Source: Halobellus rarus (GTDB lineage Archaea > Halobacteriota > Halobacteria > Halobacteriales > Haloferacaceae). From it: 64,000 bases of DNA. Position 1 is the first letter of the stretch; every line of letters starts with the position of its first letter. Where the stretch lies: positions 62,001-126,000 of the forward strand of contig NZ_JANHDI010000008.1 in the NCBI RefSeq assembly GCF_024494595.1. The letters are read 5' to 3'. Made by a program: the position numbers and the translations under genes. This document shows positions 1 to 64,000 of this stretch, piece by piece. The notes below the pieces were generated by a model. The model was not told the DNA's origin and did not search any database. It saw only the letters and a list, made by a program, of their open reading frames with translations.

Positions 1-449
1 TTCGAGAACTCCACGTGGACGGTGAACTCACCGACATCGAGGGTGTCACCCTCGACGACTTCGGCGAACTGGTCGTCGTCGAGGTCGTAGTCGTCGAGCC
101 ACGCCTCGTCGTCGAACGCGACCGACAGCGAGTCGTCCGGGGCGTAGAAGGACGCGCCGGTGTTCTCGAGAATCGGTGCCTGACTCGGGCCGTGGGTGTG
201 ATCGGTGTGCTCGTGGGTGGCGAAGACGGCGTCCATCTCCGCGACGTCCTCGGGGTCGAACGGCACCGGAATCATCCGGACCGTCCGCGGCGGATCGCCC
301 GTCCCCAGATAGGGGTCGATCGCGACGGTCGTGCCCTCGCTGCCTTTCAGAATGAAACCGTTGCAGCCGAGGTACCAGACGGCGACAGTGTCGGGGTCCG
401 CTGCCTCCACGGCGCGTGGGAGCCAGTCTCCCCAGTCGCTTCGAGTCAT
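1..449 (-). CDS. MBL-fold metal-dependent hydrolase, partial
   Basis: The reading frame opens at the ATG at 449 (MTRSDWGDWLPRAVEAADPD) and runs off the left edge, leaving 149 codons of the N-terminus. It carries the metallo-beta-lactamase metal-binding signature THEHTDH at about residues 84-90, preceded by a strand with AIDPYLG, the pattern of the UlaG-like or general MBL-fold hydrolase group. The expected role is a Zn-dependent cytoplasmic hydrolase; the substrate cannot be read from this part. The C-terminal half with the remaining His/Asp ligands lies outside the window. Family is well supported, specific function is not. Confidence 0.8.
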   Translation of the reverse strand, partial: MTRSDWGDWLPRAVEAADPDTVAVWYLGCNGFILKGSEGTTVAIDPYLGTGDPPRTVRMIPVPFDPEDVAEMDAVFATHEHTDHTHGPSQAPILENTGASFYAPDDSLSVAFDDEAWLDDYDLDDDQFAEVVEGDTLDVGEFTVHVEFS

Positions 450-852
450 ACGTGTCGCTGCGGCCGGCGGTAGGCTAAGTGTTCCGGAGACGGATGCGGT
501 ATGGCGGCTCGGCACCGCCTGGCTTGCCGGTCGAGATCCCATCATCGGTTATAATAACACGAATGATTACTTATACAGTAGAAAAATAGTAATATATGGT
601 AACTAACCAGGGAGTAATAAAATGAATAACGCCATTTCTCTCAGCATATATTTGTGTGATACCGGCGTCCTCTACGGTATGAATCCCCACACGAGAGAAA
701 CGGCGAACTTCTCACAGATGGACGCGACGATCCGGGAACTCGGCTCGTGGAGTCCGCGCCCGGAGCAAAAAACTCCTGATCGACGTCGGTGGGGATCCCG
801 TTCGTTCGTGGGCGACCCTCGTTCGTAAACCCCGATACGCGCGGGAAACTGA
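450..852. other. Gene-free stretch with AT-rich promoter-like pocket
   Basis: No convincing gene lies here. Positions 540-625 are strikingly AT-rich for this genome (runs such as ggttataataacacg and agtagaaaaatagtaatata) and look like promoter or former insertion DNA. A 68-codon frame starting at 622 has a weak GGGAG upstream but its product resembles nothing known, so it is not called. Confidence 0.4.
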
Positions 853-1302
853 TCACTCGGCGTCGAGGTTTCCGAACGCCTCGTCGACGAGCTCGCCCGT
901 GTCGGCGATGATGTCTGCCATCACGTCGTCGTCGGGTGCCATCCCGACGAGTCGGGCGATCCGCATAATGCTCACGTGATAGACGGTCTGGACGCCCGGT
1001 TCTTCCTGCCAGACCACGACGTTGCACGGGAACAGCCCGCCCATACGCCGCTCGCTCGCGTCGAGCGCGCGGTTCGCCACGCTCGGGTTGCACGCGCCGA
1101 GGACGTAGTACGGGTCGCGGCCGGCGTCGACCTTCTCGTTCAGCATCTCCGAGGCAGAGAACTCGGTGGCGACGCCGAACCCGGCGTCGGTGAACGCCTC
1201 GCGCACGTGTTCGATCGCCTCGTCGTGTTCCATCCGAAGGGTGGCTCGCTCCTCGCCGATGTCGCCCGCCGCGATCGCTTCTGGGTCGATTGGTAACGTC
1301 AT
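853..1302 (-). CDS. DUF302 domain-containing protein
   Basis: 149 aa from the ATG at 1302 (MTLPIDPEAIAAGDIG); a longer frame to 1419 exists but its extra 39 residues are basic and unlike a haloarchaeal protein. The body matches the DUF302 pattern: EAIEHVREAFTDAGFGVATEF, then a DPYYVLGACNPSVANRAL core with the conserved Cys, and a GGLFPCNVVVWQE strand. DUF302 proteins are small cytoplasmic alpha/beta proteins of uncertain role, often found near redox or heavy-metal genes. Here it stands alone, upstream of no obvious operon partner. Confidence 0.8.
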   Translation of the reverse strand: MTLPIDPEAIAAGDIGEERATLRMEHDEAIEHVREAFTDAGFGVATEFSASEMLNEKVDAGRDPYYVLGACNPSVANRALDASERRMGGLFPCNVVVWQEEPGVQTVYHVSIMRIARLVGMAPDDDVMADIIADTGELVDEAFGNLDAE

Positions 1303-1444
1303 CGACGTAGCGTACGACGGCGACCGATGAAAACGTATGGGAGTGTGTCTACCACACACTATCGATCCGTCGGGGCGTACGTCCGCCCCGAAACCGGAGT
1401 TGCGGACCCGCTCGTGCACCGTTGCGGACCCGTCCGTCCACCGC

Positions 1445-2134
1445 TCACAGCGGCACCGGGAGCCAGCGGAGGGCGGCGAGGACGTCTTCCGGCGGGAAGA
1501 TCGGATCGTGCAACGCGAGCCAATCGAGGAGCGTCAGCCCGAGGCCGTGGGCCACGATCGAGGGCAGGAGCGACTGGCTGTGGTAGTCGACCGCGCCGAA
1601 GAGGACGTCGGTCGGCCCCGACAGCAGCAGTTCGATCGGGGGCTTCCCGACGTGGTGCAGCGCGTAGACGACGGGGCTGATGAAGACGCTCTTGAACCCG
1701 AACTCCTCGCTGACGCCGACGCAGAGCAGTCCGCGGTAGTACGTCTCGGCGGCGACGACGACAAGCAGTTGCTGCAGCGTGTGCGGGAGGAACTCGCCGA
1801 GGGCGGTCGTAGTGTGCCACATCGGGTAGTACGCGCGGATGCTCGGCAGCGACGACCCCACGAGATAGAAGGGGAGGACGAACGCCGCGAGGACGAGGGT
1901 GTCCCGGAGGGCCACCCGGTCGACGCGGAAGCCGAGATCGCGGCCGTGGGTGGCCGCGAGGCTGGCCGGAATGGCGAGGAACAGCAGTACGTCGCGGGCG
2001 ACGCGCGCCCCGAGGTCGGTCGGCGGGACCGCCCACGAACTCCACAGGACCGAGAGCGCGAGGCCGACGAAAAGCGCTCGCTGCAGCCAACTCGATCCGT
2101 CGGCGAGCGCGCGAATGCGGGCGTGGACGGACAC
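1445..2134 (-). CDS. CPBP family intramembrane glutamic endopeptidase
   Basis: 229 aa with a GTG start at 2134. Multiple hydrophobic segments run through the protein (for example the ALFVGLALSVLWSSWAV region and a DTLVLAAFVLPFYLVG helix). The CPBP (Abi/CAAX protease-like) motifs are visible: an AETYYRGLL segment corresponding to motif 1 (E-x3-R), and a YALHHVGKP segment carrying the motif-2 histidine, with a further His in IVAHGLGL. The first motif has one Glu where many members have two. It is expected to be a membrane protease; the substrate is unknown. It ends 16 nt after the start-side neighbour DUF5789 on the same strand, so the two are probably co-transcribed. Confidence 0.78.
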   Translation of the reverse strand: MSVHARIRALADGSSWLQRALFVGLALSVLWSSWAVPPTDLGARVARDVLLFLAIPASLAATHGRDLGFRVDRVALRDTLVLAAFVLPFYLVGSSLPSIRAYYPMWHTTTALGEFLPHTLQQLLVVVAAETYYRGLLCVGVSEEFGFKSVFISPVVYALHHVGKPPIELLLSGPTDVLFGAVDYHSQSLLPSIVAHGLGLTLLDWLALHDPIFPPEDVLAALRWLPVPL

Positions 2135-2149
2135 CGTCGCGGGTCGGCG

Positions 2150-2431
2150 CTACTCGGTTTCGACGGGGCCGTCGCCGACGACGTCCCGGACGAGCGAGAC
2201 GAACGTCTGACGCGAGTCGACGTAGGTTTCGTCGACCGCTTCGAGCACGTCTTCGAGGGTCTGTGGACCCGACGGCGTCCGGATGACGCTGTCGCCCTCC
2301 TGTTCTACGATCCGGCTCATCTCGTGGGGCCAGGTGAGCCGCGCGGCGACGCGCGCCAGCGGCTGTCCCTCGACGGGCGTCTCCTCGCCCAGTTCGACGA
2401 CGGGGCCCTCGGATTCCTCCTCGTCTGCCAT
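2150..2431 (-). CDS. DUF5789 family protein
   Basis: 93 aa, acidic. The pattern LARVAARLTWPHEMSRIV followed by RTPSGPQTLEDVLE is the hallmark of the small haloarchaeal DUF5789 family, of unknown function. It precedes the CPBP protease by 15 nt on the same strand and probably shares its transcript. No membrane segment or metal-binding motif is visible. Confidence 0.7.
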   Translation of the reverse strand: MADEEESEGPVVELGEETPVEGQPLARVAARLTWPHEMSRIVEQEGDSVIRTPSGPQTLEDVLEAVDETYVDSRQTFVSLVRDVVGDGPVETE

Positions 2432-2573
2432 ACGCCCGGATTTGCCACCGCCGACAATAATCCCTTCGACACGCCCTGAGAGGGTGGCTCACACCGACTT
2501 TTCGAGTTCGAGCGACGGGCCGTCGTGCGTCCGTCTGACGCATCGTTTTGTGTGAGGCTCCCGAAGTAGCGGT

Positions 2574-3551
2574 ATGCCCAGTCTCTCGGAGGTCTACAGG
2601 GGAAAGCAAACGGGGGCGAGCCTCCGCCGACTGCTCTTCGGGTTGGGGCTGTTTCTCGCCGGGGCCCTGCTGGTCGTCTCGGGGATCGTCGTCGCCACGA
2701 CGGATCTCCTCTACGGCACGGAGCCGGTGGCGCTGACGGCCAAGCGGCAACTCGGAGGCGTCCTCGCCGGCGTCGGCGTTCCCGCGGTGTTCCTCGGCAT
2801 CTTCGCCGTGTTGCCGTCGGGCCGACTCACGAAGGCCGCCGCCGTCGTCGGTGCCGGCATCGCCGTCGTCGGCGTCGCGCTCTTCACCCACGCGTACCCC
2901 TGCCGGTGGTCGGGGTCGCTCTGCGGCGCGGGGAAACCGGATCTGACGCTCCTGACCGTCGGCGTCTACTTCCTCGGCGCGATCCTCACGTTCTGGTGCC
3001 TGTTCGCCGGCGTGGCGAACTTCAAGACGCGCAACGATCCCGGCGGCACCGCGATGGTGAACGTGACCCGAAAGCAGGAGACGCAGTACGTGCCGGTCGA
3101 GCGCTCCCGCGGCGGCCTCGGCGGGATCGGCTTCTTCGGCGGCACCCCCGACGGCGAGGTCGAGACGCAGACGGGCCGCCCGGACGGGACGGGCGGGACC
3201 GCCTCCGACGGCGGCACCGAGTCGGAGTCGATCACCTCGCCACTGGACGGATCGCGCGGCGGGGCCGCCGGCACCGACTCTACCGCGCCGAGCGCCCCCG
3301 GCGCGGCGAACGGGCGGTCGCGTTCTCCCTCGGGTGCGTCGTCGCCGTCGCCTGCCCCCTCGTCGGCAGGCGCGGACCGGTCCGGTGCGGGGAACTACGA
3401 CGCCGCGGACACCTACTGCGGCAACTGCGCGCACTTCGAGTACGTCCGAACGGATTCGGGAATCCAGCCGTACTGCGGCGCTCACGAGGAACTGATGGAC
3501 GATATGGATCCCTGCGAGGACTGGTCGCCGCGTCCGGAACGCGGTCGCTGA
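2574..3551 (+). CDS. Haloarchaeal four-helix membrane protein with C-terminal Cys cluster
   Basis: 325 aa. Residues about 18-150 contain four hydrophobic helices (FGLGLFLAGALLVVSGIV; GVLAGVGVPAVFLGIFAV; AAAVVGAGIAVVGVALF; LLTVGVYFLGAILTFWCLF). A long Gly/Ser/Thr/Pro-rich linker of about 110 residues follows, ending in a compact Cys-rich tail with CGNCAHF, YCGAH and PCEDW, probably a small zinc-binding knot. I believe this is the conserved haloarchaeal DUF7139-type membrane protein but cannot confirm the family number. Function is unknown; the layout suggests a cytoplasmic Zn-domain tethered to the membrane. It stands alone, with divergent genes to the left. Confidence 0.65.
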   Translation: MPSLSEVYRGKQTGASLRRLLFGLGLFLAGALLVVSGIVVATTDLLYGTEPVALTAKRQLGGVLAGVGVPAVFLGIFAVLPSGRLTKAAAVVGAGIAVVGVALFTHAYPCRWSGSLCGAGKPDLTLLTVGVYFLGAILTFWCLFAGVANFKTRNDPGGTAMVNVTRKQETQYVPVERSRGGLGGIGFFGGTPDGEVETQTGRPDGTGGTASDGGTESESITSPLDGSRGGAAGTDSTAPSAPGAANGRSRSPSGASSPSPAPSSAGADRSGAGNYDAADTYCGNCAHFEYVRTDSGIQPYCGAHEELMDDMDPCEDWSPRPERGR

Positions 3552-3778
3552 CCTGCTGTCGACTTCCGTTCTCTCGATCCACTTGGTTCGACTTCCGCTC
3601 TCTCGACTTATCCGGGCACGTCTCTCTCCAGCTGTTGAGACCCGGGCTCTCGATGCACAGCGAGTCCGTCTCAGAAACGCGTCTCGTCACTCAGTCAGTA
3701 CTCGGCGGACCGCTATTTCGAATCTCGAGGGTGGAATAAGCATAACCGTCCAGCGCCCCTCCTAGTAGAGAGAAACAC

Positions 3779-4987
3779 ATGGATATCTCTGAGATCCTCT
3801 CCACAAAGTTCACCGAGTTCGACATCGGCACACCGCTCTCGAAGGTCGCCGGGGCCTTCGAGAACCAGGAACTCGATGCCGTCATCGTAACGGACGGCGA
3901 CGAGTATCGCGGCGTCGTTAGTCGCCGACAGCTGGCTTCCTCGTCCAACCAGCCGTCCGCGAAGGTCGGCTCACAGGTACAGCACGTCCCGACGGTCGAC
4001 CGCACCGAGGACGTCCGTGAGGTCGCGCGACTCATGATCGGCAGCGACGCCAAAACGCTCCCCGTACTCGACGACGACCGTGTCGTCGGTGTGGTGACCG
4101 GCGATGCCGTCCTCGAAGCAGTGCGTCCCTTCCTCGACGCAGCGACCGTCGAGGACGCCTACACGGAAGAGTTGATCAGCGCGACCCCCGAAACCACGAT
4201 CGGGAAAGCGCTCAATCTACTTCGAGAAGCCGGGATCGCCCATCTCCCGGTCGTCGACGGGGACGACCTCGTGGGAATGCTGAGCCTGTACGACGTCATC
4301 GACTTCACGACGCGGGGGGGCACTAAGAGCCAGGGCGGTTCGTCGAGCGACTTCGGTAGCCGCGGCGGCGGCGGGCAGAACCGTGGCGGGTTCGGCGCGC
4401 GCGAGGGCGATGCCGACCGGATGCTCGATCTGCCAGTGCGGGACCTGATGTCCGACGCAGTCGCGACGGTCGAGCGGAGCGCACCGCTCGACGAGGTCGT
4501 CGAGACGATGTTCGAGCGGGAGATCTCCTCGCTCGTCGTTATGGCCGACGACACCGCCGATCCGATCGGTATCGTCACGAAAACGGACGTCATCGAGGCG
4601 CTCACCTGGGAGCGCGACGACCGGAACGCCGTACAGGTGATCGGGATCGACTTGCTGGAGGGGATGGACTACGACGGCGTCTCCGCGCTGATCGAGAGTA
4701 TGACCTCGAAGTACGGCGAGATGAGCGTGATCAAGGCCAGCATCGAACTGCAGGAGCACAAGGAACAGAGCCGGGGCGTACCGCTGGTGCTGGCACGGAT
4801 TCGTCTGGTCACCGACCGCGGCTACTTCACGGCCGACGGGGAAGGCTACGGTGCCTCCCACGCTCTCCGTCTCGCAGCGAACGCTGTCGAACGCCAGCTC
4901 CTCAAGGGGAAGACCTACGGCCAGTCGAAGAAGCATCCGGACACGGACGAGCAGGAACAGCTCTACGGCTGGTGGCTCGGCGGGTGA
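3779..4987 (+). CDS. CBS-domain protein with four CBS repeats and HPF/RaiA-like tail
   Basis: 402 aa. Two Bateman modules are visible: CBS motifs near residues 10-65 (DAVIVTDGDEYRGVVSRR), 70-120 (KTLPVLDDDRVVGVVTGD), 130-185 (AHLPVVDGDDLVGMLSLYDV) and 215-275 (SSLVVMADDTADPIGIVTKT). A Gly/Ser-rich linker separates CBS3 from CBS4. The last 110 residues (VQVIGIDLLEG ... LAANAVERQLLKGKTYG) look like a ribosome hibernation factor/S30AE fold. CBS modules usually sense adenine nucleotides, so a nucleotide-gated ribosome-associated factor is plausible, but that role is inference. It has its own promoter region and no operon partner. Confidence 0.75.
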   Translation: MDISEILSTKFTEFDIGTPLSKVAGAFENQELDAVIVTDGDEYRGVVSRRQLASSSNQPSAKVGSQVQHVPTVDRTEDVREVARLMIGSDAKTLPVLDDDRVVGVVTGDAVLEAVRPFLDAATVEDAYTEELISATPETTIGKALNLLREAGIAHLPVVDGDDLVGMLSLYDVIDFTTRGGTKSQGGSSSDFGSRGGGGQNRGGFGAREGDADRMLDLPVRDLMSDAVATVERSAPLDEVVETMFEREISSLVVMADDTADPIGIVTKTDVIEALTWERDDRNAVQVIGIDLLEGMDYDGVSALIESMTSKYGEMSVIKASIELQEHKEQSRGVPLVLARIRLVTDRGYFTADGEGYGASHALRLAANAVERQLLKGKTYGQSKKHPDTDEQEQLYGWWLGG

Positions 4988-5311
4988 ACGTCTCGACGCC
5001 CGGCCCGCTATCGATAGCCTCCCTCCCTGTCGGGTATCTCCCCTCAGTCGCGGCGTCAGAACAGTGCGGGGCTTCTGAGTGATCGGGATTGCGGCTTCGG
5101 TACCGTACTCGCAACAGTCGTCGCAGCCGTCGGTCTCGGGCACTTCTGGTGATTGGCAGTGTAACGGGAGCGGCCGATTGAAAGCCGATCTGGAGCGGTT
5201 CCCGATCGCTGAATCGGTCGAGAACCCGGCATCACAGCCCCGCTAAACCACTGTAGTCTCAACTTCGTCTCTCTGTTCTCGACTCTCTGTTCTCGACTCT
5301 CTGTTCTCGAC
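4988..5311. repeat. Gene-free spacer ending in three 14-bp tandem repeats
   Basis: No gene is supported between the CBS gene and the Mut7-C gene. Positions 5271-5311 hold three head-to-tail copies of the 14-bp unit ctctgttctcgact, the third with a changed last base, ending exactly at the stop codon of the minus-strand gene at 5312. It lies in the 3' untranslated region of that gene and may be a slippage product. No hairpin is evident. Confidence 0.7.
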
Positions 5312-5800
5312 CTACTCTTTCACGTCCGCGAGCGTCGCGGCGACGTCGTCCCAGTGGCTTCCCCTCCAGAAGACCTGCCCGCACTCTCGACACCGCCAGC
5401 AGTCCGTCTCCCCTGGATCAGGGGCGTACGCCGGCAGCGACTCGCCGGCGGCGACGGCGCGGAGTTCGCCGTTGCACGTGCTGCACCGACGCGGCTGCGC
5501 TTCGAGCGTGAGTTCGTACCCCGCCAGGTGAAGCGTCCGCAACTGCTCGCGGACGTCGCGCGACGACAGCAGGACGGCCTCGTCGACGCGCGCCGCGAGG
5601 TCGACGTCCCGGGTGAGCAGCGTCCGATCCGACTGTTCCGCCCAAGTCGCGATGGCGTCGTCGGAGGGGTCCGCTTCCGTTTCTGTATCTGATTCTTCGG
5701 CCACGTCCCGATCGAGCACGTACGCGGCGTCGTAGCCACACATCCGCAGGTACGTCGCCAGTTTGCCGAGCATCGCGTCGAGGAGGAATCGTTCGGACAT
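5312..5800 (-). CDS. Mut7-C RNAse domain protein
   Basis: 162 aa from the ATG at 5800; an in-frame GTG at 5815 sits directly against GGAGG and is an alternative start. The N-terminus (FLLDAMLGKLATYLRMCGYD) is the signature of the Mut7-C domain, a PIN-like RNase fold, with acidic residues at TRDVDLA. The C-terminal third carries a zinc ribbon: CSTCNGEL and CWRCRECGQVFW. Members are thought to be single-strand RNases but are little studied. It follows polX by 28 nt or less on the same strand, so it is likely the last gene of the DUF5788-polX transcript. Confidence 0.85.
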   Translation of the reverse strand: MSERFLLDAMLGKLATYLRMCGYDAAYVLDRDVAEESDTETEADPSDDAIATWAEQSDRTLLTRDVDLAARVDEAVLLSSRDVREQLRTLHLAGYELTLEAQPRRCSTCNGELRAVAAGESLPAYAPDPGETDCWRCRECGQVFWRGSHWDDVAATLADVKE

Positions 5801-5828
5801 CGTCTCAGTGGACACCCTCCAGCATCTC

Positions 5829-7583
5829 TCAGTGCAGGAACGCCAGCAGCTCGTCGGCGTCGCGGGCGTTCAGCACGTCCGCGCGCTCGCACCACCCGCG
5901 GCGGGCCGTGTGAACGCCGTATCTGATGACGTCGAGCGCGCCGGGCGCGTGCGCGTCGGTGTCGACGGCGATGGTCGCGCCGGCGTCGACGGCGACGCGT
6001 GCGAGTTCGCCGCGGAGGTCCAGCCGCGCGGGGTCGGCGTTGATCTCCAGCGCGGTCCCGGCTTCTGCGGCCGCCTCGGCGATCCGGTCCACGTCGAGGT
6101 CCAGCCCCTCGCGCTCGTTGATGAGCCGCCCCGTCGGATGGCCCAGGATATCGACGCTCGGGTGCTCGACGGCGCGGACGAGCCGTTCGGTGGCCGTCTC
6201 GCGGTCCTGCCCGAGCGCGGCGTGCGGCGAGGCGACGACGAGGTCGAGTTCGGCGAGCAGGTCGTCGTCGGTCGAGAGCCCACCGTCGGCGTCGACGTTC
6301 GTCTCCACGCCGTGCAACAGCGTCAGGTCCTCGCCGAACTCCTCGCGGGCGTCCGCGATGGCCTCCCGCTGTTCCCGGATTTCCGCCTCCGAGAGGCCGA
6401 CGCCGCCGACCATCCCCGGTCCGGTCGCGTGATCCGTCACGGCGTAGTAGTCGTAGCCGCGCTCGGCCGCCGCGGCGACCATCTCCGAGAGCGTCGCGCG
6501 GCCGTCGGACCAGTCGGTGTGGATGTGGAGGTCGCCGCGGACCTCGTCCGCCTCGACGAGATCGGGCAGTGTCCCCTCGCGCGCGGCGTCGACCTCGCCG
6601 GTCCCCTCGCGGATCTCCGGGGGGACGAGCGGCAGGTCGAGCGCGGCGTACATCGATCTCTCCGTCTCGCCGGCGACGCGCTCGCCGACGCGCTGGCCGG
6701 CGTCCGGATCGTCGACCGCGGAGACGTCGAAGACGCCGTACTCGTTCATCTTCAGGTCGCGATCGATCGCGAGGTTCCGGAGTTCGACGTTGTGGTCCTT
6801 GCTGCCGGTGAAGTACTGCAGCGCCGCGCCGAACTCCCCGGGAACGACGACCCGGAGGTCGATCCGGATCTCCTCGACGCGGACGCTCGCCTTGTGCTCG
6901 CCCGACTCGATGACGTCGCTCGCGGCCGGCCACTCGACGAACGCGTCGACGACTCGCTCGCTCGACTCGGACGCGACGAGGACGTCCACGTCGCCGATGG
7001 TGTCGCGCCAGCGGCGGATCGACCCCGCCACCTGGGCCCGTTCGACGGCGTCCTGACCTCGTAGGTGTTCGAGCACGTCGTCGGCGAGGGGACGCGCGTC
7101 GCCGAGCCGTTCGCGCTCGGTCGCGTGTCTGGCGAACGCGATGTTCTCGCGGATGTTCTGTTCCGTCTTCGCGCCGAACCCCTTCACGTCCCGTATCTCT
7201 CCCGCCTCGGCCGCCTCCGCGAGTTCGTCCAGCGTCGCGATTCCGAGCGCGTCGTAGAGCGTCCCGACCGTCTTCGGGCCGACGCCCTCGACGCGCGTGA
7301 GCGCCTCGATGTCGACCGGCAGCTCTGCTCGAAGCTCTTCTAACTCGGCGATTTCGCTCGTCTCGATGTACTCGACGACCTTCGAGGAGATGGCGTCGCC
7401 GACGCCGTCGATCTCCTCGACTGCGGATTCGCCCTCGGCGGCCAGGTCCTCGATCGGCTCGGGGTACTCCCGGATGTTCTCGGCGGCGCGCCGGTAGACG
7501 TTCGGCTTGTACTCGACGCCGTCGGCCTCCAGGAGGTCGGCGAATTCTTCGAGGCGGCGCGCGACCTCCGCGTTCCGGGTCAC
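5829..7583 (-). CDS. polX: DNA polymerase X with PHP exonuclease domain
   Basis: 584 aa, the usual length of archaeal/bacterial PolX. N-terminal helix-hairpin-helix repeats (IDGVGDAISSKVVEYI at about 59-74; VEGVGPKTVGTLYDALG at about 98-114) precede the nucleotidyltransferase core: GSIRR at 187-191 and catalytic DVD at 198-200, with the third Asp in RIDLRVV. The C-terminal PHP domain starts with GDLHIHTDWSDG at about residue 350 and keeps the later metal ligands (HGVETN, SPHAALG, NADP, DTDAHAP). It fills short gaps and removes 3' ends in base-excision repair. Its start overlaps the stop of the DUF5788 gene by 4 nt, indicating coupled translation. Confidence 0.95.
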   Translation of the reverse strand: MTRNAEVARRLEEFADLLEADGVEYKPNVYRRAAENIREYPEPIEDLAAEGESAVEEIDGVGDAISSKVVEYIETSEIAELEELRAELPVDIEALTRVEGVGPKTVGTLYDALGIATLDELAEAAEAGEIRDVKGFGAKTEQNIRENIAFARHATERERLGDARPLADDVLEHLRGQDAVERAQVAGSIRRWRDTIGDVDVLVASESSERVVDAFVEWPAASDVIESGEHKASVRVEEIRIDLRVVVPGEFGAALQYFTGSKDHNVELRNLAIDRDLKMNEYGVFDVSAVDDPDAGQRVGERVAGETERSMYAALDLPLVPPEIREGTGEVDAAREGTLPDLVEADEVRGDLHIHTDWSDGRATLSEMVAAAAERGYDYYAVTDHATGPGMVGGVGLSEAEIREQREAIADAREEFGEDLTLLHGVETNVDADGGLSTDDDLLAELDLVVASPHAALGQDRETATERLVRAVEHPSVDILGHPTGRLINEREGLDLDVDRIAEAAAEAGTALEINADPARLDLRGELARVAVDAGATIAVDTDAHAPGALDVIRYGVHTARRGWCERADVLNARDADELLAFLH

Positions 7584-8047
7584 AGTCGCCCTCCGCCCCG
7601 ACCGCTCGTGCCGCCGGTGTCCCTGTGGCCGAGGGCCTGCTTCAGGAAGCGCATCCAGCGCTTCCGGTCGGCGGTCTCCTGTACCTCGGCTTCCTGTTCG
7701 AGGTCGACCGGGCGTAGCTGTTCGAGCGCGTTCAGCGCGCGGTCGATGCCCACGATGCTCTCGGCGAGGCGTTCGCCCTCCTCGTAGGAGATCTCACCGT
7801 CCTCGATCTTCTGGAGGCGTTGCAGACGCTCCCGACGGAGGTTCTTCTTCGCCTCCTCGACGCGGTCGCGCTCCCCTCTCGGGACCGTGTCTCGGCGCTT
7901 GATCTCGAAGACGAACTCCCGGAGTTCGATCTCCTCGCCCTGGACGTCGATCTCGTCGGGGATCTCCGCGCCGACGGTCGCGCCCTCGCGGTTGACGCGC
8001 TCTAACAGTTGCTTTCGCTCGAACTCCTTCACGGCTCTTGTACTCAC
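7580..8047 (-). CDS. DUF5788 family protein
   Basis: 155 aa from a GTG start at 8047. The protein is charged and largely helical (RVEEAKKNLRRERLQRLQKI, then EGERLAESIVGIDRALNALE), with a basic, Gly-rich tail. It matches the haloarchaeal DUF5788 family, of unknown function. Its stop overlaps the polX start by 4 nt, so the two are translated as a unit; a role linked to DNA repair is possible but unproven. Confidence 0.75.
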   Translation of the reverse strand: MSTRAVKEFERKQLLERVNREGATVGAEIPDEIDVQGEEIELREFVFEIKRRDTVPRGERDRVEEAKKNLRRERLQRLQKIEDGEISYEEGERLAESIVGIDRALNALEQLRPVDLEQEAEVQETADRKRWMRFLKQALGHRDTGGTSGRGGGRL

Positions 8048-8164
8048 TTGCGGCGGCGTCTACTTCGCTCCTTCGCCGCTCGCCGACGCTCCCCTCGTCT
8101 CGACTCGCGCACGTCCGCTCGACCGCGACTTTGCGACCGCGACTTTGCGACCGAGAACTGGCCG

Positions 8165-8767
8165 TTACTGATTTTCGAGGGCGTCGAGGATGCACGCGGC
8201 GGCGATCACCGCCTCTTTCGGGACGTTGCTGGCGTCGTCGATGCTGACCGTGTAGGTGTCCCGCAGCGAGAACTGCCCCTCGATGTCGCCGACGTGACCC
8301 CCGTCGGCGTCGAATATCTCGTACTTGTTCGGGACGAGGTTCGCGACGGAGACGAGGTGACGGAGCGCCGAGAGGAGCTTGTTCTTCGATCGGATGGTCG
8401 CCAGCGCCTCCCCCGTCTCGGGGTCGCGAATCGTCCAGTTCTCCACGAACAGCGAGAAGTCCTCGTCGAGGACGACGACCTCCTCGCCGGTGCCCGCGTC
8501 CGTGATGGCGTAGTTCCCGGCGACGTCGAGGATGCCGCCGGCCTTCACCGTGAAGGCGTCCCCGCCGTCGCCGGTGACGAACGGGAACTCCTCTTTCATC
8601 TTGAACATCTTCTGCTTCCCGCGCAGGACGACGTCGCCGGCGCTGTCGCGGACGACGTACTTGTTCCGGATCGCCGACTGCTTGACTTCGTAGCGGTCGT
8701 CGGTGAGGTCGACCGTGGAGATGTCGTAGGGCGACGACGCCGATCCGGGGGCGGAGGGCTGACTCAT
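8165..8767 (-). CDS. LURP-one-related (tubby C-terminal-like) protein
   Basis: 200 aa from the ATG at 8767, chosen because a strong AGGAGGT stands 5 nt upstream; a longer frame to 8854 adds a basic, unlikely N-terminus. The core alternates short strands typical of the LOR/tubby-like barrel: YEVKQSAIRNKYVVRDSAGD, KQKMFKMKEEFPFV, NYAITDAGTGEEVVVLDE, and NKYEIFDADGGHVGDIEGQF. Family members may bind lipids or act as membrane-associated scaffolds. The last segment (PKEAVIAAACILDAL) is a short hydrophobic helix. It is followed by no close partner on the same strand. Confidence 0.75.
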   Translation of the reverse strand: MSQPSAPGSASSPYDISTVDLTDDRYEVKQSAIRNKYVVRDSAGDVVLRGKQKMFKMKEEFPFVTGDGGDAFTVKAGGILDVAGNYAITDAGTGEEVVVLDEDFSLFVENWTIRDPETGEALATIRSKNKLLSALRHLVSVANLVPNKYEIFDADGGHVGDIEGQFSLRDTYTVSIDDASNVPKEAVIAAACILDALENQ

Positions 8768-8850
8768 CGGTACCTCCTGGTTCGCGTTCGGAGAAAAACG
8801 TTCCCCTCCGGGCGGCCGGCGAGGTGCGACGGTCTCCGTCGAGGAGCGCG

Positions 8851-10632
8851 TCACCGCCGCCGAGCGAGGAAGGCCCCAACGCCGAGCAGCGCGACGATCG
8901 CGACTGCAGGCGACAGCGGAAGGCTGGATTCGGACGCGCCGCTCGGTGCCAGTGCGGTCCGGGTGACGACCGGGTACGGCGTCGCCGTCGGCGTCGGTGT
9001 AGCAGTCGCAGTCGGACTGGCCGTCTCCGTCGGTGCCTGCGGGAAGGCTACGTCCGCAGTGTCGTTGACGACGGAATCGTTCCCGCTGTATACGTACGGG
9101 TCCGCATCGGGGTCATACGACTGGTCTTCGCCGGCCCTGCGCATCTCGACACGGACGGGTTGGGATTCGAAAAGCGGCGTGCTCAGTTCCGCGGTGACGT
9201 TCGTGTACTCCCCCGGTTCGAGATAGTCACTGCGTCCGATCGACTCTCCGTCTGCGTCTTCCAAATACACGAACCCTCCTTCGGGGATCTCGGCGCGCTC
9301 TATCGTGACCGTCGTCCCGTTCGCCGTCTGATCCGCGATCGTTACCTCCGGATCCGGCGCGACGAGATATATCCGTTGGGACGTTTGCGAAGAGTGGTTG
9401 TAGACCCACAGCGTCGCGTTCGTCCCTCGCGGAACTGACGACACGTTCAGAGACGACTCGAAACTCCCGTTCGAATCGACCGTCGCATTACCCAGTTCCA
9501 GGAACGAATTCGCTTCGTATCCGCGGAGGCGAACCTCCAGGGGCGTGCCCGGCACTCGATTCGTCCGGCCTTCCACGGCGAACGTTTCGTTGTCCCACGG
9601 GTAGTGGACGGAGTCGTTGACCGGCGACAACGACATCGTCGACGCCCGAAGGTCGAACTCGGTGGTCGCCAGCGTCGTCTCCTCCTCGACGAAGCCGCTC
9701 TTGGCCGTTAGTGTGATCGTCGCGTGGTAGCGATTGCGGTCCGGACGGGACGCCACTTCCAAGCCTCTCGTGTTCCAGACGACGTAGATCTCGTCGTCGG
9801 CGAAGTTCGGCAACACGGTGACTCTGGAGCTCTCGGTTGCGACGTACTCCAAGGCGTTCTCGTTTGGATGGCCGCGTTCCTGTTTGACGCTTATTTTGAG
9901 CCCGTTCGACGCTGATGTCCCTGTGAGATTATCCGGATTCAGCGCGGTCTCGAGGCCGCTTTCTTCGAACTTGGCGACGGCGTAGTCGCGGCGCGTCACG
10001 TTCGTCCCCGCGATCATCACCTCTTGTAGCGGATCGACAGCGGCGTCCCCATCTTCACCCTCTCCCAGATGTTCTGTGGGTTCGAACGAACTGGGCGCGC
10101 GGTAGGACTCGCCGCTCATCTCCGCGCGCGCCTCGACGTTCAGTATCGTCACGTCGCGTTCGACACCGTCGATATCCACGCTGAGGGGGTACCGGGCGGG
10201 CTTCATCGGTTCGTCGAGCGGCTTGGAGTGAAGCGTCGCCGACCCGCCCTCGATGAACTCGCCCGCATCTGCCGCGGTTGTTCGGCGGGTATCGAGTACG
10301 ACTTCGCTCGTGCCGCTCCCGCCGAGATCGACGGTCACGTTGAAGCCGTAGTCCTCCCCGCCAATCGTCAGCGTCGCCGGATCGGAATGTGAGACTGTGA
10401 TCGTAACCTCATCTCCGCGAGTGACGGTGATGTCGCCGCCACTGATGGATGCGTCCCCTTCGTCGACGTCCGAGTACGCCTGGGAATCGCCAATCGCCGC
10501 GACCGTCGCTCTCGTGTCGGCATCCGTCTCGGGGGAAGCCGGCTCGACGCGGTCTCCTGCGGCCGACGTCACGCCGCTGGTCAGGACTGAGAGCACGACG
10601 ACGAGCGTGAGGAGATACCGTATGCGGGACAT
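8851..10632 (-). CDS. Exported cell-surface protein with Thr/Pro stalk and C-terminal anchor
   Basis: 593 aa from the ATG at 10632 (MSRIRYLLTLVVVLSVLTSG), which begins a clear signal peptide ending near TSAAG; the longer frame to 10698 adds a hydrophilic leader and is rejected. The body is beta-rich and acidic with repeated Ig-like stretches and many N-glycosylation sequons (NVT, NAT, NGT, NDS). Near the C-terminus is a low-complexity ATATPTPTATP stalk, then a membrane helix LSPAVAIVALLGVGAFLARRR. This is the layout of haloarchaeal S-layer-like surface proteins of the BGTF/DUF7827 type; I am sure of the topology, less of the family name. It has no PGF motif before the helix, unlike the two S-layer genes downstream. 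Confidence 0.75.
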   Translation of the reverse strand: MSRIRYLLTLVVVLSVLTSGVTSAAGDRVEPASPETDADTRATVAAIGDSQAYSDVDEGDASISGGDITVTRGDEVTITVSHSDPATLTIGGEDYGFNVTVDLGGSGTSEVVLDTRRTTAADAGEFIEGGSATLHSKPLDEPMKPARYPLSVDIDGVERDVTILNVEARAEMSGESYRAPSSFEPTEHLGEGEDGDAAVDPLQEVMIAGTNVTRRDYAVAKFEESGLETALNPDNLTGTSASNGLKISVKQERGHPNENALEYVATESSRVTVLPNFADDEIYVVWNTRGLEVASRPDRNRYHATITLTAKSGFVEEETTLATTEFDLRASTMSLSPVNDSVHYPWDNETFAVEGRTNRVPGTPLEVRLRGYEANSFLELGNATVDSNGSFESSLNVSSVPRGTNATLWVYNHSSQTSQRIYLVAPDPEVTIADQTANGTTVTIERAEIPEGGFVYLEDADGESIGRSDYLEPGEYTNVTAELSTPLFESQPVRVEMRRAGEDQSYDPDADPYVYSGNDSVVNDTADVAFPQAPTETASPTATATPTPTATPYPVVTRTALAPSGASESSLPLSPAVAIVALLGVGAFLARRR

Positions 10633-10753
10633 TGGAGGACGGTTGGTTGTCCGCGAGTACTGACTACCTCGTATAAAATACTCCGTTGGGAGAATCAAGA
10701 GTGATAAAGATACGAGCGCTTACAGAAAATCGAGGAGAACGCCCACGACTTTC

Positions 10754-12122
10754 CAGTAGGTGCCGAAGTAGCTGAGTCGTCGTTTTCGTTGTTGGTGACC
10801 AATCTGTGGTATGATCCACGCAACTGAGGCGAAACAGCTGTCTCGTGCTGCTTCTGCGCTACTATTCACGCATCTTGATTTTGCGACGAAACCGAACGGA
10901 CAGTATCCGAGCGAGGACTTCGAGAGAGTCCTCGCTCGGAGTGCCTTCGACGGCGAATTTGTCCATACAACCGCGAAAGAGCTTCAGGTCGCTCGGAGTG
11001 AAGACATCGATCTCCAGCAACGGAGTCCGCTTGCCAAATCACTGCTTTACCACCTTCGTGGACTGAGCCCGGACGCCATCGACGCTCAGTTCGATGGCGT
11101 CCGAGCCGCAATATTCGCTCACGCCCGCCGCCAGCGGGCGTTCACTCGTCCTGTCGATGTTGCGCGAGATATTCACGAATGGCTCTACTACGGATCGGCC
11201 GATACACCGCACGTCTGTGCGGTCAATCCAGACCGCGGAACAAACCTCGCGTACGCATTTGTTACACTCTGTATCGTCGATCCCGCCGTTCGATTCACGC
11301 TCGCATCAGAATCTGTCGAGGCGAATGACTCCCACACGCTGCGGGAGTCGATTCGCCGACTCGTCGCCACTGCTCGGCAATTCGTTGAGATCAACCGCGT
11401 CTACTGTGATCGCGGCTTCTACCGCGTGCCACTCGTTGAGACGTTAGTCGAGCTTGACGTCGACTTCGTCGTACGTGCGCCACAGACTGTGGGCGTCAAG
11501 CGTGCGCTTGACGCCCACGACGCTTTTCCATTCGTCACTGACTACGAGATGGTGCGAAAGAATCCACCGACTGGTCGAGTGCCAGTAACACTCGTCGTCG
11601 TCCCGCACCGCAGACGGGACGACGACTCGTTTTGTCTTGTAACAAACTGTGCGGTGTCGGAAGATGCCGCTGAACCGCTTGCAGAAGCATACCGCCGCCG
11701 GTGGGGAATCGAAACCTCCTACCGGAAGATCGGTGAGTTTCTGCCGCGCACATCGTCACCGACGTTTGCGGTGCGGCTGTTCGAGTTTCTGTTCGCGGTG
11801 GCGATGTACAATCTGTGGATTCTGGTGTGTCTGTTCCTTGCTGATAAGCGAGAATTAATTGATCGACCAGCCGTCTCGACAGCACTGTTCCGGCGGTTCG
11901 TGCTGTCAGTTCCAGATGGATAGCGACAGATACGGCGGCTGACCCGGAGGAATCCGGGTCAGCACGCCGCTGACTACTGACGAGACCGTCAAACCACTCG
12001 CTAGTGCCATTCTCTTCGCTCTCGGACAGTAGTTCGCTGAGAAAAACATCGACTTGATCGGTCGTTCTCGACCACGAGGAATGGAAACCAACTGTATCTC
12101 TCAGATACTTCGGCACCTACTG
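10754..12122. mobile_element. ISH3-like insertion sequence, intact
   Basis: About 1,369 bp bounded by inverted repeats of 23 bp: left end 10754-10776 (cagtaggtgccgaagta...) and right end 12100-12122, its reverse complement with one central mismatch. It holds one full-length transposase gene on the plus strand. No clean target duplication is visible: the 5-bp flanks ctttc and ttcag differ. The right end lies 24 bp from the stop codon of the minus-strand tetR gene. Confidence 0.85.
10811..11923 (+). CDS. ISH3-family (IS4 superfamily) DDE transposase
   Basis: 370 aa, full length for the ISH3 group (about 370-390). The N-terminal part ends in LAKSLLYHLRGL, a typical ISH3 segment. Catalytic-core landmarks follow: a strand after IHEWLYYGS, the second Asp in VYCDRGFYR, and the YREK-type motif YRRRWGIETSYRK with the catalytic Glu. 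A hydrophobic C-terminal helix (FLFAVAMYNLWILVCLFL) is usual for the family. It starts 34 bp inside the left inverted repeat. A degenerate relative of its first 35 codons lies at 17299-18735, split by a TnpB element. Confidence 0.88.
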   Translation: MIHATEAKQLSRAASALLFTHLDFATKPNGQYPSEDFERVLARSAFDGEFVHTTAKELQVARSEDIDLQQRSPLAKSLLYHLRGLSPDAIDAQFDGVRAAIFAHARRQRAFTRPVDVARDIHEWLYYGSADTPHVCAVNPDRGTNLAYAFVTLCIVDPAVRFTLASESVEANDSHTLRESIRRLVATARQFVEINRVYCDRGFYRVPLVETLVELDVDFVVRAPQTVGVKRALDAHDAFPFVTDYEMVRKNPPTGRVPVTLVVVPHRRRDDDSFCLVTNCAVSEDAAEPLAEAYRRRWGIETSYRKIGEFLPRTSSPTFAVRLFEFLFAVAMYNLWILVCLFLADKRELIDRPAVSTALFRRFVLSVPDG

Positions 12123-12146
12123 TTCAGTCGTGGGTGGATGTCAAAC

Positions 12147-12746
12147 TCAGTCGCCGTCGACGTACAGTCGGTCTTCGAGATAGCTCGCGATCTCGGACGT
12201 CGCTCGCGTCACCCACGCGTCGCTGTCGTCGGTCGAGCGGCGAAGGACGATGCCGTTGAAGAACATCACGAGCGCCGTCGCGACCGCGTCGGGGTCGACG
12301 TCGCGGAATTCCCCGGCGTCGATGCCGGCTTCGATCACGTCCGCGAGGTGCGTTTCGAATACGCGATCACTGCGGTTGAAGTGCCGTTGATATCGCTCGT
12401 CGTGGATCGCACGTGCCCGCAGTTCGAGCAACGTCTCGAGGTGTGCTTGCTCCGCCGACGAGTTACACATCCGTTCGACGAACGTTTCGAGGTGCTCCCG
12501 CGGCTCGGTAATTTCGTTCGTCGTGAACTGCGCTTCGAAGCCGTCCAAGAGAAATTCCAGCGTTTCGAGCACGAGTTCGTCCTTGTTTTCGTAGTGGTAG
12601 TACAGGAGGCTCGTGCTCTTGTCGAACTGGTCCCCGATCCGCTGAATCGTGAGGTCCGAGTACCCGTGCTCGTGCAGCGCTCGATACGTGGCCGCGAGTA
12701 TCTCCTCTCTGGACCCCTCGGGATCCTCGAAAATGTCGTCGTTCAC
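12147..12746 (-). CDS. TetR/AcrR family transcriptional regulator
   Basis: 199 aa. The N-terminal helix-turn-helix is plain: REEILAATYRALHEHGYSDL, then QRIGDQFDKSTSLLYYHYEN with KDELVLETLEFLLDGFE. The C-terminal ligand-binding domain is helical. It is divergent from the exported protein and the RND exporter (13052-17200); a 16-bp palindrome in the shared promoter region is a candidate operator. Such TetR-exported protein-RND sets are common in haloarchaea and are thought to respond to hydrophobic compounds. The ISH3-like element inserted just past its stop codon and left the gene intact. Confidence 0.9.
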   Translation of the reverse strand: MNDDIFEDPEGSREEILAATYRALHEHGYSDLTIQRIGDQFDKSTSLLYYHYENKDELVLETLEFLLDGFEAQFTTNEITEPREHLETFVERMCNSSAEQAHLETLLELRARAIHDERYQRHFNRSDRVFETHLADVIEAGIDAGEFRDVDPDAVATALVMFFNGIVLRRSTDDSDAWVTRATSEIASYLEDRLYVDGD

Positions 12747-13051
12747 GGGCTCTTGAATGTCCGCTCGGGTGGCTGTCTCGCGGGTGACCGACTGGCGACG
12801 GGAGTTCGGTCACGAATCCTTCTAGACTGCTGATCTCGGGCGGAATACACTATTATCTCCGAATTAGCGTGGAACTACTTAACGAAGTTGACTGAACAGA
12901 CAATCAAAAAGGGTATAGCCACGGAGTAAGACTGTCCGACAATGAGATCGAAGTCCCCGTATCGCGCCCGGACTCCTCCCAGACAGATTGCACGCGATCG
13001 ATCAGCGACGGGTGAGCGGAACAAGTACGCCGTCGACTCACGGTGGCTCCA
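12747..13051. promoter_or_regulatory. Divergent promoter region of tetR and RND exporter operon
   Basis: This 305-bp spacer holds no gene. It is AT-rich around 12841-12915, with a TATA-like actacttaac at 12875-12883 ahead of the plus-strand operon. A 16-bp dyad follows immediately and is listed separately. Confidence 0.55.
12888..12903. promoter_or_regulatory. Candidate TetR operator palindrome
   Basis: The sequence TTGACTGAACAGACAA matches its own reverse complement at 12 of 16 positions (TTGnCTGnnCAGnCAA). It lies directly after the TATA-like element of the plus-strand operon, where a bound repressor would block transcription. Similar TTGACTGAACAGTCAA-type sites are what I would expect for haloarchaeal TetR proteins, but binding here is inference. 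Confidence 0.5.
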
Positions 13052-14650
13052 ATGAAACGGGGCCGACAGGCGCTCGTCGGTGGCTTTGCGCTGTTACTGC
13101 TCGTTGGATTGACCGGCGCACCGGCCCTCGTGGCGGCCCAACAGGGCGGCGGCGTGACCAGCGGTGAACCGGATCTCGAAGTGTATCTCCCGGACAACGA
13201 ACTGTTCCCTGGGACCGAAACGACTGTCGATTTCCAGATCGCGAACGGCGGCGGGGTGAACTACGGATCAGCTGTCGAAGAAGTGACGACAGCACGCGCC
13301 GTGACCCTCGAGGTCGAGGACAGCGGCCCCTTCGAGGTGAAGACGGGCGAGACCCCGGTTGGATTGATTCAGGATGGCCAGGTCAGTGATGTCTCCCACC
13401 GGATCGTCGTCCCCGAGGACGTCGAACCAGGGACCTACGACATCGACGTCCGGGTCCGATACGAATACACGAACCGGGTCACCTCGAGCGACACCCAGCG
13501 GCTCTCCGAGAGCGACAGACAGACGATCACGATCGAGGTCCCCGAGGAACCTGAGTTCTCCGTCTCGGACGTCGAAACGTCCGTCGGGCCGGGATCGAGT
13601 GGCGACGCAACGCTTGAGATCGAGAATACGGGGACAAAAACGGCCTACGGCGCGGAGGCGACGATCACCGGCGGATCCGGCGTCGTCATCGGCGGCGAGA
13701 GCGCCGAGGAGGTGCTCGGCGACCTCGAACCGGGCGATTCGGTGCGCGTGACGGTGAACGCCGAGATCGCCGAGTCGGTCAGCGAGAGTGGTGCGAAGCC
13801 GCTGGACGTGGCGTTCACCTACGACGACGAGGACGGCGTCGAACAGGACGGCGACTCGGTAACTGCGAGTCTGGCACCCGCGGCCGAGCAGACGTTTGCC
13901 GTCTCCGAGGTGCGCAGTTCGCTTAGAGTCGGCGAGACGAACACGCTCTCGGGGACGATCACGAACACCGGGCCGAACACCGCCGACAACGCCGTCGTGA
14001 CGTTCGAGGACCCGGGTCCGACCGTCACTCCCATCGAGACCGAGGTCGCCGTCGGCTCGCTCGATCCCGGCGAGTCCGCGGCGTTCGAGTTCGACGTGGA
14101 AGTGACGAGTAGTTCCACGGGGGGCCCGCGCCAGTTCGAGCTCGGCGTCAGGTACTGGGACCAGGACAACACGGCCCAGCAGTCGGACACGCTGCCGACG
14201 CGCGCCGAGGTCGGGGCGGAGTCGCCGGAGTTCGACGTCGAACCCGTCAACGGAACGCTCGGGGCGGGCTCGGGCGATGAGTTCAGGGTGACTGTGACGA
14301 ACACGCGCGAGTACACAGTCTCCGACGTCTCCGCGAAGATCTACACGGACTCGCCGCTCTCGACGTCCGACGACGAGGCGTTCATCGATAGCCTCGAACC
14401 CGGAGAGTCCACCGAGATCGTCTTCCAGGTCAGCGCCGACAGCGACGCGACCGCGAAACTGTATCCGGTGAAGATGGACTTCCAGTACGACGACGACGAC
14501 GGTGACACAATCGTCTCCGACACGTATCAGGTCCCCCTCGACGTCACAGAGCCCACCGACAGCGGGGGACTTCCGATCATTCCGATCGCCGTCGCGCTTT
14601 TGATCCTCGCCGCCGCCGGCGGCTTCCTCTATTACCGTCGGCAGGGCTGA
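13052..14650 (+). CDS. Exported CARDB-like repeat protein (COG1361 S-layer domain)
   Basis: 532 aa from the ATG at 13052; a GTG at 13043 is in frame but adds only three residues. A signal peptide (KRGRQALVGGFALLLLVGLTG) ends near VAAQQ. The body repeats a CARDB/COG1361 module about four times, each with an NTGxxTAxNAxV-type strand and a DLEPGDSVRV or SLDPGESAAF turn. A C-terminal helix (LPIIPIAVALLILAAAGGFL) followed by YYRRQG anchors it to the membrane. It is 3 bp from the RND gene, so the two form an operon; it probably acts as an extracellular partner of the exporter. Confidence 0.85.
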   Translation: MKRGRQALVGGFALLLLVGLTGAPALVAAQQGGGVTSGEPDLEVYLPDNELFPGTETTVDFQIANGGGVNYGSAVEEVTTARAVTLEVEDSGPFEVKTGETPVGLIQDGQVSDVSHRIVVPEDVEPGTYDIDVRVRYEYTNRVTSSDTQRLSESDRQTITIEVPEEPEFSVSDVETSVGPGSSGDATLEIENTGTKTAYGAEATITGGSGVVIGGESAEEVLGDLEPGDSVRVTVNAEIAESVSESGAKPLDVAFTYDDEDGVEQDGDSVTASLAPAAEQTFAVSEVRSSLRVGETNTLSGTITNTGPNTADNAVVTFEDPGPTVTPIETEVAVGSLDPGESAAFEFDVEVTSSSTGGPRQFELGVRYWDQDNTAQQSDTLPTRAEVGAESPEFDVEPVNGTLGAGSGDEFRVTVTNTREYTVSDVSAKIYTDSPLSTSDDEAFIDSLEPGESTEIVFQVSADSDATAKLYPVKMDFQYDDDDGDTIVSDTYQVPLDVTEPTDSGGLPIIPIAVALLILAAAGGFLYYRRQG

Positions 14651-14653
14651 CCG

Positions 14654-17200
14654 ATGGACCTCGACTACCAGCGCTTCGTCGACTGGGCGGACGACAAGAT
14701 CGTCAACAGCCCGGAGCGGGTGATGCTCACCTTCCTCCTCGTGACGGTGGTGTTCGCCGCCGGGCTGGGCAACGTCTCCACGGAGGCGGGGACCCAGCAG
14801 TTCGCCGAGGACATCCCCGCGGCGGACGCGCTCGAACGGATCGAAAACGAGTTCGAGCCGCCGTTCAGCTCCGATCCCGGGAGCACCCAGCTCGTCCAGC
14901 GGAGCGGGAACGTGCTCTCGAAGGAGTCGATGCTCGCGATGCTGCGGGCCCAGCAGGCGCTCGAGGAGCGCAACGATATGTACGTCTCCAGCACCTCGTC
15001 GTCCGCGGCGCTCGTGGCGCAGACGATCGACCCGGAGGCGACGACGCTCGAACGACAGATCACCACGCTCGAACGCGCGACGCGGGCGGACGTCAGACAG
15101 GCCGTCCGGGAGAACGCGGACAATCCCGGGTTCACCGGACAGTTGAGCAACGACTTCAACGAGCGATCCGCGTCGGCGTCGGCGACTATCGGCGTCGTGC
15201 AGCACGACCTGCCCGGCGGGGCCGGCGGCGGCACGGCGGGGCAGTCCGGCGACAGTCCGCTGACGCCGATCCAGAAGGACGCCCAGCGTATCATCGACGC
15301 GGAGCTCGACGCCGACATCACCGTCTTCGGCAGCGGGATCATCGCCGACGAGTTCGGCACCGTCATCACGGACTCGCTTCTCATCGTGACGCCTGCGGCC
15401 GTCCTCCTGATCGTGGGCTTTCTCGTCGTCGCCTACCGGGACCTACTCGACCTCATCCTGGGAGTCACCGCGCTGGCGATGGCCGTGATCTGGACGTTCG
15501 GCTTCCTCGGCCTGGCGGGCATCCCGTTCAACCAGATCATGATCTCCGTGCCGCCGTTGCTCTTGGCGGTGGGGATCGACTTCGGGATCCACGCGATCAA
15601 CCGGTACCGCGAGGACCGGGCGACCGGGCTCGACATCGAATCGGCGATGCAGGCGACGACCGACCAGCTGTTGGTCGCGTTCTTCATCGTCACCGGGACG
15701 ACCGTCATCGGCTTTCTCTCGAATCTCGCCTCCGACCTGCCGCCGATCCGCGACTTCGGCGTCGTCGCGGGCGTCGGCATCATCTTCACGTTCTTCATCT
15801 TCGGCATCTTCCTCCCGGCGGCGAAGGTCTGGATGGACCGCCGTCGGGACGGCTGGCCGATCCCGACGTTCAGCCAGCGCCCGCTTGGCGAAGAGGGCTC
15901 GGCGCTCGGCGAGGTGCTCTCGGTGGGCGTCACGCTCGCGCGGACGATCCCGGTGGTCGTCCTCATCGTGATGCTGCTTTTCAGCGCGGGCGCGGCGGGG
16001 TACGCCACCGGCGTCGACACCTCGTTCTCCCAGGAGGATTTCCTCCCGCCGGAGGAGGTCTCGCCGCTGTTGAAGTCACTGCCCGAACCGTTCGCGCCGA
16101 GCGACTACGGCGTCGTCGGGACGCTGAACTTCCTCGAAGACAAGTTCACGAGCACGCAGGGGGGGTCGGTCACCATATACCTCGAGGGGCGCATGGAGAA
16201 CGACGCGGCCCTCGAACGGATCCACCGCGCGGGCGAGGACCCGCCCTCGGAGTTCGTCACTGACGGGAACCGCCGCGCGGAGTCGACGAGCATCGTGACG
16301 GTTATCCAGGATCGGGCCGAGCGGGATCCGGAGTTCGAGGCGCTGGTTGAGCGCAACGACCGGAACGGCAACGGCGTCCCCGACGACAACCTCGACACGA
16401 TCTACCGCGAACTGGAGTCCTCGTCGGCCGGCGACAGTGCCTCGCAGTACCTCGCGGAAGATCACCGCAGCGCGCGCGTCGTCTACACGGTCTCGGCGGA
16501 CGCCACCGACCAGGAGGCCGTGGCCGCGGCGCACGAGGTCTCCGATCGGTTCCGCGTGGACGCGACGCCGACGGGGCAGACGGTCGTCTTCCAGGCGGTC
16601 TCGGATCTCATCTTCACGTCCGCGATCACGAGTCTCGCGCTGGCGCTCAGCCTCACGGTGGTGTTTCTGGTGGCCGTCTACTGGGTACTGGAGGGGCTGC
16701 CGTCGCTCGGGATTGCGAACCTGGTGCCGATCGTCGTCGCGGTCGCCTCCGTCGCGGGGACGATGCGCCTGCTCGACATCTCCTTTAACGCATTCACCGC
16801 GACGATCCTCTCGCTGACGATCGGGTTGGGCATCGACTACTCGGTCCACGTCGTCCACCGGTTCGTCGACGAGCGCCGCGAGCGGGCGCTGATCCCCGCA
16901 CTCCGCCGGACAGTCATCGGCACCGGCGGCGCGCTCCTTGGCAGTATGGCGACGACGGCGTTCGGCATCGGTGTGCTCGTCCTCGCCGTCCTCTCGGTGC
17001 TCGGACAGTTCGGCGTGCTGACGGCTATCTCGATCGTCTACTCGTTCCTCGCGTCGCTTCTCGTCCTTCCGTCGGCGCTCGTGGTCTGGGACCGCTTCGT
17101 CAACGGCGATCCCGAGGTGCCGATGGGATACCCCGACGACGGTGAGGCGGCGATGGCGGCCGACGGCGGGGTCGTCGTCGAATCACCGTCGGAATCATAA
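14654..17200 (+). CDS. RND family transporter (HAE3/MMPL type)
   Basis: 848 aa, the usual length for archaeal HAE3 exporters. An N-terminal helix (VMLTFLLVTVVFAAGLG) is followed by a large external loop, then five membrane helices with the conserved GIDFGIHAINRYRE motif. A second helix (PVVVLIVMLLFSAGAAGYA), loop and five helices follow with the matching GLGIDYSVHVVHRF. This internal duplication and the paired GxxxDYxxH motifs, which carry proton-relay acids, define the family. It would export hydrophobic compounds or lipids using proton or cation flux. It is co-transcribed with the exported CARDB-like protein and probably repressed by the divergent TetR. Confidence 0.92.
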   Translation: MDLDYQRFVDWADDKIVNSPERVMLTFLLVTVVFAAGLGNVSTEAGTQQFAEDIPAADALERIENEFEPPFSSDPGSTQLVQRSGNVLSKESMLAMLRAQQALEERNDMYVSSTSSSAALVAQTIDPEATTLERQITTLERATRADVRQAVRENADNPGFTGQLSNDFNERSASASATIGVVQHDLPGGAGGGTAGQSGDSPLTPIQKDAQRIIDAELDADITVFGSGIIADEFGTVITDSLLIVTPAAVLLIVGFLVVAYRDLLDLILGVTALAMAVIWTFGFLGLAGIPFNQIMISVPPLLLAVGIDFGIHAINRYREDRATGLDIESAMQATTDQLLVAFFIVTGTTVIGFLSNLASDLPPIRDFGVVAGVGIIFTFFIFGIFLPAAKVWMDRRRDGWPIPTFSQRPLGEEGSALGEVLSVGVTLARTIPVVVLIVMLLFSAGAAGYATGVDTSFSQEDFLPPEEVSPLLKSLPEPFAPSDYGVVGTLNFLEDKFTSTQGGSVTIYLEGRMENDAALERIHRAGEDPPSEFVTDGNRRAESTSIVTVIQDRAERDPEFEALVERNDRNGNGVPDDNLDTIYRELESSSAGDSASQYLAEDHRSARVVYTVSADATDQEAVAAAHEVSDRFRVDATPTGQTVVFQAVSDLIFTSAITSLALALSLTVVFLVAVYWVLEGLPSLGIANLVPIVVAVASVAGTMRLLDISFNAFTATILSLTIGLGIDYSVHVVHRFVDERRERALIPALRRTVIGTGGALLGSMATTAFGIGVLVLAVLSVLGQFGVLTAISIVYSFLASLLVLPSALVVWDRFVNGDPEVPMGYPDDGEAAMAADGGVVVESPSES

Positions 17201-17317
17201 GATTGTTGCGTACATAACACGTAGAGTGGAAGCCTACAATTCACAGTACGTGCCGGAGTAACTGAACCGGTGTTTTAGTCGTCGGTGACGTGTCTATGGT
17301 ATGATCAATAAAACGGG

Positions 17318-17440
17318 GGTAAATTGCCTCGGGGTCAAGGCCCGAGGCTCTCGCGTGGACTCCCGTTCTACCCACTAACAGTGGGAGGCGAATACTCACC
17401 GTTCACGTTCAGGATCCCGCGATTCAAGCGCACATCTACG
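17318..17440 (-). ncRNA. Candidate omega-RNA region at TnpB right end
   Basis: On the minus strand, beyond the 3' part of the broken tnpB, two hairpins can form: CCCAC-TGTTA-GTGGG near 17373-17387 and the 8-bp stem GCCTCGGG/CCCGAGGC at 17326-17333 and 17341-17348. The region ends in GGCAATTTAC at the junction with ISH3-like DNA. TnpB omega-RNAs arise from the transposon right end with the guide just outside. Here the guide would read back across the start codon of the ISH3-like gene. No transcript is proven. Confidence 0.5.
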
Positions 17441-18632
17441 GGTGCGCCTCCGTCGTTTGCGTATTGCCGACGACGGGGATACTGCAAACCGATATTCTTC
17501 GAAGCGTTGTAGTCGTCGTGGTTCTCGTCCCGCACCTCTGACAACAGAACGATTCGCCCGACCGATTGTCGTCGTGGGTACACCCGCACGTCGAATACCG
17601 TTTGGACGTATTCCAAGGGCCAACCTGTACGACTGCCACGCCGTACTCCTCGGCTTTGTACTCGGCGTACTCATAGAGGCGCCGGAATGTCCAGATGTGT
17701 TGCCACGTCGCCTCCGAGATGTTTTCCCGAATATGGGTTAAGTCCTCAAACACGATGTGTGAGCAGTCGTGTTCGACAGCCTCCTCAATGAGTTCTTTTC
17801 CCACCGAGTGCAAGTATATCTCGAAACGGCCTGTTTCTTGGCGACCGACATTTTCGATATTCTCGTGGCCGTAACGAGAACCTCCTGCTGGAGCGACCCC
17901 ACAACGCTTCTCGTACTCGTTGCGCCAGTGGTTGAACTCTTCTGCTGGCCAGAATCGCCCTGTTGAAGCAACAGCGATGTTGTTGACACCTAAATCCACA
18001 CCAGGGACTGTTCTGTGCTTGGAATCGGATTCGAGCGGCTCCTCGTCTATCTCGGCCTTTCGCATTGAGGCGTGGAGATACCAGTCACTGTCGCGGTACT
18101 GCAAGTGTGCCATCCGAAACTCGAAGTCCTCGTCGGAGACGTACTTGGTTGGCGGCGTCTCCGTGCCGTCAGGGAGAATGTAGTCACACTCGACTCGCCC
18201 GTCTACGGTAGACAGCGAAACATAGTCGCGGTGGAACGTCGCGCTCCGCTTGTCGTACACCGCACTATCTGCCGAAAAGTGCGGTTGCGACGCATTTTCG
18301 CTATGTTTGAGGTGTTCGACTCCGCTTTTGACGGCTTCGACCGCTCGCCGAATCCCTTTCTGAACGAGATTCGCGGTGAGATCGGTTTCGTTGCGGAGCT
18401 GGTCGTAGAGGTCGTGTTCGGCTTTGGCTTTTGAGGTGACGTGGTAGCCGTCGTCGTCACCAGAAACGCTCGGCGTTTCTGGTTGGCAGCCCGATTCTGT
18501 CGGAATCTGGTGACGCCCGTGCCAGCACCACTCGCTTGCAGTGTTGACACAGTGTTTGAATTGCTCGACAGCCTCTCGAAAGGAATCGTCGGCTTCCTTT
18601 CCGAAGTCAAGCCTCGGAATATCCGCCTTCAC
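17368..18632 (-). pseudogene. tnpB: tnpB, frameshifted (IS200/IS605 group, TnpB-only element)
   Basis: The main frame opens at 18632 (MKADIPRLDFGKEADDSF) and keeps RuvC-I (VPGVDLGVNNIAVA), RuvC-II (HIVFEDLTHI) and the zinc finger start (CGCTH, CCQRCG). At about 17529-17531 one G is missing from a G-run on the coding strand: the frame goes to an aberrant [11 protein letters not shown] tail, while the correct continuation ([17 protein letters not shown], then a tail ending [10 protein letters not shown]) is in the next frame down to 17368. The third catalytic Asp lies beyond the shift, so the product should be inactive unless the ribosome slips. There is no tnpA. Confidence 0.85.
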
Positions 18633-18641
18633 TCTTCTGTG

Positions 18642-18735
18642 AAACAGCCGTCTCGTGCCGCTTCTTTGGTGCTATTCAGGTACCTTGATTTTGCAACGAA
18701 ACCGAACTACCTGTCTCCGGGGAAGGACTTTCTCG
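18642..18735 (+). pseudogene. ISH3-like transposase fragment
   Basis: About 30 codons (VKQPSRAASLVLFRYLDFATKP, with a changed ending) align with residues 8-35 of the intact transposase at 10811. The first codons lie on the far side of the TnpB element at 17299-17312. After about 18735 the similarity stops, so the element is truncated. Confidence 0.7.
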
Positions 18736-19138
18736 CTGTCACGAAAGACGACTGTCTCATCTTGTCTGTACGATCACTGTTGCCGAACGGCCGGTGGACG
18801 ACTGTGCGGTTAAGTTCTGATGCTTGCGGGGATCGCTCACCGGGGCGAGATATAGATACTAAATATGATAGTTCAAACCACTCTCGTCTTCGAGGGCATT
18901 TCCCAACCCTAGAATAATCGGTTATCAAGCGGTTAGGGATAAATTAACGATTATCTCCGTCGTTATTCATTCACTTACGGCAGAAAACATATATCGGGGT
19001 AAATCCATCATTGATTCGCCCCTACCCCCGAAGTCGGCTGCGGCACGGAGTAGTCAGTCGCTCTCGCTCGCGGACGCGGCCGTGAGAGTGGACTGTCGAA
19101 ACCTGCTGTGGTCGCACTGAACACAAACGAAACAAACA
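18736..19138 (+). promoter_or_regulatory. Promoter and leader of first S-layer gene
   Basis: No gene lies here. AT-rich DNA at 18925-19000 includes TATA-like acatatat near 18987. A block at 19019-19059 (cccctacccccgaagtcggc and onward) recurs before the second S-layer gene at 22537-22577, as does the last 40 bp before the ATG (aaacctgctgtggtcgcact). Conservation between the two leaders suggests promoter or 5' UTR function. Confidence 0.6.
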
Positions 19139-21991
19139 ATGACAGAACGAAACTATACACGAAAGGCACGTGCGCTGTTTCTCGCAGCGCTGATGGTCTT
19201 CAGCGTTTTCGCTGGGACCGTTGCGTTTGCGGGCACGACAGCGGCTTCTGTAGACTCCCTAGACAACGCGAGTGCTACAGATGTCGACGCGTACAGTGCT
19301 TCAGCCGAACAGGAAGTAACGTTTGATGTAGGTGTCGCGGATGGTGAGGAAGACACCTTCACTATTGACGTCAGTACCGTTGATGACATAACACTGAATG
19401 ATGTTGCAGGTGTTGAATCAAGTAACCCAGATGAAGTGAGCGTCAGTGCCTCCACAGACGGGGATACTGCTGAAATCACTACCACTGACGAAAATGATGA
19501 TGGCGTCTCTGAGGCAACAATCACTGTCACCTTGGACGTCGACACCGATGGTGTGGCACACACCGTTGATATCGGTGCCTACACAGTCAACGAGGATGGT
19601 GGTGCTGCAACTGCTGACACCAACACCTTCTCTGTTATCCCACCAGACGGTGACCAGACGCTCGACTCTGGCTCAACCTTCTGGGCCGGTCAGGAACTAG
19701 CACTTGGGACTGGCGCTGAACTGAGTGCCAACGACGAACTCCAAGTCCGCGAATGGGATACCAGCGGTGACACCAATCGAATCGGCGGTCTCGAAGAAGA
19801 GTTCTCGCTTGATGGTGACGGTGTCGCCACGCTTGACACCGGCGACTATGACGATGGTGAGTACATCATCGTTGATGCCGATAACTCTAACAATGCTGTC
19901 GAATTCACTGATGGGTTCGCTAGCGCTACCTCTACCACCGCAGCCGACTACGGTGGGTACACGTTCGAAATAACGACGCAGAACCTCGACGTTGAGATCG
20001 ATGAGGACAGCGTCACCGACGATGGTGAAAACGCTGTCACCGAGATCGATGTCGACTCCAACCGAGCGAATTACGAACTCAACGTCAGTGCAAACGGTGA
20101 CCTCGACGTCAGTGAACTTAGCGATATCTTCGTAGCTAACGGAGATTACCAGCTCGAAGACGACAACGCTAACGATGACGATGACGAGATCACCATCACC
20201 CTTGATGGCACGACCGCCGAGGGCGATGGACAAGAAATCAGCTTCGAAGGGATCGATGCAGGTGAATACGATTTCACCTTCAGTGTCCCTGACTCGACAG
20301 CTGAAAGCAGCGACACTGTCGAAGTGACGGAACAGGACATCGACTCCGCATTCAGCCAGGGCGTCTCCTCGGATACAGCCGGTGACATCGCAGAGTTCAC
20401 CGTCGAGCTCGAAGACACCGACGAGATCTACGTCCAGTTCGGTGACGAGGACGTCGGTTTCATCGACGTGCTCTGGCTCGAAGATGACGACGACGACGGC
20501 GAGGTTACCTTCGAGGTCAACACGCGGACGCTCGGTAGTCCCGGTGCTGATACCGCTGAGGTGTACCACTCCGAGGACGATAACATCGAAAGCGAGGTCC
20601 ACGGTGACGACACGGATGCGACCTTCTGGGACGAAGACACCGACTCCGAACTCGGTGACGGGACCTTCGGGGACTACCTCGAAGAGCTCGATCTGATCGA
20701 CGATGTTGACGACGATCCGCGGACGCAGCTCACGCGGCCACTGCAGCCGGCCGACTACGAACTGATGGCCGCGGCGAACGGCGAATTCATTGTCAACAGC
20801 GATGGTGACACTGAGGCCGAGAGAGAAATCGACTCGGCGCTGTTCGAGCTAACGGCACCGAGCCTCGATGGGATCACGACGCATGTCGCCCCCGAGGACA
20901 ACGCTGATGCGGACGACGAACTCGAAGATCTCCTCGATGCGGCTACTGCACGCGAGGAGATCGCCGAGGATGACCGTCTCATCATCCAAGTTGAGGCCTC
21001 CGGCCTCTACGGTGCGATCGTCCACGCCAACGGTGGCGACTTCAGCGTCCTCGAGGACGGCACGACGCTCGCCTCCCTCGGCGTCCTCACGGGGGAAGAC
21101 ACGGACGAGCAGGACTGGACAGGAGAAGGAATCTCCTTTGACGTCGAGGCCGACGATGCCACGGGCAACCAGGAAGCCACCTCGCTCGACTTGGAAAACA
21201 ATAACGCGGGCGACGGCTACGTGCTCTACGACGAGGAGAATGGCCAGTTCTTCGTTGTTGTTGATACCACGGGTGACGCCTTCACCCAGGACGTCGGAGA
21301 CGGTGACGAGTTCGACGTGACAATGGAGTACGAGACCGACTCCAACGACCGCTACGAGTTCATCGACGACGCAGAGGCTCCATACGAGGGTGGTGCTGGT
21401 GGTGACATTGGCGACGAAGCGTACCCGTACTTCCAGACGGGGTCCTCTGAAGAGCTCACTAGCACGGTTGAGATTGTCGAGCAGTCAGTCACGTTCGATA
21501 ACGTGAACAACGGCGTGCTCGAAGTCGAAGCGGGCGAAGAGGCAACAATCTCGGGTATGACGAACATCGCGCCCGGCTCGGACGCCGAGATCCGCGTCTC
21601 CTCGACGGATGCCGACCCGTCGTTCCGCAGTACGTCTGACGTCGACATCGAAGATGACGGATTCTTCGAGGCGACGTTCGACTTCAGCGAGCAGTCTGAA
21701 GGCGACCTTGCTGATACGACGTTCCGTGTCGGCGGCAGTTCGGTCGACACGATCGACACCGAACTCGTCGACGCTGTGAGCGAAGAGACGGACACGCCGG
21801 AACCGGATACGGACACGCCGGAACCGGATACGGATACGCCGGAACCGGATACGGATACGCCGGAACCGGACACGCCCGAGCCCGATACAGACACGCCCAC
21901 CGAAACGGATACCGGAACACCCGGCTTCGGTGTGGTTGTCGCACTGACGGCGCTCATCGCTGCAGCCCTGCTTGCGGTTCGACGCGACTGA
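19139..21991 (+). CDS. csg: S-layer glycoprotein with PGF-CTERM anchor, copy 1
   Basis: 950 aa, highly acidic. The N-terminus (MTERNYTRKARALFLAALMV, then FSVFAGTVAFAG) is the classic haloarchaeal S-layer signal peptide. The body is beta-rich with tandem Ig-like units and scattered sequons (NASA, NVSA, NNAG is not one). A Thr/Pro/Asp stalk of 7-residue repeats (DTDTPEP) follows, then the PGF motif in TPGFGVVVALTALIAAALLAVRRD, the signal for archaeosortase ArtA cleavage and lipid attachment. It would form the cell-surface lattice. It is about 70% similar by eye to the downstream gene through the central region but has an extra N-terminal domain of about 90-100 residues. Confidence 0.93.
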   Translation: MTERNYTRKARALFLAALMVFSVFAGTVAFAGTTAASVDSLDNASATDVDAYSASAEQEVTFDVGVADGEEDTFTIDVSTVDDITLNDVAGVESSNPDEVSVSASTDGDTAEITTTDENDDGVSEATITVTLDVDTDGVAHTVDIGAYTVNEDGGAATADTNTFSVIPPDGDQTLDSGSTFWAGQELALGTGAELSANDELQVREWDTSGDTNRIGGLEEEFSLDGDGVATLDTGDYDDGEYIIVDADNSNNAVEFTDGFASATSTTAADYGGYTFEITTQNLDVEIDEDSVTDDGENAVTEIDVDSNRANYELNVSANGDLDVSELSDIFVANGDYQLEDDNANDDDDEITITLDGTTAEGDGQEISFEGIDAGEYDFTFSVPDSTAESSDTVEVTEQDIDSAFSQGVSSDTAGDIAEFTVELEDTDEIYVQFGDEDVGFIDVLWLEDDDDDGEVTFEVNTRTLGSPGADTAEVYHSEDDNIESEVHGDDTDATFWDEDTDSELGDGTFGDYLEELDLIDDVDDDPRTQLTRPLQPADYELMAAANGEFIVNSDGDTEAEREIDSALFELTAPSLDGITTHVAPEDNADADDELEDLLDAATAREEIAEDDRLIIQVEASGLYGAIVHANGGDFSVLEDGTTLASLGVLTGEDTDEQDWTGEGISFDVEADDATGNQEATSLDLENNNAGDGYVLYDEENGQFFVVVDTTGDAFTQDVGDGDEFDVTMEYETDSNDRYEFIDDAEAPYEGGAGGDIGDEAYPYFQTGSSEELTSTVEIVEQSVTFDNVNNGVLEVEAGEEATISGMTNIAPGSDAEIRVSSTDADPSFRSTSDVDIEDDGFFEATFDFSEQSEGDLADTTFRVGGSSVDTIDTELVDAVSEETDTPEPDTDTPEPDTDTPEPDTDTPEPDTPEPDTDTPTETDTGTPGFGVVVALTALIAAALLAVRRD
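21788..21898 (+). repeat. 21-bp tandem repeats coding the S-layer stalk, copy 1
   Basis: About four full units of acggacacgccggaaccggat, encoding DTDTPEP, are followed by a shortened unit and a degenerate one. They encode the Thr-rich stalk just before the PGF anchor. The units differ by single bases, so they are young enough to slip. Confidence 0.85.
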
Positions 21992-22007
21992 ATCGAACGA
22001 CTAACCA

Positions 22008-22023
22008 CCGGGCTTTCGCCCGG
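22008..22023 (+). terminator. Hairpin terminator after S-layer gene 1
   Basis: A perfect 6-bp stem ccgggc-tttc-gcccgg lies 17 bp past the stop codon and is followed by a pyrimidine-rich cttccctttctttcgg. The same layout, with a different stem but the same downstream tract, follows the second S-layer gene. Confidence 0.6.
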
Positions 22024-22687
22024 CCGTCGACTTCCCTTTCTTTCGGACGCGACACCCGAGAGCGACAGTGATTGATTGTTGGTTGTCCTCGCTGAGTCTT
22101 ATCACCCGCCACTCGTCCTTTGTTGGAACTTTCGACACCACAGAGCACCGAATTGTGTCGCAGGCGGACGTCAGACATGAGTCGACAGCGTTTGGCGAGA
22201 TGGTTGGGTAATTGTGCCTTTGCTTTCGCGACGGTCACTCGTTGACGTCAGCTTCACGAACGTGACCTTCGACGATCTATGAATGGGCCGTTCATTAAGT
22301 CACTGCGCAGGCGGGCGATGCTGAGAGAGCCGGCAGTCACACGGATCCTCCAAGAACGGGAGCATCGCCCAGTCAGCAGGAGATCAGTTAGTAATCGTGG
22401 GCTCTGCTTACATTCCACTGCTGTCCTGCAAACCATCCGGTTGATCGGATTAACAGCCACTTACTCGTTATGAAGCTTGTAACTTGTACCGCTCAGATAC
22501 ACAAGACATTTAACACAATGGCAGTGACGTTTCAGTACCCCTACCCGAAAGTCGGCTGCAGTATGAAGTAATCAGTCACGCCCGGCTGGTCGGAACCCAG
22601 AGATACAGTCGGTCCACGTCGACGGCGGGGGATGATGGCTGCTTGAAACTGCTGTGGCTGCACGCGAATGCGAACACACGACAAATA
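22024..22687 (+). promoter_or_regulatory. Spacer, promoter and leader of second S-layer gene
   Basis: No gene is supported in this 664-bp spacer. A 10-bp inverted repeat gggcgatgct / agcatcgccc (22313-22322 and 22361-22370) could form a large hairpin with a 38-nt loop. A TATA-like acatttaac lies near 22506-22514. The block at 22537-22577 (acccctacccgaaagtcggc and onward) and the last 40 bp before the ATG are copies of the leader of S-layer gene 1. Confidence 0.55.
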
Positions 22688-25225
22688 ATGACAGAACGAA
22701 ACTATACATACAAGGCACGCGCGCTGTTCCTCGCAGCGCTGATGGTCTTCAGCGTTTTCGCTGGGACCGTCGCGTTTGCGGGCACGGCCGCTGCTAACGC
22801 AGAACAGACAGATAGTGACGTGACCCTCAACTCGGGGTCCACGTACTGGGATGGTCAGGAAGCCGGTATCTACATCCCGGACGATGTAGACGGTGACACC
22901 ACCTCCACTACTGACTACCAGGTTCGATCGTTCGATCCCGACGGCAACGACGGGAGCGGCTCGATCGGCGGTCTCGAAGAAGAATTCTCCCTCGACGGGG
23001 ATGATCGTACGGCCGTCATCGACACCAGCGGCTACGATGGCGAGTTCGTCATCACACCCGCCGATGACAGTAGCACCGCGATCGTCTTCGTTGACGGAAA
23101 CGCGGACAGCACTGAAACTAGCGACGGTAACCTCGAAGATGCCGCCTTCGAGGTGACCACGCAGAACCTTGACGTCGAGATCGACGAGGACAGCGTCAAC
23201 GACGAAGGTGAAAACGCTGTCACCGAGATCGACGTCGACTCCAACCGCGCGAACTACCAACTCAACGTCAGTGCAAACGGTGACCTCGACGCTGGCGAAC
23301 TCAGCGACATCTTCGTGAACAACGACGGCGATGACGCTGACTACCAACTCATTGACGAGAACGAAGGTGACGACGATGAGATTACTATCGCCCTTGCGGA
23401 GAACTCTGAAACTGCCGAGGGCGACGAACGGGAGATCAACTTCACCGGTATCGATGAAGGTGAATACGGCTTCAACTTCAGCGTCCCTGACTCGACGGCT
23501 GAAAGCAGCGACACCGTCGAAGTGACCGAACGCGACACCGATTCCTCCTTCAGTGAAGGCGTCACCACCGACACCGCCGGTGACATTGCCGAGTTCACCG
23601 TCGAAATGGACGACACCGACGAAGTGTGGGTCCAGTTCGGTGACGAAGACGTCGGCTTCATCGATATCCTTCGTCTTGAGGACGACGATGATGACGACGA
23701 AGTGACCTTCCAGGTCAACACCCGTACCCTCGGTACGAGTGCTGATCGTGACGATGTGTACAACTCCGAAGACGACATCGTCGAGAGCGAGGTCCACGAT
23801 GACGACACCGGTGCGACCTTCTGGGACGAAGACACCGACGAGCAACTCGGTGGCGGTGAGTTCGTCGACTACCTCGACGAACTCAACCTCATCGACGCTG
23901 ATGGCGATGCGGATGAAGATGACGTCGACGAGCAGCTCACGCGGCCGCTACAGCCCGCCGACTACGAGCTGACGGCTGCGACTGACGGTCAGTTCATCGT
24001 CAACTCCGATGGTGAAACTGAGGCTGACGAAGAACTCGACTCGGCGCTCTTCGAGCTGACCGAGCCCGGCATCGAGGGCGTTACGATCCACAAGGCGTCC
24101 GCCGACAATGCCGACGAGGATGACAACGTCGCCGATCTCCTCAACTCGACGACCGCCATCGAAGGCGGCGAGGAAGTCGCGATGGACGATCGCCTTGTCG
24201 TTCAGGTTGAAGCAACTGGCCTCTACGGCGCAGCCGCCTACGAGGCTGATAGCGGCTTCGACGCCCTCGAAGACGGTACCACGCTCAACCAGTTTAACCG
24301 CATCCTCACGGATGATAACCACGGTAACAACTGGGCGGGCGAAGGTATCAACTTCGAGGTTGAAGCCGACGACGCCACGGGCAACCAGGAAGCGACTTCC
24401 CTGGACCTGACTAACAACAACGCAGGCGATGGCTACGTGCTCTACGACGAGGAGAACGGCCAGTTCTTCGTCGTCGTTGACACGAGCGCTGACAGTAACG
24501 TCTTCAGCGACGAACTCGACGAAGGCGCGGAATTCAGCGCGGAATTCGAGTACGAAACCGACAGCGACAACCGCTACGAGTTCAACAGCGAGAACCCGGC
24601 ACCGTACCAGGGTGACGCTGGTGGCGACGGCGACGGCGACGCCGCGTACCCGTACTTCCAGGCAGACTCCACGCAGACGGAGTCGACCTCCTTCACCGTT
24701 GAAGAGCGGACGGTTACGTTCGACAACGTGAACGATGGTGTCCTGGAGATTCCGGTCTCGGACTCCGCAGAAGTGACCGGCACGACGAACGTCGCGCCCG
24801 GTTCGGACGCTGAAGTGCGGATCTCCTCGACGGACGCTGATCCGTCGTTCCGCAGCACGGCTGACGCTGAAATCTCCGAGGACGGCACGTTCTCGGCGGA
24901 GTTCGACTTCAGCGACCAGTCTGCAGGCGACCTCGCTGAGACGACGTTCCGCGTTGCGGGCAGCTCCGTCGACACGGTCGACACGGAACTGGTCGAATCT
25001 GTGAGCACGGAGACTGACGCTCCGGATACGGAGACTGACGCTCCGGATACGGAGACTGACGCTCCGGACACGGAGACTGACGCTCCGGACACGGAGACTG
25101 ACGCTCCGGACACGGACACGGCAACTGAGGAGCCGACCTCGACGTCCACGCCCGGCTTCGGTGTGGTTGTCGCGCTGACGGCCCTCATCGCCGCTGCCCT
25201 GCTCGCAGTCCGCCGCAACGACTAA
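22688..25225 (+). CDS. csg: S-layer glycoprotein with PGF-CTERM anchor, copy 2
   Basis: 845 aa from the ATG at 22688, chosen because the signal peptide MTERNYTYKARALFLAALMV there matches copy 1; a frame from 22643 adds 15 residues. Long stretches match copy 1 closely (TTQNLDVEIDEDSV; VDSNRANYQLNVSANGDLD; DSTAESSDTVEVTE; QFGDEDVGFIDIL). It lacks the extra N-terminal domain of copy 1. Its stalk uses a different 7-residue unit (TETDAPD) before STPGFGVVVALTALIAAALL. It has its own leader and terminator, so it can be expressed independently. Which copy dominates cannot be seen from sequence. Confidence 0.93.
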   Translation: MTERNYTYKARALFLAALMVFSVFAGTVAFAGTAAANAEQTDSDVTLNSGSTYWDGQEAGIYIPDDVDGDTTSTTDYQVRSFDPDGNDGSGSIGGLEEEFSLDGDDRTAVIDTSGYDGEFVITPADDSSTAIVFVDGNADSTETSDGNLEDAAFEVTTQNLDVEIDEDSVNDEGENAVTEIDVDSNRANYQLNVSANGDLDAGELSDIFVNNDGDDADYQLIDENEGDDDEITIALAENSETAEGDEREINFTGIDEGEYGFNFSVPDSTAESSDTVEVTERDTDSSFSEGVTTDTAGDIAEFTVEMDDTDEVWVQFGDEDVGFIDILRLEDDDDDDEVTFQVNTRTLGTSADRDDVYNSEDDIVESEVHDDDTGATFWDEDTDEQLGGGEFVDYLDELNLIDADGDADEDDVDEQLTRPLQPADYELTAATDGQFIVNSDGETEADEELDSALFELTEPGIEGVTIHKASADNADEDDNVADLLNSTTAIEGGEEVAMDDRLVVQVEATGLYGAAAYEADSGFDALEDGTTLNQFNRILTDDNHGNNWAGEGINFEVEADDATGNQEATSLDLTNNNAGDGYVLYDEENGQFFVVVDTSADSNVFSDELDEGAEFSAEFEYETDSDNRYEFNSENPAPYQGDAGGDGDGDAAYPYFQADSTQTESTSFTVEERTVTFDNVNDGVLEIPVSDSAEVTGTTNVAPGSDAEVRISSTDADPSFRSTADAEISEDGTFSAEFDFSDQSAGDLAETTFRVAGSSVDTVDTELVESVSTETDAPDTETDAPDTETDAPDTETDAPDTETDAPDTDTATEEPTSTSTPGFGVVVALTALIAAALLAVRRND
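25007..25111 (+). repeat. 21-bp tandem repeats coding the S-layer stalk, copy 2
   Basis: Five consecutive units of acggagactgacgctccgga plus one base encode TETDAPD. Only one position differs among units (gat or gac). The unit length matches that of copy 1 but the sequence is different, so the stalks expanded independently after duplication. Confidence 0.88.
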
Positions 25226-25228
25226 CTA

Positions 25229-25244
25229 CCGGAGCTAACTCCGG
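25229..25244 (+). terminator. Hairpin terminator after S-layer gene 2
   Basis: A perfect 6-bp stem ccggag-ctaa-ctccgg stands 4 bp past the stop codon, followed by cctttcgacacattcctttc. The tract attcctttctttcggacgc is nearly identical to that after copy 1, so the 3' flank was duplicated with the gene. Confidence 0.6.
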
Positions 25245-25442
25245 CCTTTCGACACATTCCTTTCTTTCGGACGCTACAACCCAAGAGCGACAGCCAACGA
25301 GTACACTTCGTGTCGTGATACAGTGACGAGCGCATACCCCATCTTTTGGCGGGGGAAAGCGGACATAGCGTCCACCTCCACTAAAGGCCGCTTCGCTGGA
25401 ATCCGCAAGCTTTAGTCAGTACCAAGGGATCTGCGGGATAGG

Positions 25443-25889
25443 ATGCTTCGAGTTCGGATCCCACTTGTCCCACGGTCGCTTCGGTGGGGTGTCGTCCTCG
25501 CGGTCGCGGCGACGATTCTGTATTACTCTGTCTTCACGCCCCCGGGTAGCGGTATCATCCGGACCGGCCCCTTTGGCGTGCTCGCGTATGGAACGTGGCT
25601 TCACGGGCTTGCCTACGCCGGGCTTGCAGTCACGCTTGCGTACGCCTTCCAGGATCGTCCGTGGCGTGATCGAACCGTCTTGCTCGCTGTGTTTTTGGTT
25701 GCTGTCGGATACGGCGCAGGGATCGAGCTACTGCAGTCGACGCTTGAGACGCGGACCGCCGATATCGTCGACCTGCTCGTGAACGCGGCCGGGGCGGCGA
25801 TTGCTGCCGTCTGTTGGCGACTCCTGGCGCGACGGGTTCGGTTCTATCGCGCGCGGCGACTGGCGGCCCTCGAGATGCCGGTGCAGTAA
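25443..25889 (+). CDS. VanZ-like membrane protein
   Basis: 148 aa with four hydrophobic helices (LRWGVVLAVAATILYYSVF; WLHGLAYAGLAVTLAYAF; TVLLAVFLVAVGYGAGIELLQ; DLLVNAAGAAIAAVCWRLL). The sequence between helices 3 and 4 (GIELLQSTLETRTADIVDLLVNAAGA) is the VanZ family signature: E-x-LQ, then R-x-DxxDxxxN. The family is named for teicoplanin resistance but its archaeal role is unknown. It is monocistronic, about 200 bp past S-layer gene 2. Confidence 0.85.
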   Translation: MLRVRIPLVPRSLRWGVVLAVAATILYYSVFTPPGSGIIRTGPFGVLAYGTWLHGLAYAGLAVTLAYAFQDRPWRDRTVLLAVFLVAVGYGAGIELLQSTLETRTADIVDLLVNAAGAAIAAVCWRLLARRVRFYRARRLAALEMPVQ

Positions 25890-26168
25890 CGAGTCCATTC
25901 AAATACACGCAGTCGCCGGACCTTTCTCAGCGAGGGACGGCCGACAGCGTGATCGGGATGAGAGAGGGGAACCGTATCGATTCGCTCGGGATCGTCGCTT
26001 GCTTGCCGGAGTGGATAAGCGAGGCAGCTCCCGCTGAAAACGTAGTGTCTGTTTGTAGTAACGATGTGGTGCTTCCCGGGTGGGGGTCCGACTGGCGACT
26101 GCTCGGAGAGCCGGAAGCTAAGACGTTTTTCCCCGACAAGGAGCGAATCTCTACTCTGTAAATTCTCG
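25890..26168. other. Spacer without a supported gene
   Basis: A plus-strand frame (25814-26161) crosses this stretch but overlaps the VanZ gene extensively in another frame and has no recognisable product. Nothing else is seen. Confidence 0.4.
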
Positions 26169-26597
26169 TTACTCGGGACGGGGCATCTCCTCGATTTCAG
26201 CGATCTCGCCGGTCTTCTCAACGCGAGCGTACTGTCGCTGCCAGGCGTCCTCCGGGAATAGATCGTTTCGATCGAATAGCTCTCGGGCTTCCGGGGTGAT
26301 CTGATAGAACTTGTACGGGTACCCACGCACGCGATTGCCCGGCTCAACGACCAGCTCCGCAACAACGCCGATATCTTGTAACACCCTGAGATGTCGACGG
26401 ATCGCGTCCTCACCGAGCGCAGGGTTCATATAGTCGAGTTCTTGGACGCTCGGAGCTTCTTGTGGGTGGCCGACGATGTCTGCGATCAAGTTTGCACGGG
26501 TTTGATCAGTAGCCTTCTGGAGTGCCGTCCACGCTTCGAACCCATCGGGCTCTCCACCAGTGTCCGCCGTGTTCGTCTCTGCGAGGTGGGGATGCAT
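26169..26597 (-). CDS. Winged-helix transcriptional regulator
   Basis: 142 aa from the ATG at 26597 (MHPHLAETNTADTGGEPD). The middle region forms a winged helix-turn-helix: QTRANLIADIVGHPQEAPSV, then QELDYMNPALGEDAIRRHLRVLQDIGVV, and the wing ELVVEPGNRVRGYPYKFYQI. The PYKFYQIT ending of the wing is typical of haloarchaeal ArsR-like regulators. The target is unknown. The divergent neighbour at 26713 is the nearest candidate, sharing an AT-rich promoter region. Confidence 0.75.
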   Translation of the reverse strand: MHPHLAETNTADTGGEPDGFEAWTALQKATDQTRANLIADIVGHPQEAPSVQELDYMNPALGEDAIRRHLRVLQDIGVVAELVVEPGNRVRGYPYKFYQITPEARELFDRNDLFPEDAWQRQYARVEKTGEIAEIEEMPRPE

Positions 26598-26712
26598 ACG
26601 CGCTACTACGGATAGGTGGAGCATAAACACTTGGTTGCTAGATGCAATCGATTACTCAAGTAGTTACCTAACCAGTATCACTATCAAACTACAAACTAGA
26701 TAATGGTGTAGA

Positions 26713-27390
26713 ATGCCAGACGGTGACGCCGATGACAGCCGCGATACTGTTCGTGGTGATATCGACGGTGAGAGACGTGATGACGACGATGCTGTCAGTG
26801 AGGCCATTCACCACTCAGAAACAGGTCTTATTGGCGACATCGAAGATGGGGAACTCTATGATGAAGCGACGTTGTCTCTCACACCCGAGCAACATCAGCG
26901 ACTCAAGGACGGGCTCCACGGGGCCCGTTTTGACGATATCCGTCGTGCCAGCCGTCGGTATCTCGTGGTCGGTAGCGGATCGAGTGAGTCCGGGGAGCGT
27001 CGCCGGCGCGTGTGTTCCCGGTTGGATGACCGGCGGGATGCCGTCGCGTTCCGGTTAGAGGAGTTCGGGTTCGATGCTGACGACCTTGATCTGTGGGCGC
27101 CGGCCTTCGAGGTGTTGTCGGCGCAGGCGACGTGGGTTGTCGGCGTGATCGAAGACTTCGACGGCGGCTATGTCTGGGAGCTTGGCTACCTGTATCGACG
27201 GCAGACGAGTGTGCGAGATGTGTTGTGGCTCCTCAAGCGTGTGTACGACGATCTGGAAGAACAGCGGGCGCAGTACGAGAATGGGATGGCCGCGTCCCAC
27301 TTGGCCGCCCTTGAGGCAGCGGTGGGCGAACGGGTCGTAGAGTGGTCAACTCTCGATGAGCTCGATAGCGCCGTGGATCGGATCCCGTGA
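26713..27390 (+). CDS. Conserved haloarchaeal protein, NDT/TIR-like fold suspected
   Basis: 225 aa, acidic N-terminus without secondary structure up to about residue 55. The rest reads like a Rossmann-type fold: YLVVGSGSS strand, a charged helix, then LWAPAFEVLSAQATWVVGVIED, and a GGYVWELGYLYRR motif. The D-x-GGYVWELGYL pattern resembles the active-site helix of nucleoside 2-deoxyribosyltransferase-like and TIR-like proteins, where a conserved Glu does catalysis. I think it belongs to the DUF7509 group but cannot confirm. Function is unknown; a role in nucleotide signalling or defence is speculation. Confidence 0.6.
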   Translation: MPDGDADDSRDTVRGDIDGERRDDDDAVSEAIHHSETGLIGDIEDGELYDEATLSLTPEQHQRLKDGLHGARFDDIRRASRRYLVVGSGSSESGERRRRVCSRLDDRRDAVAFRLEEFGFDADDLDLWAPAFEVLSAQATWVVGVIEDFDGGYVWELGYLYRRQTSVRDVLWLLKRVYDDLEEQRAQYENGMAASHLAALEAAVGERVVEWSTLDELDSAVDRIP

Positions 27391-27557
27391 CGGGGCGTCA
27401 ACGCACTCGTACGTTGGCTTGTCGTAGCTAGCTGGGGAGAGAGGGTCGTGTTTGTGAAGACGCGGGAATCCCACGGTACCGTACCGCTGAGTTGGGATAT
27501 TAGGGTTTGCAGTCTACCACTTGTTCCTGCGGTAAGAATCCGCTGGACAAGTTATGA

Positions 27558-27700
27558 AGATAGACTGCTGGCTGTGCCAACCAGCCGGTACTCCTATCCC
27601 CGCCCAAACTGGACGCTGACTCGGAGTTACCTGAATTGAGGCGCTAAGTCCCCTTCCTCAACGAGCGAGCGGAGCGAGTGAGTAGGGAGGGGTAGTTCAC
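27558..27700 (+). ncRNA. Orphan TnpB-type right end (candidate omega-RNA)
   Basis: No tnpB is attached. The stretch is about 90% identical to 30570-30702. It begins with a short open frame (GCANQPVLLSPPKLDADSEL, then PELRR stop) that is probably the 3' tail of a lost gene. It then forms a 9-bp stem ccccttcct / agggagggg (27650-27658, 27684-27692) and ends in ggtagttcac. The intact TnpB element at 31004 ends in the same way (ggggtagttcac). The stem of that element differs at one pair, G-C there and T-A here, so pairing is kept. Confidence 0.6.
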
Positions 27701-27760
27701 CGTGTCAATGAACCACTCCACCGATGGATCTTTATTCGTTACTGATGGACGACTCCCTAC

Positions 27761-28276
27761 ATGGCTCGTGCTGTCGGATATCGAATCATGGCACTCGGGG
27801 TCTCTGTCGTACTTCTCAGTGCACTCTTTGTGCTTGCTGGCGCAGGATATCCAGCGCCCACAAGTCCGGGGCCTGACCTCGCGGATCCTGACGTAGCACC
27901 AGCCGATCTGGCCGGCGACCATGTTGAAACTGGTGGCGTCGTGATCGCAACCGACCCTGTAATCATCGAGATCACCGACGGCACCACCACACAACAACTT
28001 CCTGTCGAGAATGTGCCGGCCGTCGCCGTTGGCCAAGACATCATCGTCGATGGCACGCTCACGACGGACGGGACGCTGACCGCAACTCGGGACAGTACAG
28101 TCGTCCGAGAGCCGTGGGAGACGACATATATGTACGCGATCTCGCTGCTTGGAGCGCTATTCGTTGCCGTTCGCATCGTCGATGGGTGGCGATTCGATCC
28201 GGAGACGGTCACCTTCTCACCCCGGGACACACCGCTTCGCACCCGTTATCTATCGGAGGATGAAGCCAGTGGCTGA
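27761..28276 (+). CDS. Haloarchaeal membrane protein with OB-like external domain
   Basis: 171 aa. An N-terminal hydrophobic helix (ALGVSVVLLSALFVLAGAG) is followed by about 90 residues of short strands (HVETGGVVIATDPVIIEITD, DGTLTTDGTLTATRD), resembling an OB-fold or NfeD-like barrel, and a second helix (YMYAISLLGALFVAVRIV). A short cytoplasmic tail ends the protein. Function unknown. Its 3' end overlaps the next gene by up to 17 bp, so the two are co-translated. Confidence 0.6.
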   Translation: MARAVGYRIMALGVSVVLLSALFVLAGAGYPAPTSPGPDLADPDVAPADLAGDHVETGGVVIATDPVIIEITDGTTTQQLPVENVPAVAVGQDIIVDGTLTTDGTLTATRDSTVVREPWETTYMYAISLLGALFVAVRIVDGWRFDPETVTFSPRDTPLRTRYLSEDEASG

Positions 28277-28775
28277 TCTCTTCACCCATATTTTGGTTGG
28301 GTACACCCTCGCGATCGTGCTCTCGTGGCGGTACGAGTGGATCTCCTATCCGTTCGTCACGGCGGTGATGATTGGATCGACACTCCCAGATCTCAATCGG
28401 ATCGATCTGTTGCTCCCTGAGGAAACGATGACAGCTCTCTTGGGGCTGCCGTTCACGTGGAGTCCGCTCCACCGTGTTGGTGGCACGCTCCTGATTGTGT
28501 GTATTGGCGCACTCGTCGTCCCGAACGCGTATCGGTGTGTCGTGTTCGCCCTCTTGAGTGTTGGCGCTGGGTCTCACTACGTGCTCGATTTTCTATTGTA
28601 TAAGCCGTCCGGGATCACAAGTCCGTTGCTGTGGCCGTTCGTCACACATGGCTTTGCTGTCAATGGGTTTTATCTCAGTAGTGATCGGTGGCCGATAGTC
28701 GCTGCGACGGTGCTTGCTGGTCTCGTTTGGGTCGTCGATCGTCGCTGGATGCACACCGGTCATCCAGACACGTGA
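28260..28775 (+). CDS. Membrane-bound metal-dependent hydrolase-like protein
   Basis: 171 aa from the ATG at 28260; a GTG at 28269 has a better-placed GGAGG (28255-28259) and may be the real start. The N-terminus ADLFTHILVGYTLAI with the conserved His, the SLLPDLNRID-like segment GSTLPDLNRIDLLLP, and a later SHYVLDFLLYKPSG with His and Asp match the COG1988/YdjM-type membrane hydrolase family. Four or five membrane helices are visible. Its substrate is unknown. It overlaps the upstream membrane protein gene. Confidence 0.72.
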   Translation: MKPVADLFTHILVGYTLAIVLSWRYEWISYPFVTAVMIGSTLPDLNRIDLLLPEETMTALLGLPFTWSPLHRVGGTLLIVCIGALVVPNAYRCVVFALLSVGAGSHYVLDFLLYKPSGITSPLLWPFVTHGFAVNGFYLSSDRWPIVAATVLAGLVWVVDRRWMHTGHPDT

Positions 28776-29032
28776 CGACGAACCTGCGAACCTCCTGCTG
28801 AAACTGCTCATAGCTTCCGTTTCTGACCGTTAGGTCAGAACGGCAGCGGGACAAGTCACGCCAGCGAACCTGTTGGAGCAGGTCCGCTGTGACCGATTCC
28901 GACCCAAACACATCTAGCGGGATCATCCGTCTCGGGCACCGCTGAGGCGGTGTGCTTGTCCTCTTCGACTCGACAGCGATAGCTCAGCAGTATCAACAAT
29001 CTCCTACAGAAGAGAGGTCATCAATATTCGGC
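28776..29032. other. Spacer without a supported gene
   Basis: Convergent spacer between the hydrolase-like gene and the minus-strand ATPase. A 7-bp dyad ctgaccgttaggtcag at 28825-28840 could act as a small terminator. Nothing else is seen. Confidence 0.4.
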
Positions 29033-30448
29033 TCAGTGAGAGGTTCCATTTTCGAGAACGGCAACGACATCGGACAGATCGAAGAGGCGGAGATCATCAC
29101 GCTCGTCTGCGGCTTCTTTGACGGAGGGTTTGAACCCAGAGCGGCTGAACAAGGCGAATTCATACGTGGGCTCACCATCCCCCGTGGGTGTCCAGTCGAT
29201 GTGCTCCACGTCGTCTTCGAGATCTGAAAGCACATCATAGCGGAGGGGGGCGGTAGTGAATTTCACTTCACCAGCGATCAGCGTTGACTCGTCAGTCGGC
29301 GCGACGATATCCACCTCCCGGCTCTTGTACCACCACTGGCTTGGCACTTGTGTGAGCTGGTAGTCTGCATAGAGCGCCGGCACCGCCTGGTGACAGAGCG
29401 ATTCGAACGTTTCGCTGACGAAGTCGGGCAATTCCGGTTCGATGAGATCCGCGTAGGCGTTCTCACCGTAGAGTTCGTACTGCCCCCCGCGGCCGTAGAG
29501 ATAGCGGAAGTAAAACCGGAATACGGGATCTCGAATCCGGTATCGTGTCCGCTTGCTGCGTGCCGGATCGGCGAGTGCCGGATGGTGTTTCTCGATGATC
29601 TGAAGCGTTTCCAGCCGGTCGAAGTAGTACGACGTGTTGGTGCTCTCGATGCCGGCTCTCTGGGCGATCTCGTTTCGACGACGGTTCCCGCTAGCCATCG
29701 ACTCCAGCACGGAAAAATACGTGTTCACCTCATTGAGCTCCATCTGGAGGACGGTTTCGGGCTCGTCGTGGAGTGGGCCATCCGGATCGCACAGCAGCCG
29801 CGTGATGTTTTCTCCGAGGCTCTGTGATGCATCGAGCGGGCTGAGATATCGGGGTGTGCCGCCGAAGACGCCATAGACGAACACCCGTTCTTCGGGATCG
29901 TACGTCGGCACGAACTCTTGGATGGAGCGAAACGGGAGCTGTGTGAGTTCGAGGCGGCCGTTCGGTGTCTGGGACACCCGGCCGTAGAGTGGTGCACCGC
30001 CATCGAGGACGTGGGTATGAATCATACCGATCGCAGAGCCCGTGAGTACGAGCGTTGCCTGGCTCTCGTCGACAGCGGTATCCCACAGGTGCTGAATGAT
30101 CGACGGGAGCCCCTCGTTCGATTCGATAAGATACGGGAATTCGTCGATGACGATGATGGCATCTCTGTCGGCGAGGTACGCTAAGAGTGGCTCCCACTCC
30201 TCTTTGACGGCCGTGATGTCTGGATACGTCGTCGCTGCTGCCTCGACGAACCGCCTGAGCTGTGTTGTCGCTGTTCCCTGGACTGCTTGATAGTATACGG
30301 CATCGTCGCGGTCGACAATCGATCGGCGGACGAGTTCGCTTTTGCCGATCTGGCGACGTCCATAGATGATTGCGAGTTCCGCAGCGCTACTCTCATAGAG
30401 GGTCTGTAACCGGTCGAGTTCATCGATTCGATTGACGAACTGGTCCAT
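29033..30448 (-). CDS. Archaeal AAA ATPase with DUF234 domain, copy 1
   Basis: 471 aa. The N-terminal STAND-like ATPase domain shows Walker A (YGRRQIGKSELVRR, about residues 29-42), Walker B (AIIVIDEFPYLIES), and sensor segment VLTGSAIGMI. A winged helix follows (RRNEIAQRAGIESTNTSYYF) and the C-terminal DUF234 domain is an endonuclease-like fold with VDIVAPTDESTLIAGEVKF. This is the archaeal ATPase-DUF234 family. Its biological role is unresolved; the restriction-nuclease-like tail suggests DNA handling. A paralogue lies at 35868-37277 next to the replication origin. Confidence 0.88.
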   Translation of the reverse strand: MDQFVNRIDELDRLQTLYESSAAELAIIYGRRQIGKSELVRRSIVDRDDAVYYQAVQGTATTQLRRFVEAAATTYPDITAVKEEWEPLLAYLADRDAIIVIDEFPYLIESNEGLPSIIQHLWDTAVDESQATLVLTGSAIGMIHTHVLDGGAPLYGRVSQTPNGRLELTQLPFRSIQEFVPTYDPEERVFVYGVFGGTPRYLSPLDASQSLGENITRLLCDPDGPLHDEPETVLQMELNEVNTYFSVLESMASGNRRRNEIAQRAGIESTNTSYYFDRLETLQIIEKHHPALADPARSKRTRYRIRDPVFRFYFRYLYGRGGQYELYGENAYADLIEPELPDFVSETFESLCHQAVPALYADYQLTQVPSQWWYKSREVDIVAPTDESTLIAGEVKFTTAPLRYDVLSDLEDDVEHIDWTPTGDGEPTYEFALFSRSGFKPSVKEAADERDDLRLFDLSDVVAVLENGTSH

Positions 30449-30856
30449 ACCCCCAGTTGTTGTGGGGACTACATATGCACTCCGATGTTAGAAGACAAAC
30501 AATAATAGTTTAAACAATAATAGTTGAAACTCTAAGAGAGATAGGCGTTGAAACAACACTCGATGGTATAGATAGACTGGTGGCTGTGCCAACCAGCCGG
30601 TACTCCTATCCCCGCGCAAACTGGACGCTGACTCGGAGCTATCTGAATTGAGGCGCTAAGGCTTCTTCCTCAACGAGCGAGCGGAGCGAGTGAGTAGGGA
30701 GGAGATACAGCGTTCACGAGAGCTCTGCTCTCGTGTGCGAACGAGACGCGAAGCGTCTCGTCAACGCCGTCATCGTCTTTCATCAATGCGATACTGCCGG
30801 CCCGCAGGCCCACGTTATCGATAGCGTTATGTTTATACTTAGTTTAAATATAAATA
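30449..30856. repeat. Spacer with right-end repeat, hairpins and TnpB left end
   Basis: No gene lies here. It contains a second copy of the TnpB-type right-end sequence (30570-30702, listed separately) and two adjacent perfect hairpins: cacgagag/ctctcgtg at 30715-30735 and cgagacgc/gcgtctcg at 30742-30760. After these comes AT-rich DNA with TATA-like tttatactta near 30831-30840 immediately before the DUF2080 gene, which is therefore probably leaderless or nearly so. Confidence 0.6.
30570..30702 (+). repeat. Second TnpB-type right-end copy, truncated
   Basis: About 133 bp nearly identical to 27558-27692, with the same short open tail (GCANQPVLLSPRKLDADSEL, SELRR stop; mostly synonymous changes). 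The terminal stem is cttcttcct / agggaggag, still 9 pairs despite several changes. The closing gtagttcac is missing, replaced by atacagcg, so the end is truncated or mutated. Confidence 0.7.
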
Positions 30857-31000
30857 ATGGATCGGTACGAGATTGAAGGGCACGAAGTCCACGAATCCGA
30901 GGTCAAACCTACCGGCAACGGAGCTCACGTCCTCGTCCCGAAGAGATGGCGTGGTGCCACCGTCAAGGTCGTTCGCGTCACTGATCCATCCGACGAGTAG
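30857..31000 (+). CDS. DUF2080 family transposase-associated protein
   Basis: 47 aa, MDRYEIEGHEVHESEVKP to VVRVTDPSDE. The pattern GNGAHVLVPKRWRGATVKVVRV matches the small DUF2080 family that sits just upstream of tnpB in many haloarchaeal elements. It resembles an AbrB/SpoVT-like swapped-hairpin fragment and may regulate the element. Three bases separate its stop from the tnpB start, so the two are one operon. A TATA-like element is about 20-26 bp upstream. Confidence 0.85.
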   Translation: MDRYEIEGHEVHESEVKPTGNGAHVLVPKRWRGATVKVVRVTDPSDE

Positions 31001-31003
31001 ACT

Positions 31004-32233
31004 ATGCGCTACAACTACAGGTATCGACTCAACCCAACCGACGAGCTCCACGAGCGATTATCGTGGACCGTCGATACCTGCCGACAGGTCTACAACCATT
31101 TCCTTCACCGACTCAACCGGGTAGACGGGACCTCCGCTTACTCCGAACAGTCGCTTCTCCCCGACCTCAAACGTACGTGGGACGACTTGAAGGACGTTCA
31201 CTCGAAGGTCCTTCAAAAAGTCGTACAACGACTGTACGACAACCTCTCGACACTGAAGGGGCGGAAGGACAACGGCTACCGCGTCGGCGAACTGAAGTGG
31301 AAAGCTCCGCAGGAATATCGCTCGATCACGTACAGTCAAACCGGCTTCAAGCTCAACAACACGAGCGGTCGGCCTGTACTCTCTCTTTCAAAGATCGGCG
31401 ACATTCCAATGGCCTACCATCGAGACGTCCCCGACGATGCCACGATCAAGGAGGTCGTTGTGAAACGGGAGCCTACGGGCGAGTGGTTCGCTGTTCTGGG
31501 AATCGAAACCGAGAACGACGCGCCGCCAAAACCCGAGCATCCCGAGAAATGCGTCGGTATCGACGTGGGAATTCTAAAGTACGCCCACGACAGCGACGGA
31601 ACCGCCGTCGAAGGCCCCAAACTCTCCGAGGAACGCGAGCGGTTGGAACGCGCACAACGCGATCTCTCGCGGAAGGAACACGGCTCGGCGAACTACCGCA
31701 CGCAACAGCGCGTAGTAGCCCGTCGCCATACCGACCTAAAGCGAAAGCGTCGGGACTTCCTGCACAAACTTTCGAACTACTACGCTCAGGGATACGACCT
31801 CGTAGCGGTCGAAGACCTCGACGCCAAGGGTCTGATGGAACTCCCGTCCAACAGTCGAAACCGTGCCGGAGCGGCGTGGGGGACGTTCCTGCAGATGTTG
31901 GTGTACAAGTGCGAACGCGAAGGAACCCACTTTGTCGCCGTGAATCCACGTGGAACGACGAAAGAGTGTTCCAAGTGTGGCGTTTCGACCGACAAACCGC
32001 TGTGGGTCCGCGAGCACTCGTGTCCGTCATGCGGATTCGAGGCGGACCGCGACCTCAACGCAGCGTACAACATCCTTTCACGCGGACTCGATCAGGTAGG
32101 GGTGGTTCACCCCGATTCAATGCCTGCGGAGACTGCGCTCCCTACGGGAACCGATTCGGTTCCTGCAAAGCGCGTCATCGAAACAGGAAGCCCCGTCCTC
32201 AGCGAGGCCGTCAGGCCGAGCAGGGCGGGGTAG
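31004..32233 (+). CDS. tnpB: RNA-guided endonuclease TnpB, intact
   Basis: 409 aa, standard TnpB length. The split RuvC site is complete: D187 in GIDVGI, E270 in LVAVEDLD, and D350 in DRDLNAAYNI. The zinc finger has C322/C325 (CSKCG) and C340/C343 (CPSCG). The N-terminal MRYNYRYRLNPTDELHERLS and the VDTCRQVYN segment are the family's wedge/REC start. TnpB is a guide-RNA nuclease that cuts DNA beside a transposon-associated motif and helps the element persist. No tnpA is present, so it needs one in trans. The stop codon lies inside the right-end stem, as expected for an omega-RNA overlapping the gene. Confidence 0.95.
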   Translation: MRYNYRYRLNPTDELHERLSWTVDTCRQVYNHFLHRLNRVDGTSAYSEQSLLPDLKRTWDDLKDVHSKVLQKVVQRLYDNLSTLKGRKDNGYRVGELKWKAPQEYRSITYSQTGFKLNNTSGRPVLSLSKIGDIPMAYHRDVPDDATIKEVVVKREPTGEWFAVLGIETENDAPPKPEHPEKCVGIDVGILKYAHDSDGTAVEGPKLSEERERLERAQRDLSRKEHGSANYRTQQRVVARRHTDLKRKRRDFLHKLSNYYAQGYDLVAVEDLDAKGLMELPSNSRNRAGAAWGTFLQMLVYKCEREGTHFVAVNPRGTTKECSKCGVSTDKPLWVREHSCPSCGFEADRDLNAAYNILSRGLDQVGVVHPDSMPAETALPTGTDSVPAKRVIETGSPVLSEAVRPSRAG

Positions 32234-32238
32234 TTCAC
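32191..32238 (+). ncRNA. TnpB omega-RNA terminal stem and element right end
   Basis: A 9-bp stem ccccgtcct / agggcgggg (32191-32199, 32222-32230) overlaps the tnpB stop codon, followed by tagttcac at 32231-32238, the element's probable right end. The guide would be the next 16-20 nt from 32239 (taagtaccacgccgctgaat). The stem is shared with the two orphan copies through a compensatory pair change. Transcription is inferred from the TnpB family. Confidence 0.65.
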
Positions 32239-32266
32239 TAAGTACCACGCCGCTGAATCTAACGAT

Positions 32267-32515
32267 ATGAGCAGCATCGATCTCCCGTCGGACGTGCTGG
32301 ACGCGATCGCGGCACCGCCGGAGGATCGCGAACCGATCGTCCGGCAGGAACTCGCGGTGTCGCTGTATCGGGAAGGATACCTGTCCTTCGGGAAGGCACG
32401 AGAGCTAGCCGGTCTCTCGAAGGCGGAGTTCCACCGGCTTCTCGGTGAACGCGAGGTGGAGCGACACTATACTGAGGAGGATCTCGCGCTCGACGTCGAG
32501 TACGCGCGAGAATGA
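32267..32515 (+). CDS. UPF0175 family antitoxin-like protein
   Basis: 82 aa. The core RQELAVSLYREGYLSFGKAR, then ELAGLSKAEFHRLLGER, is the UPF0175 helix-turn-helix signature. UPF0175 proteins commonly pair with PIN toxins. It overlaps the next gene by 4 nt (ATGA), so the two are co-translated. The gene starts 28 bp after the right end of the TnpB element, which separates it from any older promoter; an AT-poor aagtaccac stretch upstream offers no clear TATA. Confidence 0.85.
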   Translation: MSSIDLPSDVLDAIAAPPEDREPIVRQELAVSLYREGYLSFGKARELAGLSKAEFHRLLGEREVERHYTEEDLALDVEYARE

Positions 32516-32991
32516 CGGTCGTCTCGAACACGTCACCGCTGTTGAATCTGGCACTCATCGAGCGGCTTCGCCTGATCGACGCCCAGTTCGGTGAGGTGGT
32601 CGTTCCGACGGCGGTCTGGAACAAGCTCACAGCCGGGTTCGACGGCCGCGACCGCATCGAAGCGTTCCGCGATCAGGGCGGGATTCGAGTCGTGTCGCCG
32701 GACCCGACGGACCTCCGAATTGAGTTCGAGCGGGAACTCGATCACGGAGAGGCTGCGGCCATCGCGTACGCCATCGACATCGACGCGGACCGGGTGCTCA
32801 TCGACGAGCGTGAAGGCCGGGCGACCGCTACGCGTCACGACGTACCGGTGACCGGCGTTGTGGGGATCCTCCTCCAGGCGTCCAGCCGGGGAAAAGTCGA
32901 CCTCGAAACGGAACTCGACGCGCTCCGCGAGGCGGGCTTTTGGATCTCGGACGCACTGTACGAACGCGCGCTCGAGATGGACGCAGAGTGA
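32512..32991 (+). CDS. DUF3368/PIN-domain toxin
   Basis: 159 aa. The N-terminus VVSNTSPLLNLALIERLRL is the DUF3368 start, where the usual first Asp of PIN domains appears as Asn in the VSNTSPL motif, as is typical of this family. ELDHGEAAAIAYAI carries the conserved Glu and ADRVLIDEREGRATA the central Asp. PIN proteins of TA systems cut RNA. With the overlapping UPF0175 gene it forms a type II toxin-antitoxin pair of VapBC type. Confidence 0.88.
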   Translation: MTVVSNTSPLLNLALIERLRLIDAQFGEVVVPTAVWNKLTAGFDGRDRIEAFRDQGGIRVVSPDPTDLRIEFERELDHGEAAAIAYAIDIDADRVLIDEREGRATATRHDVPVTGVVGILLQASSRGKVDLETELDALREAGFWISDALYERALEMDAE

Positions 32992-33067
32992 GCACCGTCG
33001 CTCCCGGCCAGAATACAGGTCCGACGCCAGGCACAACGTTGAAACGGCTACGCGCGGCGTCTCGCAT

Positions 33068-33766
33068 ATGGACGCGGTCATCCCTGCTGCCGGGCCAGGC
33101 AGTCGACTCGGCGAACTGACGGCGGACCGACCGAAGGGGCTCGTCGACGTTGCGGGGCGGCCCCTGCTCGCGCACGTCTTCGAGACGGCAGTGGACGCTG
33201 GGGCCGACGAGCTGGTCGTGATTGTTGGGTACGAGGCGGCCCAGATCGTCGACCGGTTCGGCGACGCCTTCGAGGGAGTCCCAATCACGTACGTCCACCA
33301 GCGCGAGCGGCTGGGTCTCGGCCACGCCGTGTTACAGGCCGAGCCGTATGTCGACGGGACGTTTCTCCTATTGAACGGTGACAACGTCTTCGCCGAAAGC
33401 GTCGAACCGGCGGTGAAGGCTGTCGGGGAGGCGGACGTCGCGCTCGCTGTCGAGGAGGTGTCGCCCGCAGTCGCGAAGACGACCGGTGTGATACGGACGG
33501 ACGAAACAGGAGATGTGACGGGAATCGTCGAGAAGCCGGCCGAGCCGTCGTCGGCCCTCGTCACGACCGGGTGTTACGTCCTGCCTGAGGACGCCTTTCA
33601 CGCGTGTGCGCTGCTCCGGCCGTCGGCCGAGGGAGAGTACCAACTGAGCGAGGCCGTAGGGCTATTGGTGCGGGCGGGGTACGAGGTCTCGACAGTGCGG
33701 CTCGGTGAGCGCGTGAACGTGAACACGCCGGAGGACGTTGAACGGGCGGGCGAGTTGGTCGACTGA
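33068..33766 (+). CDS. Sugar-phosphate nucleotidyltransferase
   Basis: 232 aa from the ATG at 33068. The N-terminus has the nucleotide-binding loop AVIPAAGPGSRLGELTADRPK (a GxGxR variant of GxGTR with the signature Lys), then FLLLNGDNVF with the metal-binding Asp, and VEKPAEPSSALVTTGCYVL. It lacks the left-handed helix domain of GlmU or AglF-type proteins that are longer. It would make an NDP-sugar (UDP-Glc, dTDP-Glc or UDP-GlcNAc class); the exact sugar is not readable. It is separated from the glycan locus by the origin region. Confidence 0.85.
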   Translation: MDAVIPAAGPGSRLGELTADRPKGLVDVAGRPLLAHVFETAVDAGADELVVIVGYEAAQIVDRFGDAFEGVPITYVHQRERLGLGHAVLQAEPYVDGTFLLLNGDNVFAESVEPAVKAVGEADVALAVEEVSPAVAKTTGVIRTDETGDVTGIVEKPAEPSSALVTTGCYVLPEDAFHACALLRPSAEGEYQLSEAVGLLVRAGYEVSTVRLGERVNVNTPEDVERAGELVD

Positions 33767-33822
33767 CAGCAGTCTATGTCTTGTGCTTGCCTCTCTGGCG
33801 ATGATGGCGTGATCGGTTCGGA

Positions 33823-33850
33823 GTGAGAGAGTACGTTTCGTGTGCTTTCC
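33823..33850 (-). repeat. ORB-like origin repeat 1
   Basis: gtgagagagtacgtttcgtg and the following tgctttcc; the minus strand reads cacgaaacgtactctctc. Same core as the other five copies with one change (cacacg in place of cagacg). Confidence 0.7.
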
Positions 33851-33923
33851 GTCTTGGCCTCGGAAAATACGAGGATATGACGGGCGAGCTAGCGGGCCAG
33901 TGGAGCAAAGTGAGGCGAGTACT

Positions 33924-34046
33924 CGACACCCCACCGCGTCGAGTGCTTTCTCACTGGGGCAGCAGTCGGACCCCACACCCCACTATGTCGAGTGTTCTCG
34001 GGGACAACCAACGACAAGTCTCGTGTCACACCCCACCGCATCACGT
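33924..34046. repeat. Three copies of an ACACCCCAC-GTCGAGTG repeat
   Basis: Copies at 33924-33945 (cgacaccccaccgcgtcgag), 33974-33994 (cacaccccactatgtcgagt) and 34024-34046 (gtcacaccccaccgcatcac). Spacing is about 50 bp each. The first copy is flanked by a 7-bp dyad (actcgac/gtcgagt). Located between two ORB-like repeats; role unknown. Confidence 0.7.
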
Positions 34047-34245
34047 GTTCGACGTGGATGACGCTCGCGTTCGAGCAGGAGACCCCGGAGCAGATACGGG
34101 AGGTGTAGCCGCTGTATCGACGTATTGCGGAGGGATCCAAGTTGGAGCGCGTGCGCTGACGGTGGCGGGGGACACACCTCGTTTCGTCTGTCCTGGAAAC
34201 GGCCCCGGCAGGGTTCCCTTGATTACCACTCGCTCACTAGCAAAG

Positions 34246-34272
34246 CGAGAGAGTACGTTTCGTCTGTCTTCC
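34246..34272 (-). repeat. ORB-like origin repeat 2
   Basis: gagagagtacgtttcgtctg and following tcttcc; a perfect copy of the core gacagacgaaacgtactctc on the minus strand. It sits 11 bp from the stop of orc1/cdc6. Confidence 0.75.
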
Positions 34273-34282
34273 CGCCGAAGTG

Positions 34283-35497
34283 TCACGGGTCGCGTTCCGC
34301 TTCGATCTCTCCTCTGATGTCGAGAACGATCTCGGGGTCGAGATCGAGGCCGTATTCGTAGTATCTGCCGCCGCTCTCGCCGCGATTCCGATCACTTCGT
34401 CGCAGGAACCCAAGCATATGGAGGTCCGAGAGGTGGTTCTGGATGCTCTTGAGTGTCGTGAGTGGGTCCACGGCGTGCGAATCCGCTACGCTCTCGTATC
34501 GGGTCTTGATTGTCTTCGAACGGGCTGGCGTCTTCTCACGCTGCTCGAGATATGCGAGCGTTTCGAGCAGCAGTTGGGCGTGCTGGGTCTGATCGCGGAT
34601 CCGATTTCGCAATCGACCGCGTTGGACGAGTTCCTGGGCTTCGATAATATGTGAATCATCGACGTAAGGATCGCCTTGCTTTTTCGCCACCTCGCCGCCG
34701 ACTCTGAGGAGGTCGATTGCTTGACGTGCGTTCCCTCGATCCTTCGCTGCGATCGCCGCCGCCCTCGCGACGGCCGAGTCGTCACAGACGCCGTCGACGA
34801 ACGCACGATCGGCACGATCGGCGAGTATCGCTCGAAGTTCGCTTGCGTCGTACGGGCTGAACGAAATCTCGGCTTCCATCAGCGTGTCCTTGACCTTTGG
34901 CGAGAGGCCCTGTCGAAACGTATAGTTGTTGCTGATCCCGATGACGCCGACCTTCGAGTCCGTGATATGACCGATCGAGCGTGCCCGCGGGAGTTCATAC
35001 AGAAGCGTATCGACGTCGCCGAGGTGATCGATCTCGTCGAACACGACGAGGTGTGTCCCACCCCGCCGGTCGAGTTGCGCATACAGTTCCTCGAATGCGT
35101 CGGCCGTACTGAGCCCACGTTTCGGGAATTCACTCGCCGTCTCCGGGAGCAGCTCGTTGACGAGCGTTCGGACGACAGAGTATACGGTCTTTCCGTTACA
35201 GTTCAGTTCGTGGACGAACAGTTCATCGGCGTCAGGACGCTCCGTGACTTCGTCTCGAAGCGCCTCCATCATATACTTCGTCACCGCGGTCTTACCGAGT
35301 CCGGCCCTCCCGTACAACATTACGTTCTGTGGCGTTCGGCCGAAGAGAACGTCCTCGAGCGCGTGGCGATACTCGTCGATCTCATCGTCACGCTCGAGTA
35401 TCCGATCGGGCTGGTAGTCTTCGGAGAGGACCTCTTTGGCGGCGAAGATCGAACGCTCGATGTCGCTGAACGGCCCGTCCATTTGTCTATTCGTCAT
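34283..35497 (-). CDS. orc1/cdc6: Orc1/Cdc6 family replication initiator
   Basis: 404 aa, the normal length for haloarchaeal Orc1/Cdc6. Walker A YGRAGLGKT is at residues 62-70, Walker B VVFDEIDHL at 151-159, sensor-1 GISNN after VGVI, and sensor-2 GNARQAIDLLR. The C-terminal winged helix (TRYESVADSHAVDPLTTLKSI, then LGFLRRSDRNRGE) binds origin repeats. It is transcribed toward repeat 2 and its start faces three more ORB-like repeats to the right. Haloarchaea usually place an orc gene beside the origin it controls, so this is probably the initiator for the repeats seen here. Confidence 0.95.
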   Translation of the reverse strand: MTNRQMDGPFSDIERSIFAAKEVLSEDYQPDRILERDDEIDEYRHALEDVLFGRTPQNVMLYGRAGLGKTAVTKYMMEALRDEVTERPDADELFVHELNCNGKTVYSVVRTLVNELLPETASEFPKRGLSTADAFEELYAQLDRRGGTHLVVFDEIDHLGDVDTLLYELPRARSIGHITDSKVGVIGISNNYTFRQGLSPKVKDTLMEAEISFSPYDASELRAILADRADRAFVDGVCDDSAVARAAAIAAKDRGNARQAIDLLRVGGEVAKKQGDPYVDDSHIIEAQELVQRGRLRNRIRDQTQHAQLLLETLAYLEQREKTPARSKTIKTRYESVADSHAVDPLTTLKSIQNHLSDLHMLGFLRRSDRNRGESGGRYYEYGLDLDPEIVLDIRGEIEAERDP

Positions 35498-35606
35498 AAG
35501 TCACTAGGCATATTTAAAGCCTGCTTTTGTTTGTCTCGTTTGTCTTCATTCATTGCGCAACATCACTCAACGCCCACCGAGACGATATTTGATCACCACT
35601 TCGTCA

Positions 35607-35632
35607 GAAGACAGACGAAATCTACTCTCTCC
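35607..35632 (+). repeat. ORB-like origin repeat 3
   Basis: gaagacagacgaaatctact, then ctctcc; one base differs from the core (aaatctac for aaacgtac). Confidence 0.75.
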
Positions 35633-35690
35633 TTTCTGAACGAGCACGGAGCCGAGTGACCGCGGTCGTTCTATAGCCGGGATCGCAATC

Positions 35691-35717
35691 GAAGACAGAC
35701 GAAACGTACTCTCTCCC
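35691..35717 (+). repeat. ORB-like origin repeat 4
   Basis: gaagacagacgaaacgtact, then ctctccc; perfect core. Confidence 0.75.
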
Positions 35718-35808
35718 TCCGAATGTGTATTCGTCGACCTACGGACGCGTAGAAAGGATCCGACACGAGCCCACTGGCAGATTAACCAAGATCCACTGCT
35801 GGGGAGAT

Positions 35809-35834
35809 CGAGACAGACGAAACGTACTCTCTCA
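35809..35834 (+). repeat. ORB-like origin repeat 5
   Basis: cgagacagacgaaacgtact, then ctctcac; perfect core, 120 bp from repeat 4. Confidence 0.75.
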
Positions 35835-35867
35835 CTGACCTAGTGTGTCGACGAGGTCGTGGATCCG

Positions 35868-37277
35868 CTAGTTGGCTTGCGGTGAGGGGAAGGCGTTCAG
35901 GATGTCGTCCGGTGTGAATAGTGAGACGTCGTCTCGATTTGTAGCGGCCTGTTTGAGGTCGGCTGAAAACCCGGAGCGACAGAAACAGCAGTAGTGGTGG
36001 TCGCGGTCTGTCCCTGCTGGGGGTGACCACTGGATGTGTTGTGTAGTCCGCTCTAGGTCGGCTAGATCCCCTTCAGTCATCTTTCGAGTCGTGTATTTAC
36101 ACTCGCCTGCGACGAGTGTGCCGTCGTCAGCAAGCCCGACAACGTCGAGTTCGTGGTGTTGGTGCCACCAGTAGCCGATTCCATTGTACACGTTGGGAAC
36201 GAGTGACGGGAGGGCGTTCTGGCAGATCTGTTCGAACATCGGCCCCATATACTCAGTGAATGTTGGTTCAACCAGTTGCTCGTATGCGTTATCGCCGACC
36301 TGTGCGAGTTTTCCATCCTGTCCATAGACGTATCGGAACCAGAAGCGGAACAGCGGCTCTTTGAGTCGATACCGGCTTTTCCGGGTTGCATTCGGGTTTG
36401 CTGTGACTGGGATATCCCGTTCGATGAGCCGAATACGGCGGAGTTTCGCGAGATATGAGCCAAGTGCGTTGGAGTCAATGCCGACGAAGTCAGCGATCTC
36501 GTTGGCGGCACGCTTGCCGGTTGCGATCGCTCGGAGAATTGTATAGTAGGTCTGTGGTTCGCGGATCCCGAATTCGGTGCGGAGCAAGAACTCTGGCTCA
36601 TTATGGAGAACGCCGTGTTCCGAGAGGATGTGTGAGTTGATATTCTCGGCTAGTGACGCAGTTGGTGTGAGGGCTTGCAGATAGAACGGGGTGCCGCCAA
36701 ACACGCCCCATGACTGGAGGATTGAATCCGGGTCATCGGTAGGATAGAGCTGTTTCGCATCGGCGAGAGCAAGCGGTGGCAGGTCGATTGTTCCAGTCCG
36801 TCGCCCGTACAGGGGGCTGCCACCACCGAGGACTTTGTCCTCCATAATGCTGATTGAGGACCCGACGAGTACTAGTGTGATTTCGCTCTCTTGGAGATGA
36901 AGATCCCAGACGCGCTGAATCTTCGACGGGAGTGCCTCATTGGATTCGATCAGGTAAGGGAATTCGTCGAGGATGACGACCGCGTCTTCTCGGCTCAGTG
37001 CTCGGAGGAGGGCCTCCCAGTCGCGCTGGATGTCCTCAAGAAGTGGGAACGTTTCGCTTGCGGTTTCGACGAAGTTCGTCAGCTGTGCGTCGTCGGTTTC
37101 TTCGGTTGCCTGCCAGTAAACTGTATTCTCGCGGTCTTGAATTGCTTCACGAACGAGCGCGCTTTTCCCCAGCCGTCGGCGCCCATACACGACGAGCAGG
37201 TCGGCTCTCTCACGTTCGACCCGCGATTCCAGGAACTCGAGTTCGTCTTCGCGATTAACGAACCGCGGTCGCTCCAT
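35868..37277 (-). CDS. Archaeal AAA ATPase with DUF234 domain, copy 2
   Basis: 469 aa, a paralogue of 29033-30448. Walker A (YGRRRLGKSALVRE, about residues 31-44), Walker B (AVVILDEFPYLIES), and LVLVGSSISIM sensor are clear. A winged helix (AANEIADFVGIDSNALGSYL) and the C-terminal DUF234 nuclease-like domain (HHELDVVGLADDGTLVAGECKY) follow. The two copies align end to end, including the LYGR(R/V)... turn after GGG/AP(L). Function unresolved. It lies between repeats 5 and 6 of the origin, so its upstream region includes origin DNA; whether that matters is unknown. Confidence 0.88.
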   Translation of the reverse strand: MERPRFVNREDELEFLESRVERERADLLVVYGRRRLGKSALVREAIQDRENTVYWQATEETDDAQLTNFVETASETFPLLEDIQRDWEALLRALSREDAVVILDEFPYLIESNEALPSKIQRVWDLHLQESEITLVLVGSSISIMEDKVLGGGSPLYGRRTGTIDLPPLALADAKQLYPTDDPDSILQSWGVFGGTPFYLQALTPTASLAENINSHILSEHGVLHNEPEFLLRTEFGIREPQTYYTILRAIATGKRAANEIADFVGIDSNALGSYLAKLRRIRLIERDIPVTANPNATRKSRYRLKEPLFRFWFRYVYGQDGKLAQVGDNAYEQLVEPTFTEYMGPMFEQICQNALPSLVPNVYNGIGYWWHQHHELDVVGLADDGTLVAGECKYTTRKMTEGDLADLERTTQHIQWSPPAGTDRDHHYCCFCRSGFSADLKQAATNRDDVSLFTPDDILNAFPSPQAN

Positions 37278-37679
37278 ACGTACTATCCTACCCTACCAAC
37301 CGTAATACTACCGATTATCTAAATTACGATTTTACTAATTGTGATTTTACTAATTGTGAGCTAGCTTTGAGAGCCTCTGTTACCCACCAGTACAGAATTA
37401 CCGTCTCAAAATCGCCTCATCTAAGATTTCGAGAGGAACAAATCTCTCCGGCATCGATTTGATTCGACATCTACCGTTTACGACGGGGTGGATGTCACTG
37501 CCGATCGAAAGCACACGAAATCTACTCTCCCCTTCATTGAGTCTGCGGTCGCGAAGATGATGGGCGTGATCCGGGCGAATTCGATTGACGAGTGTCTGTA
37601 CACGGATCGGAGAGAGAGAGCAAGGCGAGACCGACGACATTATTCGGGTCGCCATCCGAAATCGGAACAACTCACCGCT
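37278..37679. other. Spacer with AT-rich tract and outlying ORB-like repeat
   Basis: No gene is supported. 37300-37360 is AT-rich with a direct repeat (gattttactaattgtga twice), and a diverged ORB-like repeat lies at 37507-37532. Confidence 0.55.
37507..37532 (+). repeat. ORB-like origin repeat 6, diverged
   Basis: cgaaagcacacgaaatctac, then tctccc; matches repeats 1 and 3 in their variant positions. It is 1.7 kb from repeat 5, past the second ATPase gene. Confidence 0.6.
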
Positions 37680-39491
37680 ATGTCATCGTCAGATCCCGAA
37701 CCGGTCTCCAGACGCGAGAAACTCGATGCCCTCCGTGACGTCGCGAAGTACAACCCGACGTACACGACAGCAGTGGTCGTGCTCGGGGTCGTCGCCGCGG
37801 TGCTTGAGGGCGTCGGCCTGAGCTTCATCCTCCCAATCGTCGAACTCGTCCAGCTTCAGGACCCCGCCGCGGAGGCGGAGGGACTGCTCGCGGTGTTCGT
37901 CACGGCCTACCAGGCACTCGGGGTCCCCTTTACGCTCGGATACGTCGTGGTGGGCGTGTCGGCTGTGATGGTCGCGCGGTACACGACCAGCTTCGCAGTC
38001 GCGTGGTTCCGGGAGGCGCTGCGGACCTACTACATTCGAGATCTCCAGACGCGAGCGTTCCGAAACGCGTTGAATGCACGCGTGGAGTACTTCGATAAGG
38101 AAGGGTCTGATGACATACTGAATGCGATCGTGACGCAGACGTACTATGCCGGGCGGGTGATCCAGCGAGGAATCCAGACCTTCGAACAGTTCTTTCTGGC
38201 CGGAATATACTTCCTCGTGGCGTTGATCATCGCGCCGGCACTGACGATCATTACCGGGCTCGTCCTCGGCGGGTTCACGATTTTCTTCCGGCGCGTCCTT
38301 GACTCGGGATACGATGTGGGTGACGAAGTCGCTGAGGCGAACGAGAGACGACAGGAGGCCGCACAGGCAGGGACACAAGGGATCCGCGACGTGCGGATCT
38401 TCGGACTCGCTGATGAACTCTTCGAGGATTTCTCACAGGCGGTCAACCAGTATACAGAATCACGTATCACGCTACGACGAAACGAAGCCGCGATCGACAA
38501 GTTCTATAATCTCGTCGTCGCTGTCTCGGTGTTCGTGTTGATCTACCTCGCGCTGACGTTCGCGAGCCTCTCGGTCGGCGAACTGGGCGTCTTTCTTTTC
38601 GCGATGTTCCGACTCGGGCCGCGAGCGAGTAATGTGAACAAGCTCTACTATCAAGTCGAGAACGATCTGCCGCATCTCGTAAGGACCCAAGAGTTCATCG
38701 AAGAGCTGGAGTCGTACGAAGAACCGAGTGAGTCAATTCGGGAAGTCCCCAAGGAGATCCAAGAAATCGAATTCGATGACGTCCACTTCTCGTACGACGA
38801 CGAAGAGAAGGTGCTCCGCGGGATCGACTTCACCGTCGAGAAGGGTGAGTTCGTCGGATTTGTCGGACAGTCAGGTGCGGGGAAATCGACGATCGTTTCA
38901 CTTCTCGCCCGGCTGTATCCGGTCGATAAAGGTGAGATCCGAGCAAATGGGATCCCGGTCGACGAGATGGATATCGCAGAGTGGCGCGACCGACTCTCGA
39001 TGGTTAGACAGGACCCGTTCATCTTCAACGATACGCTCCGGTACAACCTGACGCTCGGGAATCGAGAGGTGTCTGGTGAGGAACTCGATCGGGTGTGTTC
39101 GATAGCTAAGGTCGATGAATTTATCGACGAGCTTCCGGCTGAGTACGATTCGCTTCTTGGCGACGATGGGGTTCGGCTGTCGGGTGGACAACAGCAGCGC
39201 GTCGCGCTCGCGCGGGCACTACTCGAGGACGCGGATGTATTGATCCTTGACGAGGCGACGAGCGACCTCGACTCGAATTTGGAGAAACAGGTCCAGCAAG
39301 CGATCGAGGAGATGGATCGGGACTATGCGGTCGTCACGATCGCGCACCGACTGTCGACAGTGAAGAACGCCGACCGGATCTACACGATCGAGGAGGGCCG
39401 GGTTACGGAGACGGGACAGCACAGTGAACTCGTTGAAGAAAATGGGAAGTACGCGGAGTTATACGGGATTCAGTCAACGGATTCGTTATAG
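37680..39491 (+). CDS. ABC exporter, fused permease and ATPase (MsbA/PglK-like)
   Basis: 603 aa from the ATG at 37680; the long frame to 37488 adds an unrelated leader that includes origin repeat 6. Residues 30-310 hold six membrane helices; the ATPase follows with Walker A GQSGAGKST at 396-404, signature LSGGQQQRVALARALL, Walker B VLILDEATSDLDS and the switch His in AHRLST. Helix layout and homodimer type fit lipid or lipid-linked-oligosaccharide flippases. Its place at the border of the glycan region suggests it flips a lipid-linked sugar, but that is inference. G+C and codon use are like the core genome. Confidence 0.9.
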   Translation: MSSSDPEPVSRREKLDALRDVAKYNPTYTTAVVVLGVVAAVLEGVGLSFILPIVELVQLQDPAAEAEGLLAVFVTAYQALGVPFTLGYVVVGVSAVMVARYTTSFAVAWFREALRTYYIRDLQTRAFRNALNARVEYFDKEGSDDILNAIVTQTYYAGRVIQRGIQTFEQFFLAGIYFLVALIIAPALTIITGLVLGGFTIFFRRVLDSGYDVGDEVAEANERRQEAAQAGTQGIRDVRIFGLADELFEDFSQAVNQYTESRITLRRNEAAIDKFYNLVVAVSVFVLIYLALTFASLSVGELGVFLFAMFRLGPRASNVNKLYYQVENDLPHLVRTQEFIEELESYEEPSESIREVPKEIQEIEFDDVHFSYDDEEKVLRGIDFTVEKGEFVGFVGQSGAGKSTIVSLLARLYPVDKGEIRANGIPVDEMDIAEWRDRLSMVRQDPFIFNDTLRYNLTLGNREVSGEELDRVCSIAKVDEFIDELPAEYDSLLGDDGVRLSGGQQQRVALARALLEDADVLILDEATSDLDSNLEKQVQQAIEEMDRDYAVVTIAHRLSTVKNADRIYTIEEGRVTETGQHSELVEENGKYAELYGIQSTDSL

Positions 39492-39539
39492 TATGGTACT
39501 TGACTTCGCACGTTCTGTTGTTGGAACGCGGAGAGACTA

Positions 39540-39918
39540 CGTGAACCGTTGTTGCTGCCGATCACATTGTTCCTGTTATGTCCTGAGCCAATCGACCAGT
39601 TCGAGTGCTTCTTGACGAGGTAGAAACACCACGCCAAGACCTACGTCACAGATCTTGTTGCCGCCAGCAACAACACCATTCAGAGTTTCTCGAATATTGT
39701 TCTCCTGGCCAAGAGAACGCCCCTTGAATAAGTTCCTCACCATATACAATGGGACGAAGAACAGCTCAACAAAGAACGACTCGAGCTACTCCAGCAGACC
39801 GATGAGACGCGATAGACCAGTAAAGGTGTTGTCACCATCGACAACACCTTCACGCACAACACGGGTGAAAACATTCCTCACACAGGGAATTCTACGATTA
39901 CGGAATTCACAGCTATAG
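39540..39918 (+). pseudogene. IS701-like transposase, N-terminal remnant
   Basis: One frame reads PLLLPITLFL, then FECFLTR stop KHHAKTYVTDLVAASNNTIQ, IQWDEEQLNKERLELLQQTD, ETR stop, then VVTIDNTFTHNTGENIP. This is the N-terminal part of a haloarchaeal transposase with the first catalytic Asp in TIDNTFTHNTG, broken by three in-frame stops. The rest is missing, cut at the IS630 remnant. Family name is my best match, not certain. Confidence 0.6.
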
Positions 39919-39924
39919 TAGTCA

Positions 39925-40594
39925 TTAGAAATAATTGCTCATATTAGGGAGCGAAAGTTGGTCGAGAGCGGTATCGATCGTGGTGGTCAGTTGCTCAAGC
40001 GAGTCGAAGAACCGGTTGCTGAGGGCGTCTTGGAGTTGTCGTCAGCACTCTTCGACACGGTTGAGTTCCGGCGAATACGCCGGTAACGTGACGAAGTCGA
40101 GGTCGTCACGGGCCGCCAGGTCCGTGACGACCGACGCCTGGAAGTACGGCGCACCGTCCAACACGACGATCAAGTCTTTTTCGAATTCTTTGCATAATGC
40201 GAGAATGAAATGTTTTGCGTGATCGGCGGTAACGTACTCGGTGAACCGTGAGAAAAAGCAGTCGCCGTCTTCGGTGATCGCGCCAAGCAGGCACGTCCAG
40301 TCGCGTTGGCCGGACAGTTCGACGCTCGGCCGCGTTCCGCGCGGAAACCACGCGGCACGCGGCTCGACCTGCACGGATTTTTTGGTTTGGTCGACGCAGA
40401 CTATTGTGGCGTCCATCTCCGCCCGCTTTTTTGATCTCGTCATAGAACTCCTCTTGGTCGGATTCCTCGGCTTCGGCGGCTGTACGGCGAGGTTTTTGAT
40501 AGTTTAATCCAGCTTCTTCCAACAGCCGCCGACAACTCGGATAGGAGTACTCGACGCCGTAGGTTTCTTCGAGAAATTCCTGGACGAGCGCCGG
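39925..40594 (-). pseudogene. IS630-family transposase remnant
   Basis: Read on the minus strand: VQEFLEETYGVEYSYPSCRR, then EEAGLNYQKPRRTAAEAEES, a frameshift near 40430, MDATIVCVDQTKKSV with the first Asp, LIVVLDGAPYF with the second, and YSPELNRVEEC with the Glu. A TGA replaces the Trp codon right after VEEC, and the tail continues RQLQDALSNRFFDSLEQLTT to a stop at 39925. The N-terminal helix-turn-helix is missing, replaced by IS5 sequence. One frameshift plus one nonsense change: inactive. Confidence 0.85.
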
Positions 40595-41196
40595 CTTAAT
40601 CAGCGGTCTCACGTCCTCTTCACGCAGTTTCTCACGTAACTGCATCCAGTCGTAACCTTTGTCGGCGGCGAGGCTGGTCAGGTCGCCTGCGTTGCGGGAG
40701 GCGACCTGCTAGCCGAGCTGTGTGTCGTGCGTTTTCTCAGTCGTACAGTGAGCGTCAAGGACAGCTTGAGATTCTGTATCGACGAGAGCGGTCGCTTTGA
40801 GTGTCTGAACGCGGTAATTCGTCCGGCGGCAGTAGTGCTTGCTCGCGTTTTCGCGGTCGAAGAACGTAGCACCGATGGCGGCGTGACCTGAGAAGTCGCG
40901 CAGCAGCACTCGCCAGACCTTCATCTGGAACCTATCAAACGCCTTAACCAGCGTAGAGTATCTGGGAGATTGCCCTCTTCGAGGCCGATCTCCCCAAGAA
41001 TATGCGGCATTTCGCTCAACAGATCCAGAGCATTGCGGTACGACGCATCAAGGTAAATCCGCAGACAGTGCAGCGAGACGAGAGCGTAGTCGGCGAAGCC
41101 GCCACCCCCTTCGGGGGCGGCGACTTCGCCTCGGCCACCAACGGCATTTTTAGCTAACGTGACCGCTTTCTTCGTGAAGCGGGAGATTTTCGACAT
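40595..41196 (-). pseudogene. IS5-family (ISH1-like) transposase remnant
   Basis: From the ATG at 41196 (MSKISRFTKKAVTLAKNAVG, then GFADYALVSLHCLRIYLDAS) the frame is a typical haloarchaeal IS5 transposase to LGEIGLEEGNLPD. One base is lost near 40945 and the frame continues STLVKAFDRFQMKVWRVLLR, with the first catalytic-region GATFFDRENASKHYCRRTNY. A TAG interrupts after HDTQLG, then LAADKGYDWMQLREKL and RPLIK. At about 40595 it joins the IS630 remnant in frame. The third catalytic part is missing. Confidence 0.85.
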
Positions 41197-41292
41197 AGCC
41201 ATCGACACTCTCCCGCTTCATCTTCCAAGTTCTAACGGTCGAACTTGACGCTGTCTAGTGATTCTCCAGAGCCCCTCAGTTACTTCTATTCA

Positions 41293-42819
41293 TCACGGAT
41301 TCAAATCAATCTCCCCAAGAATATCCTTAGCAATGAATGTATTTATATTCCCAATACCGGTAGAGTGCTGATTATATTCCGTCTTATCAACCAGTCCGTA
41401 CCAGGCTAATGGATGGTTCTTATACATCTTCTCCCTTTTATATCTATAATAAAATGGTTTCATAGCATTTCCAACTGAGGTCCCTCGGAGGTTAGTTTTG
41501 ATTTTTTCAGAGATCGTTGATCTTTCTGTTCTTACCTCTGTCCCTGGTTTGAACGTACCCACTTCACTACATCTCCTCGAGACATAATCATTGTATAATT
41601 TTCTGTTGATGCGTTCACGAACTGGGACTGATAGCCAAAATTGTACTAATTCACGGTCCCAAAGAGGGAGATACCAATCATAATTAAATGTATCCCACAA
41701 CCGAACCGAATTGATAATGAATTTTGACTGTCGATTGTTGAAACCCCATCGTTCATACGCTTCTAGAGCTGAATTACGGGTCTCGATATCTGGAGAGTCA
41801 ATCGTCCTTCTAATACGGGATCTTACCCGCTCTTTAACGTCGTCGGACATCGATGATAGTGTATAGTGTTCATCCATAACTAGATTAATAACATCTTCTA
41901 GACAAACCTGCTTTTTTTGGTGTATCGTTTTGGGCAGACTTGCGCCAGAAATTGTATCTCCACCGTATCCAGGAGTAAATACAGAATCAGATGTGATTTG
42001 ATTTTTTTCTTCTAGATACCATAATGCTGGCCCGGCTTCGATGTGCGGAATTGAAACAAGTGTATCTGAGTGTTCGTACAACTGCTCACGGCGATCAGAA
42101 TTATACCATCTTCGCCAGAGTTCTTCAGTATATGGGATATGAATCCATTCTAAATCTAATGAGTTTGCTGTCTTTTTTGCTAATTGGACCTCTTTACTGT
42201 TTCTTCGACCATATGTAAAACATAATACATTTTTGTAAGCAGAATCTTTAAGTTCAGTAGCAATTAACCGAGAATCAATACCTGCACTAAGTGGAAGAAC
42301 TATTTGTCTCCCATCTGCATAATCAGTCAACCGCTGTATCGCGGTTTGAGTAACTTGTCTTAGGTTATTATTACCACTCTCATTAATATACTTAAAATCA
42401 AAGTGTGAATTCGTGCTTAATTTTTTATTCTTTCGGTCGTATCTACATATGCTTCCGGGAAGTAACTGTTTTATTTTTGGATTTCTGGTATCATTGTCAA
42501 CAACATATCCTGTTGTTCTAAATTCAATATTATATATCTGATCACGGAAAGTGCCTACCTTATTTTCTATCCATTTAATGCTGTCACTAAATATGAAATC
42601 ATCCCCTATTTTCGAATAAAAAATAGGGATACTTCTAACGTGATCCACAATTAGAATTACTTCATCATCGGTTACGCGGGCTAAAGCATAGAATCCATTA
42701 TTCTGCGACAGTTTATTTGCATTCGTATTGAGCGTGGGATCAGCTGCTTGGTCTGATCGTACGTGCCAACCTTTCTCTGTATGCCAGTCAGAATTAAGTG
42801 CATACTCTACCTCAGCCAT
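41293..42819 (-). CDS. Asparagine-synthase-like enzyme (glycan amidotransferase candidate)
   Basis: 508 aa. The C-terminal ATP-pyrophosphatase domain is clear: PP-loop LPLSAGIDSR at about 175-184, then FTYGRRNSKEVQLAKKTANS and GYGGDTISG. The N-terminal part resembles the class II glutamine amidotransferase fold (NNGFYALARV, IFYSKIGDDFIFSDSIKWIE) but lacks the catalytic Cys at position 2, so it probably uses ammonia or a partner. Such proteins in glycan clusters convert sugar acids to amides. The gene is strongly AT-rich compared with its surroundings and flanked by IS remnants, signs of horizontal transfer. Acceptor substrate unknown. Confidence 0.82.
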   Translation of the reverse strand: MAEVEYALNSDWHTEKGWHVRSDQAADPTLNTNANKLSQNNGFYALARVTDDEVILIVDHVRSIPIFYSKIGDDFIFSDSIKWIENKVGTFRDQIYNIEFRTTGYVVDNDTRNPKIKQLLPGSICRYDRKNKKLSTNSHFDFKYINESGNNNLRQVTQTAIQRLTDYADGRQIVLPLSAGIDSRLIATELKDSAYKNVLCFTYGRRNSKEVQLAKKTANSLDLEWIHIPYTEELWRRWYNSDRREQLYEHSDTLVSIPHIEAGPALWYLEEKNQITSDSVFTPGYGGDTISGASLPKTIHQKKQVCLEDVINLVMDEHYTLSSMSDDVKERVRSRIRRTIDSPDIETRNSALEAYERWGFNNRQSKFIINSVRLWDTFNYDWYLPLWDRELVQFWLSVPVRERINRKLYNDYVSRRCSEVGTFKPGTEVRTERSTISEKIKTNLRGTSVGNAMKPFYYRYKREKMYKNHPLAWYGLVDKTEYNQHSTGIGNINTFIAKDILGEIDLNP

Positions 42820-42960
42820 ATTATGAAAGATAGAGAAACAGCGACAAAAATATTCTCTTATTAGAGGGTGTCATAGAACTTTTCTCACACTGTGATCACG
42901 GTACTGCCTGGTTGTCTCCTCGTTCATAGTTGGTGATAACGACGACAAGGCGAAGGCACA

Positions 42961-43653
42961 GGGTCGCGTTAAGTTAGAGGATGAGGCGTTCGAGTTCTGA
43001 GTGTCTATGGCAGAATCCGAACGCCTCAGCGAGTGTATCGAGTGGATCGACTTGTCGTTTGTGGAGCGAAAGCGGACTCCCGAGTGGGCGATTCAAGTGG
43101 GCATCCGGTGTCATCTTGCCAGTATGTCAACGAGGGATGCCAGTCAACTTCTCGATGAGTTGGGAGTCCAGCGCAGTCACGTCACTATTCACAACTGGGT
43201 GCACAAGGCTGATCTACAGCCGATTTCGACGGTCACTACAGATCAACTCGCGATTGACGAGAAAGTGATCCGCGTCAACGGCGACGACTACTGGCTATAC
43301 GGTGCCGTGGATCCCGAAACGAGCGAAATCTTGCACGTCAGGCTGTTTCCAACGACGACGAAACAGACGACGCGATGGTTTCTGGCCGAGCTTCATCGAC
43401 GATATCAACTCAACAACGTCGAATTTCTCGTTGATGACGCCGATTACTTGGTGAATGTCCTTGAGGAAGACGGGTACCGATTCCAGATGATTTCACATGG
43501 GAATCGGAATGCCATCGAACGTGTCTTTTGGGAAATAGAACGACGAACGTCTTCGTTTGCAACTAGCTTCAATCATCTCAATCCGAAGACAGCAGAATCG
43601 TGGCTCCAAGCTCTCGCCGTCCGGCACAATTCACGCCAAAGTTAACGCGACCC
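42961..43653. mobile_element. IS6-family insertion sequence
   Basis: About 693 bp with terminal inverted repeats gggtcgcgttaa (42961-42972) and ttaacgcgaccc (43642-43653). It holds one transposase gene on the plus strand. No clear 8-bp target duplication is visible. Confidence 0.8.
43007..43645 (+). CDS. IS6-family transposase
   Basis: 212 aa from the ATG at 43007 (GTG at 43001 is an alternative). The DDE core is complete: QLAIDEKVIRVNGDDYWLYG with the first Asp, VEFLVDDADYLVNVL with the second, and GNRNAIERVFWEIERRTSSF with the Glu. The N-terminal HTH lies in MSTRDASQLLDELGVQRSH. Length and motifs fit haloarchaeal ISH15-like members; the C-terminus lacks the usual aromatic tail but reaches the inverted repeat. 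Confidence 0.88.
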   Translation: MAESERLSECIEWIDLSFVERKRTPEWAIQVGIRCHLASMSTRDASQLLDELGVQRSHVTIHNWVHKADLQPISTVTTDQLAIDEKVIRVNGDDYWLYGAVDPETSEILHVRLFPTTTKQTTRWFLAELHRRYQLNNVEFLVDDADYLVNVLEEDGYRFQMISHGNRNAIERVFWEIERRTSSFATSFNHLNPKTAESWLQALAVRHNSRQS

Positions 43654-43711
43654 GGTGTTTATGTCACAATCTCACAGCCGAATCAGCCGTGAAACTCTGC
43701 TTGCGTATCTA

Positions 43712-44716
43712 TCAATTGGTCCGTTCCAGTGCCTCGATTGTTTCTTCAGCGAGGGTTGCCACAAGTTCATCTGCTGGTTGCTCCTTCTGGGTTAATCCTG
43801 CGCTCTGTCCTGCATAAAGCAGCAGTTCTTTCACGGCGCCTTCTATACCGGGGACTGCAAGCGAATCCTCATACCGACGTATCGGTGTGCCATCATCCGT
43901 TTCTGCGACAACCTCGTCCTCTCCCGGGCGCTCGGTTTCTGGCTGTCCTGCCGCTTTCCAGTCCGCGACAGTCGTGTTTTCAAGTACTCAATGCGGCACA
44001 TCCGGCCAGCCTTCGTCGAAGAGAGCCGAGTAGACCGTTTCGGTCTCATCCGCTCTGAGTACCCGCTGTCGATATAGTCGATGGACGTGAGCTTCCTCCG
44101 TTACGAGAAACCGCGTGCCGAGCCACGCACCAGTCCCCCCGAGCGTGAGTACGGCGGCAATTCCACGCCCGTCTGCGATTCCGCCAGCAGCAATAACTGG
44201 TGTGTCAGGAACTGCATCAACTATACGTGGCACCAGTGGCAGTGTTGCAACCGTACTCTGCACGTGACCACCTGCTTCCCACCCCTGTGCAACGAGAACA
44301 TCGACACCCGCATCAACGGCTGCTTTCACCTCTGCAGCACTCCCTACCGTCTGAAGGACAGTACCGTCGTGCGAGTGGATTTGCTCAATGTAGGGCACAG
44401 CATCCCCGAATGAAAAGGAGAAAATATCGGTTCCTTCGTCAAGGCAGACCTCCACGTGGGTCTCCATCGGAATGTCTTTTGCGTCTGAATCCGCAACAAC
44501 GTTTACGCCAAAAACACCATCTGTTCTGCGGTTTGTTTCGGTGATAACCTTGCGAGTCGCCTCTTCGTCTCGCTATGTGACAGCGAGCATCCCGAGTGCG
44601 CCAGCGTCAGCGACAGTAGCTGCCAGTGCGGGGCAGGTCGCGCTTCCAATCGGCGCTTGAACGATGGGAACGTCAAGACCAAGGGTATCAGTGAGAGTCG
44701 TCGTCAGTTGTGACAT
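43712..44716 (-). pseudogene. Nitronate monooxygenase, two nonsense mutations
   Basis: Starting at the ATG 44716, the frame reads LGLDVPIVQAPIGSATCPAL, AATVADAGALGMLAVT, then a TAG where Trp is expected. It resumes RDEEATRKVITETNRRT, VFGVNVVAD, VLVAQGWEAGGHVQS (substrate-binding), VIAAGGIADGRGIAAVL (FMN site) and GWPDVPH, a TGA in place of Arg, then VLENTTVADWKAAGQPETER and a stop at 43712. There are no frameshifts; 335 codons in all, full length for the family. The intact enzyme oxidises nitroalkanes with FMN. Two separate stops mean a recent pseudogene. Confidence 0.88.
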
Positions 44717-45055
44717 CGTAAATCAGGTAGATCTCTAATGGAAAATTCTTGATTCTGATGATATGTGAACACTCTTCACTGAGCGATTCTGGGAGCGGAA
44801 ATACAGGTGTGCTAACCGTTCTATGACACCCTGGTGTTTCTCCAACTGACCTCACCGACTACTCTTCATCGCGAGGTAAACGTTCTCTCAGGGCCCGACT
44901 CTTCGCAGACCACTTATCGGCGTCGCCGTCCACTTACATTCCCAACATTCATCTAGCTCACTGTCTAAGTCCTCGTTGAGCAGGTCTGCAAGATTCTGGA
45001 TAGGATACTTAACAGCCTGCTCGTTCCTAAATCTACGCTAACGAGACAGTGCCCT
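44717..45055. other. Spacer with degraded coding fragment
   Basis: No intact gene. On the minus strand, about 44866-45040, a frame reads NEQAVKYPIQNLADLLNEDL, DSELDECWECK and, after a one-base shift, DGDADKWSAKSRALRERLPR with a stop. It looks like the end of a lost haloarchaeal gene. The right copy of the 15-bp inverted repeat lies at 44818-44832. Confidence 0.4.
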
Positions 45056-46354
45056 CTACTGGATCACTTCACGCTTATTAGAGGTTTGAATAGATGAATA
45101 TAGAATAGCGAGAGCAATACCAACTACTAACCCATGGGTTAGTAGTGTAGTCGTAAGGGCGCTATTTATGAGACTGAAAAAAGGAATGATGACCGCAGTA
45201 GTGGCGATCGGATCGGTTGAATCAATCATACTATTCGCAATAAGAAGTACAAACCCCAAAACGATAGATACAATTAAAATACCCAGTAACCCGAGTTGAG
45301 CGTATCCATCAGCGAAGTATGCCGCATTTGCGGATGCCCCAGAGAAATACTCACGACCGATAATCGTTGGAAGTGATTCTTCATACACCTCATCAATGAA
45401 GAATCCCACTCGACTCATAGAAAAGTATGCAAATTCATTCTCGGAAAAATAATCGTAATAGTGTGTCTGAGCTTTTGGAGGCAAAAAGAAAACGCGTCGG
45501 ATCATAATTGAAGGTATGATCAGAAGGTCGGAAAACAAATAAACAATATATGATGAAACAACAGAGATAGAAAGAACCTTACTTAGTGTAAGAGAAACAC
45601 TTCCCTCAAAAAGAATCCAAATAAGAAGAACAACTAACCCAATTGAAAATAAGTATATTTTATGAGATGTATATAAATAAGTACCAAGCTGAAGACAGAA
45701 AGCAACTAGCCCCACCATATATTTTTTATTTGTTATCCCATATGCGATTAAAAATGGATTCACTACCTTTGCCTGCCAAGAAACTAGGTAGACAAATAGC
45801 GTTCCACCATATATTGTCGTACCACGGACCTCATAGACATCTCTTAGATCTAGAGCAGTTAGCTGAGGTAATCCATTCTGGATTAATAGCCATAATCCGA
45901 TAAAAATTGAAAAAGAAAGAAGCAAAGTTGTTAAATTATATATATTTATTGGGAGAGAAGGGCGAGTTAAGTGTATTCCTAGGTCGCTTATCAAAATAGT
46001 AAGTATAAAGCCAATACAGATAATAGAGGTATAGATCAAGTTCCCCGGACCCAATATCGTATAAACAAGTAAAGGGACAAGAGAGAATGCGAATAAAAAA
46101 TGTAGGATTATTAACCGCAAACTTGTCTCTTTTACTGGTAGAGACAAGCCTATTATAACAAATAACGTAATACATATACCCAACTCATATGGTGATAATG
46201 ACATCGAGAAACCAGAATATGAGAACATCGGAACAACAAATATTATATAAAAGAGAGACAATATAAGAGCAAAGACTATATAGTAAAACACCATTAATAA
46301 TTTGGATTTGTAAATAGTTTGATATGGATTGATTTTATTTAATTGTGGGTTCAT
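45056..46354 (-). CDS. Oligosaccharide repeat-unit polymerase-like (Wzy-like) membrane protein
   Basis: 432 aa with about 11-12 hydrophobic helices (for example VFYYIVFALILSLFYIIFV, LIYTSIICIGFILTILISDL) and a larger external loop around residues 290-340 with RVGFFIDEVYEESL and GREYFSGASANAAYF. The layout and the helix-loop pattern around RGTTIYGGTLFVYLVSW fit the O-antigen/EPS polymerase group. Members join glycan repeat units outside the membrane. The gene is very AT-rich, like the AsnB-like gene 2 kb away and unlike neighbours. It lies between IS remnants, pointing to transfer. Confidence 0.75.
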   Translation of the reverse strand: MNPQLNKINPYQTIYKSKLLMVFYYIVFALILSLFYIIFVVPMFSYSGFSMSLSPYELGICITLFVIIGLSLPVKETSLRLIILHFLFAFSLVPLLVYTILGPGNLIYTSIICIGFILTILISDLGIHLTRPSLPINIYNLTTLLLSFSIFIGLWLLIQNGLPQLTALDLRDVYEVRGTTIYGGTLFVYLVSWQAKVVNPFLIAYGITNKKYMVGLVAFCLQLGTYLYTSHKIYLFSIGLVVLLIWILFEGSVSLTLSKVLSISVVSSYIVYLFSDLLIIPSIMIRRVFFLPPKAQTHYYDYFSENEFAYFSMSRVGFFIDEVYEESLPTIIGREYFSGASANAAYFADGYAQLGLLGILIVSIVLGFVLLIANSMIDSTDPIATTAVIIPFFSLINSALTTTLLTHGLVVGIALAILYSSIQTSNKREVIQ

Positions 46355-46440
46355 ATAGCGCTTATTCTCTTATAGACCGTTATACTCGTTAGTTAATAGA
46401 CTTGCTAAAACAGTAGCTATCTTGTTGGGAGTTACAGGTA

Positions 46441-47127
46441 GTGTTTAGTTTGGACCATTCTGCCAGCGAGCGAGGCTTGGAGCCATGATTCGGCTGTTTC
46501 TGGTTCGACGTGGCTGAAGCAGGTCGAAAACTACGAGGTTCGGCGCTTCAACTCGCGAAAAATCCGTTCGATGGCATTTCGATTTCCGTATCGAGATATC
46601 TGAAATCGGAGGCCGGCTCGGTGAAGCGCGGTTTGGAGGTGTTGGGCGCCATCGACGAGGAAGACGGCAGTTTCGACATCGTGTTTTTCTCGCAGTTCGC
46701 GGAGGAAGATCTCGGTGAGGGCGGTTGTCGTCGTCGAAAACAGGTGGATATGAAGCAGTTCGTTCGTCGCTGGATCGCCAGCAGCGTACACAGAATTGCT
46801 GGTCGTTGATGCGAATCACGGTTTCGTCGAGCGCGACCTGATTCGGTTCTCGGCCGGATTCGGGCTGTAGATCGGCTTTTTGCACCCAATCGTGGATCGC
46901 TTTTCGGCTCCGCTGGACACCCAGGTCTTTGAGCAATTCGACGGTATTCGACAATGAGAGCCCCCCGCAACGTGCGATTGAATACCGAGTCCCATCGCTG
47001 ACTCGGGTGTCCGCTCTCGCTCCACAAAGTCCAAATCGATCCAGTCTCTATGTCTGGTGAGGCGGCTGATTTCTGGCATAGGCACCAAGAAATTGGTCCG
47101 CTTCACTTTTCACGCTTAACTAAACAC
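46441..47127. mobile_element. IS6-family element, decayed
   Basis: About 687 bp bounded by perfect 10-bp ends gtgtttagtt (46441-46450) and aactaaacac (47118-47127), the usual start of haloarchaeal IS6 (ISH15-like) ends. Its transposase gene is broken. Confidence 0.8.
46445..47079 (-). pseudogene. IS6-family transposase, multiple frameshifts
   Basis: Pieces in three frames reconstruct a full transposase: MPEISRLTRHRDWIDLDFVE, then LSNTVELLKDLGVQRSRKAI, HDWVQKADLQPESGRE, VALDETVIRINDQQF with the first Asp, YAAGDPATNELLHIHLF, AVFLVDGAQHLQTALH with the second Asp, and NRNAIERIFRELKRRT with the Glu. Shifts lie near 46955 and 46800, and a TAG follows RRTS near 46531. The gene cannot make a working protein. 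Confidence 0.88.
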
Positions 47128-47139
47128 GACCCGGCAGGC

Positions 47140-47553
47140 TGCCGAAACTTACTTCACGCAAATTATCCTGCGCATCTCAGCCGGAAATCACGTGCTGCTG
47201 GGATGAAGTACGCAAAGTCGCGTCCAATGGATCCGCGTCGCCCGGAGAACGCAGAGGAGATTCTCGCCGAGAAACACGATCTTTCAGACACTGAGTTTCT
47301 GGTCGATGACTACGGATACTTGACTGCCCTCTTTCGCGTCGGATTGAGCGGTCACCTAGACTACGTTGACCGAAACCTCATCGAAAAATGTCCTTGTTTC
47401 GAGGTGATAAAGTCACCGAGCAAGCGACTCGACAGAATCCGTCGAATGACTGTATATGTGCTCGAACAGTACAACATTCTCAGGAAGAACAGCCGGGAGA
47501 GGAAGTCCATTTCGGGTCATCCTCCGGAGTTGGACGAGAAATTCACAGACTGA
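47140..47553 (+). pseudogene. Transposase C-terminal remnant
   Basis: The best part is NAEEILAEKHDLSDTEFLVD, DYGYLTALFRVGLSGHLDYV, DRNLIEKC and a degenerate tail RMTVYVLEQYNILRKN. The FLVDDYGYLTAL and VDRNLIEK segments fit the second Asp and Glu helix of IS6-like transposases, but the N-terminal half is missing and the sequence after the Glu has drifted. It starts right after the decayed IS6 element. Remnant, family uncertain. Confidence 0.55.
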
Positions 47554-47602
47554 GGAGAGCTGCCGCTCACAGCGGCGGCGCTCCAACCACTGCGAGACGA
47601 AT

Positions 47603-48770
47603 TCAGCCGTAGGTTCGCAACGCCGTGTTCCATCGTGTGCGGATCGTTCGGATCGCTTCCGGAACGCCACTCCGAAGTGGGTGGCGCTGCCGGAACCACT
47701 TGACCAGCATATACCCGATCAACGTACAGAAAATATCGAATAAAACGCCATTCAGCGATTGTGAGTGGAAATTTTTGATATTCGTGTACTGTTTCAGTTC
47801 TCGGAAGACGATCTCAATCATAGTTCGAAGCGTGTAGATGCTCATCACCTCTACAGGTGCGTATCCTGACGACAACGTCGTCAGATACGCGAGTTCTTCG
47901 CCATCGACGTCTTCGAAGACAATGCGGCGAAATTTCTCACCGGTCTCAGCTAGCTCAATTCGTTCATCGCGGAGGTGTCGTGTCTCCTGTTCGTCAGTAA
48001 TCTCGACATCTTGGACGTGCTTCAAGATGTCGGCCCGAGCGTCAGATTGGAGTAGACAGATGAAGTCCTTGCCACGCTCCTTGAGTGAGCAGAATTGCTC
48101 GTAATCGAGGTAGCCGTGGTCGAACACGTGAATTGTCGAGTCGAGGTCTGCAAAGACCTTGACGTCGCTCTGGAGATGACCAAATTGGGTCGGTTCCCGC
48201 ATCACGCCTGGCGTAATCGTGACACCAAATGGAGACTTAGCGTCGCCGTCAACGCGAGCGGCAGGATTGAGATGGAGCCCTTCCTCACCCGACAGAATCA
48301 CCCGCAGGGTCTCGCTGTCACGGCTCTCGCTCGGCATAGCAATTGATCTGGTGAGGGTGAGATTCGTAGCATCAGTTGCCACAACGGCTCGCTCTAGCCA
48401 GTCGAGGCGTTTGCGTTGGACCCCGCGTTGGTGATCGAGTTGCGGTGAATGAAGTAGCTCGAAGAAGAGACGAACGACCGCGCGGTAGTCGCGGTCGTTC
48501 GTCAATCGAGAGAAGGTCGAGCCAGCCATATACGCCACCTGCTCGTGGGTGTTGGTTTTCTCATCGACCTCGGCAAGCGAGTGGGGGGTGAATTCCCTCA
48601 AGAATAGCGACTTTGTGGTGGTTGTCGAAATCGTGTTTCGCAGTGTAAGTGCTGATTTCGAAATCGTCAGCAATGGACTTGCTGTCGACTGCGTCGAGCA
48701 GCGAATAATATTCAGCTCCGACGGTTAGTGAGGAGGTGCTTTCGATCGGGCATTCAGTTTGTGTTCCCAT
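47603..48770 (-). pseudogene. IS4-family (ISH8-like) transposase, frameshifted
   Basis: The N-terminus opens at 48770 (MGTQTECPIESTSSLTVGAE) and runs to DFDNHHKVAIL, where one extra T at about 48606 shifts the frame. The rest, in the next frame, is complete: REFTPHSLAEVDEKTNTHEQ, VVATDATNLTLTRS with the first Asp, STIHVFDHGYLDYEQF with the second, and SIYTLRTMIEIVFRELKQYT with the Glu in the Y-R-E-K pattern. Only one shift separates it from an intact gene, so the loss is recent. Confidence 0.85.
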
Positions 48771-48858
48771 CAGCCCGGATCTAACTACTCGAAACGGGAC
48801 AGATTATACTAAGTCCAAATCAGGTCAGTTATACGTCTGCTCCTCACCTGTTGTTGTG

Positions 48859-49968
48859 ATGGATAGTCTACACCTAACAACCGCCCATACGCCGATAGAC
48901 ACCCGGATCTTCGACAAGGAGGCCACCAGTTTGATACAGGCGGGGTTCGATATCGGGATCCTCGCACACGATACGCCGGATGAAGACCGAAACGGCGTTC
49001 GATTTTTTGATCTCGGATCGGTCGACACACGCGCTAAGCGATGGCAGAGCATTCCACAGGTCGCTCGAACGGCAAAACGTCTCGACGCGTCGATATACCA
49101 CTTTCACGATCCGGAGTTGATCCCAGTTGGCCTTTACCTCTCGGCGACGACTGATGCAGCCATCGTGTACGATGTCCACGAAGATTACGGACACATCGTT
49201 ACGACGCGCGAGTGGATTCCGAAGCCGGTATCGGTTCCGCTGTCGTATACAGTCCCCAAAATCGAGAGGTACGCAGCAGAGCAGTTCGACGCCATAATTA
49301 CGGTTTCCGACTGGATTGCTGCTCCGTTCCGCGATCGAGGGATACCTGTTACAGTCGCCCACAATTTTCCCCGGACGGAATCGTTACAGCAGGCAACGAA
49401 CTCGATCAAGCGAACCCGAACACACGTCCTCTGTTACGTCGGTGGGTTATATGAGCTACGTGGGATCTACCGAATGCTCGAACTCCTCGAAACGTTGCTG
49501 GAGCGTGACGTTGATATCGAGTTGTGGGCACTCGGGGAGTGGTCTCCAGACGAGGATCACGCGCGAGTGAATCGTTTCATTCAACAGCGAGATCTCAAAG
49601 ACCACATTCGATTCCCTGGTTATCTTCCGTACGAAGATATGTTCCTGTACCTCCACTCTGCCGACGTCGGGCTCGCATTGCTTGACGTCGAACACTACAA
49701 GAAAGGCGTTCCAACGAAGTTCTTCGAGTACCTCTATGCGGGCCTGCCGATCGTGACGACTCCCGTCGATGCAGTTGAGGAGTTTATGCCCGAACAGTAC
49801 TGCTATGTCGTTCCACAAGGAGATACGGAGGCCACGGCAGACGCCGTTGAGAAAGCTATCACGACCGACTACGGCGCGGAAGTGATGCGCTCCCTAGTCG
49901 AGAAAGAGTACAGCTGGGAAGCTGAAGCCGAGAAACTCGTCGCTCTGTACGAGGATCTACTCCGATAG
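48859..49968 (+). CDS. Glycosyltransferase family 4
   Basis: 369 aa from the ATG at 48859 (MDSLHLTTAHTPIDTRIFDK, then EA), which matches the normal start of GT4 enzymes; the longer frame to 48736 enters IS4 DNA. The donor half has GYLPYEDMFLYLHSADVGLAL, KGVPTKFFEYLYAGLPIVTT with the E-x7-E region, and a terminal helix EKEYSWEAEAEKLVALYEDL. It transfers a sugar from a nucleotide donor, probably to a lipid-linked glycan at the inner membrane face. It converges with wecB, overlapping by 12 bp. Confidence 0.9.
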   Translation: MDSLHLTTAHTPIDTRIFDKEATSLIQAGFDIGILAHDTPDEDRNGVRFFDLGSVDTRAKRWQSIPQVARTAKRLDASIYHFHDPELIPVGLYLSATTDAAIVYDVHEDYGHIVTTREWIPKPVSVPLSYTVPKIERYAAEQFDAIITVSDWIAAPFRDRGIPVTVAHNFPRTESLQQATNSIKRTRTHVLCYVGGLYELRGIYRMLELLETLLERDVDIELWALGEWSPDEDHARVNRFIQQRDLKDHIRFPGYLPYEDMFLYLHSADVGLALLDVEHYKKGVPTKFFEYLYAGLPIVTTPVDAVEEFMPEQYCYVVPQGDTEATADAVEKAITTDYGAEVMRSLVEKEYSWEAEAEKLVALYEDLLR

Positions 49969-51024
49969 CTCACTCAACGCCCGAAAGATCGTCTCCCCCG
50001 CTTTGCCGTCTCCATAGGGCTCTGAATCCGACGACGACCGAGGTGGGTCAGCCAACGCCCCCGTGATCGCGTCGGCGTCCGCACCCACCAACACGTTCCC
50101 ACCGGCTGCGACTGTCTCCGGCCACTCCGTTTCTTCACGCAGCGTCACGCAGGGAACGTTGAGGAAGAACGCCTCCTTCTGAATGCCACCGGAATCGGTC
50201 ACGATGATTTCCGCACCGGCCTGAAGCATAACGAAGTCCAGATATCCAACTGGATCGATGAGCGTGAGATTTTCTTCGGCCATCTCCAGAAGATCGTATC
50301 GCTCTAACCGTTCGATCGTCCGCGGGTGAGTTGGGAAGATGACGGGACGCGGATCGGCAGCAAGACTCGCAAGGATCGTCTCCAAGCGTGCCCGATCGTC
50401 TGTGTTCCGAGGTCGGTGGACTGTCGCGAGGAGGTACTCCGTGTCCCCAACGCCGAGATACTCACGGATCGTCGAATGTTCTGCTCCTTCCTCGCGCGCC
50501 CACAACAACGAATCGTACATCACGTCGCCAACGTTGTACACTCCGTCAGTGATCCCCTCGGATTCAAGATTGTCGACGGCGCGTTCGCTGGGTGTGAACA
50601 GGATATCCGCGGCGTGATCGGTCAAGATTCGATTCATCTCTTCGGGCATATCCCGATTAAAACTTCGTAATCCCGCCTCAACGTGTGCCAGCTTCACGTC
50701 CACCTTTGAGGCGACAATTGCGGCCGCGAGCGTCGAGTTCGTGTCCCCGTAACAGAGCAGTACGTCCGGTTCGTACTCGTCTACCAACTCCTCAAGTCCG
50801 ATCATCATCTGAGCGGTTTGAGTGGCGTGACTATCCGATCCGATACCGAGGTTGTGATCCGGCTCAGGGATTCCCAGTTCCTCGAAGAACACGTCGGAGA
50901 GTTCCTCGTCGTAGTGCTGACCGGTGTGGACGAGTATCTCGTCGTGGTCGCGACGCAATTCACGGGAAACCACGAAGGCCTTGATGAACTGTGGTCTAGC
51001 TCCGACAACCGAAAGAACGTCCAT
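49957..51024 (-). CDS. wecB: UDP-N-acetylglucosamine 2-epimerase (non-hydrolysing), WecB/WbpI-like
   Basis: 355 aa from the ATG at 51024 (MDVLSVVGARPQFIKAF). The family motifs are all present: HTGQHYDEELSDVFFEEL, CYGDTNSTLAAAI, HVEAGLRSFNRDMPEE NRI-type segment, FPTHPRT, and VTDSGGIQKEAFFLNVPC. It converts UDP-GlcNAc-type sugars to the ManNAc configuration. With genes 51149-55118 it completes a five-step set matching WbpA-B-E-D-I, where the 2-epimerase acts last, on UDP-GlcNAc3NAcA. Whether it works on that sugar or on plain UDP-GlcNAc cannot be told from sequence. Confidence 0.93.
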   Translation of the reverse strand: MDVLSVVGARPQFIKAFVVSRELRRDHDEILVHTGQHYDEELSDVFFEELGIPEPDHNLGIGSDSHATQTAQMMIGLEELVDEYEPDVLLCYGDTNSTLAAAIVASKVDVKLAHVEAGLRSFNRDMPEEMNRILTDHAADILFTPSERAVDNLESEGITDGVYNVGDVMYDSLLWAREEGAEHSTIREYLGVGDTEYLLATVHRPRNTDDRARLETILASLAADPRPVIFPTHPRTIERLERYDLLEMAEENLTLIDPVGYLDFVMLQAGAEIIVTDSGGIQKEAFFLNVPCVTLREETEWPETVAAGGNVLVGADADAITGALADPPRSSSDSEPYGDGKAGETIFRALSELSE

Positions 51025-51148
51025 ATCGGATATCGATAACTCCAGAACCCAGTTATACCGTTCGATATGACGCGGGTGACAGCCCTCGTATCGGAAGATT
51101 ATCATACTTCTGCCGACTGGATCCGAACAGGAGACAATCTTTGACGAT

Positions 51149-51694
51149 ATGAATCAGGCTACGATCGGGTACGAGTATGCGGACGACTCCGACGATCCCC
51201 ACATCGGAGCCGACCCGACGATTCGGGCGGGGACGATCATCTACGACGACGTCGCAATCGGCGACCGATTCTCGACGGGTCACTACGCGCTCGTTCGAGA
51301 GTTAACCGAGATCGGCGACGACGTGCTCGTCGGAACCAAGGCCGTCATCGACGGGCGCACGACCGTCGGATCCGGAGTCAGCCTCCAGACCGGTGTGTAT
51401 GTCCCCTCCGACACGACGATCGGCGATCACGTCTTCGTCGGTCCACATGCCATCTTGACCAACGATCCGTATCCAGTCCGGGAGGATGCCGACCTTGCCG
51501 GACCAACGATCGAAGACCACGCGTCTATCGGCGCGAACGCGACGATCCTTCCTGATATAACTCTCGGAGCCAGATCGTTTGTTGCGGCTGGATCTGTCGT
51601 CGTTGATGACGTACCACCGGAGACGCTCGCGATCGGTGCGCCCGCGGAGCATCGACCGCTTCCCGAGGAGATCCCGCGGCAAAACGAGCTATGA
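51149..51694 (+). CDS. Hexapeptide-repeat sugar N-acetyltransferase, WbpD-like
   Basis: 181 aa. Left-handed beta-helix hexapeptides run through the protein: PTIRAGTIIYDDVAIG, GDDVLVGTKAVIDGRTTVG, IGDHVFVGPHAILTND, IGANATILPDITLG. The NDPYPVRE loop is typical of UDP-3-amino-sugar acetyltransferases of the WbpD/WlbB group. The predicted reaction is acetyl-CoA-dependent acetylation of the 3-amino group. It starts the plus-strand operon and overlaps the aminotransferase gene by 4 nt. Confidence 0.88.
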   Translation: MNQATIGYEYADDSDDPHIGADPTIRAGTIIYDDVAIGDRFSTGHYALVRELTEIGDDVLVGTKAVIDGRTTVGSGVSLQTGVYVPSDTTIGDHVFVGPHAILTNDPYPVREDADLAGPTIEDHASIGANATILPDITLGARSFVAAGSVVVDDVPPETLAIGAPAEHRPLPEEIPRQNEL

Positions 51695-52776
51695 CGATAC
51701 GGATCGCCAACCCGACGATGAGCGACGAGGCAAAGGATCGCGTAGAAGCCGTCCTTGACAGCGGAATGCTCGCGGACGGGCCGGAGGTCCGTGAGTTCGA
51801 AGACGAGTTCGCGAACTACTGCGGAGTCGAACACGGAGTCGCGACGGCAAACGGAACGGCCGCACTCCACGCCGCGCTTGAAGCGCTCGGGATCGGCAAG
51901 GGCGACACCGTATTGACGACACCCTTTTCCTTCGTCGCCACCGCAAACACGGTCCGATTTACCGGGGCAGAGCCGGTGTTCGCCGATATCGACCCGGAGA
52001 CGTACAATATCGATCCCGAGGCGGCCGCGACGACCGCACGTGAACACGATGTCGACGCGATTATGCCGGTCCACCTGTACGGACTCCCGGCAGACATGGA
52101 TTCGATCTGCGAGTTGGCAGACGAGCTCAACGTTCCAGTTATTGAGGATGCAGCACAGGCACATGGCGCAACCTACGACGGCGATCGAGTGGGTGCCCTT
52201 GGAGATGTGGCGTGCTTCTCGTTTTACCCGACAAAGAATATGACCACGGGAGAGGGCGGAATGATCGTTACCGATTGTGACGGCGTCGCCGAGGCAGCTG
52301 CTCAGTTCGTCAATCACGGCCGGACCGAGTCGTACGACCATACGACACTCGGACACAACTTCCGAATGACGAGTATGGCAGCGGCCATCGGGCGGGTCCA
52401 GCTGGACCAGCTCCCTGAGTTTATCAAGACCAGACGATCGAACGCTTCGAAGTTGACCAACAGTCTTGCCGAAACGAGCGTCGTCACTCCGACCGAACCG
52501 GAGAGCATAAGACACGTCTACCATCAGTACACGATCCGTACGAACGATCGGAACTCACTCCAAGATCACTTGGACGACCACGGGATCGGAAACGGGGTAT
52601 ACTATCCGAAGTGTATTCATAATCAACCTGTGTACGAAGATATCGAGGTGACGGCACCGGAAGCCGAGCTCGCCGCGACTGAAGTCCTCTCGCTTCCGGT
52701 TCATCCCTCCCTCTCGGACGACGATGTCGATCGTATCATCGAGGTAATTCAGGACTATGACACGAAACAAGACTGA
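51691..52776 (+). CDS. DegT/DnrJ/EryC1 family sugar aminotransferase, WbpE-like
   Basis: 361 aa. PLP-binding residues are clear: NGTAALHAAL for phosphate, IEDAAQAHGA with the ring-stacking Asp, and Lys182 in FSFYPTKNMTTGEGG. This class adds an amino group to a 3-keto sugar, with glutamate as donor. In the WbpE reaction the substrate is UDP-3-keto-GlcNAcA made by the dehydrogenase pair next door. The start overlaps the acetyltransferase by 4 nt and the end overlaps the oxidoreductase by 20 nt, so expression is tightly coupled. Confidence 0.92.
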   Translation: MTIRIANPTMSDEAKDRVEAVLDSGMLADGPEVREFEDEFANYCGVEHGVATANGTAALHAALEALGIGKGDTVLTTPFSFVATANTVRFTGAEPVFADIDPETYNIDPEAAATTAREHDVDAIMPVHLYGLPADMDSICELADELNVPVIEDAAQAHGATYDGDRVGALGDVACFSFYPTKNMTTGEGGMIVTDCDGVAEAAAQFVNHGRTESYDHTTLGHNFRMTSMAAAIGRVQLDQLPEFIKTRRSNASKLTNSLAETSVVTPTEPESIRHVYHQYTIRTNDRNSLQDHLDDHGIGNGVYYPKCIHNQPVYEDIEVTAPEAELAATEVLSLPVHPSLSDDDVDRIIEVIQDYDTKQD

Positions 52777-53734
52777 CGTTGGCGTGATCGGCGTCGGATC
52801 GATGGGCCAACACCACGTACGCGTGTATCGTGAGCTGAATGACGTAAACCTCGTCGGGATCGCTGATGCCGACTCGGATCGAGCGAGCGAGGTCGCCGAG
52901 AAACGCAATACCGAAGCGATCGAAACGGGAGACCTATTGGAGGCCGTAGACGCCGTCTCGGTCGTCGTCCCGACTCAGTATCACTACGACGTGGTGACGA
53001 CGTGTCTGGACGAAGGCGTCGCGACGTTCGTCGAGAAACCAGTGTTAGGATCGCTCGATCGCGCCAACGATCTCCTCGCTCAAGTCGAGGCAGCGGATGT
53101 GCCCGTCCAAGTGGGTCACATTGAGCGATTCAATCCTGCCGTGACTGTGCTCTCAGAGATCGTTGAGGATCTCTCGCTCGTTAGTGCCCGTGCTCGACGA
53201 CTTGGCCCCGAACCAGATCGGAAGATTGAGGACAGCGCTGTGACCGATCTGATGATCCACGACATCGATATTGTGCTGTCTTTATTCGACGAGACACCCA
53301 CCTCGGTATCCGGATCCGGTGTCCGTGAGGGGCGACACGCAAGCGCACTTCTGGAATTCGATGGTGATCGAATGGCGTTGCTTACTGCGAGTCGAAAGAC
53401 ACAACGGAAGGTCCGAACCCTTGAGATCACCGCAGAGGAGTGTTTCATCGAAGTCGATTATCTCGATCAGTCGATCGAGATCCACCGAAATTCGGTTCCA
53501 GAATATATTGAGGAAGATGGTGATGTTCGGTTCAAACACGAGAGCATCGTCGAACGGCCCGTTGTCCAAAACGGGGAACCGCTACGGAGAGAACTTGAAT
53601 CGTTCTTGGAAGCTGTAAAATCGGAAACAACGCCAGAGGTACCCGTCCAAGACGGATTAGATGCTCTTTCAGTCGCACTAGAAATCGAACAGGAAACGAG
53701 TCCCGACCTCGTGATGGCTTCAACCGATGACTGA
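52757..53734 (+). CDS. Gfo/Idh/MocA family oxidoreductase, WbpB-like
   Basis: 325 aa. The N-terminal Rossmann motif GVIGVGSMGQHHVRVYREL and the EKPVLG catalytic-Lys segment (FVEKPVLGSL) define the family, and the C-terminal sheet includes DLMIHDIDIVLSLF. It would oxidise C3 of UDP-GlcNAcA with NAD+, giving the 3-keto sugar for the aminotransferase. Context, between a WbpE-like and a WbpA-like gene with overlapping ends, supports that role. Confidence 0.9.
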   Translation: MTRNKTDVGVIGVGSMGQHHVRVYRELNDVNLVGIADADSDRASEVAEKRNTEAIETGDLLEAVDAVSVVVPTQYHYDVVTTCLDEGVATFVEKPVLGSLDRANDLLAQVEAADVPVQVGHIERFNPAVTVLSEIVEDLSLVSARARRLGPEPDRKIEDSAVTDLMIHDIDIVLSLFDETPTSVSGSGVREGRHASALLEFDGDRMALLTASRKTQRKVRTLEITAEECFIEVDYLDQSIEIHRNSVPEYIEEDGDVRFKHESIVERPVVQNGEPLRRELESFLEAVKSETTPEVPVQDGLDALSVALEIEQETSPDLVMASTDD

Positions 53735-55118
53735 TTCTGATAGCCCGCCAATAAATCTCGAATCGCTGTACGGAACTTCTGTAGAGGAAGAAACTCAACA
53801 AAAAGCATTCTCAGAGGGCGAGGTTCCAGTCGCCGTTTATGGGCTCGGAAAGATGGGTCTTCCCTTAGCGTCCGTGTTCGCAGAGACGTGTGGGAACGTG
53901 ATCGGAGCTGATATCGATCCCGATGTCGTTGCTACCCTTCAGGACGGAGGGTGTCACGTAAAGCGGGAACCTGGACTTGATTCGCTTGTCGCCGATCTTG
54001 TCGATAGCCGATCTCTCCGAGCCACGACGGAACCCCGTGAAGCGTCTCGAGATGCGTCCGTCCACGTAGTGATCGTTCCAACCCCGATCACCGACGAGAA
54101 AGAACCGGACCTTGCGATCCTCGATACGGTAATCGGAGATATCGCGACTGGACTAACCGAAGGAGATCTCGTCCTCATAGAGTGTACGGTGCCACCCCAG
54201 ACGACCGAACAGCGGGTTTTCGAGCAACTGCTCGAGGAATCGGATCTCGAACGCGGAGAGTTCGGCGTCGCGTTCTGTCCCGAACGAACTTCCTCGGGAC
54301 GAGCACTCAAAGACATCAGGGGTGAGTATCCGAAGGTCGTCGGAGGTGTAGATGAGGAAAGTACTCGTGCTGCGAGCGTGATATACGATACGATCAATTC
54401 TGAAGGCGTGCTTACGGTTTCGAACGCAACGACTGCGGAAGCCGTCAAACTCTTCGAGGGACTCTACCGAGACGTTAACATTGCACTCGCAAACGAACTG
54501 GCCAAATTCACCGACGAGTTAGGAATTGATGTTCGTGAAGCAATCGATACCGCGAACACACAGCCGTTCTGTCACATTCACGACCCTGGTCCTGGCGTTG
54601 GGGGCCACTGTATCCCGTATTATCCATATTTCCTGATCAAGCCGTTTGAGACACCATCTCCACTCCTCTCTACGGCACGAGAAGTGAACGATTCGATGCC
54701 GTCGTTCACTGTCTCCAAGGTGCGGGAAGGGCTGGAATCGCAAGGAATCGCAATCGAAGATTCAACAGTCGTCGTACTCGGATTGACGTATCGTCCAGGC
54801 GTCGAAGAGATCCGAGCTTCGCCCTCGATTTCCATCACCCACGAACTCACCGATCTCGGTGCGGACGTGTATGCCATAGATCCGTTACTCGATATGTTCG
54901 ATGCCTTTGAAGCGCAGCCGATTGATCAAGAGGATATCTACGATCTCGGAGCCGATGCGATCGTTCTTGTGACTCCACATAAGGAATTCGAGGCAATCCG
55001 ATGGGAAGAACTTGATACAGACCCCAATGGGCCAGCCGTTCTTATAGATGGCCGAGCAACGCTTGATAACTTAGATTTTGACGCGTGGACCTATACTATC
55101 AGTGGTGGTGCTCGATAG
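53727..55118 (+). CDS. wecC: Nucleotide-sugar dehydrogenase, WbpA/WecC-like
   Basis: 463 aa. The Rossmann motif VYGLGKMGLPLAS starts at about residue 38, followed by the middle-domain ECTVPPQTT, PERTSSGRA, the NATTAEAVKLFEGLYRDVNI helix with the conserved Lys, and PGPGVGGHCIPYYPYF with the catalytic Cys. The C-terminal domain has LGLTYRPGVEEIRASPS. It oxidises UDP-GlcNAc to the uronic acid by two NAD+ steps. The N-terminal 35 residues are an unusual extension. The gene overlaps the WbpB-like gene by 8 nt and ends the operon. Confidence 0.92.
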   Translation: MTDSDSPPINLESLYGTSVEEETQQKAFSEGEVPVAVYGLGKMGLPLASVFAETCGNVIGADIDPDVVATLQDGGCHVKREPGLDSLVADLVDSRSLRATTEPREASRDASVHVVIVPTPITDEKEPDLAILDTVIGDIATGLTEGDLVLIECTVPPQTTEQRVFEQLLEESDLERGEFGVAFCPERTSSGRALKDIRGEYPKVVGGVDEESTRAASVIYDTINSEGVLTVSNATTAEAVKLFEGLYRDVNIALANELAKFTDELGIDVREAIDTANTQPFCHIHDPGPGVGGHCIPYYPYFLIKPFETPSPLLSTAREVNDSMPSFTVSKVREGLESQGIAIEDSTVVVLGLTYRPGVEEIRASPSISITHELTDLGADVYAIDPLLDMFDAFEAQPIDQEDIYDLGADAIVLVTPHKEFEAIRWEELDTDPNGPAVLIDGRATLDNLDFDAWTYTISGGAR

Positions 55119-55132
55119 AATCGTTCAACCAG

Positions 55133-56344
55133 TTATGCTGGATTGTCGAGGATCGTGTCTAAATAATTTCTTGCGATTGTATCCCAGTCGAAGTGTTCAG
55201 CAACGTACTCACGGCCTGCCACCGCATACTCTCGTCTCTTGTCTGGATTCTCACGTAACTGGCGAACTGCTGTGGCTAGTGCTTCTCCGTTACCCGGTTC
55301 AAACACGATACCTGCGTTGGCCTCGGTAAGTACCCTTTCTGCCTCTCCTTGTACACCGAGTACGACTGGTAGTTCGGCAGCCATCGACTCTAGCAGCTTG
55401 GATGGAAGTGCCATCTTAAACAGATCGTTCGGTTGTAGATGAACGAGTGCAATATCTGATTTCGCTAAGATACCGGGTACCTCCTCTTTCGGACATCTTC
55501 CAGTGAACACGACATTGTCGTGATTCGTTGCTGCTTGCTCAAGCGTTTCTTTCTCAGCACCGTCTCCAACAATGAGAAACTCTACACCGTCCAGTTTCGG
55601 GGCCGCGTCGAGTATCACTGATAGGCCGTGAGCCCGTCCAATAGTCCCAACGTAGGAGACGGTGAGATCTGTTGAATTATGAGATAGAAGGTCGGTATGT
55701 GTATTTGATATTTGATAGAATTCAGGATTTATCCCGTTTGGCTGGTACGATATTTTGGATTCATCCACGTCGGCCTCCGTAAGCGGATCAGCGAATGCCT
55801 GTACGACGATAATCAGATGATCGGCTCGATGATAGAGGAACGTCACGGTCCGCTTGAGCAACCAAATAACGAACCCGTTGTCGAAGTCGCTGACGGCCAA
55901 GATGGATTCGGGCCACAGATCGCGAATCTCGAACACAAACGTCGCTCGCTTGATCCGCGCGATGACCCAGGCGGAGACGCCTGTGAGCGGTTGCGGCGAG
56001 GTCGCGATCACGACCGATGGAGAGACGTATCGAAGTCCGACAGCCATCGAGATGAGCATAAACCAGAAGAACTTCAGGCTGCGACGGAGGAGATCCCCGC
56101 TGGGCGACGTGATCGTTTTCGTATAGAATACGTCCACATCATCCCGTTTTTCGTGTCGCAACCACTGGTTATCGTACCCGTCGTAGATCTCGCCTTCCGG
56201 ATAGTCCGGCGCGGAGGTCAACACGGTCACTGCAGCCTCCTCCGACCACCGTTTGGACAGTTCGTCCCATCTCGTCTGGGAGGCTCCTGTCTCCGGGGGG
56301 AAGTACTGCGTTACGACGAGGATCGATTCGAATTCGTCCGTCAT
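55133..56344 (-). CDS. Glycosyltransferase family 4 (WbuB-like)
   Basis: 403 aa from the ATG at 56344; an upstream TTG at 56356 is less likely. The start ILVVTQYFPPETGASQTRWD, then APDYPEGEIYDGYDN, and EIRDLWPESILAV are typical of WbuB-like GT4 enzymes. The donor site lies in ILAKSDIALVHLQ and LPSKLLESMAAELPVVLG. It converges with wecC, 14 bp between stops. It overlaps the start of a truncated GT4 fragment on its upstream side by 4 nt (ATGA). Confidence 0.9.
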   Translation of the reverse strand: MTDEFESILVVTQYFPPETGASQTRWDELSKRWSEEAAVTVLTSAPDYPEGEIYDGYDNQWLRHEKRDDVDVFYTKTITSPSGDLLRRSLKFFWFMLISMAVGLRYVSPSVVIATSPQPLTGVSAWVIARIKRATFVFEIRDLWPESILAVSDFDNGFVIWLLKRTVTFLYHRADHLIIVVQAFADPLTEADVDESKISYQPNGINPEFYQISNTHTDLLSHNSTDLTVSYVGTIGRAHGLSVILDAAPKLDGVEFLIVGDGAEKETLEQAATNHDNVVFTGRCPKEEVPGILAKSDIALVHLQPNDLFKMALPSKLLESMAAELPVVLGVQGEAERVLTEANAGIVFEPGNGEALATAVRQLRENPDKRREYAVAGREYVAEHFDWDTIARNYLDTILDNPA

Positions 56345-56514
56345 ACTTGTAGACAATCTCTATTCCAATCTTGAAGCGATTCGTCCGCCCGCGTCGTGAG
56401 CACGGTCACGTCGTGACCCATCGTGGCCTGGTCTCTTGACATCGCGTGGACATAGTAGTCCCCGATTCCCTTCGTGTCGGGAGAGGTCCACGGCGTGACC
56501 CGGAGGATTCGCAT
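56341..56514 (-). pseudogene. GT4 N-terminal fragment, 57 codons
   Basis: MRILRVTPWTSPDTKGIGDY, YVHAMSRDQATMGHDVTVLT, TRADESLQDWNRDCLQV stop. This is the acceptor-side start of another GT4 enzyme cut after its second strand. Its stop overlaps the start of the intact GT4 gene at 56344 by 4 nt (ATGA). It may be a leftover of a gene replaced by recombination. Confidence 0.75.
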
Positions 56515-56599
56515 TATGTTTCCCTACCAAACGCCCGCAAACAAACGTATCGATCCGTATTCATCGAACCCCATCTACGGGCCGCACTGAGTCCTCGCC

Positions 56600-57123
56600 C
56601 GAGAGTAAGGTCGTCGAGGCACAACCACTTACGAGGCCTCGCCCACGAGCGCTACGCCGAGTACTACGCGAATCACCACGACATAAATATATCCGGGTTC
56701 TACTTCTTTTCCGCCTATCGGGCCTCGGCGGCAAGAGGCACACAAGGACGCGAACACGGTCGCGCAGTTCGCGGATGCGACCGCGCGGCGAGGCCCCAGA
56801 ACTATTCGGAGACGGCACCTAACGGGGGATTTCACCCACATCGTAGGATATCGCTCGCGCCTGCGAACTCCCTGCGGCGAGGAACTCACTGGCGTTTACA
56901 ACGTCGGCACCGAGGAAGCCTACTCGTTCAACGAGATGGTCGCACTGATCAACAACGCGCTCGGCACCGAAATTGACCCCGCATACGTCGAGTGCCCTTC
57001 GACAGTTACGGCATCTTGAAGTTTTGTGAGGCCACCGGCTGGGAGCCCGAAATCGACTTTGAGGAGGGCGCCGACCACGTCTACGAGCCGTACCACGAGG
57101 CTGGCGCTCCCGAGACGAACTAA
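56600..57123 (+). pseudogene. NAD-dependent sugar epimerase, C-terminal remnant
   Basis: Pieces in several frames read HERYAEYYANHHDINISGF, a degraded middle with similarity to RG.AP.LFGDGT-type sequence, GVYNVGTEEAYSFNEMVALI, NNALGTEIDP, and SYGILKFCEATGWEPEIDFE, ending at the TAA 57121-57123. It is the C-terminal half of an SDR-type nucleotide-sugar epimerase with several frameshifts; the Rossmann half is gone. Confidence 0.75.
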
Positions 57124-57503
57124 GCGGGACGCGATCGATAGGAAAGCGTGGCCGTTTCGAGCCACTCCGGAATCTCCGGTCGATCGCCCACTCCACGAGT
57201 CGTGATCTGTCACAACCCAATAACCCCATCTCGTATGGACGTAGTAGTCTATCGATCGTGCGATGGCGACATAGCGTGAGCTGAACGACAAGGGCGTTAG
57301 CAGTGCTCACCACGATCTGGTGACTCCCACGAGAGGCATCCGATCTCGCTGTTGTGACGAAGTGAGGTCGACGTTGGGTCATTGGTCCGCTTCCGTCCTG
57401 CGTGGGGATCGTGTTCCGTGACGGATTAAGATGGGGGCCGATCGTATCTTCGACAATATGATGATCTATAAATCACCATACTGTTCTAACGTCCTCTGGC
57501 ACG
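57124..57503. other. Gene-free spacer
   Basis: No gene is supported. A small AT-rich pocket at 57455-57485 (gatgatctataaatcaccata, shown here as a TATA-like element only) precedes the decayed regulator. The rest is unremarkable. Confidence 0.4.
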
Positions 57504-58042
57504 ATGTCCGATGAGACGCCTCCCGTTAGAACAGACATTGCTAAATGGCGACGGCGAACGCCGTGACGTAAATGCTGTCGTCACGGAAGAGTGGATCGGG
57601 AAGACGACGCCGTTCGAACGAGTGTGAGAGATCGTCCGACAAATCTACGATACCGGATCAGCTACGCACATCGCTGATTGCTCCTATGTGTCGTCGATGG
57701 CGGCGCGAAAACATCTCCGGACGCTTTATTGATGCCGGCGAGATGACGACATCCCAAGAGAGACAGACGACCCTGTACCGCCGGGTGGAGATAGCTATCG
57801 TCATCGAGCACTCACGATCACTCCTTGCGGAACGGACGCCCGTAGAGATCGCAACCGGAATTGCCGATATGAATGCGAAATACGGGAGTGGCGCGAGACA
57901 CCCGAAAAGTTTGCCTGTGAACTGGATATCGACGTCGATCTGTCTCTCCCTCATCTATACCACCCGTCAGCACGACCGACCGTCACTTCCGGGTTCGCTT
58001 CGTTGCGTTGTGAGTTCCAGATCGATTGCTTTGCGGTCCAAT
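57504..58042 (+). pseudogene. DUF7342-like winged-helix regulator, decayed
   Basis: Starting at 57504, MSDETPPVRTDIAKWRRRTP is followed by a shift, then EEWIGKTTPFERV stop EIVRQIYDTGSATHIAD, SSMAARKHLRTL, further shifts, and EIREWRETPEKFACELDIDV. The TTPFERV and TARKHLR-like HTH segments match haloarchaeal DUF7342-type proteins, which often sit alone in variable regions. At least three lesions make it inactive. Confidence 0.65.
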
Positions 58043-58236
58043 GACACTGTTCCGCCAGCGGGGCACAATCTTTCGAGCGTCGTTGACACTCACCCCGACG
58101 GCCTATCTCTTGGAGCACGAAAGATCAAATGGATGGTGTCCGAGACAGATCCTACCACAAAAATCATTCAAATAACGACCACCACGAACTGATACACAAA
58201 GTTAACGTGTTCCTACCACGGATACTACTCTAATTG

Positions 58237-59211
58237 ATGTCAATCCTGGTTACTGGGGGGGCGGGATTCATCGGCTCGCATCTCGTTGATCACCTCCTCG
58301 CCGAGACCGACTATCGGGTTGTCGTCCTTGACGACTTTTCGACGGGGAGTGCGTCGAACCTCGCACATCTTGACACCGATCGCCTCGAAACTATCGACGG
58401 TGACGTGCGCGATGAATCTCTCGTCGCCAAGTTAGTCTCTGGGGCAGATGCCGTCTACCACCTTGCGGCCGCTGTCGGCGTGAAGACGATTGTCGAGAAT
58501 CCCTTGGATTCGATGCAGACAAACCTCGAAGGGACGAAGAACGTCCTTGAGGCGGCCGCTGCGAGCGATTCCACGCCGACGTTCGTTGCATCCTCCTCTG
58601 AAGTGTACGGTAAGTCAGAGCCCGTCCCGTTCGCGGAGGGAGACGACCGCGTGTACGGTTCGACCACCTCGCAGAGGTGGGGATACGCCACCGCCAAGGC
58701 CGCTGATGAGTTCCTAGCGCTGGGGTTCCACGCCGAACGCGACCTTCCAGTCGTCATCGGCCGCTACTTCAACATCGTGGGCCCACGACAGACGGGTCAG
58801 TACGGAATGGTGATTCCCACGTTCGTCGAGCAGGCACTCGCCGGCGACGACCTTACGGTCTACGGCGACGGCACGCAGACTCGCAGCTTCACCCACGTCG
58901 AAGACGCTGTCTCGATCACCCACGACCTCCTGACGACCCCCGATGGGCACGGTGAGGTGTTCAACGTCGGTGCGCCGGATCCGACGTCGATCAACGATCT
59001 CGCGAAGCGCGTCATTGAGCTCACCGGCTCCGACTCGGAGATCACTCACGTCCCGTTCGCGGAGGCGTATGACGAGGACTTCGAGGAGCCCGACGAGCGC
59101 GAACCCGATGTCTCGAAACTCCACGATGCGCTCGGTCGCGCACCAACGGCCGACCTCGACTGGATCCTGCGTGACGTGATCGATGAACGGACCGACGAGG
59201 TGATCGCCTGA
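58237..59211 (+). CDS. NAD-dependent sugar epimerase/dehydratase (SDR)
   Basis: 324 aa from the ATG at 58237. The Rossmann motif LVTGGAGFIGSHLVDHLL opens the protein, with DDFSTGSASNL, the catalytic Ser in ASSSEVYG, and YATAK carrying the Tyr-Lys pair. RYFNIVGPRQTGQYGMVIP and GDGTQTRSFTHVEDAV are typical of extended SDRs acting on UDP- or GDP-sugars. It is the first gene of a three-gene operon with a nucleotide-sugar dehydrogenase. It could be a 4-epimerase or a UDP-glucuronate decarboxylase; sequence alone does not decide. Confidence 0.9.
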   Translation: MSILVTGGAGFIGSHLVDHLLAETDYRVVVLDDFSTGSASNLAHLDTDRLETIDGDVRDESLVAKLVSGADAVYHLAAAVGVKTIVENPLDSMQTNLEGTKNVLEAAAASDSTPTFVASSSEVYGKSEPVPFAEGDDRVYGSTTSQRWGYATAKAADEFLALGFHAERDLPVVIGRYFNIVGPRQTGQYGMVIPTFVEQALAGDDLTVYGDGTQTRSFTHVEDAVSITHDLLTTPDGHGEVFNVGAPDPTSINDLAKRVIELTGSDSEITHVPFAEAYDEDFEEPDEREPDVSKLHDALGRAPTADLDWILRDVIDERTDEVIA

Positions 59212-60548
59212 TGCAGGGCATCAAGGAACGCCTCGCTGACCGCGAGGCCGAGATCGGCGTGATCGGGCTCGGATACGTCGGCCTGCCGTTGAGCCTCGCC
59301 TTCGTGGATGCCGGGTTCGACGTCCACGGGTTCGATATCGATGAGAAGCGCGTCGAGCGCCTGCAAGCCGGAGATAGCTACGTCGACGACGTGAGCGATA
59401 CCGATCTGGCGGCAGGGCTCAACGACGGGTTCACCCTGGCGTCAACCTCGGATATCGTTGCCGACTGCGACGCGTACATCATCGCGGTTCCGACTAGTAT
59501 CTCGGACGGGGAACCGGCGATGGGCGCAGTCCGGGCTGCCGCGAAAACGATCGCCAAGCAGGCGGGCAAGCGCGAGACGCTCATCGTGGTCTCTAGCACT
59601 GTTTACCCCGGTGCGACAAACGAAGTGGTCGCCCCGATTGTCACCGCCGATCGATCCGCCGGGTCGACTCTGTTCGCGATGGTTCCTGAGAGGCTCAATC
59701 CCGGCGGAGACCACGAGATCGGAGAGATCCCACTCGTAGTGGGTGCTGACAACCCAACTGCGCGGGACGCCACAAAGATGCTCTTCGGAACTATCACCGA
59801 GACCGTTTCGGTAGATGCGACCGAGACAGCAGCGCTCTCGAAGACCCTGGAAAACACCTACCGGATGGTGAATATCGCGCTCGTGAATCAACTCGTCGCG
59901 CTCGCCGAGCGGCTTGACGCCGATGTGTGGGAAGCGATTGAGGCTGCCGGTACCAAACCGTTCGGGTTTCAGGCGTTCGAGCCCGGACCGGGCGTCGGCG
60001 GTCACTGTATTCCGATCGACCCGCAGTTTCTCACTTGGCAGGCCGACGAACTTGGGACCGAGCTCCCGTTTATCGAGCACGCCCACGAGGTAAACGAGGA
60101 GATGCCCGGTCGAGTCGTCGACGGCGTGACCACCGCGCTCGAAGCCCGTGGCATTTCTCCTGATGACGCCTCGGTGCTAGCGTTCGGCGCGGCGTACAAA
60201 TCGAACGTCGGCGACCCAAGACACTCGCCGGCGATCGAGGTGTTCAACGGCCTCCGACGACACACCAACGTGACCCTCGTCGATCCACACGTCGATCCCG
60301 AAGAAGCTCGGATCCCGATTGTTGACACTGTGAGCGCCGGGGAGATAGAAGCGGCCGACGCGGTTGTCCTCCTTGTAAATCACGATGCGTTCGACCTAGA
60401 GCGGCTCGGCGAGCTGGCGAGCTTTGTCTACGACGCGAAGAACGCGATGCCGTCAGATGCGTCCGCGACTGTAGTGACGCTTGGAAACGTCGATACGGAG
60501 CTGCAATCGCACGCTCTCAGATACGCACCCGCGGGAGGACAGCGATGA
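59211..60548 (+). CDS. Nucleotide-sugar dehydrogenase, second copy
   Basis: 445 aa. Motifs: GVIGLGYVGLPLSLAFVDAG at about 17-36, SSTVYPGATNEV, PERLNPGGDHEIGEIP, TAALSKTLENTYRMVNIAL with the catalytic-site Lys, and GPGVGGHCIPIDPQFLTW with the Cys. The C-terminal part has FGAAYKSNVGDPRHSPA. It makes a UDP-uronic acid from UDP-GlcNAc, UDP-ManNAc or UDP-Glc. It is clearly distinct from the copy at 53727, which suggests a second acidic sugar. It overlaps both neighbours (1 and 4 nt). Confidence 0.92.
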   Translation: MQGIKERLADREAEIGVIGLGYVGLPLSLAFVDAGFDVHGFDIDEKRVERLQAGDSYVDDVSDTDLAAGLNDGFTLASTSDIVADCDAYIIAVPTSISDGEPAMGAVRAAAKTIAKQAGKRETLIVVSSTVYPGATNEVVAPIVTADRSAGSTLFAMVPERLNPGGDHEIGEIPLVVGADNPTARDATKMLFGTITETVSVDATETAALSKTLENTYRMVNIALVNQLVALAERLDADVWEAIEAAGTKPFGFQAFEPGPGVGGHCIPIDPQFLTWQADELGTELPFIEHAHEVNEEMPGRVVDGVTTALEARGISPDDASVLAFGAAYKSNVGDPRHSPAIEVFNGLRRHTNVTLVDPHVDPEEARIPIVDTVSAGEIEAADAVVLLVNHDAFDLERLGELASFVYDAKNAMPSDASATVVTLGNVDTELQSHALRYAPAGGQR

Positions 60549-61462
60549 CCGAATTGGGCCCAACGGATCAAACCGTTCTCGTTACAGGTGGAGCCGGATT
60601 TATCGGGTCGCACCTCGTTGAGCACCTCGTTGATGACAACGAGGTCCGGGTTCTCGATAACCTTTCGACCGGATCACGGGAAAATCTGCCTGCAGATGCA
60701 GAGCTCATCGTCGGAGACGTTCGCAGTACGGACGATCTGTCTCGGGCCACTCGAGACATCGATGTTGTGTTTCATCAGGCCGCACAGGTCAGTGTCGAAC
60801 GCTCGATAAACGACCCTACCGAGAGCTTCTCGAGTAATATTGAACCGACGATAGACGTTTTGGAATTGGCTCGGAAGCGGGATTTCCGTGTCATCGTGGC
60901 TTCAAGCTGCGCCATCTACGGTGATCCAGAATATACTCCAATCGATGAGAGTCATCGGACGGAACCCAACTCACCGTACGGGTTGGAGAAACTCACTGTC
61001 GATCGCTACACACAGTTGTATAACGAGCTATATGATATCGAAACGGTTGCCCTCCGCTATTTCAACGTCTATGGGCCGCGTCAATCGGTAGGTGACTACA
61101 GCGGCGTAATAAGTGTCTTCAGAGAGCAAGCCAACGCTGGGGAAGATCTGACTGTCGAAGGAGACGGCCAGCAGACACGTGATTTCGTTCACGTGGACGA
61201 TATCGTACGGGCGAATATGTACGCAGCCGAGACGAAAGAAACGGGATACGCGTACAACGTTGGTACCGGTTCAGCGACTTCGATCCGGGAATTGGCCGAG
61301 ATAATCCAGGATCTGTCGGATTCAACTCCAGATATCGTTCACATAGCGGAACGGAAAGGGGACATCGAGGAAAGTGAAGCGGACCTCACAAAGATACAGA
61401 ATAAACTCGGTTTCGAGCCGAGAGTACCGCTAAAAGAGGGGCTCCGATCGCTAATGAACTAA
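60545..61462 (+). CDS. UDP-sugar 4-epimerase-like SDR protein
   Basis: 305 aa. VLVTGGAGFIGSHLVEHLVD opens the Rossmann fold, then LDNLSTGSRENLP, HQAAQVSVERSINDP, the catalytic ASSCAIYG and SPYGLEKLTVDRY with Tyr-x3-Lys, and RYFNVYGPRQSVGDYSGVIS. The pattern is closest to UDP-GlcNAc/Glc 4-epimerases. It is the last gene of the 58237 operon, overlapping the dehydrogenase by 4 nt, and converges with the sugar transferase gene with 3 bp between stops. Confidence 0.92.
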   Translation: MTELGPTDQTVLVTGGAGFIGSHLVEHLVDDNEVRVLDNLSTGSRENLPADAELIVGDVRSTDDLSRATRDIDVVFHQAAQVSVERSINDPTESFSSNIEPTIDVLELARKRDFRVIVASSCAIYGDPEYTPIDESHRTEPNSPYGLEKLTVDRYTQLYNELYDIETVALRYFNVYGPRQSVGDYSGVISVFREQANAGEDLTVEGDGQQTRDFVHVDDIVRANMYAAETKETGYAYNVGTGSATSIRELAEIIQDLSDSTPDIVHIAERKGDIEESEADLTKIQNKLGFEPRVPLKEGLRSLMN

Positions 61463-61465
61463 TAG

Positions 61466-62866
61466 TCAGTGGAGTATACTTCCTACGTCTTCGAGTACCT
61501 TCCAAATCTGTCGCAAGACGATCTGGATATCGTACGTAAACGACTGGTTTCGGATGTACTTTATGTCGTACCGGAGTTTTCGTTCGGGCTCTTTGCCCGT
61601 CGCGTCGTGTATCTGCGCGAGTCCGGTCAGTCCGGGTTTAACGAACCATCTCTGCCGCCAATCGGTCAACTGGCTCTCGTAGTCTGATTCGAGTTCGGTT
61701 ATCGCCGGGCGAGGACCGACGACGCTCATTTCCCCCGTCAAGATGGGCCACAGTTGTGGTATCTCGTCTAGGTGCGTTACGCGGAGAAAATCACCCAGGG
61801 CGGTCCGTCTGTCGCCGTCGATATCGAGATCGACGTCCTCGTCGACCGGCTTCAACGTCCGGAATTTGTAGACGGTGAACGTATCTCCGAATTTGTACGT
61901 TCGCTCCTGGGTGAAGAACACAGGGCCGTGCCCTTCGATCTTGATCGCTGCCGCGATTAGCAGGATGACCGGCGACAAGACGAGTAACGCGGTCCCCGCA
62001 AAGACGACGTCGAACAGTCGCTTGAGCATCCGATCTTGGACGTCCCAGGGTTCGAGGTCGATGTCGACAATCGGCCTTTCATCGCCCGTTGGGTTGACGA
62101 GGAGGCTATCGACGTGGTCGACGTGAGTTTTGGCCTCGATTCCGTGTTCATAACAGGTGTGTAATGCACCGAAGAATTCCGCTCGGTTGGCTCCCTCAAA
62201 CGCGAGGATTGCCGAATCGATGCTGTGTTTTTGGATTACATCCTCGAATCGGGAGAGTCCACCTACGTACCCGTGCTCGAAGGACGCTTGTCCGCCGTCG
62301 GTGACACTTTGTGACTCTTGATCAGCGGAATCGTCACCAGACCGATACGGTGTCGGGGGCGCAACGTACCCCAGCATCGGTCCGTCGTACGCCTTGACGA
62401 TTCGCTCAATCATCGCGGGATCGTCGCCGACGACGACGGCCCGCTCCGTTCGCGTGTCGGGCTGGCGGAGCCAGATGAACCACAGCGGCAGCACGACAAG
62501 CAGGATCGGCGTCAACAACAAGAGTGTGAGCCGCGGCACTCGGTAGGTGTAATCGAAGTAGCCGATCGTCGCGAGCGCGAATACAGCGACTATTACTCGC
62601 TTTTGGGCCAGCGCGATGATATCAAGGATCCGCCGCGGCCGCGGCTTATACAGCGGGAGGAACGCGCCCGTCACCACGGCGGCAGTTAACAGCACTTCAA
62701 GTGAGAGTTCGATTCCGGTTGGTAAATCAGTCGGGAGTCGCGACAAGGCCGGCAGCGACGTCACCGCGGCTTGGATAGTCCCGTTGTTCACGGCGACGAC
62801 GCTGCCAGCCGTGAGTACGGCGACGCCGAGAACACTCGCGAACCGATACCGCCAACCAGTCTCCAT
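61466..62866 (-). CDS. Polyprenyl glycosylphosphotransferase (WbaP/WcaJ-type sugar transferase)
   Basis: 466 aa. The N-terminal half has four or five membrane helices (VLGVAVLTAGSVVAV; LTAAVVTGAFLPLYK; VIVAVFALATIGYFDYTY; LLLLTPILLVVLPLWFIW) and a Rossmann-like domain. The C-terminal catalytic domain begins KRLFDVVFAGTALLVLSP, followed by FTQERTYKFGDTFTVYKFRT, THLDEIPQLWPILTGEMSVV with GPRPA, and KPGLTGLAQI. It transfers a sugar-phosphate to a polyprenyl or dolichyl carrier, starting a lipid-linked glycan. It is on its own transcript, converging with the epimerase operon. Confidence 0.93.
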   Translation of the reverse strand: METGWRYRFASVLGVAVLTAGSVVAVNNGTIQAAVTSLPALSRLPTDLPTGIELSLEVLLTAAVVTGAFLPLYKPRPRRILDIIALAQKRVIVAVFALATIGYFDYTYRVPRLTLLLLTPILLVVLPLWFIWLRQPDTRTERAVVVGDDPAMIERIVKAYDGPMLGYVAPPTPYRSGDDSADQESQSVTDGGQASFEHGYVGGLSRFEDVIQKHSIDSAILAFEGANRAEFFGALHTCYEHGIEAKTHVDHVDSLLVNPTGDERPIVDIDLEPWDVQDRMLKRLFDVVFAGTALLVLSPVILLIAAAIKIEGHGPVFFTQERTYKFGDTFTVYKFRTLKPVDEDVDLDIDGDRRTALGDFLRVTHLDEIPQLWPILTGEMSVVGPRPAITELESDYESQLTDWRQRWFVKPGLTGLAQIHDATGKEPERKLRYDIKYIRNQSFTYDIQIVLRQIWKVLEDVGSILH

Positions 62867-63316
62867 TACTGCGTGATTGTCAGTCGGGCTATCTTAAGGT
62901 CTGTGTTATGATTTCTAGAAGCTTCCTACTGGTTGAGCCCTTTGTGTGGTGCCTCCGACGCATTTCGGTTAGTTCTCGGGGTGTTCAGATACACGATCGT
63001 TACAGTAGTCTTTGCGAATCAGCACACACTTGACCGCACACTGTTGGGCGATCGGATGTGCATACAATTCAAAAGCACATATTGCTGAGAAATCACCCCC
63101 GGGTAGGATTAGAAAGGAAGTCACTCGACAGAGACACGTAACACAAGGACCGACGGAGCGATGGACAGGAACGACGAGGTTCACAGTAAACACTCAAACT
63201 GAGGACCGGGAACTTCCGACGGTTTCATCGCTGGAACCGTCGCGTCTCCCCGTGCCTAAACTGAACCCTACGCTTTCTGCCAAAGGCCTATATCTCGCGA
63301 CGAAAACCAGTGGATT
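62867..63316. other. Gene-free spacer, promoter of nucleotidyltransferase
   Basis: No gene is supported. A minus-strand frame at 62969-63193 codes 74 residues with several Cys but matches nothing I know. A TATA-like cctatatctc at 63289-63298 stands about 20-28 bp before the ATG at 63317, which would make that gene leaderless or nearly so. Confidence 0.5.
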
Positions 63317-64000
63317 ATGAAAGCAGTCGTACTCGCGGCGGGGAAAGGACGGCGACTCTGGCCGCTCACAGAGAACCGTCCAAAGCCGATGCTTCCGGTC
63401 GCGAACCGCCCGATTCTCGAACACATCTTCGACGCTCTCGCGCAGACTGCGGTTTCGGAGGTCCTCTGCGTTGTCGGCGCAAACCGCGAGCGCATCCAAA
63501 ATCACGTTGGCGGTACCTACCGCGACCTCGAGATCTCCTATGTCGTCCAGGAGCCACAACTCGGCACGGGCCACGCCCTCCTGCAGGCGGAATCATTGCT
63601 TGGTGAGTCCTTCATCGCGTTGAACGGCGACCGAATCATCGATGCGGAGTTGATCGAGGCGGTCATCGATCGGCAGCGAGAGACAACCGAGCCGGTGATG
63701 GCGATTACCCGCGTCAAGGAGCCGAGTCGGTACGGCGTCGTCGCACTCGACGGCAAAACTGTCATCGGCCTTGACGAACAGCCACTCCCCGACCGCACAA
63801 AATCGAACTACATCAACGCTGGCGTCTACGCTTTCGGGCCCGAGATATTCGCTGCGATCCGCCGTATCGACACCCACGGCGAACAAGCGCTCACCGACGC
63901 ATTAGCGTCCTATATCGACGACCGTCGTCTCGAAGCGGTTCGCTATCGGGGCACGTGGTTGGACATCTCGAAGCCGTGGGACCTTCTGACGGTTAACAGT
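63317..64000 (+). CDS. Sugar-phosphate nucleotidyltransferase, partial (AglF/GlmU-like)
   Basis: 228 codons to the right edge. The N-terminus KAVVLAAGKGRRLWPLTENR with PKPMLPV is the G-x-G-x-R nucleotide-binding signature with the catalytic Lys. Then come QEPQLGTGHALLQAE, FIALNGDRII with the metal-binding Asp, RVKEPSRYGVV and NYINAGVYAFGPEIF. The sequence breaks off at DISKPWDLLTVNS, where such proteins go on to a left-handed beta-helix domain. It makes an NDP-sugar for the glycan locus, probably UDP-Glc or UDP-GlcNAc. It is related to but distinct from 33068-33766. Confidence 0.9.
   Translation, partial: MKAVVLAAGKGRRLWPLTENRPKPMLPVANRPILEHIFDALAQTAVSEVLCVVGANRERIQNHVGGTYRDLEISYVVQEPQLGTGHALLQAESLLGESFIALNGDRIIDAELIEAVIDRQRETTEPVMAITRVKEPSRYGVVALDGKTVIGLDEQPLPDRTKSNYINAGVYAFGPEIFAAIRRIDTHGEQALTDALASYIDDRRLEAVRYRGTWLDISKPWDLLTVNS

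Follow-up and report, generated by a model that had tools for sequence, protein, structure and literature searches.

Tandem S-layer-type glycoprotein genes of Halobellus rarus with distinct promoters, a putative structured mRNA leader and mosaic coding sequences

Most haloarchaea have an S-layer as their main cell wall, and it also serves as a virus receptor. In Haloarcula hispanica, the S-layer genes csg1 and csg2 are presumably adjacent. Like the genes A and B described here, they encode two paralogous S-layer glycoproteins of one organism (G0HV85 and G0HV86; gene names as in passages of PMC8640222), and passages of PMC9943897 and PMC8875312 describe both proteins as present in the coat, those of PMC9943897 also as made together. 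Csg1 and csg2 are different members of the family from A and B, and those passages do not mention a leader element. Halorubrum lacusprofundi also possesses two S-layer genes per genome, Hlac_2976 and Hlac_0412 (passages of PMC10544981). Unlike A and B, these are not neighbours according to their locus numbers, they are 41% identical and one of them was lost in an escape mutant. In Haloquadratum walsbyi HBSQ001, csg HQ1207A forms a surface glycoprotein cluster with HQ1205A and HQ1206A, two being highly expressed together; unlike A and B, the neighbours are described in the passages concerned as larger surface glycoproteins (PMC5496347). Strain differences at the csg island of Haloquadratum walsbyi are ascribed in passages of PMC3119063 and PMC4535781 to recombination and transfer, and passages of PMC8640222 and PMC10544981 suggest that several S-layer proteins may aid virus evasion. 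The dome of the solved Haloferax volcanii S-layer is formed by domains D1 and D2, of which D1 varies strongly from one haloarchaeon to another (passages of PMC8640222). Further, polyploid haloarchaea are well known to undergo gene conversion (abstracts of PMC8223754 and PMC11276520); a literature search on this subject showed no work on S-layer pairs.

The stretch of DNA analysed here (the window) comprises 64,000 nucleotides of the Halobellus rarus genome. It contains two head-to-tail PGF-CTERM surface glycoprotein genes, A and B, with 63% identity over 806 aligned positions as determined using BLASTP (Table 1). The start of B was set at the ATG at 22688, replacing the listed TTG at 22643, because the protein then begins with MTERNYT as in A and the codon is positioned at the end of the leader model described below. 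The first-pass annotation had reported a tandem S-layer gene pair with a near-identical signal peptide, a common PGF anchor, matching leaders and 3' flanks, an N-terminal extension in A alone and different stalk repeats, and each of these observations was confirmed. Residues 1-36 of A and B are 94% identical. The 3' flanks are alike (family D14, 86% over 28 nt), and the hairpin in the flank of A is a putative terminator. The stalk repeats have a period of 21 nt in both genes, with differing repeat units. Further, A possesses about 130 more N-terminal residues than B. Because the array copies of other species have sequence at A residues about 37-165, B looks like a shortened copy, rather than A an extended one.

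Table 1. Positions of the genes, regulatory regions and repeats discussed here, numbered from the first nucleotide of the window
Feature	Position	Strand	Evidence
MMPL/RND-type gene preceding the array in G000, G005 and G008 (synteny anchor)	14654-17200	+	Domain search, locus comparison
Promoter region of A, TATA-like ACATATAT at about 18988-18995	18947-19018	+	Sequence; putative
Leader RNA element of A, CCCCTACCC at 19019-19027, then hairpin	19017-19138	+	Model R1, 64.7 bits (training row); homologues class-wide
Gene A, S-layer-type surface glycoprotein, 950 aa, PGF-CTERM	19139-21991	+	ORF, domain searches, BLASTP
Extra N-terminal region of A, residues 37-165, no counterpart in B, low GC3	19247-19633	+	Alignments, GC3 profile
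Best break of the mosaic, residue 573 of A; B-like on the left, like the G008 position-1 gene on the right	20855-20857	+	Break test
Stalk repeat of A, acidic/Thr/Pro, 21-nt period	21781-21894	+	Repeat family D1
3' flank of A, with a short GC hairpin followed by TTTCTTTCGGACGC	21992-22057	+	Sequence, repeat family D14
Promoter region of B (ACACAAGACATTTAAC), TATA-like at about 22507-22514	22466-22537	+	Sequence; putative
Leader RNA element of B, CCCCTACCC at 22538-22546	22536-22687	+	Model R1, 58.3 bits (training row)
Gene B, S-layer-type surface glycoprotein, 845 aa, PGF-CTERM	22688-25225	+	ORF, domain searches, BLASTP
Stalk repeat of B, 21-nt period	25006-25140	+	Repeat family D1
3' flank of B with TTCCTTTCTTTCGGACGC	25226-25281	+	Repeat family D14

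The domains common to A and B are halo_sig_pep, the BGTF surface domain and PGF-CTERM. The two proteins scored 43.2 and 46.6 bits, respectively, against TIGR04207 (haloarchaeal surface-glycoprotein signal peptide; cut-off 24.6), 31 bits each against PF18204 (PGF-CTERM; cut-off 18.8) and 43.6 and 46.5 bits against TIGR04126. With the PGF-CTERM anchor standing after a Thr/acid-rich stalk, both qualify, in the broad sense, as haloarchaeal S-layer-type surface glycoproteins. Two S-layer family models gave scores below their cut-offs, namely 115 and 123 bits for NF041335 (ArtA-dependent S-layer glycoprotein equivalog), of which the cut-off of 1100 bits was exceeded in only 5/145 haloarchaeal genomes, and 73 and 67 bits for TIGR04216 (HVO_2072 family S-layer glycoprotein; cut-off 400). 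A PDB sequence search returned no match, and the predicted structure of A was poor (mean pLDDT 46), with confident prediction only at residues about 770-880. Judging from homology and from the leader, A and B probably build the surface lattice.

In a class-wide search, 144/145 haloarchaeal genomes possessed an NF041335 match. At least 18 genomes, out of the 87 listed (145 searched), possessed head-to-tail NF041335-type pairs, and in one genome five such genes follow one another. Tandem S-layer genes are therefore ordinary in haloarchaea, and the contrast that the first-pass annotation drew with haloarchaea depending mostly on a single principal S-layer protein did not hold.

In three species of the genus, namely our genome (G000) and two others (G005 and G008), the array lies downstream of the same MMPL gene. 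There are three copies in G008 (A, M and D) and two plus C in G005, where A, B and C are consecutive. In G000, the third copy, C, is separate from the array and is located on the same contig at a distance of about 68 kb, beyond the window, with a short transposase gene directly upstream; it is 47-50% identical. Near C22:6651, the same genome encodes another S-layer-like protein, which is more distant and lacks PGF. A match to B was detected in 16 of the 17 genus genomes searched, many of the matches being distant. Several genus genomes possess S-layer genes of a second type, arranged in tandem as pairs or triples, and the MMPL gene is absent from these stretches. The named relatives among the loci found were Halobellus rufus (58%, the closest) and two Halohasta species. 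A frameshift in the middle gene of G008 (locus L036) was considered as decay of the second copy in a relative and was not counted; it is likely a sequencing error, because the conserved MMPL gene of that draft is frameshifted as well.

The 70-nt promoter region of A matched its position-1 counterparts in G005 (z 8.4) and G008 (z 6.4), whereas its likeness to the promoter of B was at shuffle level (z -0.1). The promoter of B had no clear positional ortholog among the compared genes (best z 3.5), and the promoters of G008_M and G008_D showed a weak mutual likeness. The leader of B was closest to that of G008's second array gene (z 14.6).

The leaders of A and B have the block CCCCTACCC in common. 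The copies at 19019 and 22538 are the sole two in the 64 kb (expected 0.26; 3/100 shuffles reached two). The genome contains 12 copies, and only these two are followed by an S-layer-type gene; nearly all of the remaining copies lie within long open frames. A general role of CCCCTACCC was checked genome-wide and rejected, placement before S-layer genes being confined to the copies of A and B. The block was not found in the sequence upstream of C. The upstream regions of S-layer genes of the genus and Halohasta share CACAAAGTATTTACC, followed about 25-30 nt further by GTACCCCTACCC. The 5' motif of the leader is a CCCCUACCC block.

The leader is laid out as an unpaired UACCCCUACCC followed by a covarying hairpin, and the leader of A folds at -45.8 kcal/mol. 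The long hairpin behind CCCCTACCC contains a near-invariant AGTA (45/53 leaders) and usually GAAA; the corresponding AGUA/GAAA resembles a loop-E/bulged-G motif. The leader alignment included 27 of 30 leaders, the other three having failed the start-codon rule. In the leader set, 53 of 75 sequences, less than 93% alike, were kept, and 28 of these 53 form the rows of model alignment A2. RNAalifold alone yielded an 8-pair basal stem with double changes at five pairs. When 57 leaders were aligned to the model, in an alignment that leans to the structure, 92.5% of pair cells were paired compared with 83.3% after shuffling (0/500), and there were 33 double changes compared with 9.2 in shuffles (0/500). 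In an alignment-free arm test, 5' arms paired better on average with their own 3' arms (-24.5) than with reassigned ones (-21.0, sd 0.48; 0/5000), although a leader's own 3' arm was the single best partner in just 4/53 leaders.

A strict pattern of promoter plus leader was detected in 161/391 genomes of the class and 42/86 genera, usually once per genome, and the reversed control gave none among the matches listed. All 30 of the loci fetched with this pattern stand before S-layer-type genes. The window leaders of A and B did not match the strict pattern and were recognised using the covariance model R1 only. R1 gave 102 matches (9 training rows and 93 outside training) in 77/145 haloarchaeal genomes and 28/58 genera; in the window, good scores were obtained at the two leaders only. 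The genes behind the matches were S-layer-type in 102/102 cases (30 + 50 + 22 examined), as judged by scanning 80 proteins with NCBIfam and by reading the sequence of the other 22 (arrays, genus loci and window). Halo_sig_pep was detected in 80/80 of the scanned proteins, NF041335 in 63 and the Haloferax csg model in 6. The G127 leaders include an assembly N/duplication, and R1 matched four times there for two genes. At the array loci, L143 and L147 yielded no recognised gene, and the start was misplaced in L146 and for one gene each in L130 and L142; the L130 and L142 genes were recovered. The model is not exhaustive, because 6 of 16 R1-negative S-layer-type genes (16 of 18 stretches; two were without a usable start) have an exact CCCCTACC with a TATA-like box and 3 have the block with one mismatch; 7 have neither, and the leader is thus missing from some S-layer-type genes.

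Searches against Rfam 15 yielded no match at eight leader loci and only a chance miRNA match, far below the cut-off, in positions 18800-25500 of the window. We found no description of this leader in the open-access literature, and a term search of the main text of the Haloferax start-site paper found no mention of the S-layer gene. The match between the two leaders was considered as a footprint of duplication; this idea was dropped, the pattern and the loci being found class-wide before S-layer-type genes. We regard the leader as a class-wide structured leader of S-layer mRNAs, not a duplication scar. The new part is this S-layer leader RNA, a new family within structured mRNA leaders; tandem S-layer genes were already known.

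Nine genomes of another genus (g29), each with one tandem S-layer pair, provided 18 genes for comparison. The nearest promoter was that of the same position in another species in 18/18 cases, and the same was true of the 3' flanks (18/18). Over codons 36-300, the nearest sequence was the genome mate in 15/18 cases (88.7% within compared with 72.1% across genomes); the mate was nearest in 6/18 cases for codons 301-600, 6/18 for codons 601 to the end and 4/18 for signal peptides. Thus, flanks grouped by position and coding sequences by genome in g29, which is the pattern of concerted evolution; in the window array, a small sample, only the promoter of A grouped clearly in this manner. These comparisons indicate that the coding sequence of g29 pairs, mainly its N-terminal part, is homogenised within genomes and that the flanks are not.

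In the tree of coding sequences, array copies grouped by genome (G005 A+B, 100/100; G000 A+B, 100/99; G008 A+M+D, 99/99), and the third copy C was orthologous across G000, G005 and G008. The likeness of A is 85% to B and 48% to G008_A at residues 281-340, and 51% and 82%, respectively, at residues 561-660. A break test on A placed the best break at residue 573, with B-like informative residues at 91/124 to the left and 31/114 to the right (0/2000 shuffles, a count that overstates certainty, here and in the other pattern tests, because all of them use related sequences). G008_A showed a mirror mosaic relative to its mate M, with a break at residue 451 (97/137 and 24/112; 0/2000 shuffles). There was no break in G005_A (1049/2000 shuffles) and a weak one in G000_B versus G005_B (62/2000 shuffles). 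The break was not significant at the third codon positions of A (381/2000 shuffles), suggesting that the exchange in the window pair is old or that the pattern partly reflects selection on residues. We conclude from these patterns that A reads as a mosaic of a B-like left part and a right part like the position-1 gene of a sister species.

The explanation that we favour, with some reserve, is an old array of co-expressed coat genes, in which each unit has its own promoter and leader and the coding parts exchange sequence. A recent tandem duplication in this lineage, in which the whole transcription unit was copied and the copies then diverged, would agree with the grouping of coding sequences by genome, with the near-identical signal peptide and similar leader and 3' flank, and with two windows in which 4-fold sites of A and B are identical at 20/23 and 13/15. 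We consider it quite improbable, given that 4-fold sites elsewhere agree at about 53% (126/237), that the promoters of A and B are unlike and that of A resembles those of G005_A and G008_A, that residues 561-660 of A are nearer to G008_A than to B, in agreement with the break test, and that the leader is class-wide. The first-pass annotation had proposed that the genes were duplicated as whole transcription units; the two tandem units stand, and a recent duplication of the whole unit found no support. Its other proposal, recombination between copies, fared well, with strong signs in the nine g29 pairs and the mosaic in A. Alternatively, the coding sequence at a conserved position-1 gene may have been duplicated independently in each lineage, the new copies acquiring their own upstream sequence and no gene conversion taking place. 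The promoters of B show no clear likeness between the three species and copy number varies between G008 and G005, which speaks for this reading. It nevertheless appears unlikely in view of the leader of G000_B, which is closest to that of the second array gene of G008, the mosaic breaks in G000_A and G008_A, and the nine g29 pairs, which keep flanks by position and share N-terminal sequence within genomes.

The first-pass annotation had further suggested a switching of the coat. In such a pair, one gene would be on at a time, chosen by virus or salt stress. The differing promoters of A and B would suit such a pair. No positive evidence emerged, and we judge it very unlikely: a search of positions 18000-27000 for inverted repeats through which a promoter or gene could be flipped yielded just two incidental inverted pairs, both copies keep a promoter-like box and a leader, and the outer regions are homogenised, not diversified, within genomes. 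As for the leader, the CCCCTACCC block could be solely a promoter or initiator element of the DNA, with the hairpin likeness incidental. The spacing of the block from the TATA-like box is near-fixed, and the expected start site, placed at ACCCC by the usual archaeal TATA spacing, lies at the block. There is little chance that this is the whole explanation, considering the covariation of the stem, the cognate-arm test and the conservation of the g29 leader across species (94%, compared with 72-83% for coding sequence).

Rather, we lean towards a class-wide cis-acting RNA dedicated to S-layer genes, with ACCCCUACCC(A) at the 5' end of leader-bearing mRNAs and then a long hairpin in which AGUA is near-invariant and GAAA usual. 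A dedicated factor or the ribosome would bind this RNA, which would thereby control how much of a very abundant protein is made, and leaderless copies, such as the third S-layer-type gene here, would be minor or conditional. The leader would most likely act in the mRNA, on the stability or translation of a very abundant transcript. Very abundant mRNAs with a conserved motif or hairpin at the 5' end include those with the bacterial ompA stabilising leader and the eukaryotic 5' TOP mRNAs; the analogy with the S-layer leader is in the way of working only, the domain of life and the motif being different.

Sequence comparison shows distinct promoter regions and, as a pattern, exchange between coding sequences, and homology and covariation show a structured leader. 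As members of an old S-layer array, A and B would be neighbours that each form a transcription unit with a position-specific promoter. They are predicted to be co-expressed as the main coat, and both proteins may be exported, lipid-anchored via PGF-CTERM and assembled into one two-component lattice. The coding parts, above all the outer N-terminal region, appear to be patchily homogenised within the genome while the flanks stay, a pattern evident in the comparisons above, and the mechanism is probably recombination or gene conversion. Homogenisation would keep two co-assembling subunits compatible, and a new outer domain could spread to both copies.

One RNA element that marks S-layer genes in 28/58 sampled genera offers a handle on the control of abundant archaeal proteins. 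Where a genome has several S-layer-type genes, the leader could be used to predict the one that encodes the working coat, and it may be of use as an expression part. Further, tandem pairs allow gene conversion to be tested under natural conditions in polyploid archaea: outer domains match within a cell and differ between species, and promoters remain fixed.

The 3' flanks of the tandem S-layer-type glycoprotein genes A and B both contain a short hairpin and TTTCTTTCGGACGC (see table). This arrangement is common to many S-layer genes of the genus, and the shared flank is possibly a terminator or 3' UTR element. When base composition was examined along A, the GC content at third codon positions was 0.38-0.65 over the first 420 codons (19139-20400), compared with 0.63-0.83 further on. 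A similar dip was observed in the N-terminal part of the A counterpart in G005, another genome of the genus.

Coordinates of the features in and around the S-layer loci of Halobellus rarus (G000, its genome; C22, a contig; L, fetched loci)
Feature	Position	Strand	Remarks
TnpB-like gene	window 17436-18632	minus	Cas12f1-like TNB domain; a short way upstream of A
3' flank of A	window 22001-22057		short CCGG-type hairpin + TTTCTTTCGGACGC
3' flank of B	window 25229-25281		short CCGG-type hairpin + TTTCTTTCGGACGC
Third S-layer-type gene	L039:5502-9787 = G000:C22 about 153501-157786		outside the window
Fourth, distant S-layer-like protein	G000:C22:6651-9038 (L147:2146-5310)	minus	1054 aa

At the place corresponding to that of the TnpB-like gene, the Halobellus rufus draft (L036) has a remnant of its C-terminal part (about 4036-4320). 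In this draft the middle S-layer gene is frameshifted and so is the conserved MMPL gene, which makes sequencing errors the probable cause. The leader found in duplicate around an N in the haloarchaeal assembly G127 (L132, about 2542-2736) is a probable assembly artefact.

A run of five S-layer-type genes was present in another haloarchaeal genome (L141, G090:C2:320500-340499), and the TACCCCTACC block, exact or with one mismatch, preceded four of them. Second-type S-layer genes, with an MTGNTNK-like start, occupied a different locus in other genomes of the genus (L043, L044 and L045-L052), where the leader block of the second array genes was often degraded.

The fourth S-layer-like protein of H. 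rarus has a signal-like start and lacks the PGF motif of the C-terminal anchor; among the occurrences of CCCCTACCC in the genome, none was near its gene. The third S-layer-type gene, whose product was trimmed to 1167 aa for the CDS tree and which is immediately preceded by a 211-aa transposase gene, lies approximately 68 kb from A and B in H. rarus and adjoins them in G005. The S-layer array of H. rarus is broken by rearrangement, with the third gene displaced from A and B.
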